Below are positions 1-64,000 of a stretch of 64,000 bases of DNA, piece by piece. Origin of the DNA: Aminipila luticellarii. GTDB taxonomy: Bacteria > Bacillota > Clostridia > Peptostreptococcales > Anaerovoracaceae. The notes under the pieces were generated by a model, which was not told where the DNA came from, did not search any database, and saw nothing but the letters and a program-made list of their open reading frames with translations. The number at the start of each line of letters is the position of its first letter. Position 1 is the stretch's first letter. Made by a program: the position numbers and the translations under genes. The DNA lies in contig NZ_CP035281.1 in NCBI RefSeq assembly GCF_004103735.1, forward strand, positions 372,001 to 436,000, read 5' to 3'.

Positions 1-1
1 A

Positions 2-586
2 AGTGTATATACCCCGCTGAATCATTCTTCCATGATAAAGACAGCGGATGAGCTGGTGACGAACTATTCCCAGGGAGCGCCTGATTTTACAGGAAGAAAG
101 TTGGATTTTGCCGTATCGGGCAATGGCTTTTTTCAAGTTCAGACACCGGATGGACAGAACAGATATACGAGGAACGGTTCCTTCAATATAGATAGTGACG
201 GATATTTGTGCTTGCAGCATATAGGACGGGTAGTCGGTGAAAACGGACCGATCCAACTGGGAACAGATCAAATCAGTGTGAGCTCAGACGGAAGTATAAC
301 CGATTCTCAGACGGGAGAAGCCCTTGGAAAAATGCGTCTGGTCAATTTTACAGACTATACCCAGCTTCAAAAGCTGGGAGAAGGCATGTTTGGAACGGCG
401 AATCCTGTAAATCCGGTTGCGGCAGACGGTACAGTCATGCAGGGCGCTCTGGAACGCTCCAATGTTCAGGCCATGGATGAGATGCTGGCCATGATGTCCA
501 GTCAGAGAGCTTTTCAAAGCGCAAGCCAGATTGCTAAGGCATACGATCAGTTAATGGGTAAAGCGGTTGACTTGGCTGCGTTATAA
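2..586 (+). CDS. Flagellar hook-basal body rod protein (FlgF/FlhO-like), 5' truncated
   Basis: The reading frame is open from base 2, so the true start and roughly the first 60-70 residues lie left of the window; the Met codon at 32 is internal. What remains shows the family core LDFAVSGNGFFQV followed by YTRNGSFNIDSDGYL, and the C-terminal helix with LERSNVQAMDEMLAMMSSQRAF, which packs in the rod core of FlgE/F/G proteins. These proteins form the rod or hook of the flagellum outside the membrane. It lies 14 bases before a second rod gene, the arrangement of flhO-flhP in Bacillus. Family assignment is firm; FlgF versus FlgG is not decided by the sequence. Confidence 0.88.
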   Translation, partial: SVYTPLNHSSMIKTADELVTNYSQGAPDFTGRKLDFAVSGNGFFQVQTPDGQNRYTRNGSFNIDSDGYLCLQHIGRVVGENGPIQLGTDQISVSSDGSITDSQTGEALGKMRLVNFTDYTQLQKLGEGMFGTANPVNPVAADGTVMQGALERSNVQAMDEMLAMMSSQRAFQSASQIAKAYDQLMGKAVDLAAL

Positions 587-600
587 TAGAGGAGGCGTAA

Positions 601-1353
601 ATGGACATTTCATTTTATACGGCTGGAGTAGGTGCGAAAGCACATCAATCCAAGCTGGACGTTATCGGAAATAATATAGCCAATGTGAATACAACGGCTT
701 ATAAGGCTCAAAATGCGGGATTTGTAGATCTGCTATACAGTAATATCAGAGACACGGCGGGAACCAATACTTCCCTTAAGGTGGGAAGCGGAACCCGCGT
801 GGAGAAAACAGACATTAATTTTGAGGGAAGCGGAGTGCAAGCTACTGATAATCCTACAGATTATGCTATAATCGGCTCCGGTTTTTTTGCGGTTCAGGAT
901 CCGGCCACTAATGAAGTGTATTACACAAGGGACGGAAGCTTTCAGCGTTCTCTGCGGAACGACGGTGAATTCTATTTAACGACGGCAAACGGAGAACTGG
1001 TTCTGGATAAGAATTTTGAACAAATAAAAACGGGCAAAGAGGATGCGGAAGATAAAGAGAATACGGACGGTAAAGACAGGATGGAAAGTATGGCTGAGCC
1101 GGGCATTTTTGACTTTAAGATAAAAGATGGCATGCTTCTTAAGGGAGATAATTTATATCAGCCTGTTGCCAAAAACGGTCAGCCTGTATTACAGGAGGAT
1201 GCAAAGCTGCAGAATGCATGTCTGGAGCTTTCTAACGTGGAGGTGTCCGATCAGATGGTAAAGCTTATAGAGGCACAGAGGGCTTACTCTATGTCCTTAA
1301 AGATGGTGCAGACTTCAAATGAGATCGAAGAGGTTATCAATAGCCTCAGATAG
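601..1353 (+). CDS. Flagellar hook-basal body rod protein (FlgG/FlhP-like)
   Basis: 250 residues. The N-terminus has the rod signature (YTAGVGAKAHQSKLDVIGNN then IANVNTTAYKAQ), the middle has DYAIIGSGFFAVQ and YTRDGSFQ, and the C-terminal helix reads LELSNVEVSDQMVKLIEAQR. These are the conserved D0/D1 parts of FlgG-type distal rod proteins, exported by the flagellar type III apparatus. A strong AGAGGAGG precedes the ATG. It follows the upstream rod gene by 14 bases. A charged insert (about residues 145-165, rich in Asp, Glu and Lys) separates the two halves and is not a usual part of the family core. Length is close to the 260 residues usual for FlgG. Confidence 0.9.
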   Translation: MDISFYTAGVGAKAHQSKLDVIGNNIANVNTTAYKAQNAGFVDLLYSNIRDTAGTNTSLKVGSGTRVEKTDINFEGSGVQATDNPTDYAIIGSGFFAVQDPATNEVYYTRDGSFQRSLRNDGEFYLTTANGELVLDKNFEQIKTGKEDAEDKENTDGKDRMESMAEPGIFDFKIKDGMLLKGDNLYQPVAKNGQPVLQEDAKLQNACLELSNVEVSDQMVKLIEAQRAYSMSLKMVQTSNEIEEVINSLR

Positions 1354-1406
1354 TGATTGGTTATTGCTTGAGTCAATTATTTTTTTGAAAATTAGGAGTT
1401 GCTGAG

Positions 1407-3203
1407 ATGGATAAAATATCATACACAACTAAAGAGCAAAAAAAGGGGACGGAACGAAAGTTCGATAAGTTTTATCAAAAAGCAGTAGGCATGTTCAATC
1501 GTGGGAGTGAAGATGAACGTGCAGAGGAAGGAATAACAGAGACTGAAAATGCTGTTTCGGCTTCCGGGCAAGAGCAACATGAGACAGAGACTGCCGGGCA
1601 GGATCAAGAGAAACAACCGGCGGAGAAATCGATGAAAGTGGAAGAGCCTGTAAAAGCTTATGCGCCGCCGGAGGAAGAAGCCTTTAAAGCGGAGAAAGAC
1701 TTATTGACTCAAAAAGAAGCAACGCTAAGTGCAGAAGAAGTGATGAACCGCAATAAAAAAACCATTACTTTTACTTTATTTCTTTCTGCCGATAAAATGG
1801 CGGCTTATATCAGAGCTCAGGATTACCAACATGGAAAAGATGCGGACAACCGAATTCCTACAAGTGTTATATACGATCTGCTAAAGGAAAAAGGGGTTGT
1901 TTATGGAATGGATCAATCCGGAATAGAGGACTATTGTCAAGGAAGAAAATTTTATAAGGATTTTCAGGTGGCAACAGGTGCAAGACCCAAAGCCGGAGAA
2001 GACGGACGAGTAGAATATTTATTTTCACTGGATGTAAAATATGCCCCGGAAGAGAAGGATGACGGCACGGTGGATTATAAAGAGCTGGGAATGGTGCGCA
2101 ATGTAGAAGCCGGAGATGTTTTGTGCAGAATTACACCGCCTACGGAAGGCCTGGAGGGTGTAGATGTCTTAGGAAAAGCGGTAAAACCTGCACCGGGCAG
2201 GCCTGTTTCCGTGAACTACGGAAAGGGCGTACAGGCTTCGGAGGACGGACTTGAATATATTGCCATAGAAAGCGGTATGGTGGAGCTGAACGGCGGTACT
2301 GTGGAGGTAAAAGAGATCTACACCATTAACGGAGATGTAGGTCCTGCCACCGGAAATATCCGGTTCAACGGTACAGTAATGGTGAAAGGAAGTGTTCTTT
2401 CTGATTATGCCATCTATGCCAAAGGGGATATCATTGTCAACGGATATGTGGAATCCAGTATTTTAAATGCTGCCGGCAATATTGTCATAAAGAATGGTAT
2501 CAGCGGTATGAAAAAGGGGCTGCTTAAGGCAGACGGGGATGTAACTGTTCGATTTGCTGAAATGGCCAGAATTGTAGCCGGAGGAGATTTCCATTTTGAT
2601 TATTGCATCAACTGTGATGTGAAAGTGGGAGCGTCCATCATTGGAAAGGGAAAGAGAGGCTCTTTGCTGGGCGGAAATTATATAGCCGGGACAACCATCG
2701 ATGTGAATATTATCGGAAGTGATCTGAATATTCCTATGGAAGTGCAGATCGTACCGGACTGGCAGGAGGTTAAGAATTTTAAATTAAAGCCGGAGGACAG
2801 GATTAAGGAAAATAAGGAACTGGTATGCCAGTGGGAAAAAGAGTATTCGGACTTAAAACATAAGTATGACAGCTTGGATTCGGAGATTTCCAGAGCTTCC
2901 AGAAGGAACAGCATGGACGCACCGGAGGATATAGAGGCGAAGCATAAGAAGGTGGTGCATCTGATGGATCAGAAATCAAAAATCCGACAGCAGATGACAG
3001 AGATCGAAGAAAAAAAAGAGAGTGTCAACCGAATGGCTTCCTGCGAGGGGTGTATGGTCATCGCCAGAAAAATGGCTCATGCAGGTGCTCGGATTACCAT
3101 CGGAAATGCTATGCTTTGGATTCATGATACCATTAAACATCAAACCTTTGTTGAGGAAAACGGGCTGATTGAAACCCACAGCATCACGCCGGGTTCCGTA
3201 TAA
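1407..3203 (+). CDS. FapA family protein (DUF342, polymer-forming beta-helix)
   Basis: 598 residues. Residues 1-105 are charged and low in complexity; about 115-215 form the FapA N-terminal domain; about 215-465 are a Gly/Val/Ile-rich repeat region (for example GDVGPATGNIRFNGTVMVKG) typical of the DUF342 right-handed beta-helix; about 470-550 is a predicted coiled coil. Family members are often called flagellar assembly protein A; their biochemical role is poorly defined. The position between rod genes and cheC fits a motility role. An AGGAG lies 8 bases before the ATG. The acidic N-terminal tail is longer than in many homologues. Confidence 0.85.
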   Translation: MDKISYTTKEQKKGTERKFDKFYQKAVGMFNRGSEDERAEEGITETENAVSASGQEQHETETAGQDQEKQPAEKSMKVEEPVKAYAPPEEEAFKAEKDLLTQKEATLSAEEVMNRNKKTITFTLFLSADKMAAYIRAQDYQHGKDADNRIPTSVIYDLLKEKGVVYGMDQSGIEDYCQGRKFYKDFQVATGARPKAGEDGRVEYLFSLDVKYAPEEKDDGTVDYKELGMVRNVEAGDVLCRITPPTEGLEGVDVLGKAVKPAPGRPVSVNYGKGVQASEDGLEYIAIESGMVELNGGTVEVKEIYTINGDVGPATGNIRFNGTVMVKGSVLSDYAIYAKGDIIVNGYVESSILNAAGNIVIKNGISGMKKGLLKADGDVTVRFAEMARIVAGGDFHFDYCINCDVKVGASIIGKGKRGSLLGGNYIAGTTIDVNIIGSDLNIPMEVQIVPDWQEVKNFKLKPEDRIKENKELVCQWEKEYSDLKHKYDSLDSEISRASRRNSMDAPEDIEAKHKKVVHLMDQKSKIRQQMTEIEEKKESVNRMASCEGCMVIARKMAHAGARITIGNAMLWIHDTIKHQTFVEENGLIETHSITPGSV

Positions 3204-3232
3204 AAACCGGAGAATTTTAAAGGAGAAAAAAC

Positions 3233-3859
3233 ATGGGGATAAAAAGCTATGAAGATTTAGACAGCATGCAGCTGGATGCATTAAGAGAAATTGGAAATAT
3301 CGGAGCAGGCAATGCTGCAACTGCCTTATCACTGACCATAGGAAAACCCGTTAACATAGATGTTCCTACCGTAAAAATTTTGGACATCAATGAAGCAGTA
3401 GAAGCTTTAGGCGGTGCGGAACAAGTTGTTGCGGGGATACTGGTCAAGCTGGAGGAAGGTATCCACGGAGCCATGATGAGCATTCAAACTTTGGATGTAA
3501 TCAATCTGATGCTGGAAAGTCTGCTTGGAACGACGGTAAACAGCTATGAAGAAATGGACGAAATGCATATATCAGCCGTATGTGAAATCGCAAATATCCT
3601 AATGGGTTCTTATGTGAATGCCATTTCGGATATGACGGGAATGCCTGTCAATATTTCTGTTCCGGCTATATCCATCAATATGATAGGAGCACTGATAACC
3701 GTTCCGATGGCTACTTACTGCTACGAAGCAGAAAAGATTATGATGATTGAGGGAAAATTCTCTTTCGACGGAATCATGCACAAGCATAGCTTGCTTTTGA
3801 TACCGGATGTAGAATCCCTGACAAAAGTTCTAACAAGATTAGGAGTATATAATGAGTAG
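3233..3859 (+). CDS. cheC: Chemotaxis protein CheC (CheY-P phosphatase)
   Basis: 208 residues, the usual CheC length. CheC dephosphorylates CheY-P and binds CheD to set receptor adaptation. Both pseudo-symmetric active sites are visible: LREIGNIGAGNAA (Glu19, Asn22) and CEIANILMGSYVNA (Glu118, Asn121), so both phosphatase centres look intact. AAAGGAG precedes the ATG. The end overlaps cheD by 8 bases, so the two are translationally coupled, as their protein partnership would predict. Confidence 0.93.
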   Translation: MGIKSYEDLDSMQLDALREIGNIGAGNAATALSLTIGKPVNIDVPTVKILDINEAVEALGGAEQVVAGILVKLEEGIHGAMMSIQTLDVINLMLESLLGTTVNSYEEMDEMHISAVCEIANILMGSYVNAISDMTGMPVNISVPAISINMIGALITVPMATYCYEAEKIMMIEGKFSFDGIMHKHSLLLIPDVESLTKVLTRLGVYNE

Positions 3860-4337
3860 TATGGCCACGGTGGGTATTGCTGAGATGGGAGTAGTAAAAG
3901 GGGAGGATCAATTGATCACCTATGCTTTAGGTTCCTGTATCGGTGTCTGCATCCACGATAAAAATTTAAAAATTGCGGGCATGGTGCACATCATGCTGCC
4001 GGCGGCTCCAGCAGACGGCAGCGGTAAAGCCATATGCCGATATGCCGATTCGGGTATTCCGGCTTTGATTAAGAAAATGGAAAGCCTGGGTGCAGTACGC
4101 AGAAATATGACGGCTAAAATTGCCGGAGGTGCTAAAATGTTCGATATACCCGGCGATTCGGTAGTCGGAAACATTGGGGACCGAAACATAGAAGCCGTAA
4201 AGAAAACGCTGGCAGAGCTTCGCATCCCCATTATCGGGCAGGATGTGGGATTTGATTATGCGAGGACGATGAGCTTCAGTGCAGAGGACGGAATGGTGAC
4301 CATTAAAGCCTTTTCAAAAGGTATCAGTACATGGTAA
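3852..4337 (+). CDS. cheD: Chemoreceptor glutamine deamidase CheD
   Basis: 161 residues, full length. CheD deamidates selected Gln residues on chemoreceptors and is inhibited or sequestered by CheC. The catalytic motif ALGSCIGVCIHD gives Cys29, and MVHIMLP gives His46; the conserved KIAGGAKMF segment follows in the middle. The gene overlaps cheC by 8 bases and ends the motility transcript at a strong hairpin (4343-4369), facing the convergent HD-GYP gene. Confidence 0.93.
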   Translation: MSSMATVGIAEMGVVKGEDQLITYALGSCIGVCIHDKNLKIAGMVHIMLPAAPADGSGKAICRYADSGIPALIKKMESLGAVRRNMTAKIAGGAKMFDIPGDSVVGNIGDRNIEAVKKTLAELRIPIIGQDVGFDYARTMSFSAEDGMVTIKAFSKGISTW

Positions 4338-4342
4338 AAAAC

Positions 4343-4369
4343 AGAGCCAGTTAAGGCTCTTATTTTTTT
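4343..4369. terminator. Bidirectional terminator between cheD and the HD-GYP gene
   Basis: Stem AGAGCC/GGCTCT with a 6-base loop, followed by TATTTTTTT on the plus strand and by GTTTTTTACC on the minus strand. It overlaps the stop codon of the minus-strand HD-GYP gene. Confidence 0.85.
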
Positions 4370-5445
4370 GATTTTTTCTCCGGATATTTATCGATGATCT
4401 CGTTAATAGACCATTCGGAATAAGCTAAAGCGCGTATCAGCATCGGGTTATATGTGTGCTGGAATTGCAGCATTTTTTTGATGGATTCTTCAAATGGTGA
4501 GTCGGTAAAGCCGTACAATTTGCGGGAATACTTGTCAAAATCTGCAGCAAATCCGACCACTTGAGCCGAAAGGGGAATCCGGTTTCCTCTTAATCCTCCG
4601 GGATACCCGGAACCATCCCATTTCTCGTGATGGTTTTGGGCAATATTTACGGCAAGCTGCACAAAACTGTGCAGGGCAGGATTGTTGTTGATTTGTAACA
4701 GCTCTGCGCCCTTTGTGGTATGCGCATGGTAAATAAGCCGCTGCTCTTCGGTCAGGCGATCCCTGTTTTTTAAGATAAGATCTGGAATGGCAATCTTGCC
4801 GATATCGTGATATGCAGCCGCTCGTATGATCAGCTGAATTTGGGGCTCGTTTAGATGAATTCCGCTGGAAGTGTGTTCAGATAAAGCTCTGAGGAGTACT
4901 CCGGTAAAAAGAGAAACACGCTTGATGTGATAAGGAGTCTCAATCCGGCGATAACTGAACAGGTTTCGGAAGGTTCTGTTTAAAGACTTATCGTACTCAA
5001 TGATGTCGTCCAGACTGACCGCATTATCCGAAACCAGACGGCTGAGGGCCTGACCGGGCAGACTGGAAGAAGTGCCAAGAAGAGACAAGACTCTTTGACG
5101 GAAAAAGTCAGCCTCAAAGGGTTTTACCACAAAATCCGCGGCACCATACCGGAAGGCGTCTAATATGTCCTGCTTTACGGCTTCCGCACTGGTCAAAATA
5201 ATAGGAATCGTTTCCGTATTCTCCATTCGCTTGATTTGCTTTAGCAGCTGAAACCCATCCAGATAAGGCAGTGTAATGTCGATAACCGCCAGTTTGATAT
5301 GCTCGGCTTCCTCTGTGAAAAGCTCCAGCGCTTTCAATCCATTATTCGACTCTAAAACAGGGTAGGTATTTTTCAGAGCGTTCAGCATAACGGAACGGTC
5401 AAAACTTGAGGCGTCTGCAATAAGTATCTTTTTGTTCATATCCAT
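4360..5445 (-). CDS. Response regulator with HD-GYP domain (c-di-GMP phosphodiesterase)
   Basis: 361 residues. An N-terminal receiver domain (about 5-125) has phospho-acceptor Asp56, Thr85 and Lys108. The HD-GYP domain (about 165-345) shows HDIGK (213-217), the HAHTTKG helix, HHEKWDGSGYPGGL (272-285) and a C-terminal AADFDKY, so the metal ligands and GYP motif needed to hydrolyse cyclic di-GMP are present. This is the RpfG-type architecture. It is the last gene of a probable three-gene minus-strand set (ParA, ComFB-domain protein, this gene) embedded between chemotaxis and flagellar filament genes, suggesting it tunes motility through c-di-GMP. AAGGAG lies 10 bases before the ATG. Confidence 0.9.
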   Translation of the reverse strand: MDMNKKILIADASSFDRSVMLNALKNTYPVLESNNGLKALELFTEEAEHIKLAVIDITLPYLDGFQLLKQIKRMENTETIPIILTSAEAVKQDILDAFRYGAADFVVKPFEADFFRQRVLSLLGTSSSLPGQALSRLVSDNAVSLDDIIEYDKSLNRTFRNLFSYRRIETPYHIKRVSLFTGVLLRALSEHTSSGIHLNEPQIQLIIRAAAYHDIGKIAIPDLILKNRDRLTEEQRLIYHAHTTKGAELLQINNNPALHSFVQLAVNIAQNHHEKWDGSGYPGGLRGNRIPLSAQVVGFAADFDKYSRKLYGFTDSPFEESIKKMLQFQHTYNPMLIRALAYSEWSINEIIDKYPEKKSKK

Positions 5446-5475
5446 ACCTTATCAGCTCCTTCCGATATTTTGTCC

Positions 5476-5490
5476 AGTGCCTTAGCACTG
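5476..5490 (-). other. Intercistronic hairpin before the HD-GYP gene
   Basis: Perfect CAGTGC/GCACTG stem with a 4-base loop in the 99-base gap between the ComFB-domain gene and the HD-GYP gene. There is no clear T run on the minus strand, so it may be an attenuator, a processing site or a weak terminator. Confidence 0.4.
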
Positions 5491-5544
5491 CCCGTTAAAA
5501 CAATATCAAACCATATTTTATCTTGATTGCAGATCGTATTTCAT

Positions 5545-6411
5545 TTATTTGTTAGGGGAAACACGGTGTGCCGGACGATGGGGATTGATCTTGACCTTTA
5601 TACAGGCTTTTGTAAGCTCTGAGGTCAACTCTGCCCCATACTGCTGTTCATAGTGGCTCAGCTCCTGTGCAAGCTGTTGCTGAGTTGTCATGGCATACAG
5701 CGGCTTTGCATCGTTTAAGGCGGCAGTCACGACCTCATAAATACAGTCCTGACAGGTACACATGTTAAAGCTTTTCATGACCTTTGGAGCCTCAGCTATC
5801 ATAATATCTTCTGCAAAATTGTGAAGAAAGCTTCTATTCCTTTCAGACAGCGGAAGCGTGCCTGCCGAAGTATCCTTCTCCTGGTGAAATACGGTATTCT
5901 TCATTTCTGAAACTATAGTGTCTTCTTCATCATTAAAATCCTCCAATACATAAAGCTCGCTTTTTATCTGGTCGGAGGGAGTGGGAGCGCATGCTTCTGC
6001 TTCTTCCGCAACGATTCTTTCCTGTATTTCCCGTTCCAGGGCTTCCTGATGCAGGTGTCTGTTCTGTGAGGATTGCAGACCAAATTTTTCCATGAAAGCA
6101 GTAGAGTAGGGGAGGCGTTCATCCGCATCGGTTTCTTCCTTATGGTCAGGAGTCTTGGGAGAGACGGGAGCTGTTTTATTGTGCAGCTGCTTGTCCAGCT
6201 CTTTTTGCAGATCTGATTTCACTAAATCTGAAATCGGGTCGGCATCCGAAGCTTGCGGCAATTCTACGACCACCTCTTTTTTTGGAGCGTCCGAATGCGT
6301 TTTCCTTTCATGTGTTGATGCGGGTACGGAAGAGTCCTCATCTAAAAGATCTGCCGCTCCATTGGTCAGAAGACTTAAAACATGGGCTGTTTTGTTACTT
6401 TTCTTTGGCAT
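5545..6411 (-). CDS. ComFB-domain protein with long disordered N-terminus
   Basis: 288 residues. Residues 1-190 are charged and appear disordered, with a helical acidic patch at 120-145. The C-terminal part (196-278) matches the ComFB family: a leading helix (NFAEDIMIAEAPKVMKSFN), a metal-type cluster with Cys218, Cys220 and Cys223, the conserved ALNDAKPLYA segment, and the closing KACIKVKINPHR. In cyanobacteria and other bacteria ComFB-type domains have been described as c-di-GMP receptors, and in Bacillus comFB lies in the competence operon; whether this protein binds c-di-GMP is inference. It starts 4 bases after the end of the ParA gene with a good GGGAGG site, and precedes a c-di-GMP phosphodiesterase. 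Confidence 0.75.
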   Translation of the reverse strand: MPKKSNKTAHVLSLLTNGAADLLDEDSSVPASTHERKTHSDAPKKEVVVELPQASDADPISDLVKSDLQKELDKQLHNKTAPVSPKTPDHKEETDADERLPYSTAFMEKFGLQSSQNRHLHQEALEREIQERIVAEEAEACAPTPSDQIKSELYVLEDFNDEEDTIVSEMKNTVFHQEKDTSAGTLPLSERNRSFLHNFAEDIMIAEAPKVMKSFNMCTCQDCIYEVVTAALNDAKPLYAMTTQQQLAQELSHYEQQYGAELTSELTKACIKVKINPHRPAHRVSPNK

Positions 6412-6415
6412 GATG

Positions 6416-7177
6416 CTATAATCCTCCCTGAATTAATTCTTTTATGAAATTATAATAATCCACGCATGCATTGGATTTAGGCGCATAGTCCAGAAGCCCA
6501 AGGCCATGGGCCGGAGCTTCGGCCACAGCCACACTGTTTCGTATGACCGTATCAGCCACCCTCGTGCCTAATTGGGAGGCGATCGCCTCCGTCATATCGC
6601 AGACCTCTTTTGTCAAGGAGGCTCTTTTGTTGTATTTTGTAAGCAATATACAAGTTAAATCCAGCTTAGGATTATAATATCTTTTGACATTTTCAATGGT
6701 ATCCTTGATCTGCGAGATGCCTAAAAGGCTTAAAATCTCCGGTATCATGGGAATAATCAAATGGTCGGCACAGACATACGCATTGACGGTCAAAATATTC
6801 AGCGCAGGCGGAGTATCTATCACGATATAATCATAGATATTTTTAATGTCTTTAATAGCCTCCGTTAATAAGAATTCCCTGCCTGAGTGATTAAATTCCA
6901 GTTCTGCCGTACTCAGTAAAATATTTGAAGGAATGAAATGACCACAGTCAATGGGTCTGATGGCGTCGGTGATCGTGGCTTTTCCTTTGAATACATCGTA
7001 AAGAGTGATTCCTTCTTCAATGTTAATCCCTAAGCTGAACCCCAAACTTCCCTGCGGATCCAAATCAATTCCGAGGACTTTATATCCCATTCTGGAAAGT
7101 CCGCTTATAAGGGCATTGCAGGTGGTTGTTTTTGCAACGCCGCCCTTCTGATTTGTGACTGCTATAATCTTCGCCAA
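6416..7177 (-). CDS. ParA/Soj-family ATPase (orphan)
   Basis: 253 residues. The deviant Walker A motif KGGVAKTT (11-18, with the signature Lys), the DLDPQGSLG segment, and DTPPALNILTVNAY are all present, so an active ParA-type dimerising ATPase is expected. These proteins position plasmids, chromosomes or cell-surface machines. No parB partner or parS-like site was seen nearby, and the neighbours are flagellar and chemotaxis genes plus a ComFB-domain gene, so a role in positioning a motility complex is more likely than DNA segregation (inference). The start codon is TTG, chosen because AAGGAG sits 8 bases upstream and the MAKIIAVTNQKGG N-terminus is canonical. A possible extended -10 (TGTGCTAAAAT, minus strand, about 7231-7241) overlaps the divergent fliD promoter. 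Confidence 0.88.
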   Translation of the reverse strand: MAKIIAVTNQKGGVAKTTTCNALISGLSRMGYKVLGIDLDPQGSLGFSLGINIEEGITLYDVFKGKATITDAIRPIDCGHFIPSNILLSTAELEFNHSGREFLLTEAIKDIKNIYDYIVIDTPPALNILTVNAYVCADHLIIPMIPEILSLLGISQIKDTIENVKRYYNPKLDLTCILLTKYNKRASLTKEVCDMTEAIASQLGTRVADTVIRNSVAVAEAPAHGLGLLDYAPKSNACVDYYNFIKELIQGGL

Positions 7178-7223
7178 TTTTTCTTCTCCTTTAAGATTTT
7201 GTTTATGTTTTCTTTATTTTTGC

Positions 7224-7250
7224 TTAATTTATTTTAGCACAGGACGATAT
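7224..7250 (+). promoter_or_regulatory. Sigma-28 (SigD/FliA)-type promoter for fliD
   Basis: TTAA, a 15-base spacer, then GACGATAT: seven of eight bases match the SigD -10 GCCGATAT at the expected spacing. A late flagellar gene directly downstream fits. Confidence 0.6.
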
Positions 7251-7340
7251 ATAAGTATACAAATTTTAGCATTTTGATGATTGATATACACACGAAAAGG
7301 GCAGGGATGCCAGGATAAAAATTTTTAGGGAGGATAAATT

Positions 7341-9764
7341 ATGACAGCTATAAACAGTATTGCGTCAACAGCAAGCACAACATCTACATATACGGCAAAG
7401 GGTTTTTCCGGTCTTGTCAGCGGTATGGATACGGAATCGGTCGTAGAAAGCATGACAGCGGATATACAGGCAAAAATTGATAAGGTAAAGCAGGAGCAGC
7501 AGAAGAACACCTGGAAGCAGGATGCTTACAGAACGGTGATCGCGTCTCTTATCAATTTTCAGGATAAGTATTTATCGTATTCATCACCGTCTACGAATTT
7601 ATTGAGCTCTGCTATATATAATTGCAGCAAAAAGACGTCACAGGGGGCAAATGCCAGTAAAATTTCTGTAACCAGTACGAGCAATTCAAACAATGCGGCA
7701 TATCAGGTATCCAGTGTGAAGTCTTTGGCCACAAAGGCCCGATATACCGGAGCCTGTGGATTGGGCAGCAATGAGATTTCTACCGGTAGTATTGATTTTG
7801 GAGACAGAACCGTCAATGTAGCCTCGGGTAAGGAGATGGAAATCACCTATAACAATGTGCGGTATAGCGTTACCATACCGGAGAACGGTACGACAGATTC
7901 TGATTTTCAGGCGTTATCCATGCAGTCAGCTCTCAATGAAGCTCTGCGGTCCGTCACTCTTGAGGACGGTTCCGGAACACTGGCAGAAAAGATCGGCTTT
8001 GATTTAAGCGGGGATACTCTGTCTCTTAAATCCCTGTACAGCGGAAGTACCAATACTTTCAGTATCAGCGGAGGGGATTCAGAAGCCTTGGCTGCTTTGG
8101 GATTTTCAGCAGGGCAGAGCGGGAGTGCGGCCAGCGCGATTGAGGGAACAAGTGCTGTAGATGTGGTGCAGACGAAGGCGTTTTCTTTGGAAGGCAAAAA
8201 GCTGACCTTTGATCTGGATGGCTTGAGCAAGACCATAAGCTTTGATGCCAGTGATTCCGCTGCCATTACGGGTGCCGGAGATGATGCGGCTAAGCTGCAA
8301 AAACTGGCAGAAACCATCAATTCTAAGCTGGCGGCTGCTTTTGGTGCAAATAAAATTGTGGCTGACGTGACAGATGGTACAAAAATCGGCTTTACGGTGA
8401 CGGATTCCACTTCCATTCTTAAGATTTCTTCTACCAGCTCAGACACCATAGGAAGCGGCAGTATCTTTGGCATGGAAAGCGGCATTACCAACCGGTTGAA
8501 CACCCACAAGACGTTGGCAGAGCTGGGATTTACACCGACCAGCAAGGATGCTTCCGATCCAGATAATACGAGTCTCTATGCCTACAAGATCACGGTGAAC
8601 GGCAAAGAATTTGAATTCAAGGGGGACGATGAAATCTCCACCGTTTTGAATAAAATAAACAACGACGAAACTGCAGGAATCAACATTACGTATTTGAGCA
8701 CTACCAATAAGTTCTCCATTGCGGCAGACCAATCCGGTTCCACAGGCAAAATTGATATACAGGACAGCACAGGCGGCGGAAACCTGGCTGCGGCCTTATT
8801 TGGTGATACGGCTGCAATCAGTGCAGGAACTGTAAAAGGTACGGATCTGGTGATGACCATTAAGTATGACGGAGATGCCAGTGAGACCACCCTTACGAGA
8901 AGTTCCAATTCGGTAACGGTAGACGGCATCAGCTTTAATGTGGAGGGAACCTTTGGATGGACTGGAGCAGAAGGTTCAGAAGTAAGAGATACCACGGCAG
9001 AAGCGGTCACCTTCAAGAATACTTCGGATACAGACAATGCAGTCAGCGTAATCAAACAGATGGTGGAGGATTATAACAAGATCATTGATTCCGTAAACGA
9101 ACTGGTCACCACCAAGAGCAGGGAAAGCACCAAGAACGGTCAGAACGTATATGAACCGCTTACGGACGCACAGAAAAAAGACATGACCAGTGAGGAAATC
9201 GAAGCGTGGGAAACGAAAGCAAAGGCAGGAATTTTGTTTGGAGACAGTACACTGACCCAGTTGGCTTCCAGCTTACGGTTTGCCTTTTCTTCCAAAGTCG
9301 GTGACTTGGGATTTGGAAAGGACATCGGTATAACCACCGCTTCTTCTTATTCCGGCAACGGAAAGCTGTCCATAGATGAGGATAAGCTGCGGGAAGCGCT
9401 GACGAACAATCCGGAAAAAGTGAAGGAAATGTTTGTTTCCTCTGCAGAGGATGCGCCAAATTCTGCCATGTCCAATTTGTCGGGCGGATTTGCGGTTCGA
9501 ATGCAGAACCTGTTCGAGTCCTATGCAAAGAGTACCGGCTCCTATAAAGGAAAGCTGGTTCAATTGGCAGGCCTCCAGAATAATACCACTACAAGCAATA
9601 ACTATATTGCAAGACAACAGAAAATATTAGATAATAAGCTGGAAACCCTTCAGACTCTGCTGGCTACCAGACAGGACCGATATCAAAGCCAGTTCACAAA
9701 ATTGGAACAATATATATCCCAAATGAACGCACAGAGCTCATGGCTTTCTTCCTCTATGTCATAA
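7341..9764 (+). CDS. fliD: Flagellar filament cap protein FliD (hook-associated protein 2)
   Basis: 807 residues. FliD caps the growing filament and helps flagellin fold. The N-terminal domain (about 20-115, starting GFSGLVSGMDTESVVESM) and the C-terminal domain (about 560-800, with VIKQMVEDYNKIIDSVNELV and the final coiled-coil segment ending in NAQSSWLSSSMS) are typical. The middle 300-400 residues are Ser/Thr/Ala-rich and variable, making the protein far longer than the roughly 500 residues of Bacillus FliD. AGGGAGGA precedes the ATG. fliS and a FliT-like gene follow on the same strand without a visible terminator. Confidence 0.92.
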   Translation: MTAINSIASTASTTSTYTAKGFSGLVSGMDTESVVESMTADIQAKIDKVKQEQQKNTWKQDAYRTVIASLINFQDKYLSYSSPSTNLLSSAIYNCSKKTSQGANASKISVTSTSNSNNAAYQVSSVKSLATKARYTGACGLGSNEISTGSIDFGDRTVNVASGKEMEITYNNVRYSVTIPENGTTDSDFQALSMQSALNEALRSVTLEDGSGTLAEKIGFDLSGDTLSLKSLYSGSTNTFSISGGDSEALAALGFSAGQSGSAASAIEGTSAVDVVQTKAFSLEGKKLTFDLDGLSKTISFDASDSAAITGAGDDAAKLQKLAETINSKLAAAFGANKIVADVTDGTKIGFTVTDSTSILKISSTSSDTIGSGSIFGMESGITNRLNTHKTLAELGFTPTSKDASDPDNTSLYAYKITVNGKEFEFKGDDEISTVLNKINNDETAGINITYLSTTNKFSIAADQSGSTGKIDIQDSTGGGNLAAALFGDTAAISAGTVKGTDLVMTIKYDGDASETTLTRSSNSVTVDGISFNVEGTFGWTGAEGSEVRDTTAEAVTFKNTSDTDNAVSVIKQMVEDYNKIIDSVNELVTTKSRESTKNGQNVYEPLTDAQKKDMTSEEIEAWETKAKAGILFGDSTLTQLASSLRFAFSSKVGDLGFGKDIGITTASSYSGNGKLSIDEDKLREALTNNPEKVKEMFVSSAEDAPNSAMSNLSGGFAVRMQNLFESYAKSTGSYKGKLVQLAGLQNNTTTSNNYIARQQKILDNKLETLQTLLATRQDRYQSQFTKLEQYISQMNAQSSWLSSSMS

Positions 9765-9843
9765 AATATAGACGCAGGGCATTATGCCGGTATGAAAAAG
9801 TGAACGCTGCAGACTACTTGAAAGAAAGGATGTTAATACTTTT

Positions 9844-10275
9844 ATGATGAATTATGGTTATCAGCAATATAAAACACAGGCCGTAGAGACCATGACAAAG
9901 GGCGAAATGCTTATCCTTCTATATGATGAAATCAATAAGCGGCTTCTGCGGGCAAGGGCATATTTTGAGAAAGAGGATATTGCGCTGTTTGAAGCAGACA
10001 TCCAGCGAGCTATTGATATTGTAAATTATCTTGAAAAAAGCCTTGACAGAAAGTATCCCATAAGTAATGATTTATATAGACTATATGATTTTATTACTTA
10101 TGAATTGACCAGAGTCAAAACCGGCAGAAATTTAGAGCTGATCGATGATATTACTCCTTTGATCAAGGATCTCAGAGAGAGCTTTAAGGAAGCAGACAGG
10201 CTCAGTAAGAAAGACCCAAGTGTCGGCGCCGGTATCGGAACGACGACCAGTAGTGTGACTCTGGGCGTAGGTTGA
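9844..10275 (+). CDS. fliS: Flagellar export chaperone FliS
   Basis: 143 residues. FliS binds flagellin in the cytoplasm and keeps it unfolded until export. The family signature is clear: a YGYQQYKTQAVETM start, GEMLILLYDEINKRLLRA in helix 1, and helical segments with NYLEKSLDRKYPISNDLYRL. The downstream gene starts inside its stop codon, so translation is coupled. The Shine-Dalgarno (AAAGGATG) is rather far from the ATG pair at 9844/9847. Confidence 0.9.
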   Translation: MMNYGYQQYKTQAVETMTKGEMLILLYDEINKRLLRARAYFEKEDIALFEADIQRAIDIVNYLEKSLDRKYPISNDLYRLYDFITYELTRVKTGRNLELIDDITPLIKDLRESFKEADRLSKKDPSVGAGIGTTTSSVTLGVG

Positions 10276-10718
10276 TGGAGGCAGAGGATTTGGACAGTTT
10301 TACAGCAACAAATAAAATACTGGAAAACCTGAAACTAAAATACAGGTATATGGACAACATTATGAACTTGACAAAGGACATGGAAAGAGCTATGATGGCA
10401 GATGATTCCGCATCTTTTGGGTCGATTCTCGATATGAGGGGCGACATCATGATCACAGTGGATGAGTTGAATCAGGAGAACCGAGAAATCATCAGCCATC
10501 TGCCCGATTCTCTCAGAGAAAAGTTTTCTGCGATTATTCTGCCTGAAAAGGGACAGGCGGGGGACTCTATGACTTTGGACAACCCGTTGGAGACCAATAT
10601 TTATGATACGAACAAAAGAATCGCGGTATTGTTATCAAAGATTATTAAGCTGGATAACGAGATCAATCAAAAGATAAAAGGACAGAGTCAAGCTCACCGA
10701 CTACATGTGAGAGGATAA
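10275..10718 (+). CDS. FliT/FlgN-like small flagellar chaperone (tentative)
   Basis: 147 residues, almost entirely helical by composition, no membrane segment or Cys. Sequence similarity to a named family is not obvious; the call rests on position after fliD-fliS, where FliT-type chaperones usually sit, and on the long amphipathic helices (about 5-45, 50-80, 110-140). The ATG at 10275 shares its A with the fliS stop (TGATG), which favours this start over the in-frame TTG at 10272. Confidence 0.55.
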   Translation: MEAEDLDSFTATNKILENLKLKYRYMDNIMNLTKDMERAMMADDSASFGSILDMRGDIMITVDELNQENREIISHLPDSLREKFSAIILPEKGQAGDSMTLDNPLETNIYDTNKRIAVLLSKIIKLDNEINQKIKGQSQAHRLHVRG

Positions 10719-10746
10719 CTGTAATCACGGATACCGAGGAGAGAAC

Positions 10747-11319
10747 ATGGAAAGTTTAAAGCAGAAAATACTAGCAGAAGGTCAGGTCTTGGGAGAGGAT
10801 ATCTTAAAGGTCGACGGATTTTTAAATCATCAGATTGATGTGAAGTTTATGGAGGAGATCGGGAAGGAGTTCAGGAAACGCTTTGCTGATGCGGAGGTGA
10901 CCCGGATTTTGACCGTGGAATCCAGCGGCATTGCCATTGCCTGCGAAGCCGCTAAGTTTTTTGACTATGTTCCTGTAGTTTTTGCTAAAAAGGCTACGCC
11001 CAACACCATGGCAGAAGGCTGCTATAGTGCGGAAGCCAGATCTTTTACAAAGGGAACAGTTTCTAATCTCCGAGTGGCAAAACGATTTTTGCAGCCTGGA
11101 GATAAAGTATTGATCGTAGATGACTTTCTTGCTTCCGGAGAAGCTTCGATCGCTCTTGCCAAAATGGTCAGAAAAGCCGGAGCCGAAGTGGTCGGAGTCG
11201 GTACCGTCATAGAAAAGCAATTTCAGGGAGGAAGTGCTAAGCTTCGCGATATGGGATGCAGAGTGGAGTCTCTGGCTGTCATAAAGAAGTTTGAAAACGG
11301 CAGCATCCTATTTGAGTGA
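10747..11319 (+). CDS. xpt: Xanthine phosphoribosyltransferase
   Basis: 190 residues, standard length. Xpt converts xanthine and PRPP to XMP in purine salvage. The N-terminal MESLKQKILAEGQVLGEDIL block, the FAKKATPNTMAEGCYSAE segment and the PRPP-binding loop VLIVDDFLASGEA are characteristic. A purine riboswitch often precedes xpt in Firmicutes; none fits in the 28-base gap here. It sits just before a nucleoside ABC transporter, making a purine uptake and salvage block. A terminator follows at 11365. Confidence 0.92.
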   Translation: MESLKQKILAEGQVLGEDILKVDGFLNHQIDVKFMEEIGKEFRKRFADAEVTRILTVESSGIAIACEAAKFFDYVPVVFAKKATPNTMAEGCYSAEARSFTKGTVSNLRVAKRFLQPGDKVLIVDDFLASGEASIALAKMVRKAGAEVVGVGTVIEKQFQGGSAKLRDMGCRVESLAVIKKFENGSILFE

Positions 11320-11364
11320 TGAATAGCGATATGATTAAAACACGAACTATAAAATGAATAAGAC

Positions 11365-11404
11365 AGACTAAGGTTCATGCGGACACGAACTTTAGTCTTT
11401 TTTT
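11365..11404 (+). terminator. Terminator after xpt
   Basis: Stem AGACTAAGGTTC/GAACTTTAGTCT (12 pairs with one G-T) with a 10-base loop followed by seven T. Confidence 0.88.
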
Positions 11405-11438
11405 ATTATTTTCTTTACGTAAATTTAATCAAAATGAC

Positions 11439-11467
11439 TTTACTATACTAATTTGGGTTATTATAAT
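11439..11467 (+). promoter_or_regulatory. SigA-type promoter for the nucleoside ABC transporter
   Basis: TTTACT, 17-base spacer, perfect TATAAT, about 90 bases before the lipoprotein gene; no purine-riboswitch core is recognisable in the leader. Confidence 0.65.
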
Positions 11468-11555
11468 AAATATACAAACGCAAATGGATATTGCGAGAAC
11501 GATCTGTCAGCAGGGATAAGGTGCTGAATAGAAAGAAAAGAGAAGGAGAAAAGTA

Positions 11556-12668
11556 ATGAAAAAGTTTTTAGCTATTTTATTGGCATTCGTGATGGTATTT
11601 GGCATTGCCGCATGCGGTAAGACAGATACGACGGAAGACAAAGCAGCTGATGATGCACTAAAAGTAGGTTTTATCTATATTGGAAGCATCAATGACGGCG
11701 GATATACTCAGGCACAGCATCAGGGTACGATTGCTATGGAAAAGTATTTTAAGGGTAAGGTCAAAGCACTTTATCAAGAAAATGTAAGCGATCAGGATAA
11801 ATCTGCTGCCATGACTGCCGCAACGAACTTGATCGATCAGGGCTGTACGGTTATTGTCGGAACAAGCTACGGCTTCATGGATGCGCTTGATGAATTAGCT
11901 AATTCAGATCAATATAAAGACATTAAATTCCTTCATTTCTCAGGGAATAAAATGAATGATAAGAACTTCGGCAACTATTTCGGTGCCATGGAGCAGCCGC
12001 GATATTTAACAGGAATGATTGCAGGCATGATGACAAAATCAAATAAGCTGGGTTATGTAGGTGCTTATCCTTATACAGAGGTACAGATCGGAATCAATGC
12101 ATTTACTCTTGGTGCTCAGTCTGTAAATCCAAACGTAGAAGTGAAGGTCGTTTACATCAACAGCTGGTATGATCCTGAAAAGGAAAGAAGTGCGGCGGAT
12201 GAGCTGCTGGCTCAGGGATGTGACGTGATCACACAGCACTGCGATACCACAGGACCTCAGGTAGCTGCGGCTGAAGCCGGTAAATTTGCAATCGGTTACA
12301 ATGTAGACAACGGAAAGGTAGACGCTGTAAAAGCCTCCTATTTGACTTCACCTATTTGGCATCACGAAAAGTTCCTGATTCCTACTATTGAAAAAATTAT
12401 GGCAGGTACATGGACTCCTGAATCATATTACGGTACTTTAGCAGACGGATATGTAGACATTGCTCCTATGACAGACTTAGTTCCTGCGGATGTACAGGCT
12501 AGGGTCAATGAAGTAAAAGCGAAGATGATATCCGGGGAATTCAGTCCATTCTCAGGAGAGATCTATTACAACGACGGAAAAGTTCTTTGCGAAGCCGGAC
12601 AAACCTTAGATCGAGCTGCGATCTGGAGCATAAACGGATTAGTCAAGGGTGCTAACGGAACGAAATAA
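11556..12668 (+). CDS. BMP-family nucleoside-binding lipoprotein
   Basis: 370 residues. The signal peptide ends in a lipobox (VFGIAAC), so Cys20 would be lipid-anchored on the outer face of the membrane. The mature part matches the Bmp (PF02608) family: VGFIYIGSINDGGYTQAQH, a GTSYGFMDAL segment, and the closing Trp/Asn-rich strand with IWSINGLVKG. Bmp proteins bind purine nucleosides and feed YufO/NupO-type ABC transporters, and genes for the ATPase and two permeases follow. It has its own promoter and is separated from the ATPase by a strong terminator, so the binding protein may be made in excess over the membrane parts. Confidence 0.88.
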   Translation: MKKFLAILLAFVMVFGIAACGKTDTTEDKAADDALKVGFIYIGSINDGGYTQAQHQGTIAMEKYFKGKVKALYQENVSDQDKSAAMTAATNLIDQGCTVIVGTSYGFMDALDELANSDQYKDIKFLHFSGNKMNDKNFGNYFGAMEQPRYLTGMIAGMMTKSNKLGYVGAYPYTEVQIGINAFTLGAQSVNPNVEVKVVYINSWYDPEKERSAADELLAQGCDVITQHCDTTGPQVAAAEAGKFAIGYNVDNGKVDAVKASYLTSPIWHHEKFLIPTIEKIMAGTWTPESYYGTLADGYVDIAPMTDLVPADVQARVNEVKAKMISGEFSPFSGEIYYNDGKVLCEAGQTLDRAAIWSINGLVKGANGTK

Positions 12669-12719
12669 TCCAAACAATCAAGATCATTGATTTAGATCGT
12701 ACGATAAAAATCATCTGAA

Positions 12720-12754
12720 GGGGTATGTCAGACTCGACATACCCCCTTTCTTTT
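12720..12754 (+). terminator. Terminator (possibly partial) after the BMP gene
   Basis: Perfect 10-bp stem GGGGTATGTC/GACATACCCC with a 6-base loop, then CTTTCTTTT. The downstream ATPase gene has a possible extended -10 (TGCTATACT, 12767-12775) of its own; read-through could also set stoichiometry. Confidence 0.85.
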
Positions 12755-12824
12755 CCATATAAGACATGCTATACTAAATGGTATTGTTTATTGAATTTTA
12801 ATCATCACAGTAGCGGAGGATTTC

Positions 12825-14366
12825 ATGGACGAAAGGCGAATAGCTATACAAATGAGCGGCATTACGAAAACTTTTGGTGCGCTGAAAGCAAATGAAGATG
12901 TGAATCTGACTGTTTACGAAGGGGAAGTGCATGCACTTCTCGGAGAGAACGGCGCGGGTAAGAGTACCTTGATGAATATGCTGTCCGGTATTTATACCCC
13001 GGATGAAGGCAGTATTCAGATTTATGGGGAAGAGGTACATTTCGCATCTCCGAAGGATTCCATTAAAATGGGAATCGGCATGATTCATCAGCATTTTAAG
13101 TTAATCGATGTTCTGTCGGCAAAGGACAACATTATACTGGGGCAAAAAACCGGATTTTTTACAAAGGGAAAGGTTCTGGCGAAAAAGGTCAGAGAAATTT
13201 CCGATCAATACGGGCTGGATATCAACCCGGATAAAAAGGTCTATGATATGTCGGTTGGAGAAAAGCAGACCCTGGAAATTATAAAGGTGCTGTTTCGTGG
13301 GGCAAAGATTCTGATTTTGGACGAACCTACAGCTGTACTGACTCCGCAGGAAATAGAGAAGCTTTTCAATATTATCCGCAACATGAAGGCACAAGGCTGT
13401 GCGGTGGTCATCATCACGCATAAATTAAACGAGGTCATGGAAATCAGTGACCGGATCACGGTTCTGAGAAAAGGGCATTCCGTAGAAACGGTAAAAACCG
13501 ATGAAGTGGAGGTGTCAAGTCTGATTGAAATGATGGTCGGAAAGAAAATGGATCTTTCTCTGGAACGAGATATTGTTGCAGAGAAGAAAGTACTGCTGGA
13601 GCTTTCAGACGTTACGGTGCTGGATCGGGAGAAAAAGCCGGCATTGTCCGACGCGACTTTTGATTTGCGGGGCGGAGAGATCTTAGGCGTGGCAGGCGTA
13701 GCCGGAAGCGGGCAAAAGGAGCTGTGCGAAGCAATCGCAGGTCTGGCCGCAACCGAAAAAGGGAAAATTTATTTTGAAGGGGAAAGCCTCACAGGGAAAA
13801 CCCCCAGAGATATTATAAAGCTGGGCATCAGCATGGGATTTATTCCGGAGGATAGGCTGGGCATGGGCTTAGTGGGAAGCATGGACATTGTTCACAATCT
13901 GATTTTAAAGGATTATCAGAACCGTCCGGGATTTCTTCTGAAAAGAGGTCCTTGTGTGGAGAAGGCAAAGCAGATTGTAGAGGAACTGGATATTCAGACT
14001 ACCAGCATCTATGCGCCTGTTAAAAAGATGTCCGGAGGAAATATTCAAAAAGTGCTGTTGGGCAGAGAAATCGATTTAGACCCTAAAGTACTGATCACTG
14101 CGTATCCGGTCAGAGGACTGGATATCGGCGCTTCTTATAAAATCTACGATTTGTTAAATGAGCAGAAGAAAAAGGGAGTCGGTGTACTGTTTATAGGGGA
14201 AGACTTGGATGTTCTCCTTGAGCTCTGCGATCGAATTATGGTGATGTGCGGCGGTCAGATCACCGGCATTGTAAATGCAGATCAGGTGACCAAGGAGGAA
14301 TTGGGACTGCTGATGACGGGAACATTATTGGAGGAAGAGGAGGTTGGATTTAATGAACTTGCTTAA
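12825..14366 (+). CDS. Nucleoside ABC transporter, double ATP-binding subunit (NupO/YufO-like)
   Basis: 513 residues with two ABC domains, as in sugar/nucleoside (CUT2-type) importers. Domain 1 (about 5-245) has Walker A GENGAGKST, signature MSVGEKQ and Walker [12 protein letters not shown]. Domain 2 (about 255-500) has a degenerate Walker A (GVAGSGQKE), signature MSGGNIQK and a degenerate Walker B (VLITAYPVRGLD), which is normal for the family. It energises import of nucleosides delivered by the BMP lipoprotein upstream. The 3' end overlaps the first permease by 14 bases. Confidence 0.9.
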   Translation: MDERRIAIQMSGITKTFGALKANEDVNLTVYEGEVHALLGENGAGKSTLMNMLSGIYTPDEGSIQIYGEEVHFASPKDSIKMGIGMIHQHFKLIDVLSAKDNIILGQKTGFFTKGKVLAKKVREISDQYGLDINPDKKVYDMSVGEKQTLEIIKVLFRGAKILILDEPTAVLTPQEIEKLFNIIRNMKAQGCAVVIITHKLNEVMEISDRITVLRKGHSVETVKTDEVEVSSLIEMMVGKKMDLSLERDIVAEKKVLLELSDVTVLDREKKPALSDATFDLRGGEILGVAGVAGSGQKELCEAIAGLAATEKGKIYFEGESLTGKTPRDIIKLGISMGFIPEDRLGMGLVGSMDIVHNLILKDYQNRPGFLLKRGPCVEKAKQIVEELDIQTTSIYAPVKKMSGGNIQKVLLGREIDLDPKVLITAYPVRGLDIGASYKIYDLLNEQKKKGVGVLFIGEDLDVLLELCDRIMVMCGGQITGIVNADQVTKEELGLLMTGTLLEEEEVGFNELA

Positions 14367-15438
14367 AATTACCAAAAGAGACAACCTTAATAAAAATCAG
14401 GAAATGCTTATCCGAGCACTTGCCATCTGCCTTTCCATTGTTTGCTCCGGGCTGATTCTGCTGATTTTCGGACTGAATCCCGTCAACATCTTTCAGGCGA
14501 TTATAGACGGGTCTTTGGGGACGGAGCTTCGGATACAGCAGACGATTATTAAAGCGGTGCCGCTGGTTATTACTTCGCTTGGAATTTTAGTGGCTTTTAA
14601 AATGAAATTCTGGAATATTGGAGGCGAAGGACAGATCGTGATGGGCGCTTTGGCTGCGGCTTTTGTAGCTCTCCATTTTGGGGATCTGCCCAAACCTTTG
14701 ATGCTGCTTTTCATGATGATAGCCGCCATGCTTGCCGGTGGATTCTGGGCATTTATTCCCGCTGTTTTCAAAGCAAAAATGGGGACCAATGAAACGATCT
14801 TTACGTTAATGATGAACTATATTGCAATTAAATTTGTTACTTATCTTCAATACGGACCGTGGATGGATCCCAATGCAAACGGTTTTCCAAAGATTGCTCC
14901 TTTTCCGGAGAATGCGATACTGCCGTCTGTGCTGGGCGTTCACGCAGGCTGGATTTTAGCCATATTGTGCACTGTTTTGATTTATTTCCTGATGAAGTAC
15001 ACAAAACTGGGCTATGAGATAACGGTAGTCGGAGAAAGCTTTGAAACGGCTCGATATGCAGGAATGAATATCAATAAGATCATTATCGTGGCCATGATGA
15101 TTTCAGGCGGTCTTTGCGGTCTGGTGGGTATGATTCAGGCTTCGGCTATTGAAAAGACACTGGTGTCAGGCATTTCCTGCGGGTATGGCTTTACAGCCAT
15201 CATCACAGCCTGGCTGGCCAGATTGAATGCAGTGGCAACTCTTTTTGCCTGTTTGGCCTTTGCCATGCTTATTCAGGGCGGCGCTTATATTCAGCTTGCT
15301 ATGAATGTGCCGAGTGCTGTGGCAAGCGTTGTGGAAGGAACGATTTTATTCTTTGTGCTTGGAAGCGAATTTTTCCTTCAATATAGGGTGAATCTTGCCG
15401 GAAAAACGGACAGACGCTCCAAAAAGGAGGTGGCATAG
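14353..15438 (+). CDS. Nucleoside ABC transporter permease 1 (NupP-like)
   Basis: 361 residues with about eight to nine membrane segments. It carries the BPD_transp_2 features FWNIGGEGQIVMGALAAAF and VVGESFETARYAGMNINKI, typical of the larger permease of BMP-type nucleoside importers. The ATG at 14353 is chosen because GAGGAGG ends 9 bases upstream; the in-frame TTG at 14344 abuts the Shine-Dalgarno and cannot use it. It overlaps the ATPase gene by 14 bases and is followed 2 bases later by permease 2. Confidence 0.9.
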   Translation: MNLLKITKRDNLNKNQEMLIRALAICLSIVCSGLILLIFGLNPVNIFQAIIDGSLGTELRIQQTIIKAVPLVITSLGILVAFKMKFWNIGGEGQIVMGALAAAFVALHFGDLPKPLMLLFMMIAAMLAGGFWAFIPAVFKAKMGTNETIFTLMMNYIAIKFVTYLQYGPWMDPNANGFPKIAPFPENAILPSVLGVHAGWILAILCTVLIYFLMKYTKLGYEITVVGESFETARYAGMNINKIIIVAMMISGGLCGLVGMIQASAIEKTLVSGISCGYGFTAIITAWLARLNAVATLFACLAFAMLIQGGAYIQLAMNVPSAVASVVEGTILFFVLGSEFFLQYRVNLAGKTDRRSKKEVA

Positions 15439-15440
15439 TT

Positions 15441-16367
15441 ATGGAAGCTTTTTTAGCCGCATGTGTTGTAGCGGGGACTCCATTGGTACTGGCCACTGTG
15501 GGTGAGCTTATAACAGAAAAATCGGGCAGCCTCAATTTAGGGGTGGAGGGCCTGATGCTGATGGGTGCTGTTATGGGATTTATGGCGGCCTATAATACCG
15601 GTAATCCCATATTGGCGGTTCTTTGTGCCGGACTTGCGGGAGCAGGAGGCGCACTGATCTTCGCGTTGGTAACGGTCACGCTCCGGGCAAATCAGACTGT
15701 TACAGGGCTGACGCTGACTATTTTCGGGACAGGCTTTGCCAGCTTTGTGGGTCAGCCGATGATCGGATTTTCCGTTCCGGGTTCCGTAGGGGCGTTTTTC
15801 AATAAGACATCTATACCGATTCTTGGAAAAATTCCGGTATTGGGGCCTATATTTTTCAAGCAGGACATTTTTGTTTACTTTTCTTATGTGATCGTAATTT
15901 TGTCTTGTGTATACATGTATAAAACCCGCTTGGGTCTAAATATGCGGGCGGTAGGGGAAAATGCCGCAGCTGCTGATGCATCGGGCATTAATGTTACGCT
16001 GTATAAATATGTGCATATTCTTGTAGGAGGTGCACTCTGCGGGCTGGGCGGAGCTTATCTGGCTCTTATCCGCGTTCCGATCTGGCAGTCGGATGTTGTT
16101 ACAGGCAGAGGCTGGATTGCGGTAGCTCTGGTCATATTCGCATCATGGAATCCGGTAAAAGCTTTGCTGGGTGCTATCTTCTTCGGCGGGCTGAGCATAT
16201 TGGGGCTGAGGCTTCAAGCCATGGGGGTTGCGGTTTCTCAGTATTTGGTGGATATGATTCCTTATGTGGCGACGGTGGTCATCGTGATCATCAGTTCTCA
16301 TAAAAAAAAGAAGGAAAATCAGCCGCCTGCCGATTTGGGCAACAATTATTTCAGAGAAGAACGTTGA
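15441..16367 (+). CDS. Nucleoside ABC transporter permease 2 (NupQ-like)
   Basis: 308 residues with about eight membrane segments. Conserved LNLGVEGLMLMGAVMGFMAA and RAVGENAAAADASGINVT mark the smaller permease partner of the BMP-type importer. The last residues are basic and hydrophilic, as expected for a cytoplasmic tail. AAAAGGAGG precedes the ATG. The transcript ends at a long hairpin at 16394. Confidence 0.9.
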   Translation: MEAFLAACVVAGTPLVLATVGELITEKSGSLNLGVEGLMLMGAVMGFMAAYNTGNPILAVLCAGLAGAGGALIFALVTVTLRANQTVTGLTLTIFGTGFASFVGQPMIGFSVPGSVGAFFNKTSIPILGKIPVLGPIFFKQDIFVYFSYVIVILSCVYMYKTRLGLNMRAVGENAAAADASGINVTLYKYVHILVGGALCGLGGAYLALIRVPIWQSDVVTGRGWIAVALVIFASWNPVKALLGAIFFGGLSILGLRLQAMGVAVSQYLVDMIPYVATVVIVIISSHKKKKENQPPADLGNNYFREER

Positions 16368-16393
16368 TAACGGAATAGAACAGATCATAAAAA

Positions 16394-16460
16394 GCGAGAC
16401 GGATTAATATTATATGAAAATTTCCATATAAATATATTAACGAGTCTCGTTTATTCTTTT
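16394..16460 (+). terminator. Terminator after the nucleoside transporter operon
   Basis: Outer stem CGAGAC/GTCTCG enclosing a long AT-rich inner stem (TTAATATTATATG against CATATAAATATATTAA, with bulges), followed by TTTATTCTTTT. Confidence 0.75.
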
Positions 16461-16506
16461 GTCTAACGCTTTAACGCGGTTGACAGAATTACCGTATTAT
16501 TGGGGC

Positions 16507-16535
16507 TTGTTTTACGCGGGTGTTGCAGATATAAT
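16507..16535 (+). promoter_or_regulatory. Candidate SigA promoter
   Basis: TTGTTT, 17-base spacer, perfect TATAAT, 51 bases before the membrane protein start. Confidence 0.5.
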
Positions 16536-16586
16536 AAAAGTATATGTAAAATTGTATACGGGGATAATAATTAGGGGAACGGAACT

Positions 16587-17258
16587 ATGAGAATTTTGAT
16601 GAAAACACTTTCTATTGCATTAGCAGTAACCATACCAATTACATCATTGTGTTTAGGGATTAACATTGCTACCAGGATGCCGGATGTATATCAGTATGAA
16701 TTTAAGGCCGCGGATGTACTGCATAATCTGGATTTGGAAAAAGATAATGATCAGATGGGCAAATTTATTTCTGATTTTATGATTGGAAAGACTGCCGAAT
16801 GGCAGATTATTACGGAGGATGAGGATCGGACTCAGCGGAGCTTCAATGAAAATGAAATGATGGCCGCTGCTACGGCTCGTAAAGATATAAATATTGTTGC
16901 TGCCATAGGAATACTTGCTCTTATTCTTATGGTGACATCCTTTGTCATGCTTAAGAAGTATGATTTCGACAAGGAAATACGTAAAAGATTTAAATTGGGA
17001 GCTGTTATTTATGTATGCCTGATAGCAGTTTATATAGCCGGATTCCTTATAGCGGCCAAGACCGGACATTCCCTGGGGGACATGCTGGGATATAAACCCC
17101 ATGAGGATGATCTGCTGCCGCAGATTATTACAGGGGAGCTGCAAAGAGGCTTGCTGTATTCCTCTGCTGTGGTGTCTGCGGTCATCATGGGTATATTTGG
17201 CTACATTATATATAAAATTACGGAGCCGAAAAGGATTTTTTCCAGGAACTATTATTGA
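16587..17258 (+). CDS. Four-helix membrane protein, DUF1461/TIGR01906-like (tentative)
   Basis: 223 residues. Membrane segments at about 5-27, 103-121, 136-156 and 188-212, with a hydrophilic loop of about 75 residues after the first; a positively charged KRFK between helices suggests a cytoplasmic turn. The layout and the loop's Asp-Val-Leu-His pattern recall the DUF1461 membrane family, but the match is by eye and weak. No catalytic motif was recognised. It lies between the nucleoside transporter and a DJ-1 gene. Confidence 0.6.
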   Translation: MRILMKTLSIALAVTIPITSLCLGINIATRMPDVYQYEFKAADVLHNLDLEKDNDQMGKFISDFMIGKTAEWQIITEDEDRTQRSFNENEMMAAATARKDINIVAAIGILALILMVTSFVMLKKYDFDKEIRKRFKLGAVIYVCLIAVYIAGFLIAAKTGHSLGDMLGYKPHEDDLLPQIITGELQRGLLYSSAVVSAVIMGIFGYIIYKITEPKRIFSRNYY

Positions 17259-17297
17259 TAGAGATCAATCGGTTCAGTGTCTATAGGAGGGGAAAGA

Positions 17298-17846
17298 ATG
17301 GTATATGTACATTTGGCTGAGGGCTTTGAAGAAATCGAAGCAATCGCGTGCGTGGACTTAATGAGAAGAGCCGGCATGGAAGCTGTCACCGTGAGCATGA
17401 CAGGGGAGAAATCCGTAAAAAGTGTCAGAGGCATAGGGATAGAAGCTGATCTGCTGTTTGAAGAAGCGGATTACGAAGCTTGTGAAATGATCGTGCTGCC
17501 GGGAGGAATGCCGGGGGCGAAGAACTTGGGAGAGCATAAAGGCCTGGTACAGAAAATCAGAGAATTTGATCAAAAGAATAAATGGATCGCTGCTATTTGT
17601 GCAGCTCCGATGATCTTAGGTCGTGAAGGCCTTTTGAAGGGCAGAAAAGCCACGATATTTCCGGGGATGGAAAACCATTTGACTGGTGCGGAAGCAGTAC
17701 GGGACAGAGTGGTAATCGACGGAAACCTGATCACTTCAAAAGGACCGGGCACCGCGATGGAGTTTGCTGTTGCCATAGTAGGTGTATTAAAAGGACAAAA
17801 CGTTGCAGAATTGCTGGAAAAGGACTTGGTGATGTATGAAAAATAA
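17298..17846 (+). CDS. DJ-1/PfpI family protein
   Basis: 182 residues. The fold signature includes VYVHLAEGFEEIEAIACVD at the N-terminus (with the conserved Glu), MIVLPGGMPGAKNL, and the nucleophile elbow with Cys101 in IAAICAAPMIL. YajL/ThiJ-type proteins are proposed deglycases or chaperones of oxidised proteins; the function here is not settled by sequence. The ATG at 17298 is preferred over the upstream GTG at 17277 because TAGGAGGGG lies 6 bases before it and the protein then starts MVYV as relatives do. It overlaps the PHP gene by 11 bases. Confidence 0.9.
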   Translation: MVYVHLAEGFEEIEAIACVDLMRRAGMEAVTVSMTGEKSVKSVRGIGIEADLLFEEADYEACEMIVLPGGMPGAKNLGEHKGLVQKIREFDQKNKWIAAICAAPMILGREGLLKGRKATIFPGMENHLTGAEAVRDRVVIDGNLITSKGPGTAMEFAVAIVGVLKGQNVAELLEKDLVMYEK

Positions 17847-18654
17847 GGTAGATTATCATTTGCACACGTATTATTCGGATGGCTCCATGTCCCCGACTGA
17901 AATGGTAAAGAGGGCAAAGGATTTAGAATATACAGAAATTGCCATAACGGATCACGATGGGATCGATGGCGTCAGAGAAGCTCAGATTGCAGGGGATGCA
18001 TTGGAAGTCAATGTTCTTTCCGGAATCGAGCTGGCTGCTGAGCTTAAGACAGAGAAATTCAAGGAAGCAGTTCCTGTACACATCCTTGGATATCGAATGG
18101 ATATAAAAAATAAAGAGTTAAATGCCGAACTGGAAAAAATAAAAGAAAAGCGTAAGATCAGGAATGAAAAGCTGTTGGCGGTTCTGAAAGAAATGGGATA
18201 TGAACTGTCAGAAGAAGATTTTCCTACAGAGGACGATCGGGAGTACATTGGAAAACCGCTGATTGCCAGAGCAATGGTGAAACGCGGTTATATTGATCAT
18301 GTAAAAGAAGCCTTTGAACCGGGAAGACTTTTAGAAGCGCCTGCCGCAAAGGCTGTAAAAAAGGAAAAAATTTCGGCTGAAAGAGCCATAGCGCTTATCA
18401 AAGGTGCGGGTGGAATTGCTGTATTGGCTCATCCCATGAAAATCAAGGAACTTGGAACGCGGGGAAGCCAAGAATTTTATGAAAAGTTGGATGCTCTGAC
18501 ACGAGAAATGAAAAAAATGGGGCTGAAAGGAATAGAATGTTTTCATCCGGCTCATACAAAAGAAGAAAGTTTGTATTTGGTGGGGCTGGCGGAGAAATAT
18601 CATTTGCATATCACGGAGGGATCGGATTATCACGGCCCTGACTTTGAAAAATAG
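17836..18654 (+). CDS. PHP-domain phosphatase (nucleoside bisphosphate phosphatase / RNase AM-like)
   Basis: 272 residues. The PHP metal motifs are complete: DYHLHTYYSDGSMSP near the N-terminus, AITDHDGIDG, the GIELAAE Glu, LAHPMK and the terminal EGSDYHGP. This subfamily, with a helical insert of about 100 residues (RIRNEKLL region), matches YciV-type 3',5'-nucleoside bisphosphate phosphatases/5'-3' exonucleases. Substrate is inferred from family. Translation is likely coupled to the DJ-1 gene by an 11-base overlap; a terminator begins at its stop codon. Confidence 0.85.
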   Translation: MKNKVDYHLHTYYSDGSMSPTEMVKRAKDLEYTEIAITDHDGIDGVREAQIAGDALEVNVLSGIELAAELKTEKFKEAVPVHILGYRMDIKNKELNAELEKIKEKRKIRNEKLLAVLKEMGYELSEEDFPTEDDREYIGKPLIARAMVKRGYIDHVKEAFEPGRLLEAPAAKAVKKEKISAERAIALIKGAGGIAVLAHPMKIKELGTRGSQEFYEKLDALTREMKKMGLKGIECFHPAHTKEESLYLVGLAEKYHLHITEGSDYHGPDFEK

Positions 18655-18677
18655 ACGGTATATCCCGTCTTTTTTTG
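18653..18677 (+). terminator. Terminator after the PHP gene
   Basis: AGACGG/CCGTCT stem, 6-base loop, seven T. It begins within the stop codon. Confidence 0.8.
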
Positions 18678-18760
18678 TACAATAAGAAACCTCGTCTGTT
18701 ATGGGACAAAAGCGGAATGTACTTTTTCAATTAAGGAGCAAAAAATCTTTAACAATTTAA

Positions 18761-18789
18761 TTGACAAATATTTACATATATATTAAAAT
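18761..18789 (+). promoter_or_regulatory. SigA promoter for the PC4/YdbC gene
   Basis: Perfect TTGACA, 17-base spacer, TAAAAT; 35 bases before the start codon. Confidence 0.75.
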
Positions 18790-18824
18790 ATAGAAAATAA
18801 GATCTATGTAAAGAGAGGAGATTA

Positions 18825-19097
18825 ATGATGACGGGAATGGACAAGAAAAAGGAAGAAATCACTTTTGAGATTACAGAACGTATTGGTGTGATTGCACAGT
18901 ATAGCAATCACTGGACAAAGGAAGTGAACAAAATTGCATGGAATGGGAGCAAGCCTAAGTTTGACATTCGGGATTGGGATGAACAGCATCAGCATATGTC
19001 CAGAGGGATTACTCTTCGAGAGGAAGAGATGCAGGTGCTATATGGATTGTTAAAAGAGAATTTGGCGGAACCTGAAACTGGGGAGCAGGCGGTGTAG
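18825..19097 (+). CDS. YdbC/PC4 (p15) family single-strand DNA-binding protein
   Basis: 90 residues. It contains the PC4-like core: FEITERIGVIAQYSNHWTKE, WNGSKPKFDIRDWD and HMSRGITLREEEMQVLYGLL, matching bacterial YdbC proteins that dimerise and bind single-stranded DNA. Role in the cell is uncertain (transcription or DNA repair). It has a strong promoter; the first of three clustered Met codons follows GAGAGGAG at good spacing. Confidence 0.85.
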   Translation: MMTGMDKKKEEITFEITERIGVIAQYSNHWTKEVNKIAWNGSKPKFDIRDWDEQHQHMSRGITLREEEMQVLYGLLKENLAEPETGEQAV

Positions 19098-19113
19098 AAC
19101 GTTATGAGGGGTA

Positions 19114-19177
19114 GATGCATATAGTATTAAGAAAGAGAATCTCAAATTTGATTTGTAGATTCTACTGATCATGCATC
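19114..19177 (+). other. Nested inverted repeats ahead of the 43-residue gene
   Basis: Outer arms GATGCAT (19114-19120) and ATGCATC (19171-19177) enclose AGAATCT (19136-19142) and AGATTCT (19157-19163). Both pairs are perfect. There is no T run, so this is not a simple terminator; it ends 2 bases before the AAAGGAGG of the small gene and could be an RNA leader or operator. Confidence 0.45.
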
Positions 19178-19194
19178 ATAAAGGAGGTAACAAA

Positions 19195-19326
19195 ATGGGA
19201 AGATGTGGATATGATCATGAGAGAGGAATAGACTCCAGTTTACTTTTCTTTTTCTTAATTCTGGTTTTAATGTTCTGTATGCCTAACGTATTTGGATGTG
19301 GTGATACATCTTGCGGAAATTGCTAA
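19195..19326 (+). CDS. 43-residue Cys-rich membrane peptide
   Basis: A short ORF with an excellent AAAGGAGGT 7 bases before its ATG. The product starts MGRCGYDHERGIDSS, has one hydrophobic span (LLFFFLILVLMFCM, about 16-29) and ends PNVFGCGDTSCGNC, giving five Cys in all. Similar tiny Phe/Leu-rich membrane proteins occur in Clostridia and some YjcZ-type ones are sporulation-associated; I do not recognise a defined family. A structured region precedes it and a very strong terminator follows. The coding status is supported by Shine-Dalgarno, composition and flanking signals, not by any database hit. Confidence 0.7.
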   Translation: MGRCGYDHERGIDSSLLFFFLILVLMFCMPNVFGCGDTSCGNC

Positions 19327-19352
19327 GAAATTAAGTAACCGTAAATAAAAAA

Positions 19353-19393
19353 GGACAGCACTCCTGCCTCTCGGCAGGAGTGCTGTCCTTTTG
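19353..19393. terminator. Strong bidirectional terminator
   Basis: Perfect 16-bp stem (GGACAGCACTCCTGCC with its complement) and a 4-base TCTC loop, flanked by AAAAAA on the left and TTTT on the right. It serves both the small peptide gene and the convergent DUF378 gene. Confidence 0.93.
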
Positions 19394-19433
19394 TTGATAA
19401 TCCCACCAGCTGTCAGCATCAAAAATTTTCAGT

Positions 19434-19625
19434 TCAATACGAACGCTGGCCTTTAAAGAATGTGATTGCATAAAGTCCGGAGAGGCCAACCAGTGCAAAA
19501 ATAATTCTGCTTACGAATTCGAGATTGCTTCCAAAAATGTTAGAAATCAGGTCGTATCGGAAAAATCCGATCAGTCCCCAATTTATAGAACCAATAATAA
19601 TCAGTGCAAGAACGATTTTTTTCAA
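19434..19625 (-). CDS. DUF378 small membrane protein
   Basis: 63 residues with two membrane segments and the DUF378 hallmark IGSINWGLIGFF followed by SRIIFALVGLSGLYAI. Function is unknown in the family. The start is TTG at 19625 (giving MKKIVLALIII): AAAGGAG lies about 7 bases upstream, whereas the in-frame GTG at 19634 overlaps the Shine-Dalgarno itself. Confidence 0.8.
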   Translation of the reverse strand: MKKIVLALIIIGSINWGLIGFFRYDLISNIFGSNLEFVSRIIFALVGLSGLYAITFFKGQRSY

Positions 19626-19775
19626 AGCTATCACTCCTTTCCGGAGAGTATTTTACCCACTTACGCAGAAAATATGTTATAATAACCTTCAACGAGCCTT
19701 CAAACGGGCTTAGGTTATTTCACCATAAATTACCATAGCAGGTTTACGGGCAAAAATGTTAAATGAAATTTATGG

Positions 19776-19822
19776 TATAATGAACTCCATCGATTGAATC
19801 AGCGTTGCTGCAAGGATTGCTA
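19776..19822 (+). repeat. Solo copy of the TATAATGAAC/GCGTTGC hairpin repeat
   Basis: TGGTATAATGAAC, then GATTGAA, then a CAGC-GTT-GCTG hairpin (19800-19810) and CAAGGATTGC. It aligns with the first half of the 79-bp tandem unit at the window's right end, where the hairpin is GCGGC-GTT-GCCGC; the stem bases differ in a compensated way. The TGGTATAAT also looks like an extended -10 promoter for the nucleoside kinase gene. Confidence 0.55.
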
Positions 19823-19831
19823 AAGGGGAAT

Positions 19832-21409
19832 ATGAAACTTATGGAAGTTATATTAAAAAACGGGCCAAGAGAGCCGGATTGTAAAATAGAAGTAAAGGAT
19901 ATCTGTACTATAGAAGCTATTGTGAAAGAGCTTCAGAGCAAATTACCATATGCTATTTTGGCGGCCCATGTAGATAACAAGATTGTTGAACTGACGCACA
20001 AAATAGATAAACCGTGCAAAATTGAACTGCTGGATATGAGAAACCAATCAGCCAATTTGATTTATCAAAACAGCTTATCTCTCATATATATGAAGGCCGT
20101 ATACGATGTGTTGGGCGATATTGTAGTAGAAATACAAAATTCCATTAATAAAGGCCTTTATACCATGATTCGGAGGAAAATGCCTGTAACGCAGGCCGAG
20201 GTTGACGGCATATATAAACGAATGCGTGAATTAGTAGATTTAGATATTCCGTATGTAAAAGAAGACTCGTGTTATTCTCTGGAAGGCTTTAAAAAGTTCT
20301 TTTTCGGGCTGATGGTGCCTTCTACCGGATATATAAAGCTTTTTGAAATCAGGAAATACAGAAGAGGCGTTCTGCTAAGGTTTCCGCATCCTAAGAACCC
20401 CAATGTAATCCCGGACTATGTGGATGAGGTGAAGCTGTACGGCGCTTTTGGAGAGGCCACCAACTGGGGAAAACTGATGGAGGTTTCGTATGCAAGGGAT
20501 TTGAATGCAAAGGTAAGAAACGGCGAATATGAAGAGCTTATACAGCTTTCAGAAGCCTTGCACGAGAAGAAGGTAGCGGAACTGGCAGATATTATAAAAA
20601 AGGAAAAGAAACGAATTGTTTTAATAGCAGGGCCCTCTTCGTCGGGAAAGACTACGTTTGCCAAACGGCTGCTGATCCAGTTAAAGGTCAACGGGCTAAA
20701 GCCGTTATATATGGGAACGGATGACTATTTCGTAGAAAGGGAGAACACCCCCCTTGACGAAAACGGTGAGCCTAATTTTGAGGACTTAGAAGCAATCGAT
20801 ATTGAGCTTTTCAATGCAAACATGAATTCTCTGCTGGCCGGTGAGGAAGTAGACCTGCCGACCTTTGACTTTATGGACGGCCATAAGAAGTTTGGAAAAC
20901 GGCTGACAAAGATCACGTCCGGACAGCCGATCATCATTGAAGGGATTCATGCCCTGAATCGGGAACTGACTGCATTAATACCCGACACCGAGAAATTTAA
21001 AATTTATATAAGTCCGTTGACTCAGCTAAACATAGATGAAAACAATCGAATTCCGACCACCGACGCACGTATGCTTAGGAGAATGGTGAGGGATTATAAT
21101 TTCAGAGGTCATTCTGCTAAAAATACGATTAATTCCTGGCCAAAGGTCAGAGCCGGAGAGGATAAAAACATCTTCCCTTTTAGCAACGAAGCGGATGCCT
21201 TTTTTAATTCCGTGCATTTATACGAAATTTCTGTGCTTAAAAAATATGCGGAACCGCTTCTCAAGGAGATTCAGCAGGAAGAGCCGGTATATAGCGAAGC
21301 ACAGCGTTTGTTAAAGATTTTAGATTTTTTTGAAGTGATTGAAGATGATTCCATTATTGCGAACAATTCAATATTGCGAGAATTTATTGGAGGAAGTATT
21401 TTAGTATGA
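19832..21409 (+). CDS. TGS-domain nucleoside kinase (uridine kinase/phosphoribulokinase family)
   Basis: 525 residues. An N-terminal TGS-like domain (about 1-65) and a threonyl-tRNA-synthetase-like second domain (about 70-180) precede a P-loop kinase (about 270-500) with Walker A LIAGPSSSGKTTFAKRL and the TDDYFVERENTPLD lid region typical of Udk-type kinases. This fused architecture is common in Clostridia; substrate is probably a ribonucleoside. The start at 19832 is chosen over an in-frame TTG (19805) that falls inside the repeat hairpin; AAAGGGGA sits only 3 bases before it, so ATG 19841 is an alternative. It overlaps the PfkB gene by 4 bases (ATGA). Confidence 0.87.
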   Translation: MKLMEVILKNGPREPDCKIEVKDICTIEAIVKELQSKLPYAILAAHVDNKIVELTHKIDKPCKIELLDMRNQSANLIYQNSLSLIYMKAVYDVLGDIVVEIQNSINKGLYTMIRRKMPVTQAEVDGIYKRMRELVDLDIPYVKEDSCYSLEGFKKFFFGLMVPSTGYIKLFEIRKYRRGVLLRFPHPKNPNVIPDYVDEVKLYGAFGEATNWGKLMEVSYARDLNAKVRNGEYEELIQLSEALHEKKVAELADIIKKEKKRIVLIAGPSSSGKTTFAKRLLIQLKVNGLKPLYMGTDDYFVERENTPLDENGEPNFEDLEAIDIELFNANMNSLLAGEEVDLPTFDFMDGHKKFGKRLTKITSGQPIIIEGIHALNRELTALIPDTEKFKIYISPLTQLNIDENNRIPTTDARMLRRMVRDYNFRGHSAKNTINSWPKVRAGEDKNIFPFSNEADAFFNSVHLYEISVLKKYAEPLLKEIQQEEPVYSEAQRLLKILDFFEVIEDDSIIANNSILREFIGGSILV

Positions 21410-22335
21410 GCGATATAACTGTTATTGGCGGAATTGCGGCAGACATTGAGGGACATCCTTATGATGTATTGAAGCCGGGAGAGTCGAATCCCGGAAAAAT
21501 TTCTATTTCTTATGGAGGCGTTGGAAGAAATATTACGGAGAATTTAGCCAGAATGGGGGCAAGTATTTCTTTTGTATCGGCTGCGGGAAATGATTTTGTA
21601 GGCAGGATGGCCGTACAGGAGCTGGCTGCTCTGGGCGTGGGAGTGGAAAACGTACATTTAATTGAAGGTGAAAATACCGCTATGTATTTGTCCATTTTAA
21701 ACAGTATCGGAGATATGGAAATGGCTCTTTGCAATATGGATGTTCTGGAACGTATTTCAGTTGAGATCATAAACAAGGCTCTGCCGCTTCTTAAACGTTC
21801 AAAGATCGTGGGAATTGATGCGAATCTGATAGAAGAGGTGCAGACATATATTATGGACAAGCTTCAAGAAGTTCCTCTCTTTTTAGACCCTGTTTCTGCT
21901 CCGAAAGCGGAACGATCCAAAAAATATATTGGCAGGTTTCACACGATTAAGCCGAACATTGGCGAAGCACAAGTATTATCCGACATAGAAATTGCAGATG
22001 AAAAGGATTTATCGGAAGCCGGAAAATATTTTATTTCAAAAGGGGTCAAGCGAGTGTTTATTACCTTAAATGCAAGGGGAGTATATTATAAGGATGAAGC
22101 GGAAGAAGGCATTATAAGGCCGGGGAAAACTAAAATCGTAAGCGCTACCGGAGCAGGAGATGCTTTTTCAGCAGCCATACTGGATAGCTTTGTAAAAGGA
22201 CGGGATATAAAGGAAACTGCGTTATATGGGATGGCGGCCTCGGGAGTTGCCATGGAATCTAAAACAGCGGTAAATCCAAATATGAGCATCAAAAATATAG
22301 AAGAGAAAAAGCACTGGATATATCAGCTGGATTAA
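21406..22335 (+). CDS. PfkB-family kinase (pseudouridine kinase-like)
   Basis: 309 residues. The ribokinase fold is shown by ITVIGGIAADIEG, the GGVGRNITENLARMG glycine motif, and the anion hole/catalytic loop SATGAGDAFSAA with the catalytic Asp. The N-terminal pattern is closest to pseudouridine or nucleoside kinases, and the overlap of 4 bases with a nucleoside kinase gene supports nucleoside salvage; the exact substrate is inference. A terminator lies 42 bases downstream. Confidence 0.87.
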   Translation: MSDITVIGGIAADIEGHPYDVLKPGESNPGKISISYGGVGRNITENLARMGASISFVSAAGNDFVGRMAVQELAALGVGVENVHLIEGENTAMYLSILNSIGDMEMALCNMDVLERISVEIINKALPLLKRSKIVGIDANLIEEVQTYIMDKLQEVPLFLDPVSAPKAERSKKYIGRFHTIKPNIGEAQVLSDIEIADEKDLSEAGKYFISKGVKRVFITLNARGVYYKDEAEEGIIRPGKTKIVSATGAGDAFSAAILDSFVKGRDIKETALYGMAASGVAMESKTAVNPNMSIKNIEEKKHWIYQLD

Positions 22336-22377
22336 GTATGCTTATAAGGCTTTTTTATTCTTTTGGCTGCTTGCAAT

Positions 22378-22415
22378 AAACCACTCATAGGGGTTCAATC
22401 CGGTGAGTGGTTTTT
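22378..22415 (+). terminator. Terminator after the PfkB gene
   Basis: AAACCACTCA/TGAGTGGTTT stem, 16-base loop, then T run. Confidence 0.85.
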
Positions 22416-22565
22416 GCATTCATTTCTATTTTTCAGAAAATATTCTCTCCTGTGAAACCATTGAAATTCTTAGCCCTTTCTATGCATTAACAAAAAATTC
22501 CCCTAAATTTTTCTAAATTTATTAAAAAAAGAATAAAAAAAGCAGGCTTGTTAAAAATAACAATT

Positions 22566-22594
22566 ATGAAACACAAGGAAACGTGTGCAGAGCG
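22566..22594 (+). repeat. Direct repeat copy 1 (S10 upstream region)
   Basis: ATGAAACACAAGGAAACGTG followed by TGCAGAG; about 24 of 27 positions match the copy at 22827. The arms CACA/TGTG form only a 4-bp stem here. Confidence 0.6.
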
Positions 22595-22675
22595 TAACTT
22601 TTATAAGCATTGAAATAAGCGAAGAGTAGATTATAAAAAAGTTAAAAAACCCTTCAATTATTTTTAAAAAAAGTA

Positions 22676-22704
22676 TTGCATTTGGTTAAAAATTGTTATA
22701 TATT
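22676..22704 (+). promoter_or_regulatory. Candidate promoter of the S10-spc-alpha operon
   Basis: TTGCAT, 17-base spacer, TATATT, within an A-tract-rich region as expected for a strong ribosomal promoter. TTGGTT (22682) with TATAAA (22704) is an alternative at 16-base spacing. Confidence 0.5.
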
Positions 22705-22826
22705 ATAAAGGCTTGCTTAAGGCGATGAAGTAGGAAGTTGCTGAGCTATCAGGTAATTTCTACTGAGAATTGTCCTCACCAGATGAGGGCGGAGGGATTC
22801 GCCAGCTTTTTGTCTGTGCCAATAAA

Positions 22827-22853
22827 ATGAAACACACGGACGCGTGTGCAAAG
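22827..22853 (+). repeat. Direct repeat copy 2 with perfect hairpin (S10 leader)
   Basis: ATGAAACACACGGACGCGTG followed by TGCAAAG. CACACG/CGTGTG form a 6-bp stem with a GACG loop inside the rpsJ leader. Confidence 0.6.
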
Positions 22854-22944
22854 TAAGCGATTGAATGCATGCGTTGAAAAAGCGGGACTTAGAACCCCTT
22901 GTACAGGCATAGCGAAACGTACAAAAAATAGGAGGAAAGAAAAA

Positions 22945-23256
22945 ATGAGCGAACAACAAAAAATCAGAATCAAGCTTAAGGCATATGATCACAAATCATT
23001 AGATGTGTCCGCAGCTAAAATTGTTGAGACAGCTAAGAAGACAGGTGCTGATGTTTCAGGCCCGATTCCGCTTCCAACAGAAAAAGAAGTGGTAACAATC
23101 TTGAGAGCAGTTCACAAGTATAAGGACAGCAGAGAGCAGTTCGAACAGAGAACTCACAAAAGATTGATTGATATCACGAACACTACTCCAAAGACAGTTG
23201 ATGCTTTGATGAAGCTTGACTTACCGGCTGGAGTGGACATTGAAATCAAACTTTAA
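22945..23256 (+). CDS. rpsJ: 30S ribosomal protein S10
   Basis: 103 residues, standard length. The [15 protein letters not shown] start, [16 protein letters not shown] and the HKRLIDI loop are diagnostic. S10 is a 30S head protein and also NusE in antitermination complexes. The ATG at 22945 follows ATAGGAGGAAAG; the longer open frame upstream is leader, not protein. First gene of the S10 operon. Confidence 0.96.
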
Positions 23257-23387
23257 TAGATAAGGGTACTCCCCTTAGAAAGATTGCATGAGAGTAAATT
23301 TCAGTGTAAATCTGCATCCTGTGTTGCGGAAAGAAACTGAGGATTTAAAACCAGGGCAATCCGCTGTAAGTAGAAAAGGAGAAGAAT

Positions 23388-24023
23388 ATGAAAACTATCT
23401 TAGGAAAGAAAATCGGAATGACTCAGATTTTCTCAGAAGCAGGAGAAGTTATTCCTGTAACAGTTATTGAAGCTGGTCCTGTAGTAGTAACTCAGGTAAA
23501 AACAGCAGCAACAGACGGCTATGAAGCGGTTCAGATCGGATTTGAAGATCAGAAGGCTCATAGAGTAAACAAGCCGATGACGGGCCACTTCAACAAGAAT
23601 GGTCTTGGACTGAAGAAGCATTTGGCTGAATTCAGACTGGAAGACGGCGAAGCTTATGAGATTGGACAGACTATCACGGCTGCTGATTTTGAAATCGGTA
23701 AAAAACTGGATATAACCGGAACTTCAAAAGGTAAAGGCACTCAGGGTAACATCAAGAGACACGGACATCACAGAGGTCCTACAAGTCACGGTTCAAAGCA
23801 TAAGAGACTTGCTGGCGCATTGGCAGCAGGTACTTATCCTTCAAGAGTATTTAAAGGAAATAAGGGTCCTGGTAGAATGGGTCGCGATACAGTGACAGTA
23901 CAGAACGTTGTATTAGTAAAGGTTATTGATGACAGAAACCTGATGCTGGTAAGAGGTGCTGTGCCGGGTCCTAAGGGCGGCATTCTACGCATCCAGTATG
24001 CAGTAAAAGGTCAGGACAAATAG
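23388..24023 (+). CDS. rplC: 50S ribosomal protein L3
   Basis: 211 residues. MKTILGKKIGMTQIF at the start and the central loop GHHRGPTSHGSKHKR and PGRMGRDTVTVQN reach toward the peptidyl-transferase centre. The 131-base gap from rpsJ is unusually long for this operon but shows no terminator. Confidence 0.96.
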   Translation: MKTILGKKIGMTQIFSEAGEVIPVTVIEAGPVVVTQVKTAATDGYEAVQIGFEDQKAHRVNKPMTGHFNKNGLGLKKHLAEFRLEDGEAYEIGQTITAADFEIGKKLDITGTSKGKGTQGNIKRHGHHRGPTSHGSKHKRLAGALAAGTYPSRVFKGNKGPGRMGRDTVTVQNVVLVKVIDDRNLMLVRGAVPGPKGGILRIQYAVKGQDK

Positions 24024-24053
24024 ATAAAGACTTCAGAAAGGAGGAAGTAGAAA

Positions 24054-24677
24054 ATGGCAAAAGTAACTATGCTAAACATGGCAGGAGCAGAAGTTGGAAG
24101 TATTGATTTAAACGATGCAATATTCGGTATTGAACCGAATCAGAACGCTGTTCATGCAGTAGTAAAAAATTATCTGGCTAACCAAAGACAGGGTACGCAG
24201 TCAGCTAAAAATAGAGGCGAAGTCAGAGGCGGCGGAAGAAAGCCTTTCAGACAGAAAGGTACTGGTCGTCACAGACAGGGTAGTTCAACAGACCCATCAC
24301 AGATCGGCGGCGGCGTAGTATTCGCACCAAAGCCGAGAGATTACAGATATACAGTTCCTAAGAAACTGAGAAGACTTGCAATGAAGTCTGCTCTTTCCTC
24401 AAAGGTTGCAGAAAAGGAAATTATCGTACTTGATACACTGAACTTTGAAGCTCCTAAGACAAAGGAAATGATCAAAGTGTTAGGAAATGTAAAGGCTGCT
24501 AAGAAAGCATTGATCGTTATGGCTGAAAAGGATGAGAACGTTATCCGTTCAGCTGCTAACATTCCGGGAGTAAGAACCGCTTTAGTCGGGACAATGAACG
24601 TGTATGAGATCATCAATTACACAAGCTTCATCGTAACGAAGGAAGCGATCAATAAGATTGAGGAGGTGTATTCATAA
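24054..24677 (+). CDS. rplD: 50S ribosomal protein L4
   Basis: 207 residues. The exit-tunnel loop [19 protein letters not shown] and [14 protein letters not shown] are clear. L4 represses the S10 operon in enterobacteria; whether it binds the leader here is unknown. AAGGAGG precedes the ATG; the stop shares one base with rplW. Confidence 0.96.
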
Positions 24678-24967
24678 TGAGAACTGCTTACGACGTAATT
24701 ATTAAGCCGGTTATCTCCGAAACAAGTATGGATAACGCACAGGAAAAGAAATACACTTTCAAAGTTGCTAGAGACGCTAATAAAACAGAAGTAAAATTAG
24801 CTGTTGAAGAAATCTTTGGTGTAGAAGTAGAAAAAGTAAACATCATGAATGTTCAAGGTAAAGTTAAGAGAATGGGAAGAAACGTAGGTAGAACTGCGGC
24901 TTCAAAGAAGGCGATTGTTACTCTTACTGATGGCAGTAAGGAAATCGAATTCTTCCAGGGTCTATAA
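24677..24967 (+). CDS. rplW: 50S ribosomal protein L23
   Basis: 96 residues. [15 protein letters not shown] and [17 protein letters not shown] identify L23, the exit-site platform for trigger factor and SRP. Its ATG overlaps the rplD stop (TAATG), giving coupled translation. Confidence 0.95.
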
Positions 24968-24982
24968 GGAGGGACGAAAAAT

Positions 24983-25816
24983 ATGGGAATCAAAAAGTAT
25001 AATCCGACCACTCCTGGATTAAGAGGAATGACGGTTTCAACATTTGAAGAAATTACAACGAGCACACCTGAAAAGTCTCTTACAGTAACTCTTAAGAAGC
25101 ATTCCGGAAGAAATGTGAGAGGTAAGATTACAGTAAGACACAGAGGCGGCGGATACAGACCGAAATACAGAATTATCGACTTTAAGAGACGTAAGGACGG
25201 TATTCCGGGTAAGGTAACTACGATCGAATATGATCCGAACAGAAGTGCAAACATTGCATTGATCGTTTATGCAGACGGTGACAAGAGATATATTATTGCT
25301 CCTAACAAGTTACATGTTGGAGATGTTATTGTTTCCGGAGCTGATGCAGATATTAAAGTAGGAAATGCTCTTCCGCTTGCAAACATTCCGGTAGGTACTA
25401 TCATCCACAACATTGAGATGAAGAGCGGAAAAGGTGCACAGCTGGTTCGATCAGCCGGTAACGGTGCACAGCTGATGGCTAAAGAAGGCGATTACGCTCA
25501 GGTAAGACTTCCTTCCGGAGAAGTTCGAAAGATCAGAATGGAATGCAGAGCGACCATCGGAGAAGTTGGAAATGGCGAACATTCTAACATTCAGATCGGT
25601 AAAGCAGGAAGAAAGAGACACATGGGCTGGAGACCTACTGTAAGAGGTTCCGTTATGAACCCGAACGATCACCCACACGGCGGTGGTGAAGGTAAGGCTG
25701 GAATCGGTCGAGTAAGTCCGGTTACTCCTTGGGGTAAGCCTGCTCTTGGTCTTAAGACTAGAAAGAAGAAGAAGGCTTCTAATCAGTATATCGTAAAGAG
25801 AAGAAATGAAAAATAG
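24983..25816 (+). CDS. rplB: 50S ribosomal protein L2
   Basis: 277 residues. [15 protein letters not shown], and the near-catalytic [18 protein letters not shown] with its conserved His, identify L2, which supports subunit joining and peptidyl transfer. 15 bases after rplW. Confidence 0.97.
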
Positions 25817-25831
25817 GAAGGAGCATAAATA

Positions 25832-26110
25832 ATGGGTAGATCACTTAAAAAGGGCCCTTTCGTGAACGCTAAGCTTTTGAAAGCTATCATAGCAATGAAT
25901 GAAGCTAACGAAAAGAAAGTAATCAAGACATGGTCAAGACCATCTACAATATTCCCACAGATGGTGGGGCACACAATTGCAGTGCATGACGGCAGAAAAC
26001 ACGTTCCTGTATATATCACTGAGGATATGGTAGGACACAGACTGGGAGAATTTGCTCCGACAAGAACCTACAGAGGTCACGCTGCTGATAAAACGACTAA
26101 GAAAAAATAA
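25832..26110 (+). CDS. rpsS: 30S ribosomal protein S19
   Basis: 92 residues. [34 protein letters not shown] and [13 protein letters not shown] are the S19 core at the 30S head, contacting S13. Confidence 0.96.
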
Positions 26111-26129
26111 GTAAAGGAGATGTAAGAAG

Positions 26130-26465
26130 ATGGAAGCAAAAGCAATTGCAAAATATGTAAGAATGTCTCCTATAAAACTAAAGCCGATTACTGATTTAGT
26201 AAGAGGAAAAGATTTAAATGAGGCACTTACCATTTTAAAATTCACGCCTGGTAAGGGTTCTGAAATAGTTGAAAAGGTTGTTAAGTCTGCTGCTGCAAAC
26301 GCTGAAAACAACTTCGACATGAATCCGGATAATCTATATGTTGCTGAGGTTTATGCTCATCAAGGACCAACTATGAAGAGATGGAGAGCGGGAGCACAAG
26401 GTAGAGCATCAGTAATTCTTAAGAGAAGCAGCCACGTTGGTGTTACTCTTAAGGAAAGAAACTAA
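26130..26465 (+). CDS. rplV: 50S ribosomal protein L22
   Basis: 111 residues. AKYVRMSPIKLKPITDLVRG and the beta-hairpin tip region RWRAGAQGRASVILKRSSH, which lines the exit tunnel, are conserved. Confidence 0.95.
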   Translation: MEAKAIAKYVRMSPIKLKPITDLVRGKDLNEALTILKFTPGKGSEIVEKVVKSAAANAENNFDMNPDNLYVAEVYAHQGPTMKRWRAGAQGRASVILKRSSHVGVTLKERN

Positions 26466-26482
26466 GATAGGAGGTTCATTGA

Positions 26483-27355
26483 ATGGGTCAGAAAGTAAGT
26501 CCACATGGTTTAAGAGTGGGCATTATAAAAGACTGGGATTCCAAATGGTATGCAGACAAGAACAATTTCGCTGATTTTCTTGTAGAAGACCAGAAGGTTC
26601 GAGAATATGTAAAGAAGAAGTTATATGTTGCAGGCGTTTCAAGAGTTTTAATCGAAAGAGCAGCAGCCGGTAAGATTAAAGTTATCGTGCTGACTGGTAA
26701 GCCGGGTATGGTAATCGGAAGAGCCGGAGACGGTATTGACGCTCTTAAGAAAGACATCGTTAAGATGACTGGCAAAGAGGTAGAAATCAGCATCGTAGAG
26801 ATCAGAAAGGTCGAAATGGATGCTCAGCTTACTGCTGAAAGCATTGCACAGGCACTGGAGAGAAGAATTTCTTTCCGAAGAGCCATGAAGCAGGCAATCG
26901 GAAGAACGATGAAATCCGGTGCAAAGGGTATTAAAGTTCTTTGTTCGGGAAGACTTGGCGGAGCTGAAATTGCCAGAAACGAAAAATACAGTGAAGGAAA
27001 TGTTCCTCTACACACCTTAAGAGCTGATATCGATTATGGTTTCGCTGAAGCGGATACTACGTACGGTAAGATCGGTGTAAAGGTTTGGATCAATCACGGT
27101 GAAATCCTTGATAAAGGATTAAAGAGCGCTGTTCCTGAAGAAAAAGAAGGCAGAAGAGACAGACGTGACGGGGACAGAAGAGGCAGAAGAGACAGAAACG
27201 ACGGAGACAGAAGACCTAGAAGAGACAGAGACGCTAAGCCTGAAGGTCCAAAAGCAGTAAACCCAAGAGTCAGAAAGTCTCCAAAAGTAGAAGCTGCCCC
27301 TGTAAGCGAAGCTGCTGCAGCTCCCGCTGAAGAAAACGTAGAAGTGACTGAATAA
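26483..27355 (+). CDS. rpsC: 30S ribosomal protein S3 with long C-terminal extension
   Basis: 290 residues. Residues 1-215 are a normal S3: [20 protein letters not shown], the KH-domain [15 protein letters not shown] and the C-domain with [13 protein letters not shown] and [10 protein letters not shown]. Residues 216-290 are an unusual tail: first Arg/Asp-rich near-repeats ([20 protein letters not shown], 223-242), then a Pro/Ala/Glu stretch ending in acidic residues. S3 is usually 210-225 residues. S3 forms the mRNA entry pore, so a charged flexible tail might contact mRNA (inference). An 83-base gap follows before rplP. Confidence 0.95.
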
Positions 27356-27438
27356 TAGATAGAAGAAGCCGGGTACAAAATTTTATACGAAGATTGTATA
27401 AATTGTACTTGCGGCATTGAGAAAGGAGGAAGACAGCG

Positions 27439-27873
27439 ATGTTAATGCCAAAGCGCGTTAAACGCAGAAGAGTCCACAGAGGAAGAATGAAAGGCGTTGC
27501 AACTAAGGGTAACAAAATTGCTTATGGTGAATACGGATTAATTTCAGAAGAATGTGGTTGGATCACCTCAAATCAGATCGAGGCTGCCAGAATAGCCATG
27601 ACAAGATCTATCAAGAGAGGTGGTAAAGTATATATCGATATTTTCCCACACAAGCCGGTTACAAAGAAACCAGCTGAAGTACGTATGGGTTCCGGTAAAG
27701 GTGCTCCTGAATATTGGGTAGCAGTAGTTAAACCTGGTAGAGTCATGTTTGAGATCCAAGGGGTTTCAGAGGAAAAGGCCAGAGAAGCAATGCGACTTGC
27801 TATGCACAAGCTACCGGTAAAGTGCAAGTTTGCCATCAAAGGTCAGGAATTAGCAGAGGGTGGTGAAGCATAA
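27439..27873 (+). CDS. rplP: 50S ribosomal protein L16
   Basis: 144 residues. [33 protein letters not shown] and [19 protein letters not shown] identify L16 near the A-site tRNA. AAGGAGG precedes the ATG. Its TAA overlaps the rpmC ATG by one base. Confidence 0.96.
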
Positions 27874-28076
27874 TGGAATTAAAGAAAATGAGAGAAATGA
27901 CTGAGACTGAACTTACTGCTGAGTTAAAGAAGATGAAGAACGAATTATTTAATTTAAGATTTCAGCATGTAACAGGGCAGTTAGAAAACCCTATTAAATT
28001 AAGAGATACGAAAAAGCAGATTGCAAGAGTTAAAACCATTATCAGAGAAAAAGAACTTGAAAAGGTTCAGGGCTAA
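27873..28076 (+). CDS. rpmC: 50S ribosomal protein L29
   Basis: 67 residues in two helices. [20 protein letters not shown] followed by ENP is the L29 signature. Start overlaps the rplP stop. Confidence 0.95.
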
Positions 28077-28094
28077 TAGAAAGGAGGATGTAAT

Positions 28095-28355
28095 ATGACA
28101 GTTGAGAGAAACAGAAGAAAGACTAAGGTCGGTGTTGTGGTAAGTGACAAGATGGATAAGACTATCACTGTTGCTATGGAAGACTTCGTAAGACATTCCC
28201 TTTATGGAAAAGCCGTAAAGAGAACTAAGAAAGTCAAAGCGCACGATGAGAACAACGAATGCAATATAGGAGATAAAGTAAGAATCATGGAAACAAGACC
28301 TCTATCCAAGGATAAGAGATGGAGACTTGTGAACATTATTGAGAAAGTTAAGTAA
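28095..28355 (+). CDS. rpsQ: 30S ribosomal protein S17
   Basis: 86 residues. [20 protein letters not shown] and the [22 protein letters not shown]-fold strands identify S17, a primary 16S rRNA binder. Confidence 0.95.
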
Positions 28356-28369
28356 GGAGGCACCAGATT

Positions 28370-28738
28370 ATGATTCAGACAGAAACTAGATTAAAGGTTG
28401 CTGACAATTCAGGTGCGAAAGAACTTTTATGTATCCGTATTCTTGGCGGTACGAGCCGAAAGTGTGCGAATATTGGAGATGTAATTGTTTGCGCTGTTAA
28501 AGAAGCAACACCCGGCGGCGTTGTAAAAAAAGGCGACGTTGTAAAGGCTGTAATAGTAAGAACAAAGACTGGCGCCAGAAGAAGTGACGGTAGCTATGTA
28601 AAGTTCGATCAGAATGCCGCTGTAATTATTAAAGAAGATAAGAATCCGGTAGGAACTCGTATCTTCGGACCAGTAGCCAGAGAACTTAGAGATAAGAGCT
28701 TTATGAAGATCGTGTCATTGGCACCAGAAGTACTATAG
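28370..28738 (+). CDS. rplN: 50S ribosomal protein L14
   Basis: 122 residues, exact family length. [20 protein letters not shown] and [13 protein letters not shown] are diagnostic. L14 lies at the subunit interface and is the RsfS docking site. Confidence 0.96.
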
Positions 28739-28751
28739 GAGGTGTTATAAG

Positions 28752-29057
28752 ATGCAAATTAAAAAAGGCGATACAGTGTTAGTTATCACTGGTAAAGATA
28801 AAGGAAAAAAAGGCAAAGTGCTGAAAGCAATGCCTAAAGAAGATAGAGTTGTCGTAGAGGGAGTCAACGTTCAGACAAAGCATCAGAAGCAGACGAGAAC
28901 TGCAAAATCTGAAATTAAGCACGTTGAAGGACCGATCCACGTTTCAAACGTGATGTTCTACGATACTAAAGCAAAAGCTCCTACCAGAATTGGATACAAA
29001 GAAGAGAACGGTAAAAAGGTCAGAGTATCCAAGAAAACTGGAGCAGTAATCGATTAA
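28752..29057 (+). CDS. rplX: 50S ribosomal protein L24
   Basis: 101 residues. The KOW motif [20 protein letters not shown] is at the N-terminus, followed by [12 protein letters not shown] and [10 protein letters not shown]24 nucleates 50S assembly. Confidence 0.95.
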
Positions 29058-29074
29058 GAAAGGAGGAGACGATT

Positions 29075-29617
29075 TTGACAGCTAGACTAAAAGAAACTTA
29101 TAAAAACGAAATATTTAAGGCTATGATGGATAAGCATGGTTATAAGAATGTGATGGAAGTTCCTGTACTTGAAAAGATCACCCTTAACATGGGTCTTGGC
29201 GAAGCAAAAGAAAACGCTAAAATTATGGAAACTGCTGTTGAAGAATTAGCAATCATCAGTGGTCAGAGACCAGTCATCACAAAATCAAAGAAATCTATCG
29301 CAAACTTCAAGGTTAGACAGGGTATGCCTGTTGGAGCAAAAGTTACTCTGAGAGGAGATAACATGTTTGAGTTTGCTGACAAGCTATTTAACATCGCTCT
29401 TCCAAGAGTAAGAGACTTCAAGGGAGTAAGCAAAAACTCTTTTGACGGAAGAGGAAACTATTCCATGGGTATCAAGGAACAGTTGATCTTCCCTGAAATA
29501 GAGTACGATAAGATTGATAAGATCAAGGGCATGAACATTGTATTTACTACAACGGCTAAGACAGATGAAGAAGCTGCTTCATTATTGCAGTTACTTGGAC
29601 TGCCGTTTGAGAAATAG
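29075..29617 (+). CDS. rplE: 50S ribosomal protein L5
   Basis: 180 residues. [20 protein letters not shown] and [20 protein letters not shown] identify L5, which binds 5S rRNA. The start codon is TTG; AAAGGAGGA lies 7 bases upstream and no better ATG fits. It is followed by an 87-base insert with hairpins before rpsN. Confidence 0.95.
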
Positions 29618-29634
29618 AAAAATTAAGAGTGAGA

Positions 29635-29690
29635 CGGCGTTGCCGCAAGGAAGTTTTTATATAATTTCCTCGACTTCGCTCGGAAATTAT
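29635..29690 (+). repeat. Hairpin insert between rplE and rpsN
   Basis: Two stem-loops: CGGC-GTT-GCCG (29635-29645) followed by CAAGGAAG, and ATAATTTCC/GGAAATTAT (29661-29669 with 29682-29690). The first hairpin and its CAAGGAAG flank match the repeat family at 19800 and 63599. The second would not terminate because no T run follows; the rpsN Shine-Dalgarno comes 4 bases later. Confidence 0.5.
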
Positions 29691-29704
29691 AGTAGGAGGT
29701 TAAG

Positions 29705-29890
29705 ATGGCAAAGACATCTCTCAAAGTAAAACAGGCTAGAAAACCGAAGTTTTCTACTCGTGCATATACAAGATGCAAGATTTGCGGAAGACCACATTCA
29801 GTATTAAGAAAATATGGTATCTGCCGAATCTGTTTCAGAGAACTTGCTTACAAGGGAGAAATCCCAGGCGTTAAAAAAGCGAGCTGGTAA
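29705..29890 (+). CDS. rpsZ: 30S ribosomal protein S14, zinc-binding type Z
   Basis: 61 residues. CKIC and CRIC (the two zinc knuckles) with [20 protein letters not shown] mark the short, zinc-dependent S14 form typical of Firmicutes. Preceded by TAGGAGG. Confidence 0.96.
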
Positions 29891-29951
29891 TTTTTAAAAT
29901 TGATTGCGGAGGCCTTTCGGGGAACCTCGCAAGGAAAGGAGAACATTCAGA

Positions 29952-30350
29952 ATGACAATGACAGATCCAATAGCAGATATGCTAACAAGAATCAGAAATG
30001 CCAATACTGTAGGACACGCAACAGTTGATATTCCTGCATCAAAGATGAAAAAGTCCATTGCAGGCATTTTAACTGAAGAAGGATATATTAAAGGCTATGA
30101 CGTTATTGAAGACGACAAGCAGGGCACTATCAGAGTTCAGATGAAGTATGGTGCGGATAAAGAAAAAGTTATTAGTGGAATCAAGAAGATTTCAAAGCCA
30201 GGTTTAAAGGTTTATGCAAAGGCTGACGAAGTGCCAAGAGTACTAGGAGGTCTGGGTATCGCTATTATTTCAACTTCAAACGGAGTAATCAGCGATAAAG
30301 AAGCAAGAAAGCTTGGAATCGGCGGAGAAGTAATCTGTTACGTTTGGTAG
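29952..30350 (+). CDS. rpsH: 30S ribosomal protein S8
   Basis: 132 residues, family length. [18 protein letters not shown] and the C-terminal [20 protein letters not shown] are diagnostic. The ATG at 29952 follows AAAGGAG by 10 bases; the longer frame from a TTG at 29904 would add a non-homologous 16 residues. The 61-base gap before it contains a GAGG/CCTC hairpin. Confidence 0.95.
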
Positions 30351-30362
30351 GAGGAATAGAAA

Positions 30363-30905
30363 ATGTCAAGAATAGGTAAATTACCTGTTAACCTTCCTGC
30401 AGGCGTAGAGGTAAAGGTTGACAGCAACAATGTGGTTACTGTAAAGGGACCTAAGGGTCAGCTTTCAGAGACTGTGAGCAAGCTTGTAAAGGTTGAAATC
30501 GCAGACGGCGTTCTGACAGTAACCAGAGATAACGATAACAAAAGCTCAAGAGAACAGCACGGACTTGCCAGAACTCTTATTAACAACATGGTTACAGGAG
30601 TTACAAATGGCTATGAAAAGAAGCTTCAGCTGGTCGGCGTTGGTTACAAGGCTGAGAAAAAAGGCAAGAAGCTTGTGATGAATCTGGGATACTCCCATCC
30701 GGTTGAGATGGAAGATCCGGAAGGAATCACTACCGAAGTACCTTCTCCTACAGAAGTACTGATAAAGGGCATCGACAAGGCTGCAGTTGGAAACTATACT
30801 GCCAACATCAGAAAGTGGAGACGTCCTGAACCATATAAGGCAAAGGGTATTCGTTACGAAGGCGAAATTATCCGTCGTAAAGAAGGAAAGACTGGTAAAA
30901 AATAA
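30363..30905 (+). CDS. rplF: 50S ribosomal protein L6
   Basis: 180 residues. [20 protein letters not shown] and the C-terminal [20 protein letters not shown] followed by [13 protein letters not shown] are diagnostic. Confidence 0.96.
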
Positions 30906-30922
30906 GGAAGGAGTGAAATCAA

Positions 30923-31288
30923 ATGGCAAAAGAAAGTAAGAATGATAGACGAGTAGCTAGACATGAAAGAGTAAGAAAGAACTTACATGGAACTCCTGAA
31001 AGACCAAGACTTTGCGTTTACAGAAGCCTTAAGAATATCTCTGTACAGATCGTTGATGATGTAAACGGTGTAACACTTGCTGCAGCATCAACAGCTGATA
31101 AGGAATTAAAGGCTAAGTGTGCTTATGGTGGTAACAAGGAAGCTGCTAAATTAGTTGGAACGGCTATTGCTGAGAAAGCAAAGGCTAAGGGAATCGAAAC
31201 TGTATGCTTCGACAGAGGCGGATATTTATATCACGGAAGAGTACAGGAATTAGCAGAAGCTGCACGTGAAGCAGGATTGAAATTCTAA
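30923..31288 (+). CDS. rplR: 50S ribosomal protein L18
   Basis: 121 residues. [20 protein letters not shown] and [20 protein letters not shown] identify L18, a 5S rRNA-binding protein. Confidence 0.96.
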
Positions 31289-31303
31289 CAGGAGGAAAAA
31301 GGA

Positions 31304-31810
31304 ATGCGACAAAATATGATTGATGCATCCAAGCTAGACTTAAAAGAAACTATCGTTAACATCAGACGTGTTGCTAAGACTGTTAAGGGTGGTAGAAATA
31401 TGAGATTCAGCGTATCCGTAGTTGTTGGTAATGGCGAAGGTTATGTTGGTGTAGGTCTTGGAAAGGCTCAGGAAATTCCTGAGGCCGTAAGAAAAGCTAT
31501 CGAAGATGCAAAGAAAAATTTAGTATATGTTCCGACAGTGGGGACAACAATTCCACACAGAATTTTAGGAACATTCGGCGCAGGCAATGTATTGATCATG
31601 CCGGCTGCTCCGGGTACCGGAGTTATTGCAGGTTCATCCGTACGTATGGTACTGGAAGCTGCAGGATTGAAAGACGTTAGAGCGAAGTCCATCGGTTCAA
31701 GTAATACCGTAAATATGGCTTACGCTACACTGGAAGGTCTCAGAGGCTTAAAGACTGTTGAACAGATCAGCAGATTAAGAGGAAAGACTAAAGAAGAAGT
31801 TTTAGGATAG
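31304..31810 (+). CDS. rpsE: 30S ribosomal protein S5
   Basis: 168 residues. [20 protein letters not shown] and [20 protein letters not shown] are the S5 double-strand RNA-binding motif. AGGAGG precedes the ATG. Confidence 0.96.
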
Positions 31811-31823
31811 GAGGAAGAAACAA

Positions 31824-32006
31824 ATGGCTAAAATGATTAAAGTAACTTTAACTAAAAGTACAATTGGAGCTCTTCCTCAACATAAGAAAATTGTTGAAGC
31901 TTTAGGTTTAAAGAAGATGCACAGTTCAAACGAAATGCCTGATTGCCCGCAAGCCCGCGGTGCTATCAAAAAGGTTGAGCATCTTGTGACTGTAGAAGAA
32001 CTGTAG
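31824..32006 (+). CDS. rpmD: 50S ribosomal protein L30
   Basis: 60 residues. [20 protein letters not shown] and [15 protein letters not shown] are typical. Confidence 0.95.
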
Positions 32007-32025
32007 GATTGGAGGTGCGGGAAAT

Positions 32026-32466
32026 ATGAAACTGCATGAATTAAGAGCAGCCGAGGGTTCAACTAAGAACCGAAAGAGAAGAGGCCGTGGTACTGCTACA
32101 GGTCAGGGTAAAACTGGCGGCAGAGGTATGAACGGTCAGAAGTCCAGAAGCGGCGGCGGTGTCAGACTTGGCTTTGAAGGCGGTCAGATGCCATTATACA
32201 GAAGAATTCCAAAAAGAGGTTTTACTAATATTTGGAGAACAGAATATACAATTCTAAACGTTGATGACTTAAACAGATTTGAAGCGGGTACCGTTATCAC
32301 CCCTGAACTTTTAGAAGAAACAGGAATGGTAAAGCAGGTTAAAGACGGAATTAAGATTCTGGGTGAGGGGACTCTGGAAAAAGGAGTCACTGTGAAGGCT
32401 CACAAATTTAGCAAAACTGCAATAGAAAAAATTGAGTCTGCCGGAGGAAAGGCAGAGGTGATCTAA
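32026..32466 (+). CDS. rplO: 50S ribosomal protein L15
   Basis: 146 residues. [20 protein letters not shown], the Gly-rich [20 protein letters not shown] and [17 protein letters not shown] mark L15. secY starts one base after its stop. Confidence 0.96.
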
Positions 32467-32467
32467 G

Positions 32468-33748
32468 ATGAGTATGTTTGGAACAATTGCTCATGCATGG
32501 AAAGTTCCGGATATTAGAAGGAAAATTATTTTTACCCTTTTAATGCTGGTAATTTTCAGAGTGGGCTCCAATATTCCGGTTCCCGGCATCAACCGAGACG
32601 TACTGTCTCAGATGTTCAGTAGCGGCACAGGATTATTTGGTTTGTTTGACCTATTCTCGGGAGGATCTTTCAGTAACTTTACCATATTTGCTTTAAGTAT
32701 TACTCCTTACATCACTGCTTCGATTATTTTACAATTATTAACTATTGCAATTCCTTCCTTAGAAAGACTGGCTAAAGAAGGAACAGAAGGTAAGAAAAAA
32801 ATTGCACAGTACACCAGATATTTGACGGTCGTGCTTGCATTTATCCAGGCTATCGGCCTGTCCGTTGGTTTGTTTAGAAAGGCATTGATCAGCACAGATT
32901 TCTTTTCAGTAGCAGTTATTGTGCTCACCCTTTCAGCAGGTACAGCATTCTTGATGTGGCTGGGCGAACAAATCAACGAAAACGGTATCGGAAATGGTAT
33001 CTCCTTGATTATTTTCGGAGGAATCGTTGCCAGAATACCGACCGCGATTCATACAAATTGGATCAAATTTACTGCAGGTGAATTAAAAGCTATTACAGTA
33101 ATATTGTTCTTTGTTTTCGCAGCCGTTGTTATAGTAGGAATCATTGAGATCCAACAGGGTCAGAGAAGGATTCCTGTACAGTATGCAAAAAGAGTAGTAG
33201 GAAGAAAGATGTACGGCGGACAATCAACCCATATTCCGCTCAAAGTAAACCAGGCCGGTGTTATTCCGGTAATCTTCTCCCTTTCCCTGTTGCAGTTCCC
33301 GTTGACTATAACATACTTTGCTCCAAACGCAGGCTTTACGGCCTTTGTTACAAAGTGGCTGTCACCGCACGGTGATCCGGGCGTATGGATTTACGCGATA
33401 TTGAATGTTCTGCTAATCGTATTCTTTACCTACTTCTATACGGCGGTTACCTTTAACCCGCTTGAAGTGGCAGACAATATGAAAGCGAACGGCGGATTTA
33501 TCCCCGGTATCAGACCGGGAAAACCGACCGTTGAATATTTAAATAAAGTAATGACAAGAATTACTTTTGTAGGTGCTATATTCCTTGCTGTTATCGCTAC
33601 ACTGCCGACACTGCTCAGCAGCTTTACTGCCATTGATGCCAGATTCGGCGGAACGTCTTTGCTGATTGCGACCGGCGTTGGACTGGATACGATGAAGGCA
33701 CTTGAGAACCAAATGGTTATGCGTAACTATAAGGGCTTCTTGAAATAG
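32468..33748 (+). CDS. secY: Protein translocase subunit SecY
   Basis: 426 residues with ten membrane spans. SecY is the protein-conducting channel. The N-terminal FRVGSNIPVPGINRDVLSQM, the plug region FDLFSGGSFSNFTIFALSIT, the RRIPVQYAKRVVG cytoplasmic loop and the C-terminal GGTSLLIATGVGLDTMKALE are conserved. Located between rplO and adk as in most Firmicutes. Confidence 0.97.
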   Translation: MSMFGTIAHAWKVPDIRRKIIFTLLMLVIFRVGSNIPVPGINRDVLSQMFSSGTGLFGLFDLFSGGSFSNFTIFALSITPYITASIILQLLTIAIPSLERLAKEGTEGKKKIAQYTRYLTVVLAFIQAIGLSVGLFRKALISTDFFSVAVIVLTLSAGTAFLMWLGEQINENGIGNGISLIIFGGIVARIPTAIHTNWIKFTAGELKAITVILFFVFAAVVIVGIIEIQQGQRRIPVQYAKRVVGRKMYGGQSTHIPLKVNQAGVIPVIFSLSLLQFPLTITYFAPNAGFTAFVTKWLSPHGDPGVWIYAILNVLLIVFFTYFYTAVTFNPLEVADNMKANGGFIPGIRPGKPTVEYLNKVMTRITFVGAIFLAVIATLPTLLSSFTAIDARFGGTSLLIATGVGLDTMKALENQMVMRNYKGFLK

Positions 33749-33775
33749 CACATCCTATAAGTGGAGGAACACGAA

Positions 33776-34420
33776 ATGAATTTAATTTTATTAGGCCCTC
33801 CGGGTGCAGGCAAAGGCACACAGGCGACCAGAATAATAGAAAAATATGGCATTCCGCATATATCTACTGGCGATATATTCAGAAAAAATATAAAAGAAGG
33901 AACAGCCCTTGGGAAAAAAGCTCAAGAATATATGAACAAGGGCGAGCTTGTTCCTGATGATTTAGTAATAGAAATAGCGACCACCAGATTGCTTGAGGAG
34001 GACTGTAAAGAGGGTTTCCTTTTGGACGGTTTTCCGAGAACTGTTTATCAAGCCGAAAAGTTAGACGAATTTTTAGAAGCGCATGGTAAAAAAATTGATA
34101 AGGTTTTAGACATCGCCGTGGAAAAAGAAGAATTAATGACTCGGTTGATTGGCAGAAGAGTTTGCAAGGCTTGTGGTGCAACATATCATATTGTGAACAT
34201 GCCTCCTGCAAAAGAAGGCATCTGTGATGTTTGCGGCGGCGAACTGTATCAGAGAAGTGATGATACGGAGGAAACTGTAGCGAATAGAATTGAAGTGTAC
34301 AACTCACAGACGATGCCGTTAGTTGACTACTACACAGAAAAGGGAAATATCGCCCATATTGATGGAGCAGCCGGCCTTGACAACGTATTTACTGCCATTG
34401 TAAACGTGTTAGGAGAATAA
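33776..34420 (+). CDS. adk: Adenylate kinase, zinc-lid form
   Basis: 214 residues. Interconverts AMP, ATP and ADP. P-loop [13 protein letters not shown]-binding [16 protein letters not shown], and a long LID with four Cys (CKAC and CDVC) for structural zinc, the Gram-positive form. The ATG at 33776 is chosen since GGAGG lies 8 bases upstream; the GTG at 33761 lacks a Shine-Dalgarno. Confidence 0.96.
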
Positions 34421-34423
34421 GCA

Positions 34424-35170
34424 ATGATCATCATCAAATCAGAACAAGAGATTGACATAATGCGCGAATCCGGTAAGGTTACAGGTTATATCCTCAGAGA
34501 ATTAGAGAACTTTATAAAGCCGGGTATGTCCACCATGGATGTAAACCACTTTGTAGAGCAGACAATTCTTAAAAATCATATGATTCCTACTTTCAAGGGG
34601 TATTATGATTATCCTGCCGCTGCATGCGTATCTGTAAACGAAGAAGTCGTTCATGGAATTCCTTCCAAAAAGAGAATTCTTCAAGAGGGAGACATCGTCA
34701 GCGTAGATGTAGGATCGACCTACAGAGGATATGTAAGCGATGCCGCAAGGACTTATGCCGTAGGAAAAATCAGCGAAGATGCTGCGAAATTGATACGAGT
34801 TACCAGAGAAAGTTTCTTTGAGGGTCTGAAATTCTGCAAGGTAGGATACAGACTGTCAGATATATCTCATGCCATTCAGGAAAAGGCAGAAGGAGAAGGC
34901 TGCTCTGTAATAAGAGATTTTGTAGGTCATGGTGTTGGAAAGAATATGCATGAAGATCCGCAGATTCCCAACTATGGCAGACCGGGAAGAGGACCGAGGT
35001 TAGCAGCGGGTATGGTATTTGCCATCGAGCCGATGATTACTCAGGGAACCTATGAGGTGGATACCCTTCAGGATAACTGGACAGTAGTTACTCAGGATGG
35101 CAAACTGGCAGCACATTATGAAAATACTGTTGTTATTACGGATGGTGAGCCCGAGTTGCTTACCTTATAA
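34424..35170 (+). CDS. map: Methionine aminopeptidase, type I
   Basis: 248 residues. It removes N-terminal Met from nascent proteins. Metal ligands appear in [20 protein letters not shown] (two Asp), [18 protein letters not shown] (His), AIEPMI (Glu) and AHYENTVVI (Glu). 3 bases after adk; infA follows without the KOW-domain gene that often sits between them in Clostridia. Confidence 0.95.
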
Positions 35171-35193
35171 ATAAGGAAGGTGTAAATTATATT

Positions 35194-35412
35194 ATGGCGA
35201 AAAAAGACGTCATCGAAGTATTGGGTACCGTTGTAGATGCACAGCCAAACGCCATGTTTGTGGTGAAGCTCGAAAATGGATACGAAGTACTTGCACACAT
35301 TTCAGGAAAAATCAGAATGAATTTCATCAGAATTCTTCCCGGAGACAGGGTAAAGGTGGAGCTTTCACCTTATGATCTGACCCGTGGAAGAATCACATGG
35401 AGAGATAAATAA
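35194..35412 (+). CDS. infA: Translation initiation factor IF-1
   Basis: 72 residues, exact family length. [40 protein letters not shown] and [12 protein letters not shown] give the complete OB-fold. Confidence 0.96.
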
Positions 35413-35425
35413 GAGGAGGTTTAAG

Positions 35426-35539
35426 ATGAAAGTTAGAGCATCAGTTAAACCAATCTGCGAAAAGTGCAAGATAATCAAGAGAAACGGAAAAGTAATGGTT
35501 ATCTGTGAAAACCCAAAGCACAAGCAGAAGCAAGGTTGA
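35426..35539 (+). CDS. rpmJ: 50S ribosomal protein L36
   Basis: 37 residues: [20 protein letters not shown], then [17 protein letters not shown]. Three Cys and one His (CxxC, C, H) form the zinc ribbon, so this is the zinc-binding C+ form. AGAGGAGG precedes the ATG. A 100-base gap follows before rpsM. Confidence 0.96.
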
Positions 35540-35639
35540 TATAATTATCATTTAAGTTAGAAAAGTTAAAATGGATTACCCCGTTTATATTACGCTGCCG
35601 CAGGGTTTGCGTGACGGAAGATGGGAGAAGGAGGAATTT

Positions 35640-36011
35640 ATGGCTCGTATAGCCGGAGTAGATTTACCTAGAGAAAAAAGAGTAGAAATTGGACTTACGT
35701 ACATTTTCGGTATCGGAAGAAAGTCATCCAACGCTATTCTTGAAAAGGCTGGCATCAATCCTGACACAAGAGTTAAAGATTTAACTGAGGATGAAGCCGG
35801 TAAAATTAGAAAAATCATCGAACAGGAATACCTTGTAGAGGGTGATTTAAGAAGAGAGGTTTCTTTAAATATAAAGAGACTGATGGAAATTGGCTGCTAC
35901 AGAGGTATCAGACATAGAAGAGGTCTGCCTGTCAGAGGACAGAAGACAAAGACAAACGCCAGAACCAGAAAAGGTCCGAAGAAGACTGTAGGTAGAAAGA
36001 AGAAAAAGTAA
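35640..36011 (+). CDS. rpsM: 30S ribosomal protein S13
   Basis: 123 residues. [34 protein letters not shown] and the C-terminal [20 protein letters not shown] are diagnostic. The ATG at 35640 follows GAAGGAGGA; the longer frame upstream is not conserved. Confidence 0.96.
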
Positions 36012-36025
36012 GGAGGTAGGAAATC

Positions 36026-36424
36026 ATGGCTAAGACTGTAAAGAAAACAGTTAGGAAAAAGAGAAGAGAACGTAAGAACATTGAAAAAGGCCAGGCACAT
36101 ATCCAATCCACCTTTAACAATACTCTTGTTACTCTTACAGATTTAAACGGTAACGCACTGTCATGGTCCAGTGCAGGAGCTCTTGGATTCAAAGGATCCA
36201 GAAAGTCAACTCCTTTCGCAGCTCAGATGGCTGCAGAAGAAGCGGCTAAAGCTGCAATGGAACATGGTTTAAAGACAGTAGAAGTATACGTAAAGGGACC
36301 AGGTTCCGGACGTGAAGCTGCTATCAGAGCATTACAGGCTGCTGGTCTTGAAATCAATATGATTAAGGATATTACACCAATTCCTCATAACGGTTGCAGA
36401 CCGCCAAAGAGAAGAAGAGTTTAA
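36026..36424 (+). CDS. rpsK: 30S ribosomal protein S11
   Basis: 132 residues. [20 protein letters not shown] and the C-terminal [18 protein letters not shown] are diagnostic of S11 on the 30S platform. Confidence 0.96.
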
Positions 36425-36447
36425 TTGAAGGGAGGAGTAATTTAGAA

Positions 36448-37068
36448 ATGGCAAGATATACAGGTGCTAACTGCAGGTTATGCAGAAGAGAAGGTCAGAA
36501 GCTTTTCTTAAAGGGCGAAAGATGTTATAGCTCAAAGTGCGCTATTGATAGAAGAAGTTACGCTCCTGGACAACATGGTCAGGCAAGAAAGAAAATGTCT
36601 GAATATGGACTTCAGTTAAGAGAAAAGCAAAAGGCTAAGAGATTCTACGGCTTGTTAGAAACTCAGTTTAGAAATTTATTTGAAAAAGCTGCAAAGAAAA
36701 AGGGAATCACTGGTGAAAACCTTTTAATTATGCTGGAAACAAGACTTGACAATGTAGTATTCAGAATGGGATTTGCATCATCAAGAAAAGAAGCAAGGCA
36801 GCTGGTAACACACGGACACTTTACTTTAAACGGTAAGAAGGTAGATATTCCTTCACTGGAAGTAAAAGCAGGAGATGTGATCAAAGTCAAGGAAAAGAGT
36901 CAGAATTCACCTAAATTCAAGGAAGTGAAAGAAATGGCAATCAGCGTACCGTCATGGATTACAGTTGATGTCGAAAAGCTTGAAGGAAAGGTTGTTGCTA
37001 TTCCAAGAAGAGAAGAGATCGATACTCCGATTGCAGAGCATCTAATCGTCGAATTATATTCCAAATAA
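36448..37068 (+). CDS. rpsD: 30S ribosomal protein S4
   Basis: 206 residues. [20 protein letters not shown] with later Cys residues ([14 protein letters not shown]) gives a zinc-binding C+ S4. [20 protein letters not shown] is the S4 RNA-binding domain. The ATG at 36448 follows GGGAGG; upstream frame is overlap with rpsK. Confidence 0.96.
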
Positions 37069-37115
37069 TATCTTAAGGATATGGGATATTTTGGAAGAAA
37101 AGGGAGGGTTTTTTA

Positions 37116-38063
37116 GTGATAGAAATCGAAAAACCAACAATAGAGTGTATATTCTCAGAAGAAGATGCGAATTATGGTAAATTTGTAGTAGAGCCCCTTG
37201 AAAGAGGATATGGTACTACACTCGGAAACAGCTTAAGAAGAATCCTTCTTAGCTCCCTTCCGGGTGCGGCTGTAACATCTGTTAAGATCGATGGTATTCT
37301 TCATGAATTTTCAACGATCCCCGGCGTAAAGGAAGATGTTACGGAAATAATATTAAATCTCAAGAAATTGGCTGTCAGACTGAACGGTGAAAACACCAAG
37401 AGAGTTATTATTAATGCTGTAGGACCAAAAGAAGTAACTGCTGCAGATATTATCGGCGATATGGAAATGGAAATCTTCAATCCCGATTTGCATATAGCAA
37501 CACTAGAAGAAAATGCAACACTGGTTATGGAAATAAACTTGGCAAGAGGCAGAGGCTATGTCCCTGCTGAACAGAACAAGACTGAAAACACACCAATCGC
37601 AGTGATTCCTGTGGATTCAATATATACACCAGTTAGAAAAGTGAACTTTACGGTTGAAAACACGAGAGTCGGTCAGGTGACAGACTACGATAAGCTTATT
37701 CTGGAAATCTGGACAGACGGTTCCATAGCTCCGGAAGAAGGTGTGTCCATTGGAGCCAAGATCATGCAGGAACATCTGAACTTGTTCATTGAGCTTACGG
37801 ACGCGACAGATTCTATGGAGATCATGGTAGAGAAAGAAGAAGACCAGAAAGAAAAGGCTCTGGAAATGACGATTGAAGAGCTGGAGCTGTCAGTACGTTC
37901 CTTCAACTGCTTAAAGCGAGCTGCAATAAATACAGTAGAGGAGCTTACTCATAAGTCCGAAGAGGATATGATGAAGGTTAGAAATCTGGGTAAGAAATCC
38001 TTAGACGAAGTAAAACACAAACTTGAAGAATTAGGCCTTGGATTACGACCAAGCGACGAATAA
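37116..38063 (+). CDS. rpoA: RNA polymerase alpha subunit
   Basis: 315 residues. The N-terminal domain ([20 protein letters not shown], which drives dimerisation) and C-terminal domain (about 245-310; [20 protein letters not shown], with [20 protein letters not shown] contacting UP elements) are complete. The start is GTG with GGGAGGG 8 bases upstream. A 160-base non-coding, structured gap separates it from rplQ. Confidence 0.97.
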
Positions 38064-38099
38064 GCAATAACGAATAAGCGATAATCGGTGGCGAAGGAT

Positions 38100-38220
38100 T
38101 TTTTGTCTAATGCAAGAAAGCCAGATTGCGAGGAGCGGAACATACATAGGGTATGTGAGTACCGGAGCAAACTGGCTGATAAAGCAGCAGGCAAAAAAGA
38201 CAAGCCAGGAAAGGAGAATA
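38100..38220 (+). ncRNA. Candidate structured RNA between rpoA and rplQ (loop-E motif)
   Basis: Outer stem GCCAG-A-TTGC (38121-38130) with GCAA-A-CTGGC (38168-38177); internal loop; inner stem CGG/CCG (38137-38139, 38163-38165); then GAA (38139-38141) opposite AGTA (38159-38162), which is exactly the bulged-G/loop-E consensus; then ACATAC/GTATGT (38141-38146, 38152-38157) capped by a 5-base loop. The element lies in the 160-base gap ahead of the rplQ Shine-Dalgarno. I cannot attach a named RNA family. Confidence 0.45.
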
Positions 38221-38223
38221 GTT

Positions 38224-38565
38224 ATGCCAGGATACAGAAAACTAGGCAGACCTACTGCTCATAGAAAAGCAATGCTTAGAAATATTGTTACTGACCTTTT
38301 CAGAGAAGGACGTATTTCTACAACTGACTGCAGAGCAAAAGAAGCCAGAAGAGAAGCTGAGAAGTTGATCACACTTGCTAAACGCGGTGATCTTCATGCC
38401 AGAAGACAGGTTCTTGCGTATGTATACGACGAAGACGTTGTTACAAAGCTATTTGATGAAATAGCTCCAAAGTACAGTGAAAGAAACGGTGGTTACACAA
38501 GAATCTTAAAATTAGGACCAAGACAGGGAGACTGCGCAGAAGTAGTATTCTTAGAGCTTGTATAA
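38224..38565 (+). CDS. rplQ: 50S ribosomal protein L17
   Basis: 113 residues, family length. [40 protein letters not shown] and [12 protein letters not shown] are diagnostic. The ATG at 38224 follows AAAGGAG; the open frame extends further upstream through the structured element but that part is not L17. Last gene of the ribosomal operon; terminator 12 bases after. Confidence 0.96.
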
Positions 38566-38576
38566 GAAAGAACTGA

Positions 38577-38608
38577 GGGTGCGCAGTTAATTTGCGCACC
38601 CATTTTTT
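38577..38608 (+). terminator. Terminator of the ribosomal operon
   Basis: Perfect 9-bp GGGTGCGCA/TGCGCACCC stem, 7-base loop, then ATTTTTT. Confidence 0.92.
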
Positions 38609-38648
38609 AATATTGAATATAACAAGCAGTGCTTGATGGAATAAATAG

Positions 38649-39488
38649 ATGAAAGAGATCATTCAAATAGAAAACTTAAAATTTTGTTATGTCAGAGAAG
38701 CCGACCAGATTTCCGTAGAAGCCGTAAAAGATGTTTCTTTAGAGGTGGAGAAGGGAAGCTTTGTTGCGATAATCGGCAGAAACGGCTCCGGAAAATCAAC
38801 GCTGGCAAAAAATATAAATGCCCTGCTGCTTCCCACCGGCGGAGCGGTATATGTAAAGGGCTTTGATACAAGAGACGACGAGCATCTCTGGGAGATTCGC
38901 CAAACGGCGGGCATGGTCTTTCAAAATCCGGACAACCAGCTGGTATCCTCCATCGTGGAGGATGATGTGGCATTTGGCCCTGAAAATATGGGCATTCCCC
39001 CGGAGGAAATCCGCCGGCGGGTAGATAATGCCCTAAAAGCGGTGAACATGTATGAACATCGAAAAAAGGCTCCGCATCTGCTTTCGGGAGGCCAGAAGCA
39101 ACGGATCGCCATTGCGGGAGTCGTGGCCATGATGCCGGACTGCATTATTTTTGACGAACCTACAGCTATGCTGGATCCCAAGGGAAGGGACGAGGTGATG
39201 TCTATTATAAGAAATCTGCATAAGGATGGTATCACTGTTATTTTGATAACACATTTCATGGAAGAAGCAGCAGATGCAGACCGTGTTATCATCATGGATA
39301 AAGGAGAAATCCTTTTAAACGGAACTCCTGTAGAAATATTTTCGGAAGCGGAGAAAATCCGAGATCTGGGGCTGGATGTTCCGGTAGTGGTCGATTTGGC
39401 AGATCGATTAAGAAAAAAGGGAATAAGGATTCCTAAAAATATTATTCGTACGGAAGAAATGGTAGAGTATTTATGTCAATACAAGTAA
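38649..39488 (+). CDS. ecfA1: ECF transporter ATPase A1
   Basis: 279 residues. Walker [11 protein letters not shown]-loop [11 protein letters not shown], signature LLSGGQKQR, Walker [13 protein letters not shown] and the switch His in LITHFMEE are intact. Pairs with EcfA2 and EcfT to energise vitamin uptake by exchangeable S components encoded elsewhere. Overlaps ecfA2 by 16 bases. Confidence 0.94.
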
Positions 39489-40318
39489 AGAATTTGAAAT
39501 ACGTATACAGTGAAAACATGCCATTTGAATCGATAGCTTTGGATGACGTGAGTTTTGAAATAAATGACGGCGAGTTCGTGGGCATTATCGGGCATACCGG
39601 TTCGGGCAAATCCACTTTGCTGCAGCATTTGAACGGTTTGCTGAAACCCAAATCAGGGAATATTGTAATCAGCGGCGTGGACATTACCGCTCCGGGTGTT
39701 TCCATGAGAGACATAAGAAGAAAGATCGGTCTGGTTTTTCAATATCCCGAATATCAGTTGTTCGAGGAAACCGTAAAGCAAGATGTCGCTTTTGGCCCGT
39801 TGAATTTGGGTCTGAGTCAGGAGGAAGCAGACCTTCGTACCAGAGAAGCCATAGAGCTGATGGGGCTGGACTACTCAGAAATTGCGGAGAGGTCGCCCTT
39901 TGACCTGTCCGGCGGCCAAAAACGCAGGGTAGCTATAGCCGGCGTCATAGCTATGAAGCCTGAAGTACTTATTTTGGATGAACCGACGGCAGGACTGGAT
40001 CCGAAAGCGCACAAGGAACTGCTGGAGGTCATCCAAACCATTCATAAAGAACAGGGAAGCATTTTAATTTTGGTATCCCATAACATGCGGGATATTGCAA
40101 GGCTGGCTGATAAGGTTCTGGTACTGGATAAGGGGAAGCTCTCCATGTGGGGAACGCCCAGAGAGGTATTTGCCAGAAGAGAAGAATTGAACGAAATAGG
40201 ACTCAGTGTGCCGCCGGCAGCGGAGATTTTGTACAGGCTCCGGGATAAGGGCATGGAAGTCAATCCCAATGTTTTAACGATAGAGGAAGCTGTGGAGGAA
40301 TTAATGAAGAAATTATGA
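39473..40318 (+). CDS. ecfA2: ECF transporter ATPase A2
   Basis: 281 residues. Walker [11 protein letters not shown]-loop [13 protein letters not shown], signature DLSGGQKRR, Walker [13 protein letters not shown], and switch His in [17 protein letters not shown] is characteristic of the A2 partner. Overlaps ecfT by 4 bases. Confidence 0.94.
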
Positions 40319-41115
40319 TTAGAGACATCACATTAGGACAGTATTACCCCGGCAGCTCGCTCATTCACAAGCTGGATTCGAGAGTAAAGATCACGGGAAC
40401 CTTCCTATATATCATTGCGCTATTTGTAGTAAGTGACTTTATAGGCTTTGCTATAGCGGCGCTTGCCCTTGCTATGGTCATAGGCATTTCAAAGGTTCCG
40501 TTCAGTTTCATTGCCAAAGGCTTAAAGCCGGTATTTTTAATTATTGCGTTTACCTTTCTGATCAATATGTTTATGACTGGCGGAAAAACACTGGTTCAAA
40601 TTGGATTTTTAAGGCTGACGGAAGAAGGTCTTTATAATGCCTGCTTTATGGGCATCAGATTGATCCTGTTGATATTCGGTTCCTCTGTATTGACGTTGAC
40701 CACGAAGCCCATCAGCCTGACGGATGGTATTGAATATCTTTTAAAGCCGCTTAAAAAGGTAGGCGTTCCGGCGCATGAACTGGCTATGATGATGACGATT
40801 GCCCTCCGGTTCATTCCCACTCTTCTGGAGGAAACCGATAAAATCATGAAAGCACAGATGGCCAGAGGAGCAGACTTTGAAAGCGGAAATCTGATGAAAC
40901 GAGCTAAAAGCCTTGTTCCGTTACTGGTGCCGTTGTTCATAAGCGCTTTTCGTATCGCGCAGGATCTGGCTATGGCTATGGAAGCCAGATGCTACAGAGG
41001 GGGAAAGCATCGAACCCGTCTGCATGAAATGAAGATGGCAGGCCGTGATCTCGGTGCATTGACAATACTTGCTTTGTTTTTGGCATTAATTATTTTTGAG
41101 TCGCGTATAATATAG
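40315..41115 (+). CDS. ecfT: ECF transporter transmembrane subunit T
   Basis: 266 residues with about six membrane spans. Two Ala-Arg-Gly coupling motifs are visible (ARGADFESG and ARCYRGGKHR), which lock into the ATPases. N-terminal GQYYPGSSLIHKLDSRVKIT is typical. In most Firmicutes truA, rplM and rpsI follow; here an L,D-transpeptidase gene follows instead. Confidence 0.93.
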   Translation: MIRDITLGQYYPGSSLIHKLDSRVKITGTFLYIIALFVVSDFIGFAIAALALAMVIGISKVPFSFIAKGLKPVFLIIAFTFLINMFMTGGKTLVQIGFLRLTEEGLYNACFMGIRLILLIFGSSVLTLTTKPISLTDGIEYLLKPLKKVGVPAHELAMMMTIALRFIPTLLEETDKIMKAQMARGADFESGNLMKRAKSLVPLLVPLFISAFRIAQDLAMAMEARCYRGGKHRTRLHEMKMAGRDLGALTILALFLALIIFESRII

Positions 41116-41142
41116 AAAATATAGATACAAAGGGTTGATTAA

Positions 41143-42210
41143 GTGAGACATTTACATCTTTTGCTGATAGCTTTATCGTTATCAGTAGTTTTCGTATTTA
41201 TCCTTATAGTGGGGCCTGATACAGAGAGCGCTCTGCTTCATAAGGACAAAGAGCCGGCAGTCAAAACAAATGCAGCGTCTCAGGGCGATGCAAAGGAGAA
41301 TGCATCTCCGGAAGCTTTAGGTACGGAGGAGCAGTCTGCATACGAAAAAGAGCCTCTCCAATACGGGTTTGATTTAAAATATACGAAATACCTGGTCGGA
41401 AAGCCTTATACATATATGGTAAATGGGCAAAAGCGGTATTTTCAATTTAATGTTATGCGGGAGAAAATAGATACGGCCGAAAAAGCCGCAGGCAAGTATC
41501 GGTTGACTTATATCGATAATTATAAAAACAGAAATGGAATGGCCCCTAAGTATAAAGGTGGAGAAGAGGATTCCCTGGGAAACAGCAGAGGTGCGTCAGC
41601 CCCTGCCTATGCCAGTATAGATCAATTAGATGAATTTGTATACCTGGCAGATGGGACGCTGGTAGAGATACTGGAGGAGGATCAGGAATACACTCTGATA
41701 GGTCTTGTGGGGACAGAGCAGGAATATTCTGTTCCAAGTCGGTACGTCGCTTCGAAGGATGCTTTAAAAGGCCTGAAAAAGGCTATTGTGGTAGACCGGA
41801 CCAATCAAAATATAGCCACCTTTGAAAAGGAGAAGGATAATTGGAATATTACATCCTATAGCATGGCAACTACAGGAAAAGTGGGAGATTATCATCAGCC
41901 GACACCTTTGGGGTATTATTATGCCATAGAGAAGAAGCCTAAATTTTTTTATGTAAAAGATGGAACAGATAAAATAGAAGGCTATGCCCCGTACGCTGTG
42001 CGCTTTACGGCAGGTGCGTACATTCACGGAGTGGCAACAAGTTACAAATATACGGAAAGCGGAACGAAAATAGATCCGGGTATCCATGAATTTTCAAACA
42101 GTATAGGAACCGTGCCGCTTTCCCATAAATGTGTGAGAAATTATACGTCTCATGCCAAATTTATATACGATTGGTATGAGCACGGAAAAACCATCGTCAT
42201 TGTAATTTAA
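41143..42210 (+). CDS. L,D-transpeptidase (YkuD) with membrane anchor
   Basis: 355 residues. GTG start 9 bases after AAAGGG. A signal-anchor spans about 5-24, residues 25-70 are a low-complexity linker, and the C-terminal YkuD domain (about 205-355) has His295 in YIHGVATS and the Cys330 nucleophile in SHKCVRNYTSHAKF. YkuD enzymes make 3-3 peptidoglycan cross-links or anchor proteins. The usual SHGCVR is SHKCVR here: Gly replaced by Lys beside the nucleophile. No LysM domain is present. It is followed by trmB after 21 bases. Confidence 0.87.
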   Translation: MRHLHLLLIALSLSVVFVFILIVGPDTESALLHKDKEPAVKTNAASQGDAKENASPEALGTEEQSAYEKEPLQYGFDLKYTKYLVGKPYTYMVNGQKRYFQFNVMREKIDTAEKAAGKYRLTYIDNYKNRNGMAPKYKGGEEDSLGNSRGASAPAYASIDQLDEFVYLADGTLVEILEEDQEYTLIGLVGTEQEYSVPSRYVASKDALKGLKKAIVVDRTNQNIATFEKEKDNWNITSYSMATTGKVGDYHQPTPLGYYYAIEKKPKFFYVKDGTDKIEGYAPYAVRFTAGAYIHGVATSYKYTESGTKIDPGIHEFSNSIGTVPLSHKCVRNYTSHAKFIYDWYEHGKTIVIVI

Positions 42211-42231
42211 TCAGAGGGACAGGAAAAAATC

Positions 42232-42870
42232 ATGAGACAGAGAAAAGCAAAAAATATGGAAGAACGATTGGCAGCCTGTTCAGCGTATTCCATAGCAGAC
42301 GGACAAAAGATGAAAGGCTCGTGGAAGAGTGTGTTTCAGAACGAAAATGATATCTACATGGAACTGGGATGCGGCAAGGGACAATTTGTCTTAAAGCAGG
42401 CAGAGCTTCATCCGGACAGGAACTACATAGCAGTAGAAGGGCAGGAAAGTGTTGTGCTTCAAGCTTTAGAAAAAGCAGCGGCAGCAAACATTCCGAATAT
42501 AAGGTTTCTTTCAGCTTTTATGCGGGATGTGACCGAATATTTTGAAGAGGGCGAGCTTTCGGGCATTTATTTAAATTTCAGCGATCCCTGGCCTAAAGAA
42601 AGGCATGCAAAAAGGAGGCTGACCCATTCCAATTTTTTGAAGGGTTATGCAAGGGTCGTTAAAGATGGCGGCATCCTGGAATTTAAAACAGATAACGATT
42701 CGCTGTTTGAATTTACCATTCAAGAAATAAAGGCAAATGATTATGAGATCATAGAATACAGTAGGGACCTCCACAATTCTGAATTTCTTTCAAGGCATGT
42801 GACGACAGAGTATGAAGATAAGTTCAACGCACTGGATAAAAATATAAATTTCGTGAAAGTTATCCTGTGA
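42232..42870 (+). CDS. trmB: tRNA (guanine-N7-)-methyltransferase
   Basis: 212 residues. Makes m7G46 in tRNA. SAM site MELGCGKGQFVLKQAELHP, IAVEGQESV, and the NFSDPWPKERHAKRRLTHSN catalytic/substrate loop are complete, as is LEFKTDNDSLFEF. Confidence 0.94.
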   Translation: MRQRKAKNMEERLAACSAYSIADGQKMKGSWKSVFQNENDIYMELGCGKGQFVLKQAELHPDRNYIAVEGQESVVLQALEKAAAANIPNIRFLSAFMRDVTEYFEEGELSGIYLNFSDPWPKERHAKRRLTHSNFLKGYARVVKDGGILEFKTDNDSLFEFTIQEIKANDYEIIEYSRDLHNSEFLSRHVTTEYEDKFNALDKNINFVKVIL

Positions 42871-42874
42871 ATGG

Positions 42875-42912
42875 AAAAAAGTGATAATACCGTTTAGGTT
42901 TATCACTTTTTT
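42875..42912. terminator. Bidirectional terminator after trmB
   Basis: AAAAAAGTGATAA/TTATCACTTTTTT with an 11-base loop; A and T runs make it work for both strands. Confidence 0.88.
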
Positions 42913-42946
42913 CAGCTTGAGGATATTACAATAAATGTTAAAGTAC

Positions 42947-43621
42947 TTAGAATTTAATATAATCCGCAGGATTTACCAGGTTACCGTCCTTTTGCATTTC
43001 AAAATGTAAATGTGAATCCTCGGAAGACTCAAATAGACTGGTATTCCCTATTCCGCCTATAATGTCTCCTTTCTTGACCACATCACCGGATTCCACCAGA
43101 ATTTTATCGGACAGATTGGAATAGGTCGTAATAAATCCATTTCCGTGATTGATCTTCACCGTATATCCAAGGCGATCGTCCTTGCCGGTCTCCACTACCG
43201 TTCCTGCTGCTGCTGCCTGAACTCTTGCGTCAAGCGGTGCCGCAATATCCACCCCATTATGAACCATGTATTGATTTAAGGTTTTCGAATAAATTGGTAA
43301 TTCTGTGGAATACTCTAATGTTATAAGACCATCTACAGGGGCAGTCCAAGCAGAAGAACCGGAAGGATTACCAGTGTTTTCTTTCTGAACGTTTGACTGA
43401 GAATTGTCTTGGCTGTCTACAGTGGGAACCCGTTTGGTCACACTTCTGTCTTTGGATTCATCGTTTTGAGGAACCGAAATGTCCGTGTTATCTGATAAAT
43501 TAATTTTATCCAAGCTTGATTTTACCGTAAAAACTGATGCAAGGGCAACAACGCTGAAACAAAGTATCATAGCTACAGCAGCTTTATCCATTGGCTTTTT
43601 CTCTTTTATATTATGTCGCAT
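42947..43621 (-). CDS. Membrane-anchored LytM/M23 peptidase, SpoIIQ-like
   Basis: 224 residues. A single N-terminal membrane segment (about 13-33) is followed by a Ser/Asn/Asp-rich linker (40-90) and a LytM domain (about 95-222). Metal ligands are present: His121 and Asp125 in HNGVDIAAP, His204/His206 in SHLHFEM. Size and layout match SpoIIQ, the forespore protein that partners SpoIIIAH; Clostridial SpoIIQ keeps zinc ligands whereas the Bacillus protein has lost one. A sigma-F-like promoter supports this, but other M23 regulators of cell division are not excluded. AAGGAGGTG lies 6 bases before the ATG. Confidence 0.75.
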   Translation of the reverse strand: MRHNIKEKKPMDKAAVAMILCFSVVALASVFTVKSSLDKINLSDNTDISVPQNDESKDRSVTKRVPTVDSQDNSQSNVQKENTGNPSGSSAWTAPVDGLITLEYSTELPIYSKTLNQYMVHNGVDIAAPLDARVQAAAAGTVVETGKDDRLGYTVKINHGNGFITTYSNLSDKILVESGDVVKKGDIIGGIGNTSLFESSEDSHLHFEMQKDGNLVNPADYIKF

Positions 43622-43640
43622 AATTTACACCTCCTTATTG

Positions 43641-43669
43641 TATTATTGCCTTATTGCGGTTTTTCATAC
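43641..43669 (-). promoter_or_regulatory. Candidate sigma-F/G-type promoter for the SpoIIQ-like gene
   Basis: Minus strand: GTATG, 14-base spacer, GGCAATAATA, which fits the sigma-F -10 pattern GGnnAnAnTR. The -35 matches four of five GYATA positions and the spacer is one short of consensus; transcription would start very near the Shine-Dalgarno. Confidence 0.4.
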
Positions 43670-43682
43670 TTTGTAGTATAAT
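43654..43682 (+). promoter_or_regulatory. SigA promoter for the aminotransferase gene
   Basis: TTGCGG, 17-base spacer, perfect TATAAT; it overlaps the divergent SpoIIQ-like promoter region. Confidence 0.65.
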
Positions 43683-43714
43683 GTTTTATAATTTTATAAA
43701 GGCGAGGTAGATAG

Positions 43715-44950
43715 ATGAGTGAGTTTATAATGGCACAGCAAAACGGAAGAAATATTCCGTTAGAAGATAAAGTTTTTGGAATTAATCGTTTGGCAAAGGA
43801 AATGATTGCTGAAAAAGGAAAAGAAGCAGTAATGAATGCGACTATCGGCGCTTTGCTTTCCGATAGTAAAGATTTAGTGGTACTTTCTTCCGTTGTAGAG
43901 GTTTTGAAAAACCTGGAGCCTGCGGACTATGCCGAATACGCACCAATCGGCGGTACTCCGGAGTTTAGAACAGCTATCAAAAAAGCAGCGTTTGGAAAAT
44001 ACAAGCCGAACTGCTTTACAGAAGCAGTTGCAACACCCGGAGGAACAGGAGCCATCCGGAACGCTATCGATAATTATTCAAAGATCGGAGATCAGGTGTT
44101 AACGTCTGACTGGCACTGGGCGAACTACGATTCCGTTGCAAATGAAATGGGAAGAAGTGTAGTAACGTATAATCTTTTTGACGGAGAGGATCAGTTCAAC
44201 ATTGCAGGATTGAAAGAAAGAGCAGAAGAACTCTTGGCAAAGCAGGAAAGCTTGGTGATTATTATCAACACGCCAGCGCATAATCCCACCGGATATTCTC
44301 TTACACTTGAAGATTGGGACAACCTGCTCAAGGCCGTAAAGGGCACCGCAACGCCGGACAAAAAGGTTACGCTGGTAGTAGATGTGGCCTATATCGATTT
44401 TGCGGGAGATCCGGATGAATACAGAGAGTTTCTTCCTAAGCTGGAAAATCTTCCTTCAAATATCCTTCCGATAATTGCCTACAGTGCTTCAAAGACCTTT
44501 ACTATGTATGGCATGCGGTGTGCCGCTATGATCTGCATGACGCCGGTCAAGGAAATTGCGGAAGAGTTTGTGCGGGTCTGCCAATTCTCCTCCAGAGCTT
44601 CCTGGTCTAACTGTACGAGAGCGTCTATGGTGGTCCTTTCTAAAATATATGAAGACAGCACATTGCTTGCAAAGGTGGATCAGGAGCGAAGCTTTTACTG
44701 TGACCTTCTGCTGAAAAGAGGCAGAGCTTTCGCAGAAGAAGCGGACAAGGTAGGTTTAAGGATTGTTCCGTTTGATGCCGGATTCTTTGCTTCCATTCCT
44801 TGTGAAAATTCCGATGAAATCAACAAGAAGCTTCAGAAAGAAGGCATCTTCCTTATTCCGCTGAAAAAGGGACTCCGGGTATCGATAGCTTCTATAACTG
44901 AAAAAGAATGCAGAGAGCTGCCTGCAAAGATTTTAGCAGCCATGGAATAG
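43715..44950 (+). CDS. Aminotransferase class I/II
   Basis: 411 residues, PLP fold type I. Visible motifs are ATPGGTGAIRNA (PLP phosphate loop), NTPAHNPTGYSLT, DVAYIDFAG (Asp/Tyr that hold the pyridine ring) and the Schiff-base Lys in YSASKTFTMYGMR. It resembles aspartate/aromatic aminotransferases of the I-gamma-like type found in anaerobes; substrate is not resolved. GGCGAGG precedes the ATG at 43715; Met6 (43730) is an alternative. plsC follows after 10 bases. Confidence 0.88.
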   Translation: MSEFIMAQQNGRNIPLEDKVFGINRLAKEMIAEKGKEAVMNATIGALLSDSKDLVVLSSVVEVLKNLEPADYAEYAPIGGTPEFRTAIKKAAFGKYKPNCFTEAVATPGGTGAIRNAIDNYSKIGDQVLTSDWHWANYDSVANEMGRSVVTYNLFDGEDQFNIAGLKERAEELLAKQESLVIIINTPAHNPTGYSLTLEDWDNLLKAVKGTATPDKKVTLVVDVAYIDFAGDPDEYREFLPKLENLPSNILPIIAYSASKTFTMYGMRCAAMICMTPVKEIAEEFVRVCQFSSRASWSNCTRASMVVLSKIYEDSTLLAKVDQERSFYCDLLLKRGRAFAEEADKVGLRIVPFDAGFFASIPCENSDEINKKLQKEGIFLIPLKKGLRVSIASITEKECRELPAKILAAME

Positions 44951-44960
44951 GAACGAAAAC

Positions 44961-45716
44961 ATGCGAACGATTATATGGTTTATATATTTTTGGCTGTATT
45001 TGATCATGATTTATCCGAAACAGCGTTATTTTGAAAAACGGAAAAAGGCAGGGTTCAATGATCTTGAAGGGATTAATCAGGTTGTCCAGGATTGGGCAGC
45101 CCGATTGTTAAGGATGGCAGGGGTGACCTGTACGGTAAAGGGACTGGAAAATATACCGAAGGATCAGCCGGTACTTTTTACCAGCAATCATCAAGGCTAT
45201 TTTGACATTCCTCTGATGATTACCCGGCTGGATAAGACCAATCCGCTGGTGGCCAAAAACAGCATAGAGAAAATCCCCTTTATATCAAATTGGATGAAGC
45301 TATTTGACTGCCTGTTTCTTGACAGGGAAAATGCCAGACAATCTGTACGGGTCTTTGGAGAAGCAGAAAACCTCATCCGCCAAGGCAGATCGGTTATCAT
45401 CTTTCCGGAGGGAACCAGAAGCAGAAAGGATGAAGCGGGAGAGTTTAAAGAGGGTGCTTTTAAAATTGCTTTAAAAACAGGAGTCCCTATCGTTCCCGTA
45501 GCAATCGACGGATCCTACCGGGCAATGGAAGCAAACGGCATGTGGATCCATCCGGCAGATGTCCGGATAACGGTATTGCCGCCCATTGATCCCGCTTCTC
45601 TTTCAAGAGAGGAAATAAAGCATCTGGGTGTTTCTGTCAGGTCCCAAATCATGGAGTGCAACCAGAATCCGAATCCTGATGAAGGCAGGCAGGATGAAAA
45701 AGCAGTGTATCAATAA
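44961..45716 (+). CDS. plsC: 1-acyl-sn-glycerol-3-phosphate acyltransferase
   Basis: 251 residues. Makes phosphatidic acid at the membrane. A hydrophobic N-terminal span (about 3-18), the catalytic NHQGYFD (the NHx4D box), LFLDRENARQSVR, and FPEGTRSRKDEAGEFKEGAF are all typical. Downstream terminator at 45735. Confidence 0.9.
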   Translation: MRTIIWFIYFWLYLIMIYPKQRYFEKRKKAGFNDLEGINQVVQDWAARLLRMAGVTCTVKGLENIPKDQPVLFTSNHQGYFDIPLMITRLDKTNPLVAKNSIEKIPFISNWMKLFDCLFLDRENARQSVRVFGEAENLIRQGRSVIIFPEGTRSRKDEAGEFKEGAFKIALKTGVPIVPVAIDGSYRAMEANGMWIHPADVRITVLPPIDPASLSREEIKHLGVSVRSQIMECNQNPNPDEGRQDEKAVYQ

Positions 45717-45734
45717 ATATTGTTTAGTACGATT

Positions 45735-45774
45735 AAATCCTTTAGGAGTTTATTTCTAAAGGATTTATTTTTTT
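45735..45774 (+). terminator. Terminator after plsC
   Basis: AAATCCTTTAG/CTAAAGGATTT perfect 11-bp stem, 10-base loop, then ATTTTTTT. Confidence 0.9.
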
Positions 45775-45782
45775 AAATTAAA

Positions 45783-45811
45783 TTGGAATAAGATTTTAAG
45801 TGTGTTATGCT
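45783..45811 (+). promoter_or_regulatory. Candidate promoter for the IclR-family gene
   Basis: TTGGAA, 17-base spacer, TATGCT, 35 bases before the start. Confidence 0.4.
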
Positions 45812-45846
45812 ATATCCAGTATTTAGATTGTTAGGGAGGAATCTGT

Positions 45847-46620
45847 ATGATGGAAGGTCATGAGGAGAACCTGTTAAAAAAATTTGGAGCGATAGAAAAA
45901 ATGCTGGAATTGCTGAACGCTTTTACAGCCAGCCCATATACCTATTCAGCAAAGGAATTGAGTGAGAAGCTGGGGTTTACAAAACCGACTGTTCATAGAA
46001 TTCTAAATGCATTGGAGAAGGAGAATTACGTAAGGCGCAGCTTTGACGGCAAATATACCATAGGATATAAGGCCTATCAAGTGGGCATGATATATGCCAA
46101 TAACACAGATCTCTATATGGAAATCCGAAAGGTCATAGAAAATATAGCCGGTTCCACGGGAGAACAAGTGGGATATGCTGTTTTGGAGGGTACGGACGCC
46201 TTAAGCATCTATGAATCCCAAATGCAGGATTCCCGAATACGGTATGTAGCCGGGGCTGTCTATCCGATTAACAGCGGCTGCTATGGAAAAGTGCTGATGG
46301 CGTTTTCCCATACCGAAGAGGAGCTTTGTGAAATCGTTCCCAAATTGGAATTGAAGCAGGTATCCCGCGGAGCCATCATGGATCCTCAAGAGCTGTTGGA
46401 GGAATATCGGAACATCCGAAAAAGTGGATACGGAGAAAGTGCGGACGAATATCTGGACGGCACGGTGGGGCTGGGCGTTCCGGTGTTCAAGCAGAACGGA
46501 AGCCTGGCCGGCTGCATCTCGCTTGGCGCCATTAAATCAGACCGATTCTGCAAGCTGCGGGAGCAATATCTAAAAGAATTGTTTAAAGGAGCCGGCCAAC
46601 TAAAAAATGTTATCTGGTAA
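45847..46620 (+). CDS. IclR-family transcriptional regulator
   Basis: 257 residues. The N-terminal winged helix-turn-helix (about 12-75) has YSAKELSEKLGFTKPTVHRI; the C-terminal GAF-like ligand domain (about 85-250) carries a short Cys-containing SGCYGKVLMAFS segment. IclR-type regulators control catabolic genes next door; the D-aminoacylase/YfcC/M20 cluster starts 270 bases downstream on the same strand, so it is the probable target (inference). Confidence 0.88.
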   Translation: MMEGHEENLLKKFGAIEKMLELLNAFTASPYTYSAKELSEKLGFTKPTVHRILNALEKENYVRRSFDGKYTIGYKAYQVGMIYANNTDLYMEIRKVIENIAGSTGEQVGYAVLEGTDALSIYESQMQDSRIRYVAGAVYPINSGCYGKVLMAFSHTEEELCEIVPKLELKQVSRGAIMDPQELLEEYRNIRKSGYGESADEYLDGTVGLGVPVFKQNGSLAGCISLGAIKSDRFCKLREQYLKELFKGAGQLKNVIW

Positions 46621-46646
46621 GTAACTATATTACGTTTTATAGAAGG

Positions 46647-46688
46647 AATACTGTAGTTTTACAACAGGCAAAATTACAGTATTTTTTT
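46647..46688 (+). terminator. Terminator after the IclR-family gene
   Basis: AATACTGTA/TACAGTATT stem, 19-base loop with an inner GTTTT/AAAAT pairing, then T run. Confidence 0.85.
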
Positions 46689-46753
46689 GTATTTAAGACC
46701 TGTTAAAGGAATATAATAAATACTTCACACCTATCAAAATTTTCTAAAAATTG

Positions 46754-46782
46754 TTGACCAAAACAAAAAAAGGTGCTACACT
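46754..46782 (+). promoter_or_regulatory. Promoter for the D-aminoacylase operon
   Basis: TTGACC, 17-base spacer, TACACT, about 110 bases before the start. Confidence 0.6.
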
Positions 46783-46800
46783 TAGATAAAAAATACAACA

Positions 46801-46834
46801 GTCCATATTGCAAAACAGATTCCGTGATATGGAC
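46801..46834 (+). promoter_or_regulatory. Inverted repeat in the D-aminoacylase leader (possible IclR operator)
   Basis: GTCCATAT (46801-46808) and ATATGGAC (46827-46834) with an 18-base centre, starting about 19 bases after the -10. It is placed to act as a roadblock operator or an RNA hairpin. Confidence 0.45.
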
Positions 46835-46890
46835 TTAATAAATTAAATGATTTCTACAAAAAATATTAGGAAAAAGGTAGGAAGAAGAAT

Positions 46891-48267
46891 ATGTTAGATA
46901 TTATCATTGAAGGCGGCAGCTACCCCGATTATGGCAAAGGAACCTTCGCAGCTGGAGATCTTGGAATAAAGGACGGAAAAGTGGTGGAGATTGGAAATAT
47001 AAAGACTCCGGCACAAAGGAGGATCCATGCTGCGGGGAAAATCGTGTCTCCCGGCTTTATAGATATTCATATGCATGAAGAGGACTTTCTTCAAGAGGGA
47101 GAACAGTTCGTCATAGCAGATATGATGCTGAAAATGGGAGTGACTACCTGCTTGGGCGGAAATTGCGGTGTGCAGCATCAGGACTTGGAGGTTTTTAAGG
47201 ATACCATCAACAGACTGGGGGGTTCTCCTGTCAATTACCTCATGCTGGTGGGATATAACGCCTACCGAAAGAAAGTTGGAGCAGGCCCCTATACAAAAGC
47301 GGACGCAGAACAGCAGAAAATACTGTTGGATAAGATGAAACAGCAGTTAAAGCAGGGTGCTTATGGATTTTCCTTTGGTATTGAATATGATCCCGGCATG
47401 GATATAGACGAAATCATGAATGTGCTGAAAAGTTTTGAAGATAAAAATCTATTTGTTTCGGTTCATTACAGATCAGATGCGGCTAAATCAATAGAGGCCA
47501 TCAAGGAAATGGTGCGCATTGCCGATCAGTCTCAGATGAAATTCCAGATTTCACATTTAAGCAGCTGTACGGCTATGGGATGGATGACTGAAGCGTTGAA
47601 CTTGATAAATCAGGAGATGGATAAAAACCCAAAATTAAATTACGATACCTATCCTTATTGCGCTTTTTCAACAGAAATCGGCTCTGCGGTCTTTGATGAC
47701 GGCTGTTTTGACATCTGGGGAAAATCCTATGACAGCATTCTGCTGACAGACGGAGAATACAGGAACCGGTATTGTGATAAAGAGCTGTTTGAAAAGGTGC
47801 GGAAGGAGCATCCGGAGATGCTGGTAGTAGCATTTGTAATGAATGAAGAGGAAATAGCTCAAGCCATTGCAAATCCGTATGGAATGATAGCCAGTGACGG
47901 GATTATCAATCATGGAAAAGGACATCCCAGAGCTGCCGGAACCTTTCCGAGAGTATTAGGTAAATATGTGCGGGAAGATAAGGTTCTGCCTTTAATAGAC
48001 GCTTTGAGAAAAATGACGCTGGAACCGGCAAAAAGGCTGAACCTCAATAAAAAAGGCTGTATTTTTGAAGGCTGTGACGCAGATCTTACCATCTTTGACC
48101 CGGAAAACGTAAAGGACGGAGCAGACTTTTCAGAATCCGATCTTCCCCCGGAGGGAATCGACTATGTTATTGTAAATGGAAAAATTGCAGTGGATCACAA
48201 CCAGATAAAAAATAACCGGGCCGGCAGGTTCATTTCGTATGAAATGATGCCGGAGGGTTCAATATAG
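46891..48267 (+). CDS. N-acyl-D-amino-acid deacylase (D-aminoacylase family)
   Basis: 458 residues, amidohydrolase superfamily. It removes acyl groups from N-acyl amino acids. HMHEED (metal-binding His pair) at about 57-62, NCGVQHQD, SVHYRS, ISHLSSCT and ASDGIINHGKGHPRAAGTF (catalytic Asp) match the D-aminoacylase subgroup. No signal peptide, so cytoplasmic. First gene of a likely deacylase-carrier-M20 operon. Confidence 0.85.
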   Translation: MLDIIIEGGSYPDYGKGTFAAGDLGIKDGKVVEIGNIKTPAQRRIHAAGKIVSPGFIDIHMHEEDFLQEGEQFVIADMMLKMGVTTCLGGNCGVQHQDLEVFKDTINRLGGSPVNYLMLVGYNAYRKKVGAGPYTKADAEQQKILLDKMKQQLKQGAYGFSFGIEYDPGMDIDEIMNVLKSFEDKNLFVSVHYRSDAAKSIEAIKEMVRIADQSQMKFQISHLSSCTAMGWMTEALNLINQEMDKNPKLNYDTYPYCAFSTEIGSAVFDDGCFDIWGKSYDSILLTDGEYRNRYCDKELFEKVRKEHPEMLVVAFVMNEEEIAQAIANPYGMIASDGIINHGKGHPRAAGTFPRVLGKYVREDKVLPLIDALRKMTLEPAKRLNLNKKGCIFEGCDADLTIFDPENVKDGADFSESDLPPEGIDYVIVNGKIAVDHNQIKNNRAGRFISYEMMPEGSI

Positions 48268-48286
48268 ATATATATCATATTAAGCT

Positions 48287-48318
48287 GAAAATCTGCAGAG
48301 GAAAGCTTCGGGATTTTC
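48287..48318 (+). other. Intercistronic hairpin
   Basis: GAAAATC/GATTTTC with an 18-base loop in the 80-base gap between the deacylase and YfcC genes; no T run, so likely RNA processing or stability. Confidence 0.35.
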
Positions 48319-48347
48319 TGTAATATGTAAAAGAAAGGAAACTCAAT

Positions 48348-49763
48348 ATGGAAAAGGAACAAAAAAAAGAAATCATTCAAGAAGAGCCCAAAGAAAAGAA
48401 AAGGGGCATAAACACCTTTGTCCTGCTCTTCTCCGTTCTGGTCGCCATGACTATTTTGACCTACATCCTTCCTGCCGGCCAATATGACCGACAAGAGGTA
48501 GACGGAAGGAATGTAGTCGTACAGGGAACCTATCATCAGGTAGACAGAACACCAGTAGATATTTTCCACCTATTTACAGCTATTCATGAAGGGCTTGTAG
48601 AAGCGGCTCCTATCGTTTTTTATGTAATTATCATCGGTGGCATGATCAACGTCATGAATTCCACGGGGGCACTCAACGGACTGCTTTCCACCACAGCGGA
48701 AAAACTATCCCATAGAAGGCTGGCCTTCATCGCAATCTTAATGCTTTTATTTTCACTGGGCGGAAGCTTCATCGGTATGGCGGAGGAAAGCTTGATGTAC
48801 CTTCCTATTATCATTCCTTTTGCACTGGCTTTGGGATTTGATACCTTTACCGGCTGTGCTATTGTTCTTCTGGGCATGTCCATCGGATTTACAACCGCTG
48901 TCATGAATCCGTTTACGATCGGTATTGCTCAGGGCATTGCAGAATTGCCGATTTTCTCAGGGCTTCATTTAAGACTGGGATTATATATTGTCGTATATAT
49001 AGCAGCGGTAGCCTTTGTGTACAATCACGCAAAAAAGGTTGCAAAAGACCCATCTGCGGGGATTTGGGGCGACAGGAGATATGAAGGTGTGGCAACTATC
49101 GAAAATGCAGAGTTCACTATCCGTCATAAATTGATTTTAGTGGCCTTTGTCGGTGCTATCCTATGTCTGGTCGTTGGCGTTATCAAGTACGGTTTCTATA
49201 TGGCTGAATATTCCGGTGTATTTATTATCGTATCCATTATCTTTGCCATCCTCGGAAAGATGTCATCCCACGAATACATCGACAGCTTTATGGAGGGAGC
49301 GCAGGGAATCTTATCCGGTGCACTGATCTGCGGCTTTGCCAGAGGCATCGTCGTTGTGCTGACCAACGGAAATATTATTGATACCATTTTGAACGGTGCG
49401 GCCACTGTGCTAGAGCAGACCTCTACGTCCATATGTGCTGCCGGAATGTTCGTCGTTCAGGCTATCCTTCATCTGCTGGTTCCTTCCGGAAGCGGTCAGG
49501 CTATGCTGACCATGCCGATTATGGTGCCGCTGGCAGATTTACTGCACGTGACCCGTCAGACAGCCTGCCTGATCTTTACATTGGCAGATGGAATTGGAAA
49601 CACCATTCTCCCTACCTCCGGTTACTTCATGGCAGCCCTTGCAGTAGCAGGACTTTCATGGGGACAGTGGGCAAAGAAGATGTGGCCTTTTGTTCTAGGG
49701 GAATATCTGGTTGCTATCGTGGTTGTAGTCATTGCAAATTCCATGGGATACGGCCCATTTTAA
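48348..49763 (+). CDS. YfcC/DcuC-family membrane carrier
   Basis: 471 residues with about 12 membrane spans and a charged cytoplasmic N-terminus (residues 1-20). LPAGQYDRQEVDGRNVV, GGSFIGMAEESLMYLPIIIP and the C-terminal LVPSGSGQAMLTMPIMVPLA are the family hallmarks (PF03606). Relatives are proposed to carry amino acids, peptides or dicarboxylates. Between two deacylase-type genes, the likely cargo is an acyl- or conjugated amino acid (inference). Confidence 0.83.
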   Translation: MEKEQKKEIIQEEPKEKKRGINTFVLLFSVLVAMTILTYILPAGQYDRQEVDGRNVVVQGTYHQVDRTPVDIFHLFTAIHEGLVEAAPIVFYVIIIGGMINVMNSTGALNGLLSTTAEKLSHRRLAFIAILMLLFSLGGSFIGMAEESLMYLPIIIPFALALGFDTFTGCAIVLLGMSIGFTTAVMNPFTIGIAQGIAELPIFSGLHLRLGLYIVVYIAAVAFVYNHAKKVAKDPSAGIWGDRRYEGVATIENAEFTIRHKLILVAFVGAILCLVVGVIKYGFYMAEYSGVFIIVSIIFAILGKMSSHEYIDSFMEGAQGILSGALICGFARGIVVVLTNGNIIDTILNGAATVLEQTSTSICAAGMFVVQAILHLLVPSGSGQAMLTMPIMVPLADLLHVTRQTACLIFTLADGIGNTILPTSGYFMAALAVAGLSWGQWAKKMWPFVLGEYLVAIVVVVIANSMGYGPF

Positions 49764-49818
49764 CAGCAGATTAGAATAAAGTAATTCTGTATAAGAGCAG
49801 TTTATGAGAGGAAATGAC

Positions 49819-50991
49819 ATGAGTATTTATGAGCAGTTAAAAGAAAAAGCATATTTAAACATGGAGAACTATAAAAGTCTGTGTAAAGAATTAAATGATT
49901 TTCTTGCAGATAACCCTGAGATTTCGGGTGAAGAATTTCAATCATCCCAGAAAATTGCAGATATTCTGAAAGAGCAGGGCTATAAAGTGGAGAAGCCCTT
50001 TGACGGATATGAAACAGCTTTTAAAGCCACATACGGAAATAAAAAACATACCCGAAAAATTGCGATCTTGACAGAATACGATGCTTTGCCCGGTATCGGA
50101 CATGCCTGCGGACATTGTACCAGTGCGGCGATCAGCCTACTTACCGGATTGAGCGTCAAGGACATGCAGGATGAACTGGATGCAGACATAGATATTATCG
50201 GTACGCCCATTGAGGAAACAGACGGAGCAAAATGTACCATGGCACGAGACGGCGTTTTTGATTCGTATGATATGGCGCTGATGGTTCATTTATATGGTGA
50301 AAATCTGTTAGCCCCTAAGCTTCAGGCGCTGGATTCCTATCTTTATACCTTTCACGGAAAATCCGCCCATGCTTCGGCAGCTCCTTGGGAAGGAAACAAT
50401 GCCCTAAATGGGGTGCAGCTCATGTTTCATGCCCTCGATATGCTGAGACAGCATGTGAAACCGGATGTGAGAATACATGGCGTAGTTCGAGAGGGCGGTC
50501 TTGCACCCAACATCGTTCCCGAGTCCGCTTCCGCAGAATTTTATTTTAGATCCATGGATCGGGGCGATTTAAATGAATTGGTTAAAAAAGCGGATGACTG
50601 CGCAAAGGGAGCGGCGATTGCCACTCAGACCACTTTTGAAAGAGTGGCTACCGCAGAGTCCTATGACAATCTGAAAGGAAATCGAACCGGCAATGCCGTA
50701 CTGGCAGAGACGTATGCGGAACTGGGGCTTGAAATAGGCGATACAGAAAAAATCTTTGGTTCCTCCGATGCGGGAAATGTAAGTATGGTGTGTCCGACCT
50801 TTCACCCTTTAGTTCAAATTGTGGAGCCTACCGTGGCGATTCATACCAGAGAGTTTGCGGAGGCCGTCAAATCTGATCGAGCTTATGAGGGCATGATGAA
50901 TGGGGCAAGGATTTTAATCCTGCAAATACTGAAAATTTTTACAGATCCAGAAAAGTTAGAAGCCATGAAAAAGGACTTTGACGGGAAATAA
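49819..50991 (+). CDS. M20-family amidohydrolase (p-aminobenzoyl-glutamate hydrolase/PM20D2-like)
   Basis: 390 residues. Zinc dipeptidase fold with EYDALPGIGHACGHCTSAA (metal residues), GTPIEETDGAK and the dimerisation domain HGKSAHASAAPWEGNNALNG. The HACGHC form and VREGGLAPNIVPESAS match the AbgB/PM20D2 branch, which cleaves amide-linked amino acids. The ATG at 49819 follows GAGAGGA by 6 bases; the ATG at 49804 has no Shine-Dalgarno. A terminator with an unusually large loop follows. Confidence 0.87.
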   Translation: MSIYEQLKEKAYLNMENYKSLCKELNDFLADNPEISGEEFQSSQKIADILKEQGYKVEKPFDGYETAFKATYGNKKHTRKIAILTEYDALPGIGHACGHCTSAAISLLTGLSVKDMQDELDADIDIIGTPIEETDGAKCTMARDGVFDSYDMALMVHLYGENLLAPKLQALDSYLYTFHGKSAHASAAPWEGNNALNGVQLMFHALDMLRQHVKPDVRIHGVVREGGLAPNIVPESASAEFYFRSMDRGDLNELVKKADDCAKGAAIATQTTFERVATAESYDNLKGNRTGNAVLAETYAELGLEIGDTEKIFGSSDAGNVSMVCPTFHPLVQIVEPTVAIHTREFAEAVKSDRAYEGMMNGARILILQILKIFTDPEKLEAMKKDFDGK

Positions 50992-51024
50992 GAACAAATA
51001 AAAATTGGAGATAAAAAAGTCAAT

Positions 51025-51095
51025 AAAGAACCAGATTGAATGAACGGTTTCTGATCCGATGGACAGGAGAAAGCTCATGAAAATCTGGTTCTTTT
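51025..51095 (+). terminator. Long-loop terminator after the M20 gene
   Basis: AAAGAACCAGATT/AATCTGGTTCTTT perfect 13-bp stem then T run; the 44-base loop is unusually long for a terminator. Confidence 0.75.
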
Positions 51096-51281
51096 TGTAT
51101 AACCTTCTAAAATCTCATACCGCATAATAGTATTTAAAAGAGTCTAATTTATAGCAAAGAAAGCTTTTGTCTGAGAACAAATTCTATTTTTTTTGTAAAA
51201 ACAATTTGTTAAACTTGTTATATTTCAAATGTTTTCGTTAAAAAAGGAAGGGAAAAAGAGAAATGAATTGAAAAAGTCTAG

Positions 51282-51309
51282 TTGATTTTTGGTGCTTCTA
51301 TGCTATTCT
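51282..51309 (+). promoter_or_regulatory. Extended -10 promoter for the polyferredoxin-PFOR-Nfn operon
   Basis: TTGATT, 16-base spacer, TGC then TATTCT (extended -10). Confidence 0.5.
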
Positions 51310-51354
51310 GGTTATGTAAAAATATGGAGTGTACTTTATTATGTATACAGTATC

Positions 51355-51368
51355 CATAATATATTATG
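51355..51368 (+). promoter_or_regulatory. Palindrome in the polyferredoxin leader
   Basis: CATAATATATTATG, a perfect 14-bp dyad about 45 bases downstream of the -10; candidate operator for a redox or metabolic regulator. Confidence 0.4.
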
Positions 51369-51403
51369 CAAAGCACAAAAATCTATTGTAGGAGGAAAGG
51401 TAA

Positions 51404-52708
51404 ATGGGTAACGTTCGGGAAAATAATTGTACCTCAGTGCCAAACAACAAAAATGTTGATGAAAGAACAAAAGAAATTTTAAAAATACTGCCGGGAGGGG
51501 ACTGCGGCGGATATGGAGGATGTCAATGTGAAAGCTGTCAAGCCTGTGCCATAGCCATCGCACAGGGAGCATCCATTGCTTTGTGTCCGGCCTGCTCTCA
51601 GGAAAAGGTTTCTGCCCTTGCTGAATTGATGGGCGCAGAGCCTGTAACCATACAGGAAAAAGTGGCCTTTATTCGCTGTGCAGGGGACGCAGCAGGAAAA
51701 AAGAGACTGGAAGGCTGCTCGGATTGTGAAGAGGCTAAAAAGAAGGGCTTCTTAAAGGGAGAGTGCAGCTTTGGCTGCATAGGACTTGGTTCTTGCATAG
51801 AACGGTGTAAATTTGATGCCATGTCGCTGGTAGACGGTACTGTAAAGATCGATAAAGAAAAATGTAACGGCTGCCAAGCCTGTTTGGGAATGTGCCCGCA
51901 GGAAATCATCGTCATGGTTCCAAGGGAAGCTACCAATTTTATTCCTTGTGCCTCTCAAAATGATGAAGAAACCACCAGAAAAATATGCGGAAGCGGTTGT
52001 ATCGGCTGCGGGGACTGTGAGGAAGTCTGTCCGGAGAATGCAATCGCTATAATAGATAATTGTGCGGTCATCGATTATGACAAATGTGTCGGATGCATAG
52101 CATGTGCGGTAAAGTGCCGTAAGAAAATCATTGTTGACGAGCTTCATGACCTGACCAAGCTGAAAGAAAATATCGCTTTTGTTCGATGCAGAGGCGGAAA
52201 GAAGGCAAATGCTAAATTTAAGGCCTTGGGTGTGGAAACCTGTGCGGATGCCTCAAAGATCAGAAACGAAGCTATGGATTTATGTCAGGTTGGATGTATT
52301 GGCCTGGGGGACTGCACAAAAGTCTGTCGTTATGATGCGATTACCATAGCCGACGGCACAGCAAAGATTGATCCGGAAAAGTGCGTCGGCTGTCTGGATT
52401 GCGTCACCGCCTGTCCGAATGATTTAATTGTTGAAGTCCCGTATGCAGGCGGTAAATTGGTCGCCTGTGCGTCTACATATGACTGTGACGAAAAGCTCAG
52501 AGTTTGCGGAGAGGGCTGTATCGGCTGCGGAGACTGCGCTTCCAACTGTCCGAACGGCGCCATTACCATAAAGGATCTACACGCGGTGGTAAACGGCGAG
52601 CTGTGTGAGAATTGTTCCGTATGTTCTTATATGTGCTCCCGAACGGCGCTTGTAGAGCTGGTGGTTCCGGAAGCCAATTATCTGCAAAGAAAAGCGATGG
52701 GGATATAG
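51404..52708 (+). CDS. RnfB-like soluble polyferredoxin with duplicated Fe-S module
   Basis: 434 residues. Residues 24-75 resemble the RnfB Fe-S domain (ILKILPGGDCGGYGG, then Cys-rich to CPAC) but with altered Cys spacing. Two similar modules follow: 87-246 and 257-420, each with a VxFxRC strand, a C-GCIGLG-C motif, a CxxCxxCxxxC, a C-GCIGCGDC motif and a final CxxCxxC. That is eight Cys motifs for about eight [4Fe-4S] clusters plus the N-terminal one. Unlike RnfB there is no N-terminal membrane helix and no rnfCDGEA genes nearby, so the protein is probably soluble. It precedes nifJ by 18 bases, suggesting it wires PFOR or NfnAB electrons. Confidence 0.82.
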   Translation: MGNVRENNCTSVPNNKNVDERTKEILKILPGGDCGGYGGCQCESCQACAIAIAQGASIALCPACSQEKVSALAELMGAEPVTIQEKVAFIRCAGDAAGKKRLEGCSDCEEAKKKGFLKGECSFGCIGLGSCIERCKFDAMSLVDGTVKIDKEKCNGCQACLGMCPQEIIVMVPREATNFIPCASQNDEETTRKICGSGCIGCGDCEEVCPENAIAIIDNCAVIDYDKCVGCIACAVKCRKKIIVDELHDLTKLKENIAFVRCRGGKKANAKFKALGVETCADASKIRNEAMDLCQVGCIGLGDCTKVCRYDAITIADGTAKIDPEKCVGCLDCVTACPNDLIVEVPYAGGKLVACASTYDCDEKLRVCGEGCIGCGDCASNCPNGAITIKDLHAVVNGELCENCSVCSYMCSRTALVELVVPEANYLQRKAMGI

Positions 52709-52726
52709 ATGAAAGGAAGTGATTTG

Positions 52727-55700
52727 ATGCGAATGTTGAAAACAATGGACGGTAACACGGCGGCAGCTCATGTGGCTTATGCATTTTCAGAAGTTGCGGC
52801 TATTTATCCGATTACACCTTCTTCGGTAATGGCTGAAAATATAGATGAATGGGCTTCCGAAGGCAGAAAAAATATATTTGGAGAACAGGTAAAGGTCTTG
52901 GAAATGCAATCAGAGGGAGGAGCAGCAGGAGCGGTGCACGGTTCTCTGGCAGCAGGAGCTTATACCAGTACTTTTACGGCCTCTCAAGGACTGCTTCTGA
53001 TGATTCCTAACATGTATAAGCTGGCGGGGGAAGAAACACCGGCCGTGCTGCATGTAGCGGCAAGGGCATTGGCTTCTCATGCTTTGTCTATTTTCGGAGA
53101 TCATTCGGATGTAATGGGATGTCGTTCCACCGGATTTGCCATGCTGGCTTCCAATAATCCGCAGGAGGTCATGGATCTGGCTTCTGTGGCGCATCTTTCG
53201 GCAATCGCTGGAAAGGTTCCCATGCTCCATTTCTTCGACGGATTCAGAACCAGCCATGAACAGCAGAAAATAGAAGTCTGGGATTACGATGAGTTAAAAT
53301 CCATGGTGGACTGGGAGGCTGTGGCCGAATTCAGACGTAACGCCAATCATCCGATGCATCCGCACAGCCAAGGCTCAGCGGAGCAGCCGGAGACCTTTTT
53401 CCAACACAGAGAGGCCAGCAATAAACGGTATGAGGAAACCGCAGAGGTGGTCGTGAAATATATGAATAAGGTCAATGAAAAGCTGGGTACGGATTACAAG
53501 CCGTTTAATTACTACGGCGCACCGGATGCAACAGAGATCATCATAGCCATCGGTTCAGTTTGTGATGCGGCAGAAGAAGTTATCGACTACTTGAATGCAA
53601 AGGGTAAAAAGACAGGGATGGTGAAGGTTCATCTGTATCGCCCTTTCTCTACAAAGTATCTTCTGGAAGTCATACCGGAGACTGTAAAGAGCATAGCTGT
53701 ACTGGATCGAACCAAGGAACCCGGTGCTATCGGCGAACCACTGTATCTGGATGTGGTAGCAGCTTTAAGAGAAACTGCCTTTGAAACTGCCACTGTGGTC
53801 GGAGGCCGTTATGGGTTGGGATCAAAGGACGTTCAGCCGGGAGACCTTGTTTCTGTATATGAGAATCTTTGGATGGCAGAACCAAAAAAACAGTTTACCA
53901 TTTCCATTGAAGATGATGTGACGGGGCTGTCTCTGCCCGTTTCGAGCAATCCGGATACCACGGCAGCGGGAACCGTATCCTGCAAGTTCTGGGGCCTGGG
54001 TGCAGACGGTACGGTAGGCGCCAATAAAAACAGCATTAAAATTATCGGGGACCATACAAACAAAAAGGTGCAGGCTTATTTCCAGTATGACTCGAAAAAA
54101 TCAGGCGGCATCACCATCAGCCACCTTCGATTCGGAGATCAGCAGATTAAATCCACCTATTACGTAAAGCAGGCTGATTTTGTTGCCTGTCATCACCCGT
54201 CCTATATGAAGAAATATGACATCGTTCAGGATGTCAAACCCGGCGGTTTCTTCCTGCTGAACTGTCCTTGGACAGATGAAGAACTGGAGGAACACCTTCC
54301 GGCGGCAGCAAAGAGGTATATCGCTAAAAATAATATACAATTCTATACCTGCGATGCCGTGAGCATTGCCATGAACATCGGTCTTGGTGCAAGGAGGACT
54401 AATACCGTTCTTCAAGCAGCGTTTTTTAAGCTGGCCAACATCATTCCGATCGATGAGGCGGTAGGGTATATGAAGGATGCTATCAAAAAAACCTATGGCG
54501 CTAAGGGCGATAAAATCGTAAATATGAATCTTCAGGCCGTGGATGCCGGAGCAAAGCATATTCATAAAGTGGAAATCCCTAAGAACTGGGCGGATGCAGA
54601 AGATTTGCAGGAAGAAAAGGTCATCGACGGACGCGATAAGCTTCATACGGATTACATAAAGGAGATTTTAATTCCGACCAACGCCATGCGCGGGGATTCC
54701 ATTCCGGTCTCAAAATTTATGGATTCGGTATCGGGATTTATTCCTTCGGGAACTGCGGCGTTTGAAAAGCGCGGTATTGCGGTGGAAATTCCAAAATGGC
54801 TGCCGGAAAACTGTATGCAGTGCAACTGGTGCTCCTATTCCTGTCCGCACGGTGTCATTCGGCCTTTTGTTATGGACGAGAAAGAAGCAGAAGAATCCGG
54901 AGCAAAAACGGTAAAGATGAAGGGCTGTGATGACAAGCTGTTCTCTATCGCTGTTTCAGCACTGGATTGTACGGGCTGCGGATCCTGCGCCAGTGTCTGT
55001 CCGGCAAGAAATAAAGCCTTGGAAATGATTCCTGCCGAAGAGGGAACGGAAGAATCCCAGAAGGTCTTTGATTATGCGGTGAAGCATGTGACAGATAAGG
55101 TCATTCCGTTTAAAGAAGATACGGTAAAAGGATCCCAGTTCAAGAAGCCGCTGCTTGAATTCTCCGGAGCTTGTCCGGGATGTGGGGAGTCTCCCTATGC
55201 AAAATTAATCACGCAGCTGTACGGAGACAGAATGTTCATCGCCAATGCCACAGGCTGCTCCTCCATATGGGGATGCAGTGCTCCGAGCACACCGTATACG
55301 GTCAACAAGCAGGGAAGAGGTCCGGCTTGGGCCAATTCGCTGTTCGAGGATAATGCTGAATTCGGTTTAGGGTTAGCCATATCTATGAAAACACGCCGTC
55401 AGGAGATGAAGTCAGCTGTTACCAGACTGGCAGAAGAACCGAAATTTAAAGAGGCTGCATGGGCATGGATCAAGGGAATGGACGAAGTAGAAGAATCGGA
55501 AGAAGCAGGAAACATGCTCTTGGAGCTTTGCCGAACCGAACCGGAGAACGAAGATGCAAAATATGTAGCCGAAAACCGTGATATGCTTCCGAAACCATCC
55601 ATCTGGATGTTCGGCGGTGACGGATGGGCGTATGACATCGGATACGGCGGGCTGGATCACGTGATCGCATCCGGAGAAAACGTAAATATTTTGGTATTTG

Positions 55701-56269
55701 ATACGGAGGTCTATTCCAATACAGGCGGTCAGGCGTCCAAAGCAACGCCGGTAGGTGCTGTGGCACAGTTCTCCGCCAATGGTAAAGCCGTTCGGAAAAA
55801 GAATCTGGCACAGATCGCCATGTCCTATGAATACGTTTACGTAGCACAGATTGCCATGGGCGCCAATCCGGATCAGGCACTTAAAGCCATCCGAGAAGCA
55901 GAGAGCTATGACGGACCTTCCTTGATTATCGCATACGCTCCTTGTATCAGCCACGGAATCAAAGCGGGAATGAATAAGTCCATGTTTGAAATGAAAAGGG
56001 CTGTACGAGCCGGATATTGGAATCTGCTCCGGTACAATCCTGAACTTGCGGCAGCAGGAAAGAATCCTCTTTCTGTTGACAGCCCGGTTCCTACCGAAAG
56101 CTACAATGAATTTATCATGGGAGAGGTTCGATATAACTCGCTGACCTTAAAATTCCCGGATCGGGCAAAGAGGTTGTTTGCTGAAGCAGAAGACATAGCG
56201 ATGAACCGGTATAATGCACTGATCAGGCAGAAAAAGAGCTTGGAACCGCAAGAAGGAGGGGAACAGTAG
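52727..56269 (+). CDS. nifJ: Pyruvate:ferredoxin oxidoreductase
   Basis: 1180 residues, single-chain homodimeric type. It oxidises pyruvate to acetyl-CoA and CO2 with ferredoxin. Domains in order: pyrimidine-binding TPP domain (IYPITPSSVMAE, GEQVKVLEMQSEGGAAG), transketolase C-like and central domains, a two-cluster ferredoxin domain (CMQCNWCSYSC and CTGCGSCASVCPA), and the pyrophosphate-binding TPP domain (GDGWAYDIGYGGLDH with a further Cys cluster, ACPGCGESPYAK). The ATG at 52727 is preferred (AGGAAG 9 bases before, MRMLKTMDGN as in relatives); 52709 is possible. nfnA begins one base after its stop. Confidence 0.95.
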   Translation: MRMLKTMDGNTAAAHVAYAFSEVAAIYPITPSSVMAENIDEWASEGRKNIFGEQVKVLEMQSEGGAAGAVHGSLAAGAYTSTFTASQGLLLMIPNMYKLAGEETPAVLHVAARALASHALSIFGDHSDVMGCRSTGFAMLASNNPQEVMDLASVAHLSAIAGKVPMLHFFDGFRTSHEQQKIEVWDYDELKSMVDWEAVAEFRRNANHPMHPHSQGSAEQPETFFQHREASNKRYEETAEVVVKYMNKVNEKLGTDYKPFNYYGAPDATEIIIAIGSVCDAAEEVIDYLNAKGKKTGMVKVHLYRPFSTKYLLEVIPETVKSIAVLDRTKEPGAIGEPLYLDVVAALRETAFETATVVGGRYGLGSKDVQPGDLVSVYENLWMAEPKKQFTISIEDDVTGLSLPVSSNPDTTAAGTVSCKFWGLGADGTVGANKNSIKIIGDHTNKKVQAYFQYDSKKSGGITISHLRFGDQQIKSTYYVKQADFVACHHPSYMKKYDIVQDVKPGGFFLLNCPWTDEELEEHLPAAAKRYIAKNNIQFYTCDAVSIAMNIGLGARRTNTVLQAAFFKLANIIPIDEAVGYMKDAIKKTYGAKGDKIVNMNLQAVDAGAKHIHKVEIPKNWADAEDLQEEKVIDGRDKLHTDYIKEILIPTNAMRGDSIPVSKFMDSVSGFIPSGTAAFEKRGIAVEIPKWLPENCMQCNWCSYSCPHGVIRPFVMDEKEAEESGAKTVKMKGCDDKLFSIAVSALDCTGCGSCASVCPARNKALEMIPAEEGTEESQKVFDYAVKHVTDKVIPFKEDTVKGSQFKKPLLEFSGACPGCGESPYAKLITQLYGDRMFIANATGCSSIWGCSAPSTPYTVNKQGRGPAWANSLFEDNAEFGLGLAISMKTRRQEMKSAVTRLAEEPKFKEAAWAWIKGMDEVEESEEAGNMLLELCRTEPENEDAKYVAENRDMLPKPSIWMFGGDGWAYDIGYGGLDHVIASGENVNILVFDTEVYSNTGGQASKATPVGAVAQFSANGKAVRKKNLAQIAMSYEYVYVAQIAMGANPDQALKAIREAESYDGPSLIIAYAPCISHGIKAGMNKSMFEMKRAVRAGYWNLLRYNPELAAAGKNPLSVDSPVPTESYNEFIMGEVRYNSLTLKFPDRAKRLFAEAEDIAMNRYNALIRQKKSLEPQEGGEQ

Positions 56270-56270
56270 T

Positions 56271-57119
56271 ATGTATAAGATCGTAGGAAAGCGACGTTTG
56301 AACTCAACGATTACATGGCTTGAAATCGAAGCACCTTTAGTGGCAAGAAAGGCAAGACCGGGACAGTTCATCATATTGCGCACGGATGAATACGGCGAGA
56401 GAATTCCGCTTACGATGGCCGGACATAATGCAGAAAAAGGCACGATTGATATCATTTATCAGGCAGTAGGCAAGACCACCCTGCTTCTGGATCAATTTGA
56501 AGTGGGAGATGCTCTGGCAGACGTGGTGGGGCCTTTGGGAAAACCCACCGAAATGGAAGGATTAAAACGGGTTGCTGTGGTAGGCGGCGGTACGGGAAAT
56601 GCGCTGGCCTATCCTATAGCAAAGGGCATGCACGATGCGGGTATTGAAGTCGACATGATTGCCGGCTTTCAGACAAAGGATGTGGTGATTTTAGAAGAGG
56701 AATTCAGAGCGGGAACCACCAACCTTTATATTACAACAGATGACGGGTCATACGGCGAAAAAGGCTTCACGACGGATAAGCTGAAAGCATTGATTGAAGC
56801 AGGCAATCCGTATGATGAAGTCGTTGCCGTAGGGCCGCCTGTCATGATGAAGTTTGTCTGTCAGCTTACAAAAAAATATGGAATTAAAACGGTAGTCTCC
56901 CTTACAGCCTATATGGTGGATGGAACCGGCATGTGCGGCGGCTGCCGTGTGGTCATAGGGGGCGAAAATAAATTTGCCTGCGTGGACGGCCCGGAGTTTG
57001 ACGGTCAGCTTGTGGACTGGGATGAGCTTATTCAGCGTAATTCCTTCTATAAAGAGCAGGAAAAGGAAGACATCACACATGTATGCCGTTTGACAGGAGG
57101 TGTTCGTTACTATGCTTAA
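56271..57119 (+). CDS. nfnA: NADH-dependent reduced ferredoxin:NADP oxidoreductase, subunit A (NfnA-like)
   Basis: 282 residues. FAD/NAD-binding reductase fold (ARPGQFIILRTDEYGERIPL, AVVGGGTGNALAYPIAKG) with a [2Fe-2S] motif DGTGMCGGCRVVIGG ending in FACVDGPEFDG. NfnAB couples NADH, NADPH and ferredoxin by electron bifurcation. Sits between nifJ and nfnB and overlaps nfnB by 8 bases. Confidence 0.9.
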   Translation: MYKIVGKRRLNSTITWLEIEAPLVARKARPGQFIILRTDEYGERIPLTMAGHNAEKGTIDIIYQAVGKTTLLLDQFEVGDALADVVGPLGKPTEMEGLKRVAVVGGGTGNALAYPIAKGMHDAGIEVDMIAGFQTKDVVILEEEFRAGTTNLYITTDDGSYGEKGFTTDKLKALIEAGNPYDEVVAVGPPVMMKFVCQLTKKYGIKTVVSLTAYMVDGTGMCGGCRVVIGGENKFACVDGPEFDGQLVDWDELIQRNSFYKEQEKEDITHVCRLTGGVRYYA

Positions 57120-58503
57120 TCTGGCGAAAGAAAAAAATCCTATGCCTGAACAGGATCCTATGGTTCGTAATAAAAATTTTAAAGAAGTCTCTACCGGTTA
57201 TACGGAAGACATGGCGGTCAATGAAGCGATGCGATGTCTGCAATGCCGAAAGAAACCATGTACCACAGGCTGTCCGGTTCGAGTGCGTATTCCTGAATTT
57301 ATCGCAAAGATTGCAGAAGGTGAATTTGAGGAAGCGTATCAGATCATCAGTACGACCAGTTCCCTTCCGGCTATCTGCGGACGTGTCTGCCCGCAGGAGA
57401 ATCAGTGCGAAGGCAGGTGCTCTCAAGGAACAAAGGGCGAGCCTGTAGCCATTGGACGGCTGGAGCGCTTCGCTGCGGATTGGCACCGGGAGCATGGCAC
57501 AGATGAATCAGTGGAAAGAGCAGAAGGCAATGGGCATAAGGTGGCGGTGGTAGGCTCCGGTCCGGCGGGTCTTGCCTGCGCAGGTGATTTAATCGCAAAA
57601 GGCTATGATGTCACTGTATTTGAAAGCTTGCACAAGGAAGGCGGTGTGCTGGCCTATGGCATTCCGGAATTTCGTCTGCCGAAAGCCATCGTGTCCGCAG
57701 AGGTTTCCGCTCTACAGGAGAAAGGGGTGGAATTCGTAAACAATGCGGTCATTGGGATGTCCATGACGGTAGACGAATTGTTTGAGGACGGATATGAAGC
57801 CGTATTTGTGGGGACCGGAGCTGGTCTGCCCCAGTTCATGAATATTCCCGGAGAAAATCTGCTGGGGGTTTATTCGGCTAATGAATATTTGACCCGTATC
57901 AATCTGATGAAGGCATACAAGCCGGAATACGATACGCCGATTCAAATCGCAAAGCGGGTGGCCGTAATCGGCGGCGGTAACGTTGCTATGGATGCGGCTC
58001 GCTGTGCGAAAAGAATGGGTGCAGAAGAAGTGTATATCGTATATCGCCGTTCCATGGATGAAATTCCTGCCCGCAAGGAAGAAATCCATCATGCTATAGA
58101 GGAAGGAATCATCTTCCGGTTACTGACTAATCCGGTGGCCATTAAAGGAACGGAGGAAGCTTATGTCTGCGGATTGGAGTGTGTGGAAATGGAACTGGGA
58201 GAACCGGATGCTTCAGGAAGAAGAAGGCCGGTAGAAAAGAAAGGCTCCAATTTTATTCTGGATGTGGATGCCGTCATCATGGCAATCGGAACAAGGCTGA
58301 ATAAATTGATCCTGGAGACGACCGAAGACTTAGAGCCAAATAAGAAAGGCGGAATCGGTGCGGATGAAAAGACCGGAGCCACAAGCCACAAAGGCATTTT
58401 TGCCGGCGGCGACGCAGTGACCGGAGCGGCAACAGTCATTCTTGCCATGGGAGCAGGAAAAAATGCCGCAGACAGTATTGACCAATATCTGGAGGCAAAC
58501 TAA
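57112..58503 (+). CDS. nfnB: NADH-dependent reduced ferredoxin:NADP oxidoreductase, subunit B (NfnB/GltD-like)
   Basis: 463 residues. N-terminal region with CLQCRKKPCTTGCPVR and CGRVCPQENQCEGRC for [4Fe-4S] clusters, then two Rossmann folds (VAVVGSGPAGLACAGDLIAK for FAD; VAVIGGGNVAMDAARCAKRM for NADPH) ending in GIFAGGDAVTGAATVILAMG. GltD-like small glutamate synthase subunit is the alternative name; the adjacent nfnA and absence of gltB favour Nfn. The ATG at 57112 follows AGGAGGTG; GTG 57100 lies inside it. Confidence 0.9.
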   Translation: MLNLAKEKNPMPEQDPMVRNKNFKEVSTGYTEDMAVNEAMRCLQCRKKPCTTGCPVRVRIPEFIAKIAEGEFEEAYQIISTTSSLPAICGRVCPQENQCEGRCSQGTKGEPVAIGRLERFAADWHREHGTDESVERAEGNGHKVAVVGSGPAGLACAGDLIAKGYDVTVFESLHKEGGVLAYGIPEFRLPKAIVSAEVSALQEKGVEFVNNAVIGMSMTVDELFEDGYEAVFVGTGAGLPQFMNIPGENLLGVYSANEYLTRINLMKAYKPEYDTPIQIAKRVAVIGGGNVAMDAARCAKRMGAEEVYIVYRRSMDEIPARKEEIHHAIEEGIIFRLLTNPVAIKGTEEAYVCGLECVEMELGEPDASGRRRPVEKKGSNFILDVDAVIMAIGTRLNKLILETTEDLEPNKKGGIGADEKTGATSHKGIFAGGDAVTGAATVILAMGAGKNAADSIDQYLEAN

Positions 58504-58525
58504 GCCATACCTTCTTTAGAAATTT

Positions 58526-58566
58526 AAAACCCCCATCATTTAGTAATAAAATGATAGGGGTTTTTG
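58526..58566 (+). terminator. Terminator after nfnB
   Basis: AAAACCCCCATCATTT paired with AAATGATAGGGGTTTTT (one bulged C), then GTCCC. A following TATAAT (58619-58624) probably starts the next gene. Confidence 0.88.
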
Positions 58567-58618
58567 TCCCTTTGAAAAGAATGCGAAAGAATTAGATGTT
58601 TTTTAGCTAAAAAAAGGG

Positions 58619-58624
58619 TATAAT
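58619..58624 (+). promoter_or_regulatory. -10 element for the beta-CASP hydrolase gene
   Basis: Perfect TATAAT 50 bases before the start; a -35 is not obvious (ATGTTT at 58596). Confidence 0.4.
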
Positions 58625-58673
58625 TAAATTGTCAATACATTCTGATAATATTTGGTATTAGGAGGTTCAAAGA

Positions 58674-60356
58674 ATGAAGATTCAATTTTGCGGGGCAGCA
58701 TCGGGGGTCACGGGCTCCTGTCATTTAATTACAACAGAAAAGCACAAGATTCTTTTGGACTGTGGGCAATTTCAGGGAGGAAAGGCTATGGAAGCCATGA
58801 ACTATGAACCCTTCCCTTTTAATCCGGCAGAAATAGATTATGTGATATTAAGTCATGCACATATTGACCACTGCGGCAGGATTCCCCTGCTCATCAAAAG
58901 AGGCTTTAAAGGTGATATTTATTGTACGGATGCTACCGCCGATCTGGTGGAGGTCATGCTCAAGGACAGCGGATACATACATGAAAAGGAAGCCGAATGG
59001 AAAAACCGTAAGGCGGAAAGAGCGGGAAAAGCTCTGGTGGAACCCCTGTATACTTACAATGATGCGCTGGATTCCATCAAATATTTAAAACCGGTCTTAT
59101 ATGATCAGCTGGTTGAATTAAATGAGGAAATGAAGGTTGTATTTAATGATGCAGGGCATATTTTGGGTTCTGCCATCATAGAGCTTTGGGTAGAAGAAGA
59201 AGGAAAGGTGTCTAAGCTCGTTTTCTCCGGCGATCTGGGCGTAAAGAACCGTCCAATCTTACGGGATCCTACTATTATTAAAAAGGCCGATTATGTCATT
59301 ATGGAAAGTACATACGGCAACCGTCTTCATCCGGAAAATTCTCTGAGCGTGGATGAGATCATCAAGATTGTGCTAAAGACCATTAAACGGGGAGGAACTG
59401 TTGTTATACCATCGTTTGCAGTGGGCAGGACTCAAGAATTGATTTATATGTTCAACCGTTTTTATCAGGATAATTCAGAATACAAAAAGCAGCTGGAAAA
59501 TCTGATGATTTATGTGGACAGCCCTATGGCTACCACAGCCACAGAGGTTTTCAGAAAAAATGCTCAAGTGTTTGATGAAGAAACGAAAGAATACATCTTA
59601 AGAGGAGACAATCCGCTGGACTTCAAAAACCTACGATTCACCAGAAGTACGGAAGATTCCATCCAACTGAACCTGGACAAGCATCCGAAGGTCATCATTT
59701 CTGCCAGCGGGATGTGTGAAGCCGGAAGAATCCGACATCACTTAAAGCACAATCTTTGGAATCCGAAATCCAGCATTATATTCGTAGGATATCAGGCGGA
59801 AGGAACGTTAGGAAGACTGCTGGTAGACGGAATAAAGGATGTGACTCTATTTGGTGAAGAGGTTCATGTAAATGCAGAGATCTACAATCTGGAAGGCTTC
59901 TCCGGTCACGCAGACAGAGATGGTCTGCTTTCTTGGCTGGCAGGCTTTAGGGAAGAACCAAGCGAAATATTTCTGGTACATGGAGAATCCGAAGCGAAAC
60001 ATGATTTTGCAGAGACCATAAAAAAAGAACTGGGCTATGAGGCTGTTGTGGTAGAGGGAATGTCTGAATTTGCTCTTGAAAACCATAAGATCATAAATAT
60101 GGAGGAGGCTTTAAGAGAGGCCGTAAATCAGGAAGAGCTCTTTAAAATTAAGAAGCGTATTTCCAATATTCATGATGATTTGGAGAGCATTTTATACCAC
60201 ACTCAGCTGGCAATGGATGAAGAACTTCCGCCGGAGAGAGTGGCCGAAATCAATAACATGGTATTGGAACTGGAGAAGATGTCTTTGAATTTAGGTTCTG
60301 CAGTGACAAAGGAAGATCAGACAGAGCAGTCAGCATTTGAAGATGCGGGAAAATAG
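58674..60356 (+). CDS. MBL-fold beta-CASP RNA-processing hydrolase
   Basis: 560 residues. Metallo-beta-lactamase motif SHAHIDHCG (His61, His63, Asp65, His66), SGDLGVKN, the beta-CASP insert (about 200-400, with DSPMATTATEVFRKN and SASGMCEAGRIRHH), and the RMMBL domain with GFSGHADRDGLLSW near residue 405. Archaeal/bacterial CPSF-like or YsgC-like enzymes cleave RNA. The last 80 residues are a helical, acidic extension beyond the usual fold. Confidence 0.87.
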   Translation: MKIQFCGAASGVTGSCHLITTEKHKILLDCGQFQGGKAMEAMNYEPFPFNPAEIDYVILSHAHIDHCGRIPLLIKRGFKGDIYCTDATADLVEVMLKDSGYIHEKEAEWKNRKAERAGKALVEPLYTYNDALDSIKYLKPVLYDQLVELNEEMKVVFNDAGHILGSAIIELWVEEEGKVSKLVFSGDLGVKNRPILRDPTIIKKADYVIMESTYGNRLHPENSLSVDEIIKIVLKTIKRGGTVVIPSFAVGRTQELIYMFNRFYQDNSEYKKQLENLMIYVDSPMATTATEVFRKNAQVFDEETKEYILRGDNPLDFKNLRFTRSTEDSIQLNLDKHPKVIISASGMCEAGRIRHHLKHNLWNPKSSIIFVGYQAEGTLGRLLVDGIKDVTLFGEEVHVNAEIYNLEGFSGHADRDGLLSWLAGFREEPSEIFLVHGESEAKHDFAETIKKELGYEAVVVEGMSEFALENHKIINMEEALREAVNQEELFKIKKRISNIHDDLESILYHTQLAMDEELPPERVAEINNMVLELEKMSLNLGSAVTKEDQTEQSAFEDAGK

Positions 60357-60391
60357 TATATCTTGAATTAATAGCATTAAAAAGTTATTGG

Positions 60392-60437
60392 AAAGCCTGT
60401 TTAGGCGCTTCGCAAGGAGCAGTCTAAATGGGCTTTT
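60392..60437 (+). terminator. Terminator after the beta-CASP gene
   Basis: AAAGCCTGTTTAG/CTAAATGGGCTTTTTT with one mismatch, enclosing a smaller GCGCTTCGCAAGGAGC hairpin. Confidence 0.8.
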
Positions 60438-60601
60438 TTAATTATGCATATCGTATAAGATTTTATGGGGAATGAAATAAAGTCATTTTTTATGAATTGG
60501 GAATGTAGACTAAAAAAATGGAGAGTTTTTGTAAATTTTTATATCATTTTAAAATAATTGCACATTTCATGTAGCTGAGACAACATCTTATGCAAACAGT
60601 A

Positions 60602-60629
60602 TTGACAATTTTTTCCGGAAAGGTAAGAT
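60602..60629 (+). promoter_or_regulatory. SigA-type promoter for the unknown 275-residue protein
   Basis: Perfect TTGACA, 16-base spacer, TAAGAT. Confidence 0.55.
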
Positions 60630-60681
60630 GTAGTAGAAAAAAATTTTTTCAAAATCTAGTAAGAGAGGGAGAAAGAGAAGT

Positions 60682-61509
60682 ATGAATGGAATAGGTATAA
60701 GTAACATAGGAAGCAATGCCGGAAGCAAAAATCAGCAGAAAAAAACCACCACGGTAGACGGAAATCTGGCTGTGGGATTTAGGGATTTGCTGGAAACAAA
60801 AAAGAGTCAAGAGGTCGGAGCAACGGACAGAACCAAAGACACGCTGAACATTTCGGGGTATGCCAACGTACCCCAGAGATTGGCGGAGCTGCAGAAGCTG
60901 CACGAGGAAACCGATTATAGTGGGATGACGGATATGGAGATCTATAAACTGATCAATGACAGGTATGAGCAGGCATTTCCTCACAGGGGGGCTAAAATGG
61001 AGTTAAATACGCCAAAGTATCAAGACATAGGGATACAAAATATGGCTAATTTGCGAGAGGCCATTAAAAATCCAAACTTCGTACAGTTAAGAGGAGAAGC
61101 GTCTTATAATCGTGCTAAAGAATACTTTGGCTATCAAGGCTTATCCAACTCTGAAATCATTCAGAAGGTAAAGGAGGAAATCCCAGATGATGGAAGTTTG
61201 GAAAATAAAATAGAAATAAGAGACCGTTTAGCTGGTATGGGTCTTATTAGCGATATAACGGTTATGGCATTTCATAGCAGCATAGCCCATTTACAAAGGC
61301 AAGTATTCCGAGAAACTTTTGGACAAGAAGCAGCGAAGGATATCAATGCCTTTGAGAACTGGCTCAGGAGTGGGAGCATGGAAGATGTGCAGATGAGCTG
61401 GGGAGAAATGAAGGAATTTATGTTCGGCACTATGAAGGTTGCTGAAATCTATGGTGTAGAGGTTCAGAAAGAGCTGAATGATTTATTTAAGGAACTGAGT
61501 GAAGGTTAA
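60682..61509 (+). CDS. Unknown 275-residue soluble protein
   Basis: I do not recognise a family. The protein begins with a Gly/Asn/Ser-rich, flexible head (MNGIGISNIGSNAGSKNQQK, 1-25), then is mostly helical and charged, with no signal peptide, no membrane segment and no Cys. The mid-region repeats a Tyr/Leu/Glu pattern (LHEETDYSGMTDMEIYKLIN). It has its own promoter and AGAGGGAG ribosome site. Head-plus-helical layouts occur in secreted flagellar or type III-like substrates, but this is only an analogy. Confidence 0.7.
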   Translation: MNGIGISNIGSNAGSKNQQKKTTTVDGNLAVGFRDLLETKKSQEVGATDRTKDTLNISGYANVPQRLAELQKLHEETDYSGMTDMEIYKLINDRYEQAFPHRGAKMELNTPKYQDIGIQNMANLREAIKNPNFVQLRGEASYNRAKEYFGYQGLSNSEIIQKVKEEIPDDGSLENKIEIRDRLAGMGLISDITVMAFHSSIAHLQRQVFRETFGQEAAKDINAFENWLRSGSMEDVQMSWGEMKEFMFGTMKVAEIYGVEVQKELNDLFKELSEG

Positions 61510-61529
61510 TATAGAACAATTAAAAGTAT

Positions 61530-61553
61530 CCCAATAAAGTTTAACTTATTGGG
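61530..61553. terminator. Stem-loop between convergent genes
   Basis: CCCAATAA/TTATTGGG perfect 8-bp stem with 8-base loop. On the minus strand it is followed by ATACTTTT, so it most likely ends niaR. Confidence 0.6.
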
Positions 61554-61579
61554 GTCACAGGATAAATCCAAGGAGTATT

Positions 61580-62104
61580 TTATTTAATTAACATATTTTT
61601 TGATTCCAGTGCCTTTTTTATGAGCTGAAAGGTTTTTTCATCCCGGCAGCCCACTTTATGAAGGTGAATCCCCTCAGTGAGACAGCTCAAGGGCAGATCG
61701 GAGTTATTCTGAATTTTGTTGAGAAATAAATCCACATCGTATCGGGAAGACAGGTTCAGTTTTCCGGACAGCTGCCCATACAGAGAATGCTCGATCGTCA
61801 CGTCCAGTACTTCGGCCCCAAAATCTACAATGGTGTACAGTTCCTCGCGAAGCTGATCGGATGTGTGCCTGCAAGCAAGGATTCCTTCAAAATCATGGCC
61901 GCTCTTTGCACTGCCATCCTCGGAGAGAATATATCCCCTAGGCGTTGCGGAAATGTTTACACCACCGGCGCGAAGCAAAGCGATATCGCTGACGATGATC
62001 TGTCTGCTGACTTCAAGTAAAGAAGCTAAATGGGAAGCACTGGTGGGCATAGAGCTGGATTTTAAATAGGATATAATTCGTTCTCTTCGTTTAGCTGCAT
62101 TCAT
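61580..62104 (-). CDS. niaR: NiaR-type transcriptional repressor of niacin genes (3H domain)
   Basis: 174 residues. An N-terminal HTH (AAKRRERIISYLKSSSMPTS with LLEVSRQIIVSDIALL) is followed by the 3H domain, with conserved His in ACRHTSDQ, IEHSLYG and TEGIHLHKVG. NiaR binds nicotinic acid and represses NAD biosynthesis or uptake genes. The ATG at 62104 follows GGGAGG; the longer upstream frame is not conserved. A dyad CTGT-N4-ACAG near the -35 suggests autoregulation. No niacin gene adjoins it. Confidence 0.88.
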   Translation of the reverse strand: MNAAKRRERIISYLKSSSMPTSASHLASLLEVSRQIIVSDIALLRAGGVNISATPRGYILSEDGSAKSGHDFEGILACRHTSDQLREELYTIVDFGAEVLDVTIEHSLYGQLSGKLNLSSRYDVDLFLNKIQNNSDLPLSCLTEGIHLHKVGCRDEKTFQLIKKALESKNMLIK

Positions 62105-62152
62105 CTGGTTACCTCCCTTTCCGCCTTCATGCGGATAAATCTCATATGAAGT

Positions 62153-62181
62153 ATCATACCATCCATTTATATTTCGGTCAA
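62153..62181 (-). promoter_or_regulatory. SigA promoter for niaR
   Basis: Minus strand TTGACC, 17-base spacer, TATGAT. Confidence 0.65.
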
Positions 62182-62188
62182 TATACAA

Positions 62189-62200
62189 CTGTAAAGACAG
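62189..62200 (-). promoter_or_regulatory. Possible NiaR operator
   Basis: Perfect CTGT-N4-ACAG dyad, 7 bases upstream of the niaR -35 on the minus strand. Confidence 0.4.
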
Positions 62201-62231
62201 AATAACGGGGTAAAGAGGAATAAGCAAAAAG

Positions 62232-62264
62232 AAAAAGCTGTCCCAAATCAGAAGGTCTGACAGC
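62232..62264 (-). terminator. Terminator after the second M20 gene
   Basis: GCTGTC/GACAGC with an inner TCAGA/TCTGA pairing; minus strand T run (TTTTTCTTTTT) follows. Confidence 0.75.
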
Positions 62265-62311
62265 GAACAACTTTTCCTTTAAGTTGAGTTATATATATTA
62301 TATGATTAAGG

Positions 62312-63445
62312 CTAATTAATATGTGCAAGCATTTTGTAATATTCGTAGCCTGACAGTAAAATTTCTTCGTCAAAGTCAAAGTTATTGCTGTGAAGAGGAA
62401 TTTTAGTTCCGGTTCCCAATAGGGCGAAAACCGCAGGAGCTTTTGTTCCGTAGTAGGAAAAATCTTCCGAAATCATGACGGCTTCGGGAAGCTCTTTATA
62501 ATAGCTGAGTTTTTCCAAATAAGGCTTGATGGATTGGTAAAGCTCCATATCGTTTATGACCGGAAGGTAACCGTCCGAACAATCCACCCTGATCTGACAA
62601 CCGTATTGCGTTTCATATTCATTAGCAATTTCATGCAGGCGAGCTTCCATAAAATCAAAGGTCTTCAATTTAAATGCCCGCATCGTACCCAAAAGGGAAG
62701 CCTTTCCGGCAATGACATTCCGCGCGGAGCCGCTGTTCAATCGGCATATTTTTAACAGCGTCCGTTCATCCGCAGGCGTTTCAGTCTGCTGCATGGTGTA
62801 TACATCCGATATATACTGTGTGGCAACATAAAGTGCGTCAATCCCTTTTTGGGATGTGGCAGCATGAGTGCTTTTTCCTTTTATTTCGATGTTTACTTCG
62901 GAGGATTTTGGCATAAGAGGACCGCCCTTTGTTGAGACTTGTCCTTTTGGAATGTTTGGCCACAAATGCAGTCCGAAGGTTCTGATCACGTGATATTTTT
63001 CAAAAATACCAGATTCCGCAATGGGTCTTGCCCCTCCGGTGGTTTCCTCTGCCGGTTGAAATATAAGCAATATGTTATAGGGCAAAGGGTCCGTATGATT
63101 TACATATTCTGCAAAACCAAGCAGCATGGACATGTGGGCATCGTGACCGCAGCCGTGCATTTTGCCGGGATGCTCCGAAACAAAACCGTGCGTATTGGTT
63201 TCGGGAATAGTCAGCCCATCCATATCACTTCTATAGGCAATCGTGGATTCTTTTCCTTTATTAAAAAAGGCACAAATCCCTGTGTTTACTACTGTCGTAA
63301 ATTCACAGCTCATGCCGCCCATTATGTTCATAATATATTCTCTGGTTTCAAATAATTGATCGCCGATTTCCGGAATTTTGTGAAGTGAACGGTGGTGCTG
63401 AATCAAAGTATTGAGCATGTTATGATCGTCAAATTCAACAGCCAT
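62312..63445 (-). CDS. M20D-family amidohydrolase
   Basis: 377 residues. GMHGCGHDAHMSMLLGFAEY, QPAEETTGGARPIAESGIF and GKSTHAATSQKGIDALYVAT are the metal, catalytic Glu and dimerisation motifs of HipO-like amidohydrolases that deacylate N-acyl amino acids. Distinct from the AbgB-like enzyme at 49819, so the window has two M20 branches. The ATG at 63445 follows AGGAG at about 10 bases. Its promoter is strong; terminator at 62232. Confidence 0.9.
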   Translation of the reverse strand: MAVEFDDHNMLNTLIQHHRSLHKIPEIGDQLFETREYIMNIMGGMSCEFTTVVNTGICAFFNKGKESTIAYRSDMDGLTIPETNTHGFVSEHPGKMHGCGHDAHMSMLLGFAEYVNHTDPLPYNILLIFQPAEETTGGARPIAESGIFEKYHVIRTFGLHLWPNIPKGQVSTKGGPLMPKSSEVNIEIKGKSTHAATSQKGIDALYVATQYISDVYTMQQTETPADERTLLKICRLNSGSARNVIAGKASLLGTMRAFKLKTFDFMEARLHEIANEYETQYGCQIRVDCSDGYLPVINDMELYQSIKPYLEKLSYYKELPEAVMISEDFSYYGTKAPAVFALLGTGTKIPLHSNNFDFDEEILLSGYEYYKMLAHIN

Positions 63446-63505
63446 TATCTTGTATCTCCTAAAATTATTGATGGCCGGATAAGTGCCATACACAAATTAT
63501 CAATT

Positions 63506-63534
63506 ATGATACAACTTTTATGTTCTTATGTCAA
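63506..63534 (-). promoter_or_regulatory. SigA promoter for the M20 gene
   Basis: Minus strand perfect TTGACA, 17-base spacer, TATCAT. Confidence 0.75.
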
Positions 63535-63598
63535 ATAAAATCAATAATATTTGTATTTTGTAATATTATTGCAACATAAAAACTTCACAAAGCTATGT

Positions 63599-63870
63599 TA
63601 TAATGAACGCAGTGATTTGAGGCGGCGTTGCCGCAGGGAAGCGTTCATTGAATCACACGGCGACGAGGCTTGTGTGGTATAATGAACCGAATGATTTGAA
63701 GCGGCGTTGCCGCAGGGAAGCGTTCATTGAATCACACGGCGACGAGGCTTGTGTGGTATAATGAACCGAATGATTTGAAGCGGCGTTGCCGCAGGGAAGC
63801 GTTCATTGAATCGCACGGCGACGAGGCTTGTGTGGTATAATGAACCGAATGATTTGAAGCGGCGTTGCCG
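63599..63870 (+). repeat. 79-bp tandem repeat array (three full units plus a partial)
   Basis: Units start at 63599, 63678 and 63757, each exactly 79 bp; a partial fourth starts at 63836. Each begins TATAATGAAC (preceded by TGT or TGG), holds a GCGGC-GTT-GCCGC hairpin inside AATGAAC/GTTCATT arms, then a CACAC/GTGTG stem around GGCGACGAGGCT. Units 2 and 3 differ at one base (CACAC to CGCAC), which still pairs as G-T. Unit 1 extends the arm to 9 bp (AATGAACGC/GCGTTCATT). Confidence 0.85.
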
Positions 63871-63909
63871 TATCATTGATATAAATTAGACGAATGGGGA
63901 GTTTTTAAT

Positions 63910-64000
63910 ATGCTGGGCTATGTGGTTCCTGATAAGGGAGAGCTGAAAATGCGAGAATATGAAGTATACAGCTCTTACTATTGCGGGATGTGCAAAAGTA
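63910..64000 (+). CDS. DUF5685 family protein, 3' truncated by window
   Basis: Only the first 30 residues are in the window: MLGYVVPDKGELKMREYEVY then SSYYCGMCKS. The GY-PDK-ELK-REYE-YCG-C pattern is characteristic of DUF5685, a cytoplasmic family with unknown function. GGGGAG lies 8 bases before the ATG. The gene continues to the right. Confidence 0.8.
   Translation, partial: MLGYVVPDKGELKMREYEVYSSYYCGMCKS

Follow-up and report, generated by a model that had tools for sequence, protein, structure and literature searches.

A small hairpin-bearing repeat of the Anaerovoracaceae that is probably mobile and appears to enter and regenerate promoter −10 boxes

INTRODUCTION

A 79-bp sequence repeated in tandem lies directly upstream of a DUF5685 gene in the genome of Aminipila luticellarii (assembly GCF_004103735.1, contig NZ_CP035281.1). 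It was found in a stretch of 64,000 nucleotides (positions 372,001 to 436,000 of the forward strand) that we call the window, and that is numbered here from its first nucleotide. Each unit carries hairpins and the sequence TGnTATAAT, and an initial annotation made from the sequence alone suggested that the array might be a set of promoters, a structured RNA repeat or a small mobile element. Which of these is it, and how does it come to lie in front of this gene? We conclude that the array is probably a stack of a small, non-autonomous mobile repeat of the Anaerovoracaceae that enters and regenerates −10 boxes.

RESULTS

The array in the window

Tandem Repeats Finder places the array at 63599-63870, with a period of 79, 3.4 copies, 97% matches, 0% indels and a score of 509; the runner-up among the six rows for the window scores 116. 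A separate 33-bp tandem repeat (2.6 copies) is located at 27148-27233. The array comprises three 79-bp units placed head-to-tail, each ending in TGnTATAAT, and a fourth that stops at 63870 (Table 1). TATAAT is read at 63599-63604, 63678-63683, 63757-63762 and 63836-63841, preceded by TGn in all four cases. In unit 1 the outer arm of hairpin 1 has 9 bp, AATGAACGC being paired with GCGTTCATT, while GAACCG in units 2 and 3 reduces this to 7 bp. In hairpin 2 of unit 3 CACAC is replaced by CGCAC, so that pairing with GTGTG is kept with one pair as G.T. The 3′ arm of hairpin 2 overlaps into the next extended −10. The details given in the initial annotation hold, among them the outer arm of 9 or 7 bp and the location before the DUF5685 gene, the ATG of which is 68 nt beyond the end of the last TATAAT of the array. 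The gene on the other side of the array is divergent.

Table 1. Location of the array, its parts and related sequences within the window
Feature	Position	Strand	Basis and remarks
Extended −10 left of array, TATGT-TATAAT	63594..63604	+	sequence; covariance-model match begins 63596
Unit 1, 79 bp, TATAAT-terminated	63605..63683	+	Tandem Repeats Finder; model R1, 108.2 bits
Hairpin 1 of unit 1	63602..63649	+	outer arms 63602-63610 / 63641-63649; fold; outer-arm covariation across copies
Inner stem of hairpin 1, unit 1, GCGGC-GTT-GCCGC	63622-63634	+	
Hairpin 2 of unit 1	63652..63678	+	arms ATCACAC 63652-63658 and GTGTGGT 63672-63678; fold; covariation
Unit 2	63684..63762	+	outer arm of hairpin 1 shortened (GAACCG); Tandem Repeats Finder; R1 genome search, 101.9 bits
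Unit 3	63763..63841	+	as unit 2 except CGCAC in hairpin 2; sequence; R1, 98.7 bits
Truncated unit 4	63842..63870	+	breaks off within inner stem; sequence; Tandem Repeats Finder
Start of DUF5685 gene (ATG 63910)	63910..64000	+	Pfam PF18937, E 1.6e-87; extends beyond window; 297 aa in genome
Diverged copy	29610..29693	+	between L5 and S14 ribosomal protein genes; R1, 40.5 bits, E 8.3e-6 in genome
Probable remnant, weak	19773..19859	+	TGGTATAATGAACTCC and half of hairpin 1; R1, 18.7 bits, E 0.039 in window

The units adjoin head-to-tail without spacers, and a CRISPR array was rejected. A coding repeat was likewise rejected, as 79 is not a multiple of three and the loop lengths of the copies differ by single bases; on both points we agree with the initial annotation. 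In many units AGGGAAG or AAGGAAG is followed by TTG (e.g. at 63635-63650), which looks like a ribosome site with a start codon, but the indels in the loop disfavor a conserved peptide beginning there. An assembly artefact is unlikely, because other assemblies (both single-contig and draft) hold dispersed and tandem copies.

Structure and covariation of the hairpins

The predicted RNA folds of the + strand of units 1 and 2 are better than those of shuffled sequences (z = −2.8 and −2.2), and those of the − strand are weaker (z = −1.9 and −1.2). Twenty-four complete units were aligned, and 22 were kept for covariance model R1; the two omitted, from genome G031, have a second hairpin that is built differently. 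In alignment A2 94.5% of the cells of the named structure pair, compared with at most 51% when the partners are slid. Doubly changed cells number 45 in A2 against 17 in shuffles, the count of pair types not being above that of the shuffles. In a larger set of 121 matches (109 distinct) there are 237 such cells against 84, in an alignment that was made to the covariance model and is biased towards it. Both hairpins covary. The arms are variable (GAACGC, GATTCC, GAATGC, GGTTCC and others), mostly with a matching complement, and the inner hairpin, AAGGAA and the hexamers are mostly constant among the copies. Within the host genus AAGGAA and the inner hairpin are strongly conserved in primary sequence; loop lengths differ from genus to genus.

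In an RNA helix an excess of G.T mismatches is expected. Hairpin 2 has this excess, with 32 G.T against 16 A.C in sets A3 and A5, leaving out a pair that is commonly T.G. The outer arm of hairpin 1 does not, with 31 G.T against 37 A.C in the same model-fitted sets, and 50 against 64 when A4 is added. Judged by the spacing, hairpin 1 would have its outer 5′ arm at approximately −6 to −1 of the unit's own promoter. The usual distance from −10 box to start would place initiation at the A following GAACGC, so that this arm would be absent from RNA made from that promoter.

Copies in the host genome and in related bacteria

The host genome (2,750,839 bases in one contig) contains 22 blastn matches to the array, the array itself included, so that this is not a chance sequence. 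The covariance model finds 35 matches at E ≤1, 28 of them with E <1e-5, at 23 places; the unit is dispersed through the genome. One diverged copy sits within the ribosomal protein operon in the window (L5 and S14 being identified by Pfam). It retains the core ACGGCGTTGCCGCAAGGAAG and a terminal TATAGT, the arms differ and the left TATAAT is unrecognisable. The probable remnant is directly 5′ of a 534-aa ORF, and is apparently an eroded copy in which the promoter box is still present.

Matches to the covariance model at E ≤0.001 were found in 23 of 148 genomes of the same GTDB family, host included; at most 29 candidates were scored in each genome, and the copy numbers are lower limits. In a sample drawn across the order 32 of 297 genomes were positive, all 32 in the host's family, and blastn found no match in 24 sampled genomes belonging to the order's other families. 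When GTDB genomes were scanned for a pattern of the repeat, 50 stretches came up, from organisms that include Emergencia timonensis, Sinanaerobacter chloroacetimidivorans, Anaerovorax odorimutans SL.3.17 and Clostridium aminobutyricum. In the NCBI taxonomy the first two are Anaerovoracaceae and C. aminobutyricum belongs to the Clostridiaceae. The repeat is absent from the phage and plasmid records searched and its exact core pattern from viral contigs (0 found), and an origin from phage, plasmid or virus was rejected.

E. timonensis has many arrays, of up to six units each. At L168:13310-13751 two subtypes of unit alternate in the order A-B-A-B-A, which suggests that different units inserted serially and that the pair was then duplicated. 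Elsewhere in this genome two arrays (L171:9078-9176 on the − strand and 9658-9847 on the + strand) are divergent, and approximately 480 bp apart.

None of 4227 Rfam families matched at the gathering score in window positions 63400-64000 and seven further loci, and no description of the repeat was found in the open-licence PMC literature, judged by titles and the openings of abstracts. This family of repeats is apparently undescribed in the collections and literature searched.

Filled and empty sites in Emergencia

Fourteen arrays of E. timonensis (G380) were compared with Emergencia sp. SUG182 (G377) and 1XD21-10 (G376). Both relatives lack the three units found at L089, and their flanks there are contiguous. 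The relatives have an uninterrupted TGTGATATACT in place of TGTGATATAAT-(three units)-GGTATACT in E. timonensis, the edges being TGTGATATAAT|GAACGC on the left and TCATGGTATACT|AGC on the right. At greater length the filled site reads AATATGTGATATAAT|GAACGC ... GTCATGGTATACT|AGCAGTTGAAAGG, and the empty sites of the two relatives AATCTGTGATATACTATTAGCTGAAAGG and AATCTGTGATATACTAATAGCTGAAAGG. The hexamer of the relatives is TATACT; in E. timonensis the C is found at the right end, and the left end is TATAAT. Barring a point mutation, the break is therefore best placed within the hexamer, i.e. TATA|CT, with a duplication of at most TATA; the same pattern would arise if either hexamer had undergone point mutation. 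At L263 CTGTTATAATACCG in the relatives corresponds to TGTTATAAT-unit-TGTTATAATAAAG, so that the relatives have one TGTTATAAT and E. timonensis has two with a single unit between them. At L270 TTGTAA-18-TATAAT is common to the species, the unit follows directly, and the right hexamer is decayed. In these pairs TATA (or TA) flanks both sides, and a target duplication would be indistinguishable from sequence of the element.

These are the three clear junctions among the 14 arrays, and thus all resolved junctions come from one species. For four others (L168:13310, L261, L267 and L169:8857) both relatives have the same gene but no array before it, and the junction is unclear. The array L169:14733 occurs in each of the three species; its upstream flank, including TATGn-TATAAT, is common to them, and its interior is changed or partly deleted. 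That flank has TTGTCA/TTGACA at 29 bp, and therefore lacks the usual −35. Six are uninformative, namely L058 (no synteny), L262, L260, the 7067 array of L168 and two of L265, one of the latter lying inside a stretch found only in E. timonensis, before a gene that reads as mutS. Two contigs from the relatives (177 and 169 kb) contain no covariance-model match at E ≤0.01. Apparent insertion in a −10 hexamer is seen at three sites, and is supported by the 107 flanks analysed below. The dispersal of the repeat, together with the filled and empty sites, supports the mobile element among the possibilities initially raised.

By analogy with L089, we read the extended −10 left of the array in the window as that of the promoter into which the array inserted, with host-derived sequence continuing to about 63602. 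The first TATAAT of the array is then probably the host's own promoter box, which was invisible to the initial annotation. We note that the sequence at a spacing of 17 bp in this flank, ATAAAA, is not a good −35.

Promoter signals and placement before genes

A total of 134 left-edge copies were collected, of which 27 were set aside where a pattern flagged a preceding remnant of another unit. TG precedes the left hexamer in 84 of the remaining 107 flanks, and TRTG in 65. A −35 sequence (at least four of six matches) is found at exactly 17 bp in 21 of the 107, compared with 4.6% at other spacings (p = 1.6e-8). Removal of five doubtful or orthologous rows leaves 21 of 102; these were L087 (remnant visible), L013:1761 and L003:2396 (maybe chance), and one each of L014/L109 and L007/L039, pairs in which the flanks are shared by descent. 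The signal weakens if any spacing of 16-18 bp is accepted: 33 of the 107 flanks then qualify, and the 16 control triples range from 9 to 26. The DNA left of the first units thus looks like a host sigma-A promoter, with TGn, TATAAT and a −35 at 17 bp. The right-end hexamers (108) are more variable than those of the left end (173) at five of six positions. Since this variability is not confined to the last two positions it does not locate the break; it fits decay or host sequence.

A crude ORF-based test of the 121 matches, in which some copies present in two loci are counted twice, placed the downstream gene on the same strand in 101, the opposite strand in 10 and saw none in 10; the corresponding numbers for the upstream gene were 61, 56 and 4. 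A stricter test used 171 distinct arrays, 124 with one recognised unit. Among the 157 with 400 nt on each side, a gene start (i.e. a start codon with a ribosome site) lies within 200 nt in the promoter direction in 123 and in the other direction in 52, 41 having both. On the side that the promoter faces, the start lies at a median distance of 54 nt. Pfam was used to identify eight of the downstream genes, and these are unrelated to one another. They encode a Crp-type regulator, MntP, an iron alcohol dehydrogenase, a PF10112 protein, QueH, a PF02504 fatty acid synthesis protein (presumably PlsX), an AA-kinase (which we take to be PyrH) and RuvC. The copies thus carry putative promoter boxes ahead of many genes. 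The suggestion of a promoter array gains from the extended −10 boxes, the placement and the orientation, all of which are evidence at the level of sequence.

Copies before the same gene

When downstream proteins were grouped by blastp identity of at least 50%, disregarding matches through regulator domains, 13 groups had the repeat before their genes in two or more genomes. Copies are thus found before related genes in different genera, pyrH in four of them. At some of these (L022/L027 and L014/L109) the flanking promoter is conserved too. In all 15 same-gene pairs compared, five of which involve pyrH, the same-gene copy is less similar than the closest copy from the same genome; this comparison is biased, as it takes the best of many. 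Against the average copy of the same genome the same-gene copy is closer in four pairs, equal in one and farther in 10. Either the copies have been replaced, or the site has been reused, or the arms evolve fast in pairs. Compensatory evolution in place was rejected as a conclusion from these copies, being inseparable from replacement by other copies. The recurrence before the same genes could mean long persistence for a function.

The search for a mover

A Y1 transposase was first suspected because IS200/IS605 elements, as outlined in PMC6006769, use hairpins and a fixed short target. The single-contig host genome (98.3% complete) has no match to PF01797, the Y1 transposase family. PF01797 is found in 7 of 23 carriers of the repeat and 54 of 125 non-carriers (Fisher p = 0.36, assuming that the two draws of the family are the same 148 genomes), and the 16 carriers without it include the many-copy genomes G149 and G093. 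With none in the host and no enrichment in the carriers, a Y1 transposase as the mover finds no support. No gene-bearing version of the repeat was found in 241 loci (1.05 Mb) using models of each half. Of 354 matches to the hairpin 1 half-model, 98 have an adjacent hairpin 2 and 246 are not followed by a hairpin 2 on their strand within the locus; in the other 10 it lies 75-137 bp away, which is too close for a gene. This test is weak because the hairpin 2 half-model recognises mainly the host genus and misses most other genera (119 matches against the 354).

DISCUSSION

We consider it likely that the array is built from a non-autonomous mobile repeat. The element would be approximately 80-110 bp in length and protein-free. 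A sigma-A promoter already present would receive the copy at TATA|NT of its −10 hexamer, in a single orientation; the left end of the copy would bring AT-GAACGC... and the right end the copy's own TRTGn-TATA. The ends would restore the hexamers, so that the host promoter would keep its −10 box at the old place and a second extended −10 would face the gene. As the right end is again a target, head-to-tail stacking becomes possible. The hexamers on both sides, the empty sites and the stacking are visible in the sequences. An array may also grow by duplication, since the altered arm is common to units 2 and 3 in the window. Folded DNA with its hairpins paired would be required while a trans-acting recombinase moves the element, and both −10 boxes would act as promoters.

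A specific but rather doubtful elaboration is that the folded DNA integrates, via a circle and by means of a non-Y1 recombinase, into active promoters where their −10 region is melted. In the open RNA polymerase complex TATAAT of the non-template strand would be single-stranded and available as the target; the constancy of position and of orientation, and the presence of hairpins, would then have a common explanation. The joint of the circle would be hairpin 2-TATAAT-hairpin 1, and the rebuilt −10 box would permit both spreading without silencing of genes and stacking at the same site.

If the hairpins functioned instead in the mRNA of the downstream genes, as cis-regulatory or stabilising leaders kept by selection gene by gene, this would account for the co-direction of copies and genes, the better fold of the + strand, the covariation, the presence before related genes in different genera, the G.T excess in hairpin 2 (32 against 16), and the strong conservation of the inner hairpin and AAGGAA in the host genus. 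Yet a copy with a single unit would leave the 5′ arm of hairpin 1 (about −6 to −1) untranscribed, hairpin 1 lacks the G.T excess, its outer arm is shortened in units 2 and 3 of the window, the eight downstream genes checked are unrelated and Rfam gave no match. Moreover, the closest copy in the same genome exceeds the same-gene copy in similarity in 15 of 15 pairs (by the biased comparison), and the average one does so in 10 of 15 with one tie. We therefore regard a leader RNA as unlikely, and the initial suggestion of a structured RNA repeat is weakened, with hairpin 2 leaning towards it. That the repeat is instead a promoter sequence which ordinary recombination copies and selection retains, with no dedicated transposition, seems to us quite improbable. 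It has extended −10 boxes ahead of many genes, and the concept of such a 'mobile promoter' is reportedly in print (Matus-Garcia 2012, van Passel 2014), but recombination requires neither junctions at one hexamer between unrelated flanks nor hairpins that covary.

Two readings invoke known kinds of transposition. An IS630-kind MITE with duplication of a TA target, its placement and orientation resulting from selection after random insertion at TA, would be compatible with the junctions, which allow duplication of 2 bp (TA) or 4 bp (TATA). TA is used by known bacterial MITEs, as summarised in PMC2229807, and promoters can arise from Correia elements according to the account in PMC2649163. Nevertheless the resolved junctions are at a −10 box and not at any TA, terminal inverted repeats are absent by inspection, and the conserved hairpins are internal, all of which makes this reading improbable. 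A REP/REPIN or IS200/IS605-derived element, moved as folded single strands by a Y1 (HUH) transposase, would agree with a short two-hairpin repeat that is inserted in a set orientation at a short, fixed sequence with no clear target duplication (as these systems are outlined in PMC6006769). PF01797 is missing from the host genome and from 16 of 23 carriers, and GT[AG]G at the foot of a hairpin was not seen by inspection. This reading is thus already weakened, and we judge it very unlikely; one possible form of it would involve a HUH enzyme too diverged to reach the Pfam threshold.

Insertions into promoters usually damage them. If the mobile repeat behaves as we propose, entry into the −10 hexamer and its restoration would allow a compact genome to harbour mobile DNA without silencing of genes, and the repeat would be a natural source of tandem promoters and altered gene expression in these Clostridia. 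What is unusual is the use of the −10 hexamer as the target, together with its regeneration. Movement as hairpin DNA, promoter activity and any effect on genes are our inferences. Copies are abundant in cultured species such as E. timonensis, making direct testing feasible. There is also a warning for annotation, in that many 'promoters' and 'hairpin leaders' in Anaerovoracaceae may be copies of one repeat.

Comparison with known systems

The repeat resembles MITEs and mobile promoters, but we have not filed it under any named family because it has neither inverted ends nor a known transposase. Like bacterial MITEs such as Correia/CREE and RUP it is short, protein-free, non-coding and intergenic with many dispersed copies; some of those elements give promoters and TA ends are possible. 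It differs from them in lacking terminal inverted repeats (by inspection TATAATGAACGC at one end is no inverted copy of TCATGG/GTGTGG-TATAAT at the other), in having internal covarying hairpins, in its resolved junctions within the −10 hexamer in one orientation, and in stacking at a regenerated site. BrickBuilt of Porphyromonas gingivalis is also MITE-like and intergenic and contains tandem repeats, and the account in PMC4596501 gives it promoter activity in reporter assays. It has 23-nt repeats within a longer element, terminal inverted repeats and bidirectional promoters, and as far as that account describes it there is no link to a −10 box.

REP/REPIN sequences with TnpA-REP (RAYT) are likewise repeats that form hairpins and occur between genes in many copies, at times in clusters. 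REP sequences are defined, in the outline given by PMC6006769, by a GT[AG]G tetranucleotide at the 5′ foot of the hairpin, and this is absent from our alignment A1 by inspection. The present repeat is a longer unit of two hairpins placed upstream of genes, in a host genome that has no Y1 match. With IS200/IS605 elements and their short derivatives it shares hairpins, an orientation set by the target and no clear duplication; it differs in that no transposase gene is seen in its copies, and the Y1 family is unlinked to the carriers.

At the level of sequence the repeat can also be set beside mobile promoters, as it is promoter-like and lies before unrelated genes. Those are said to be promoter-bearing repeats found before unrelated genes. 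The repeat described here differs from them in having a target, the −10 box, with some junctions resolved, and in being structured.
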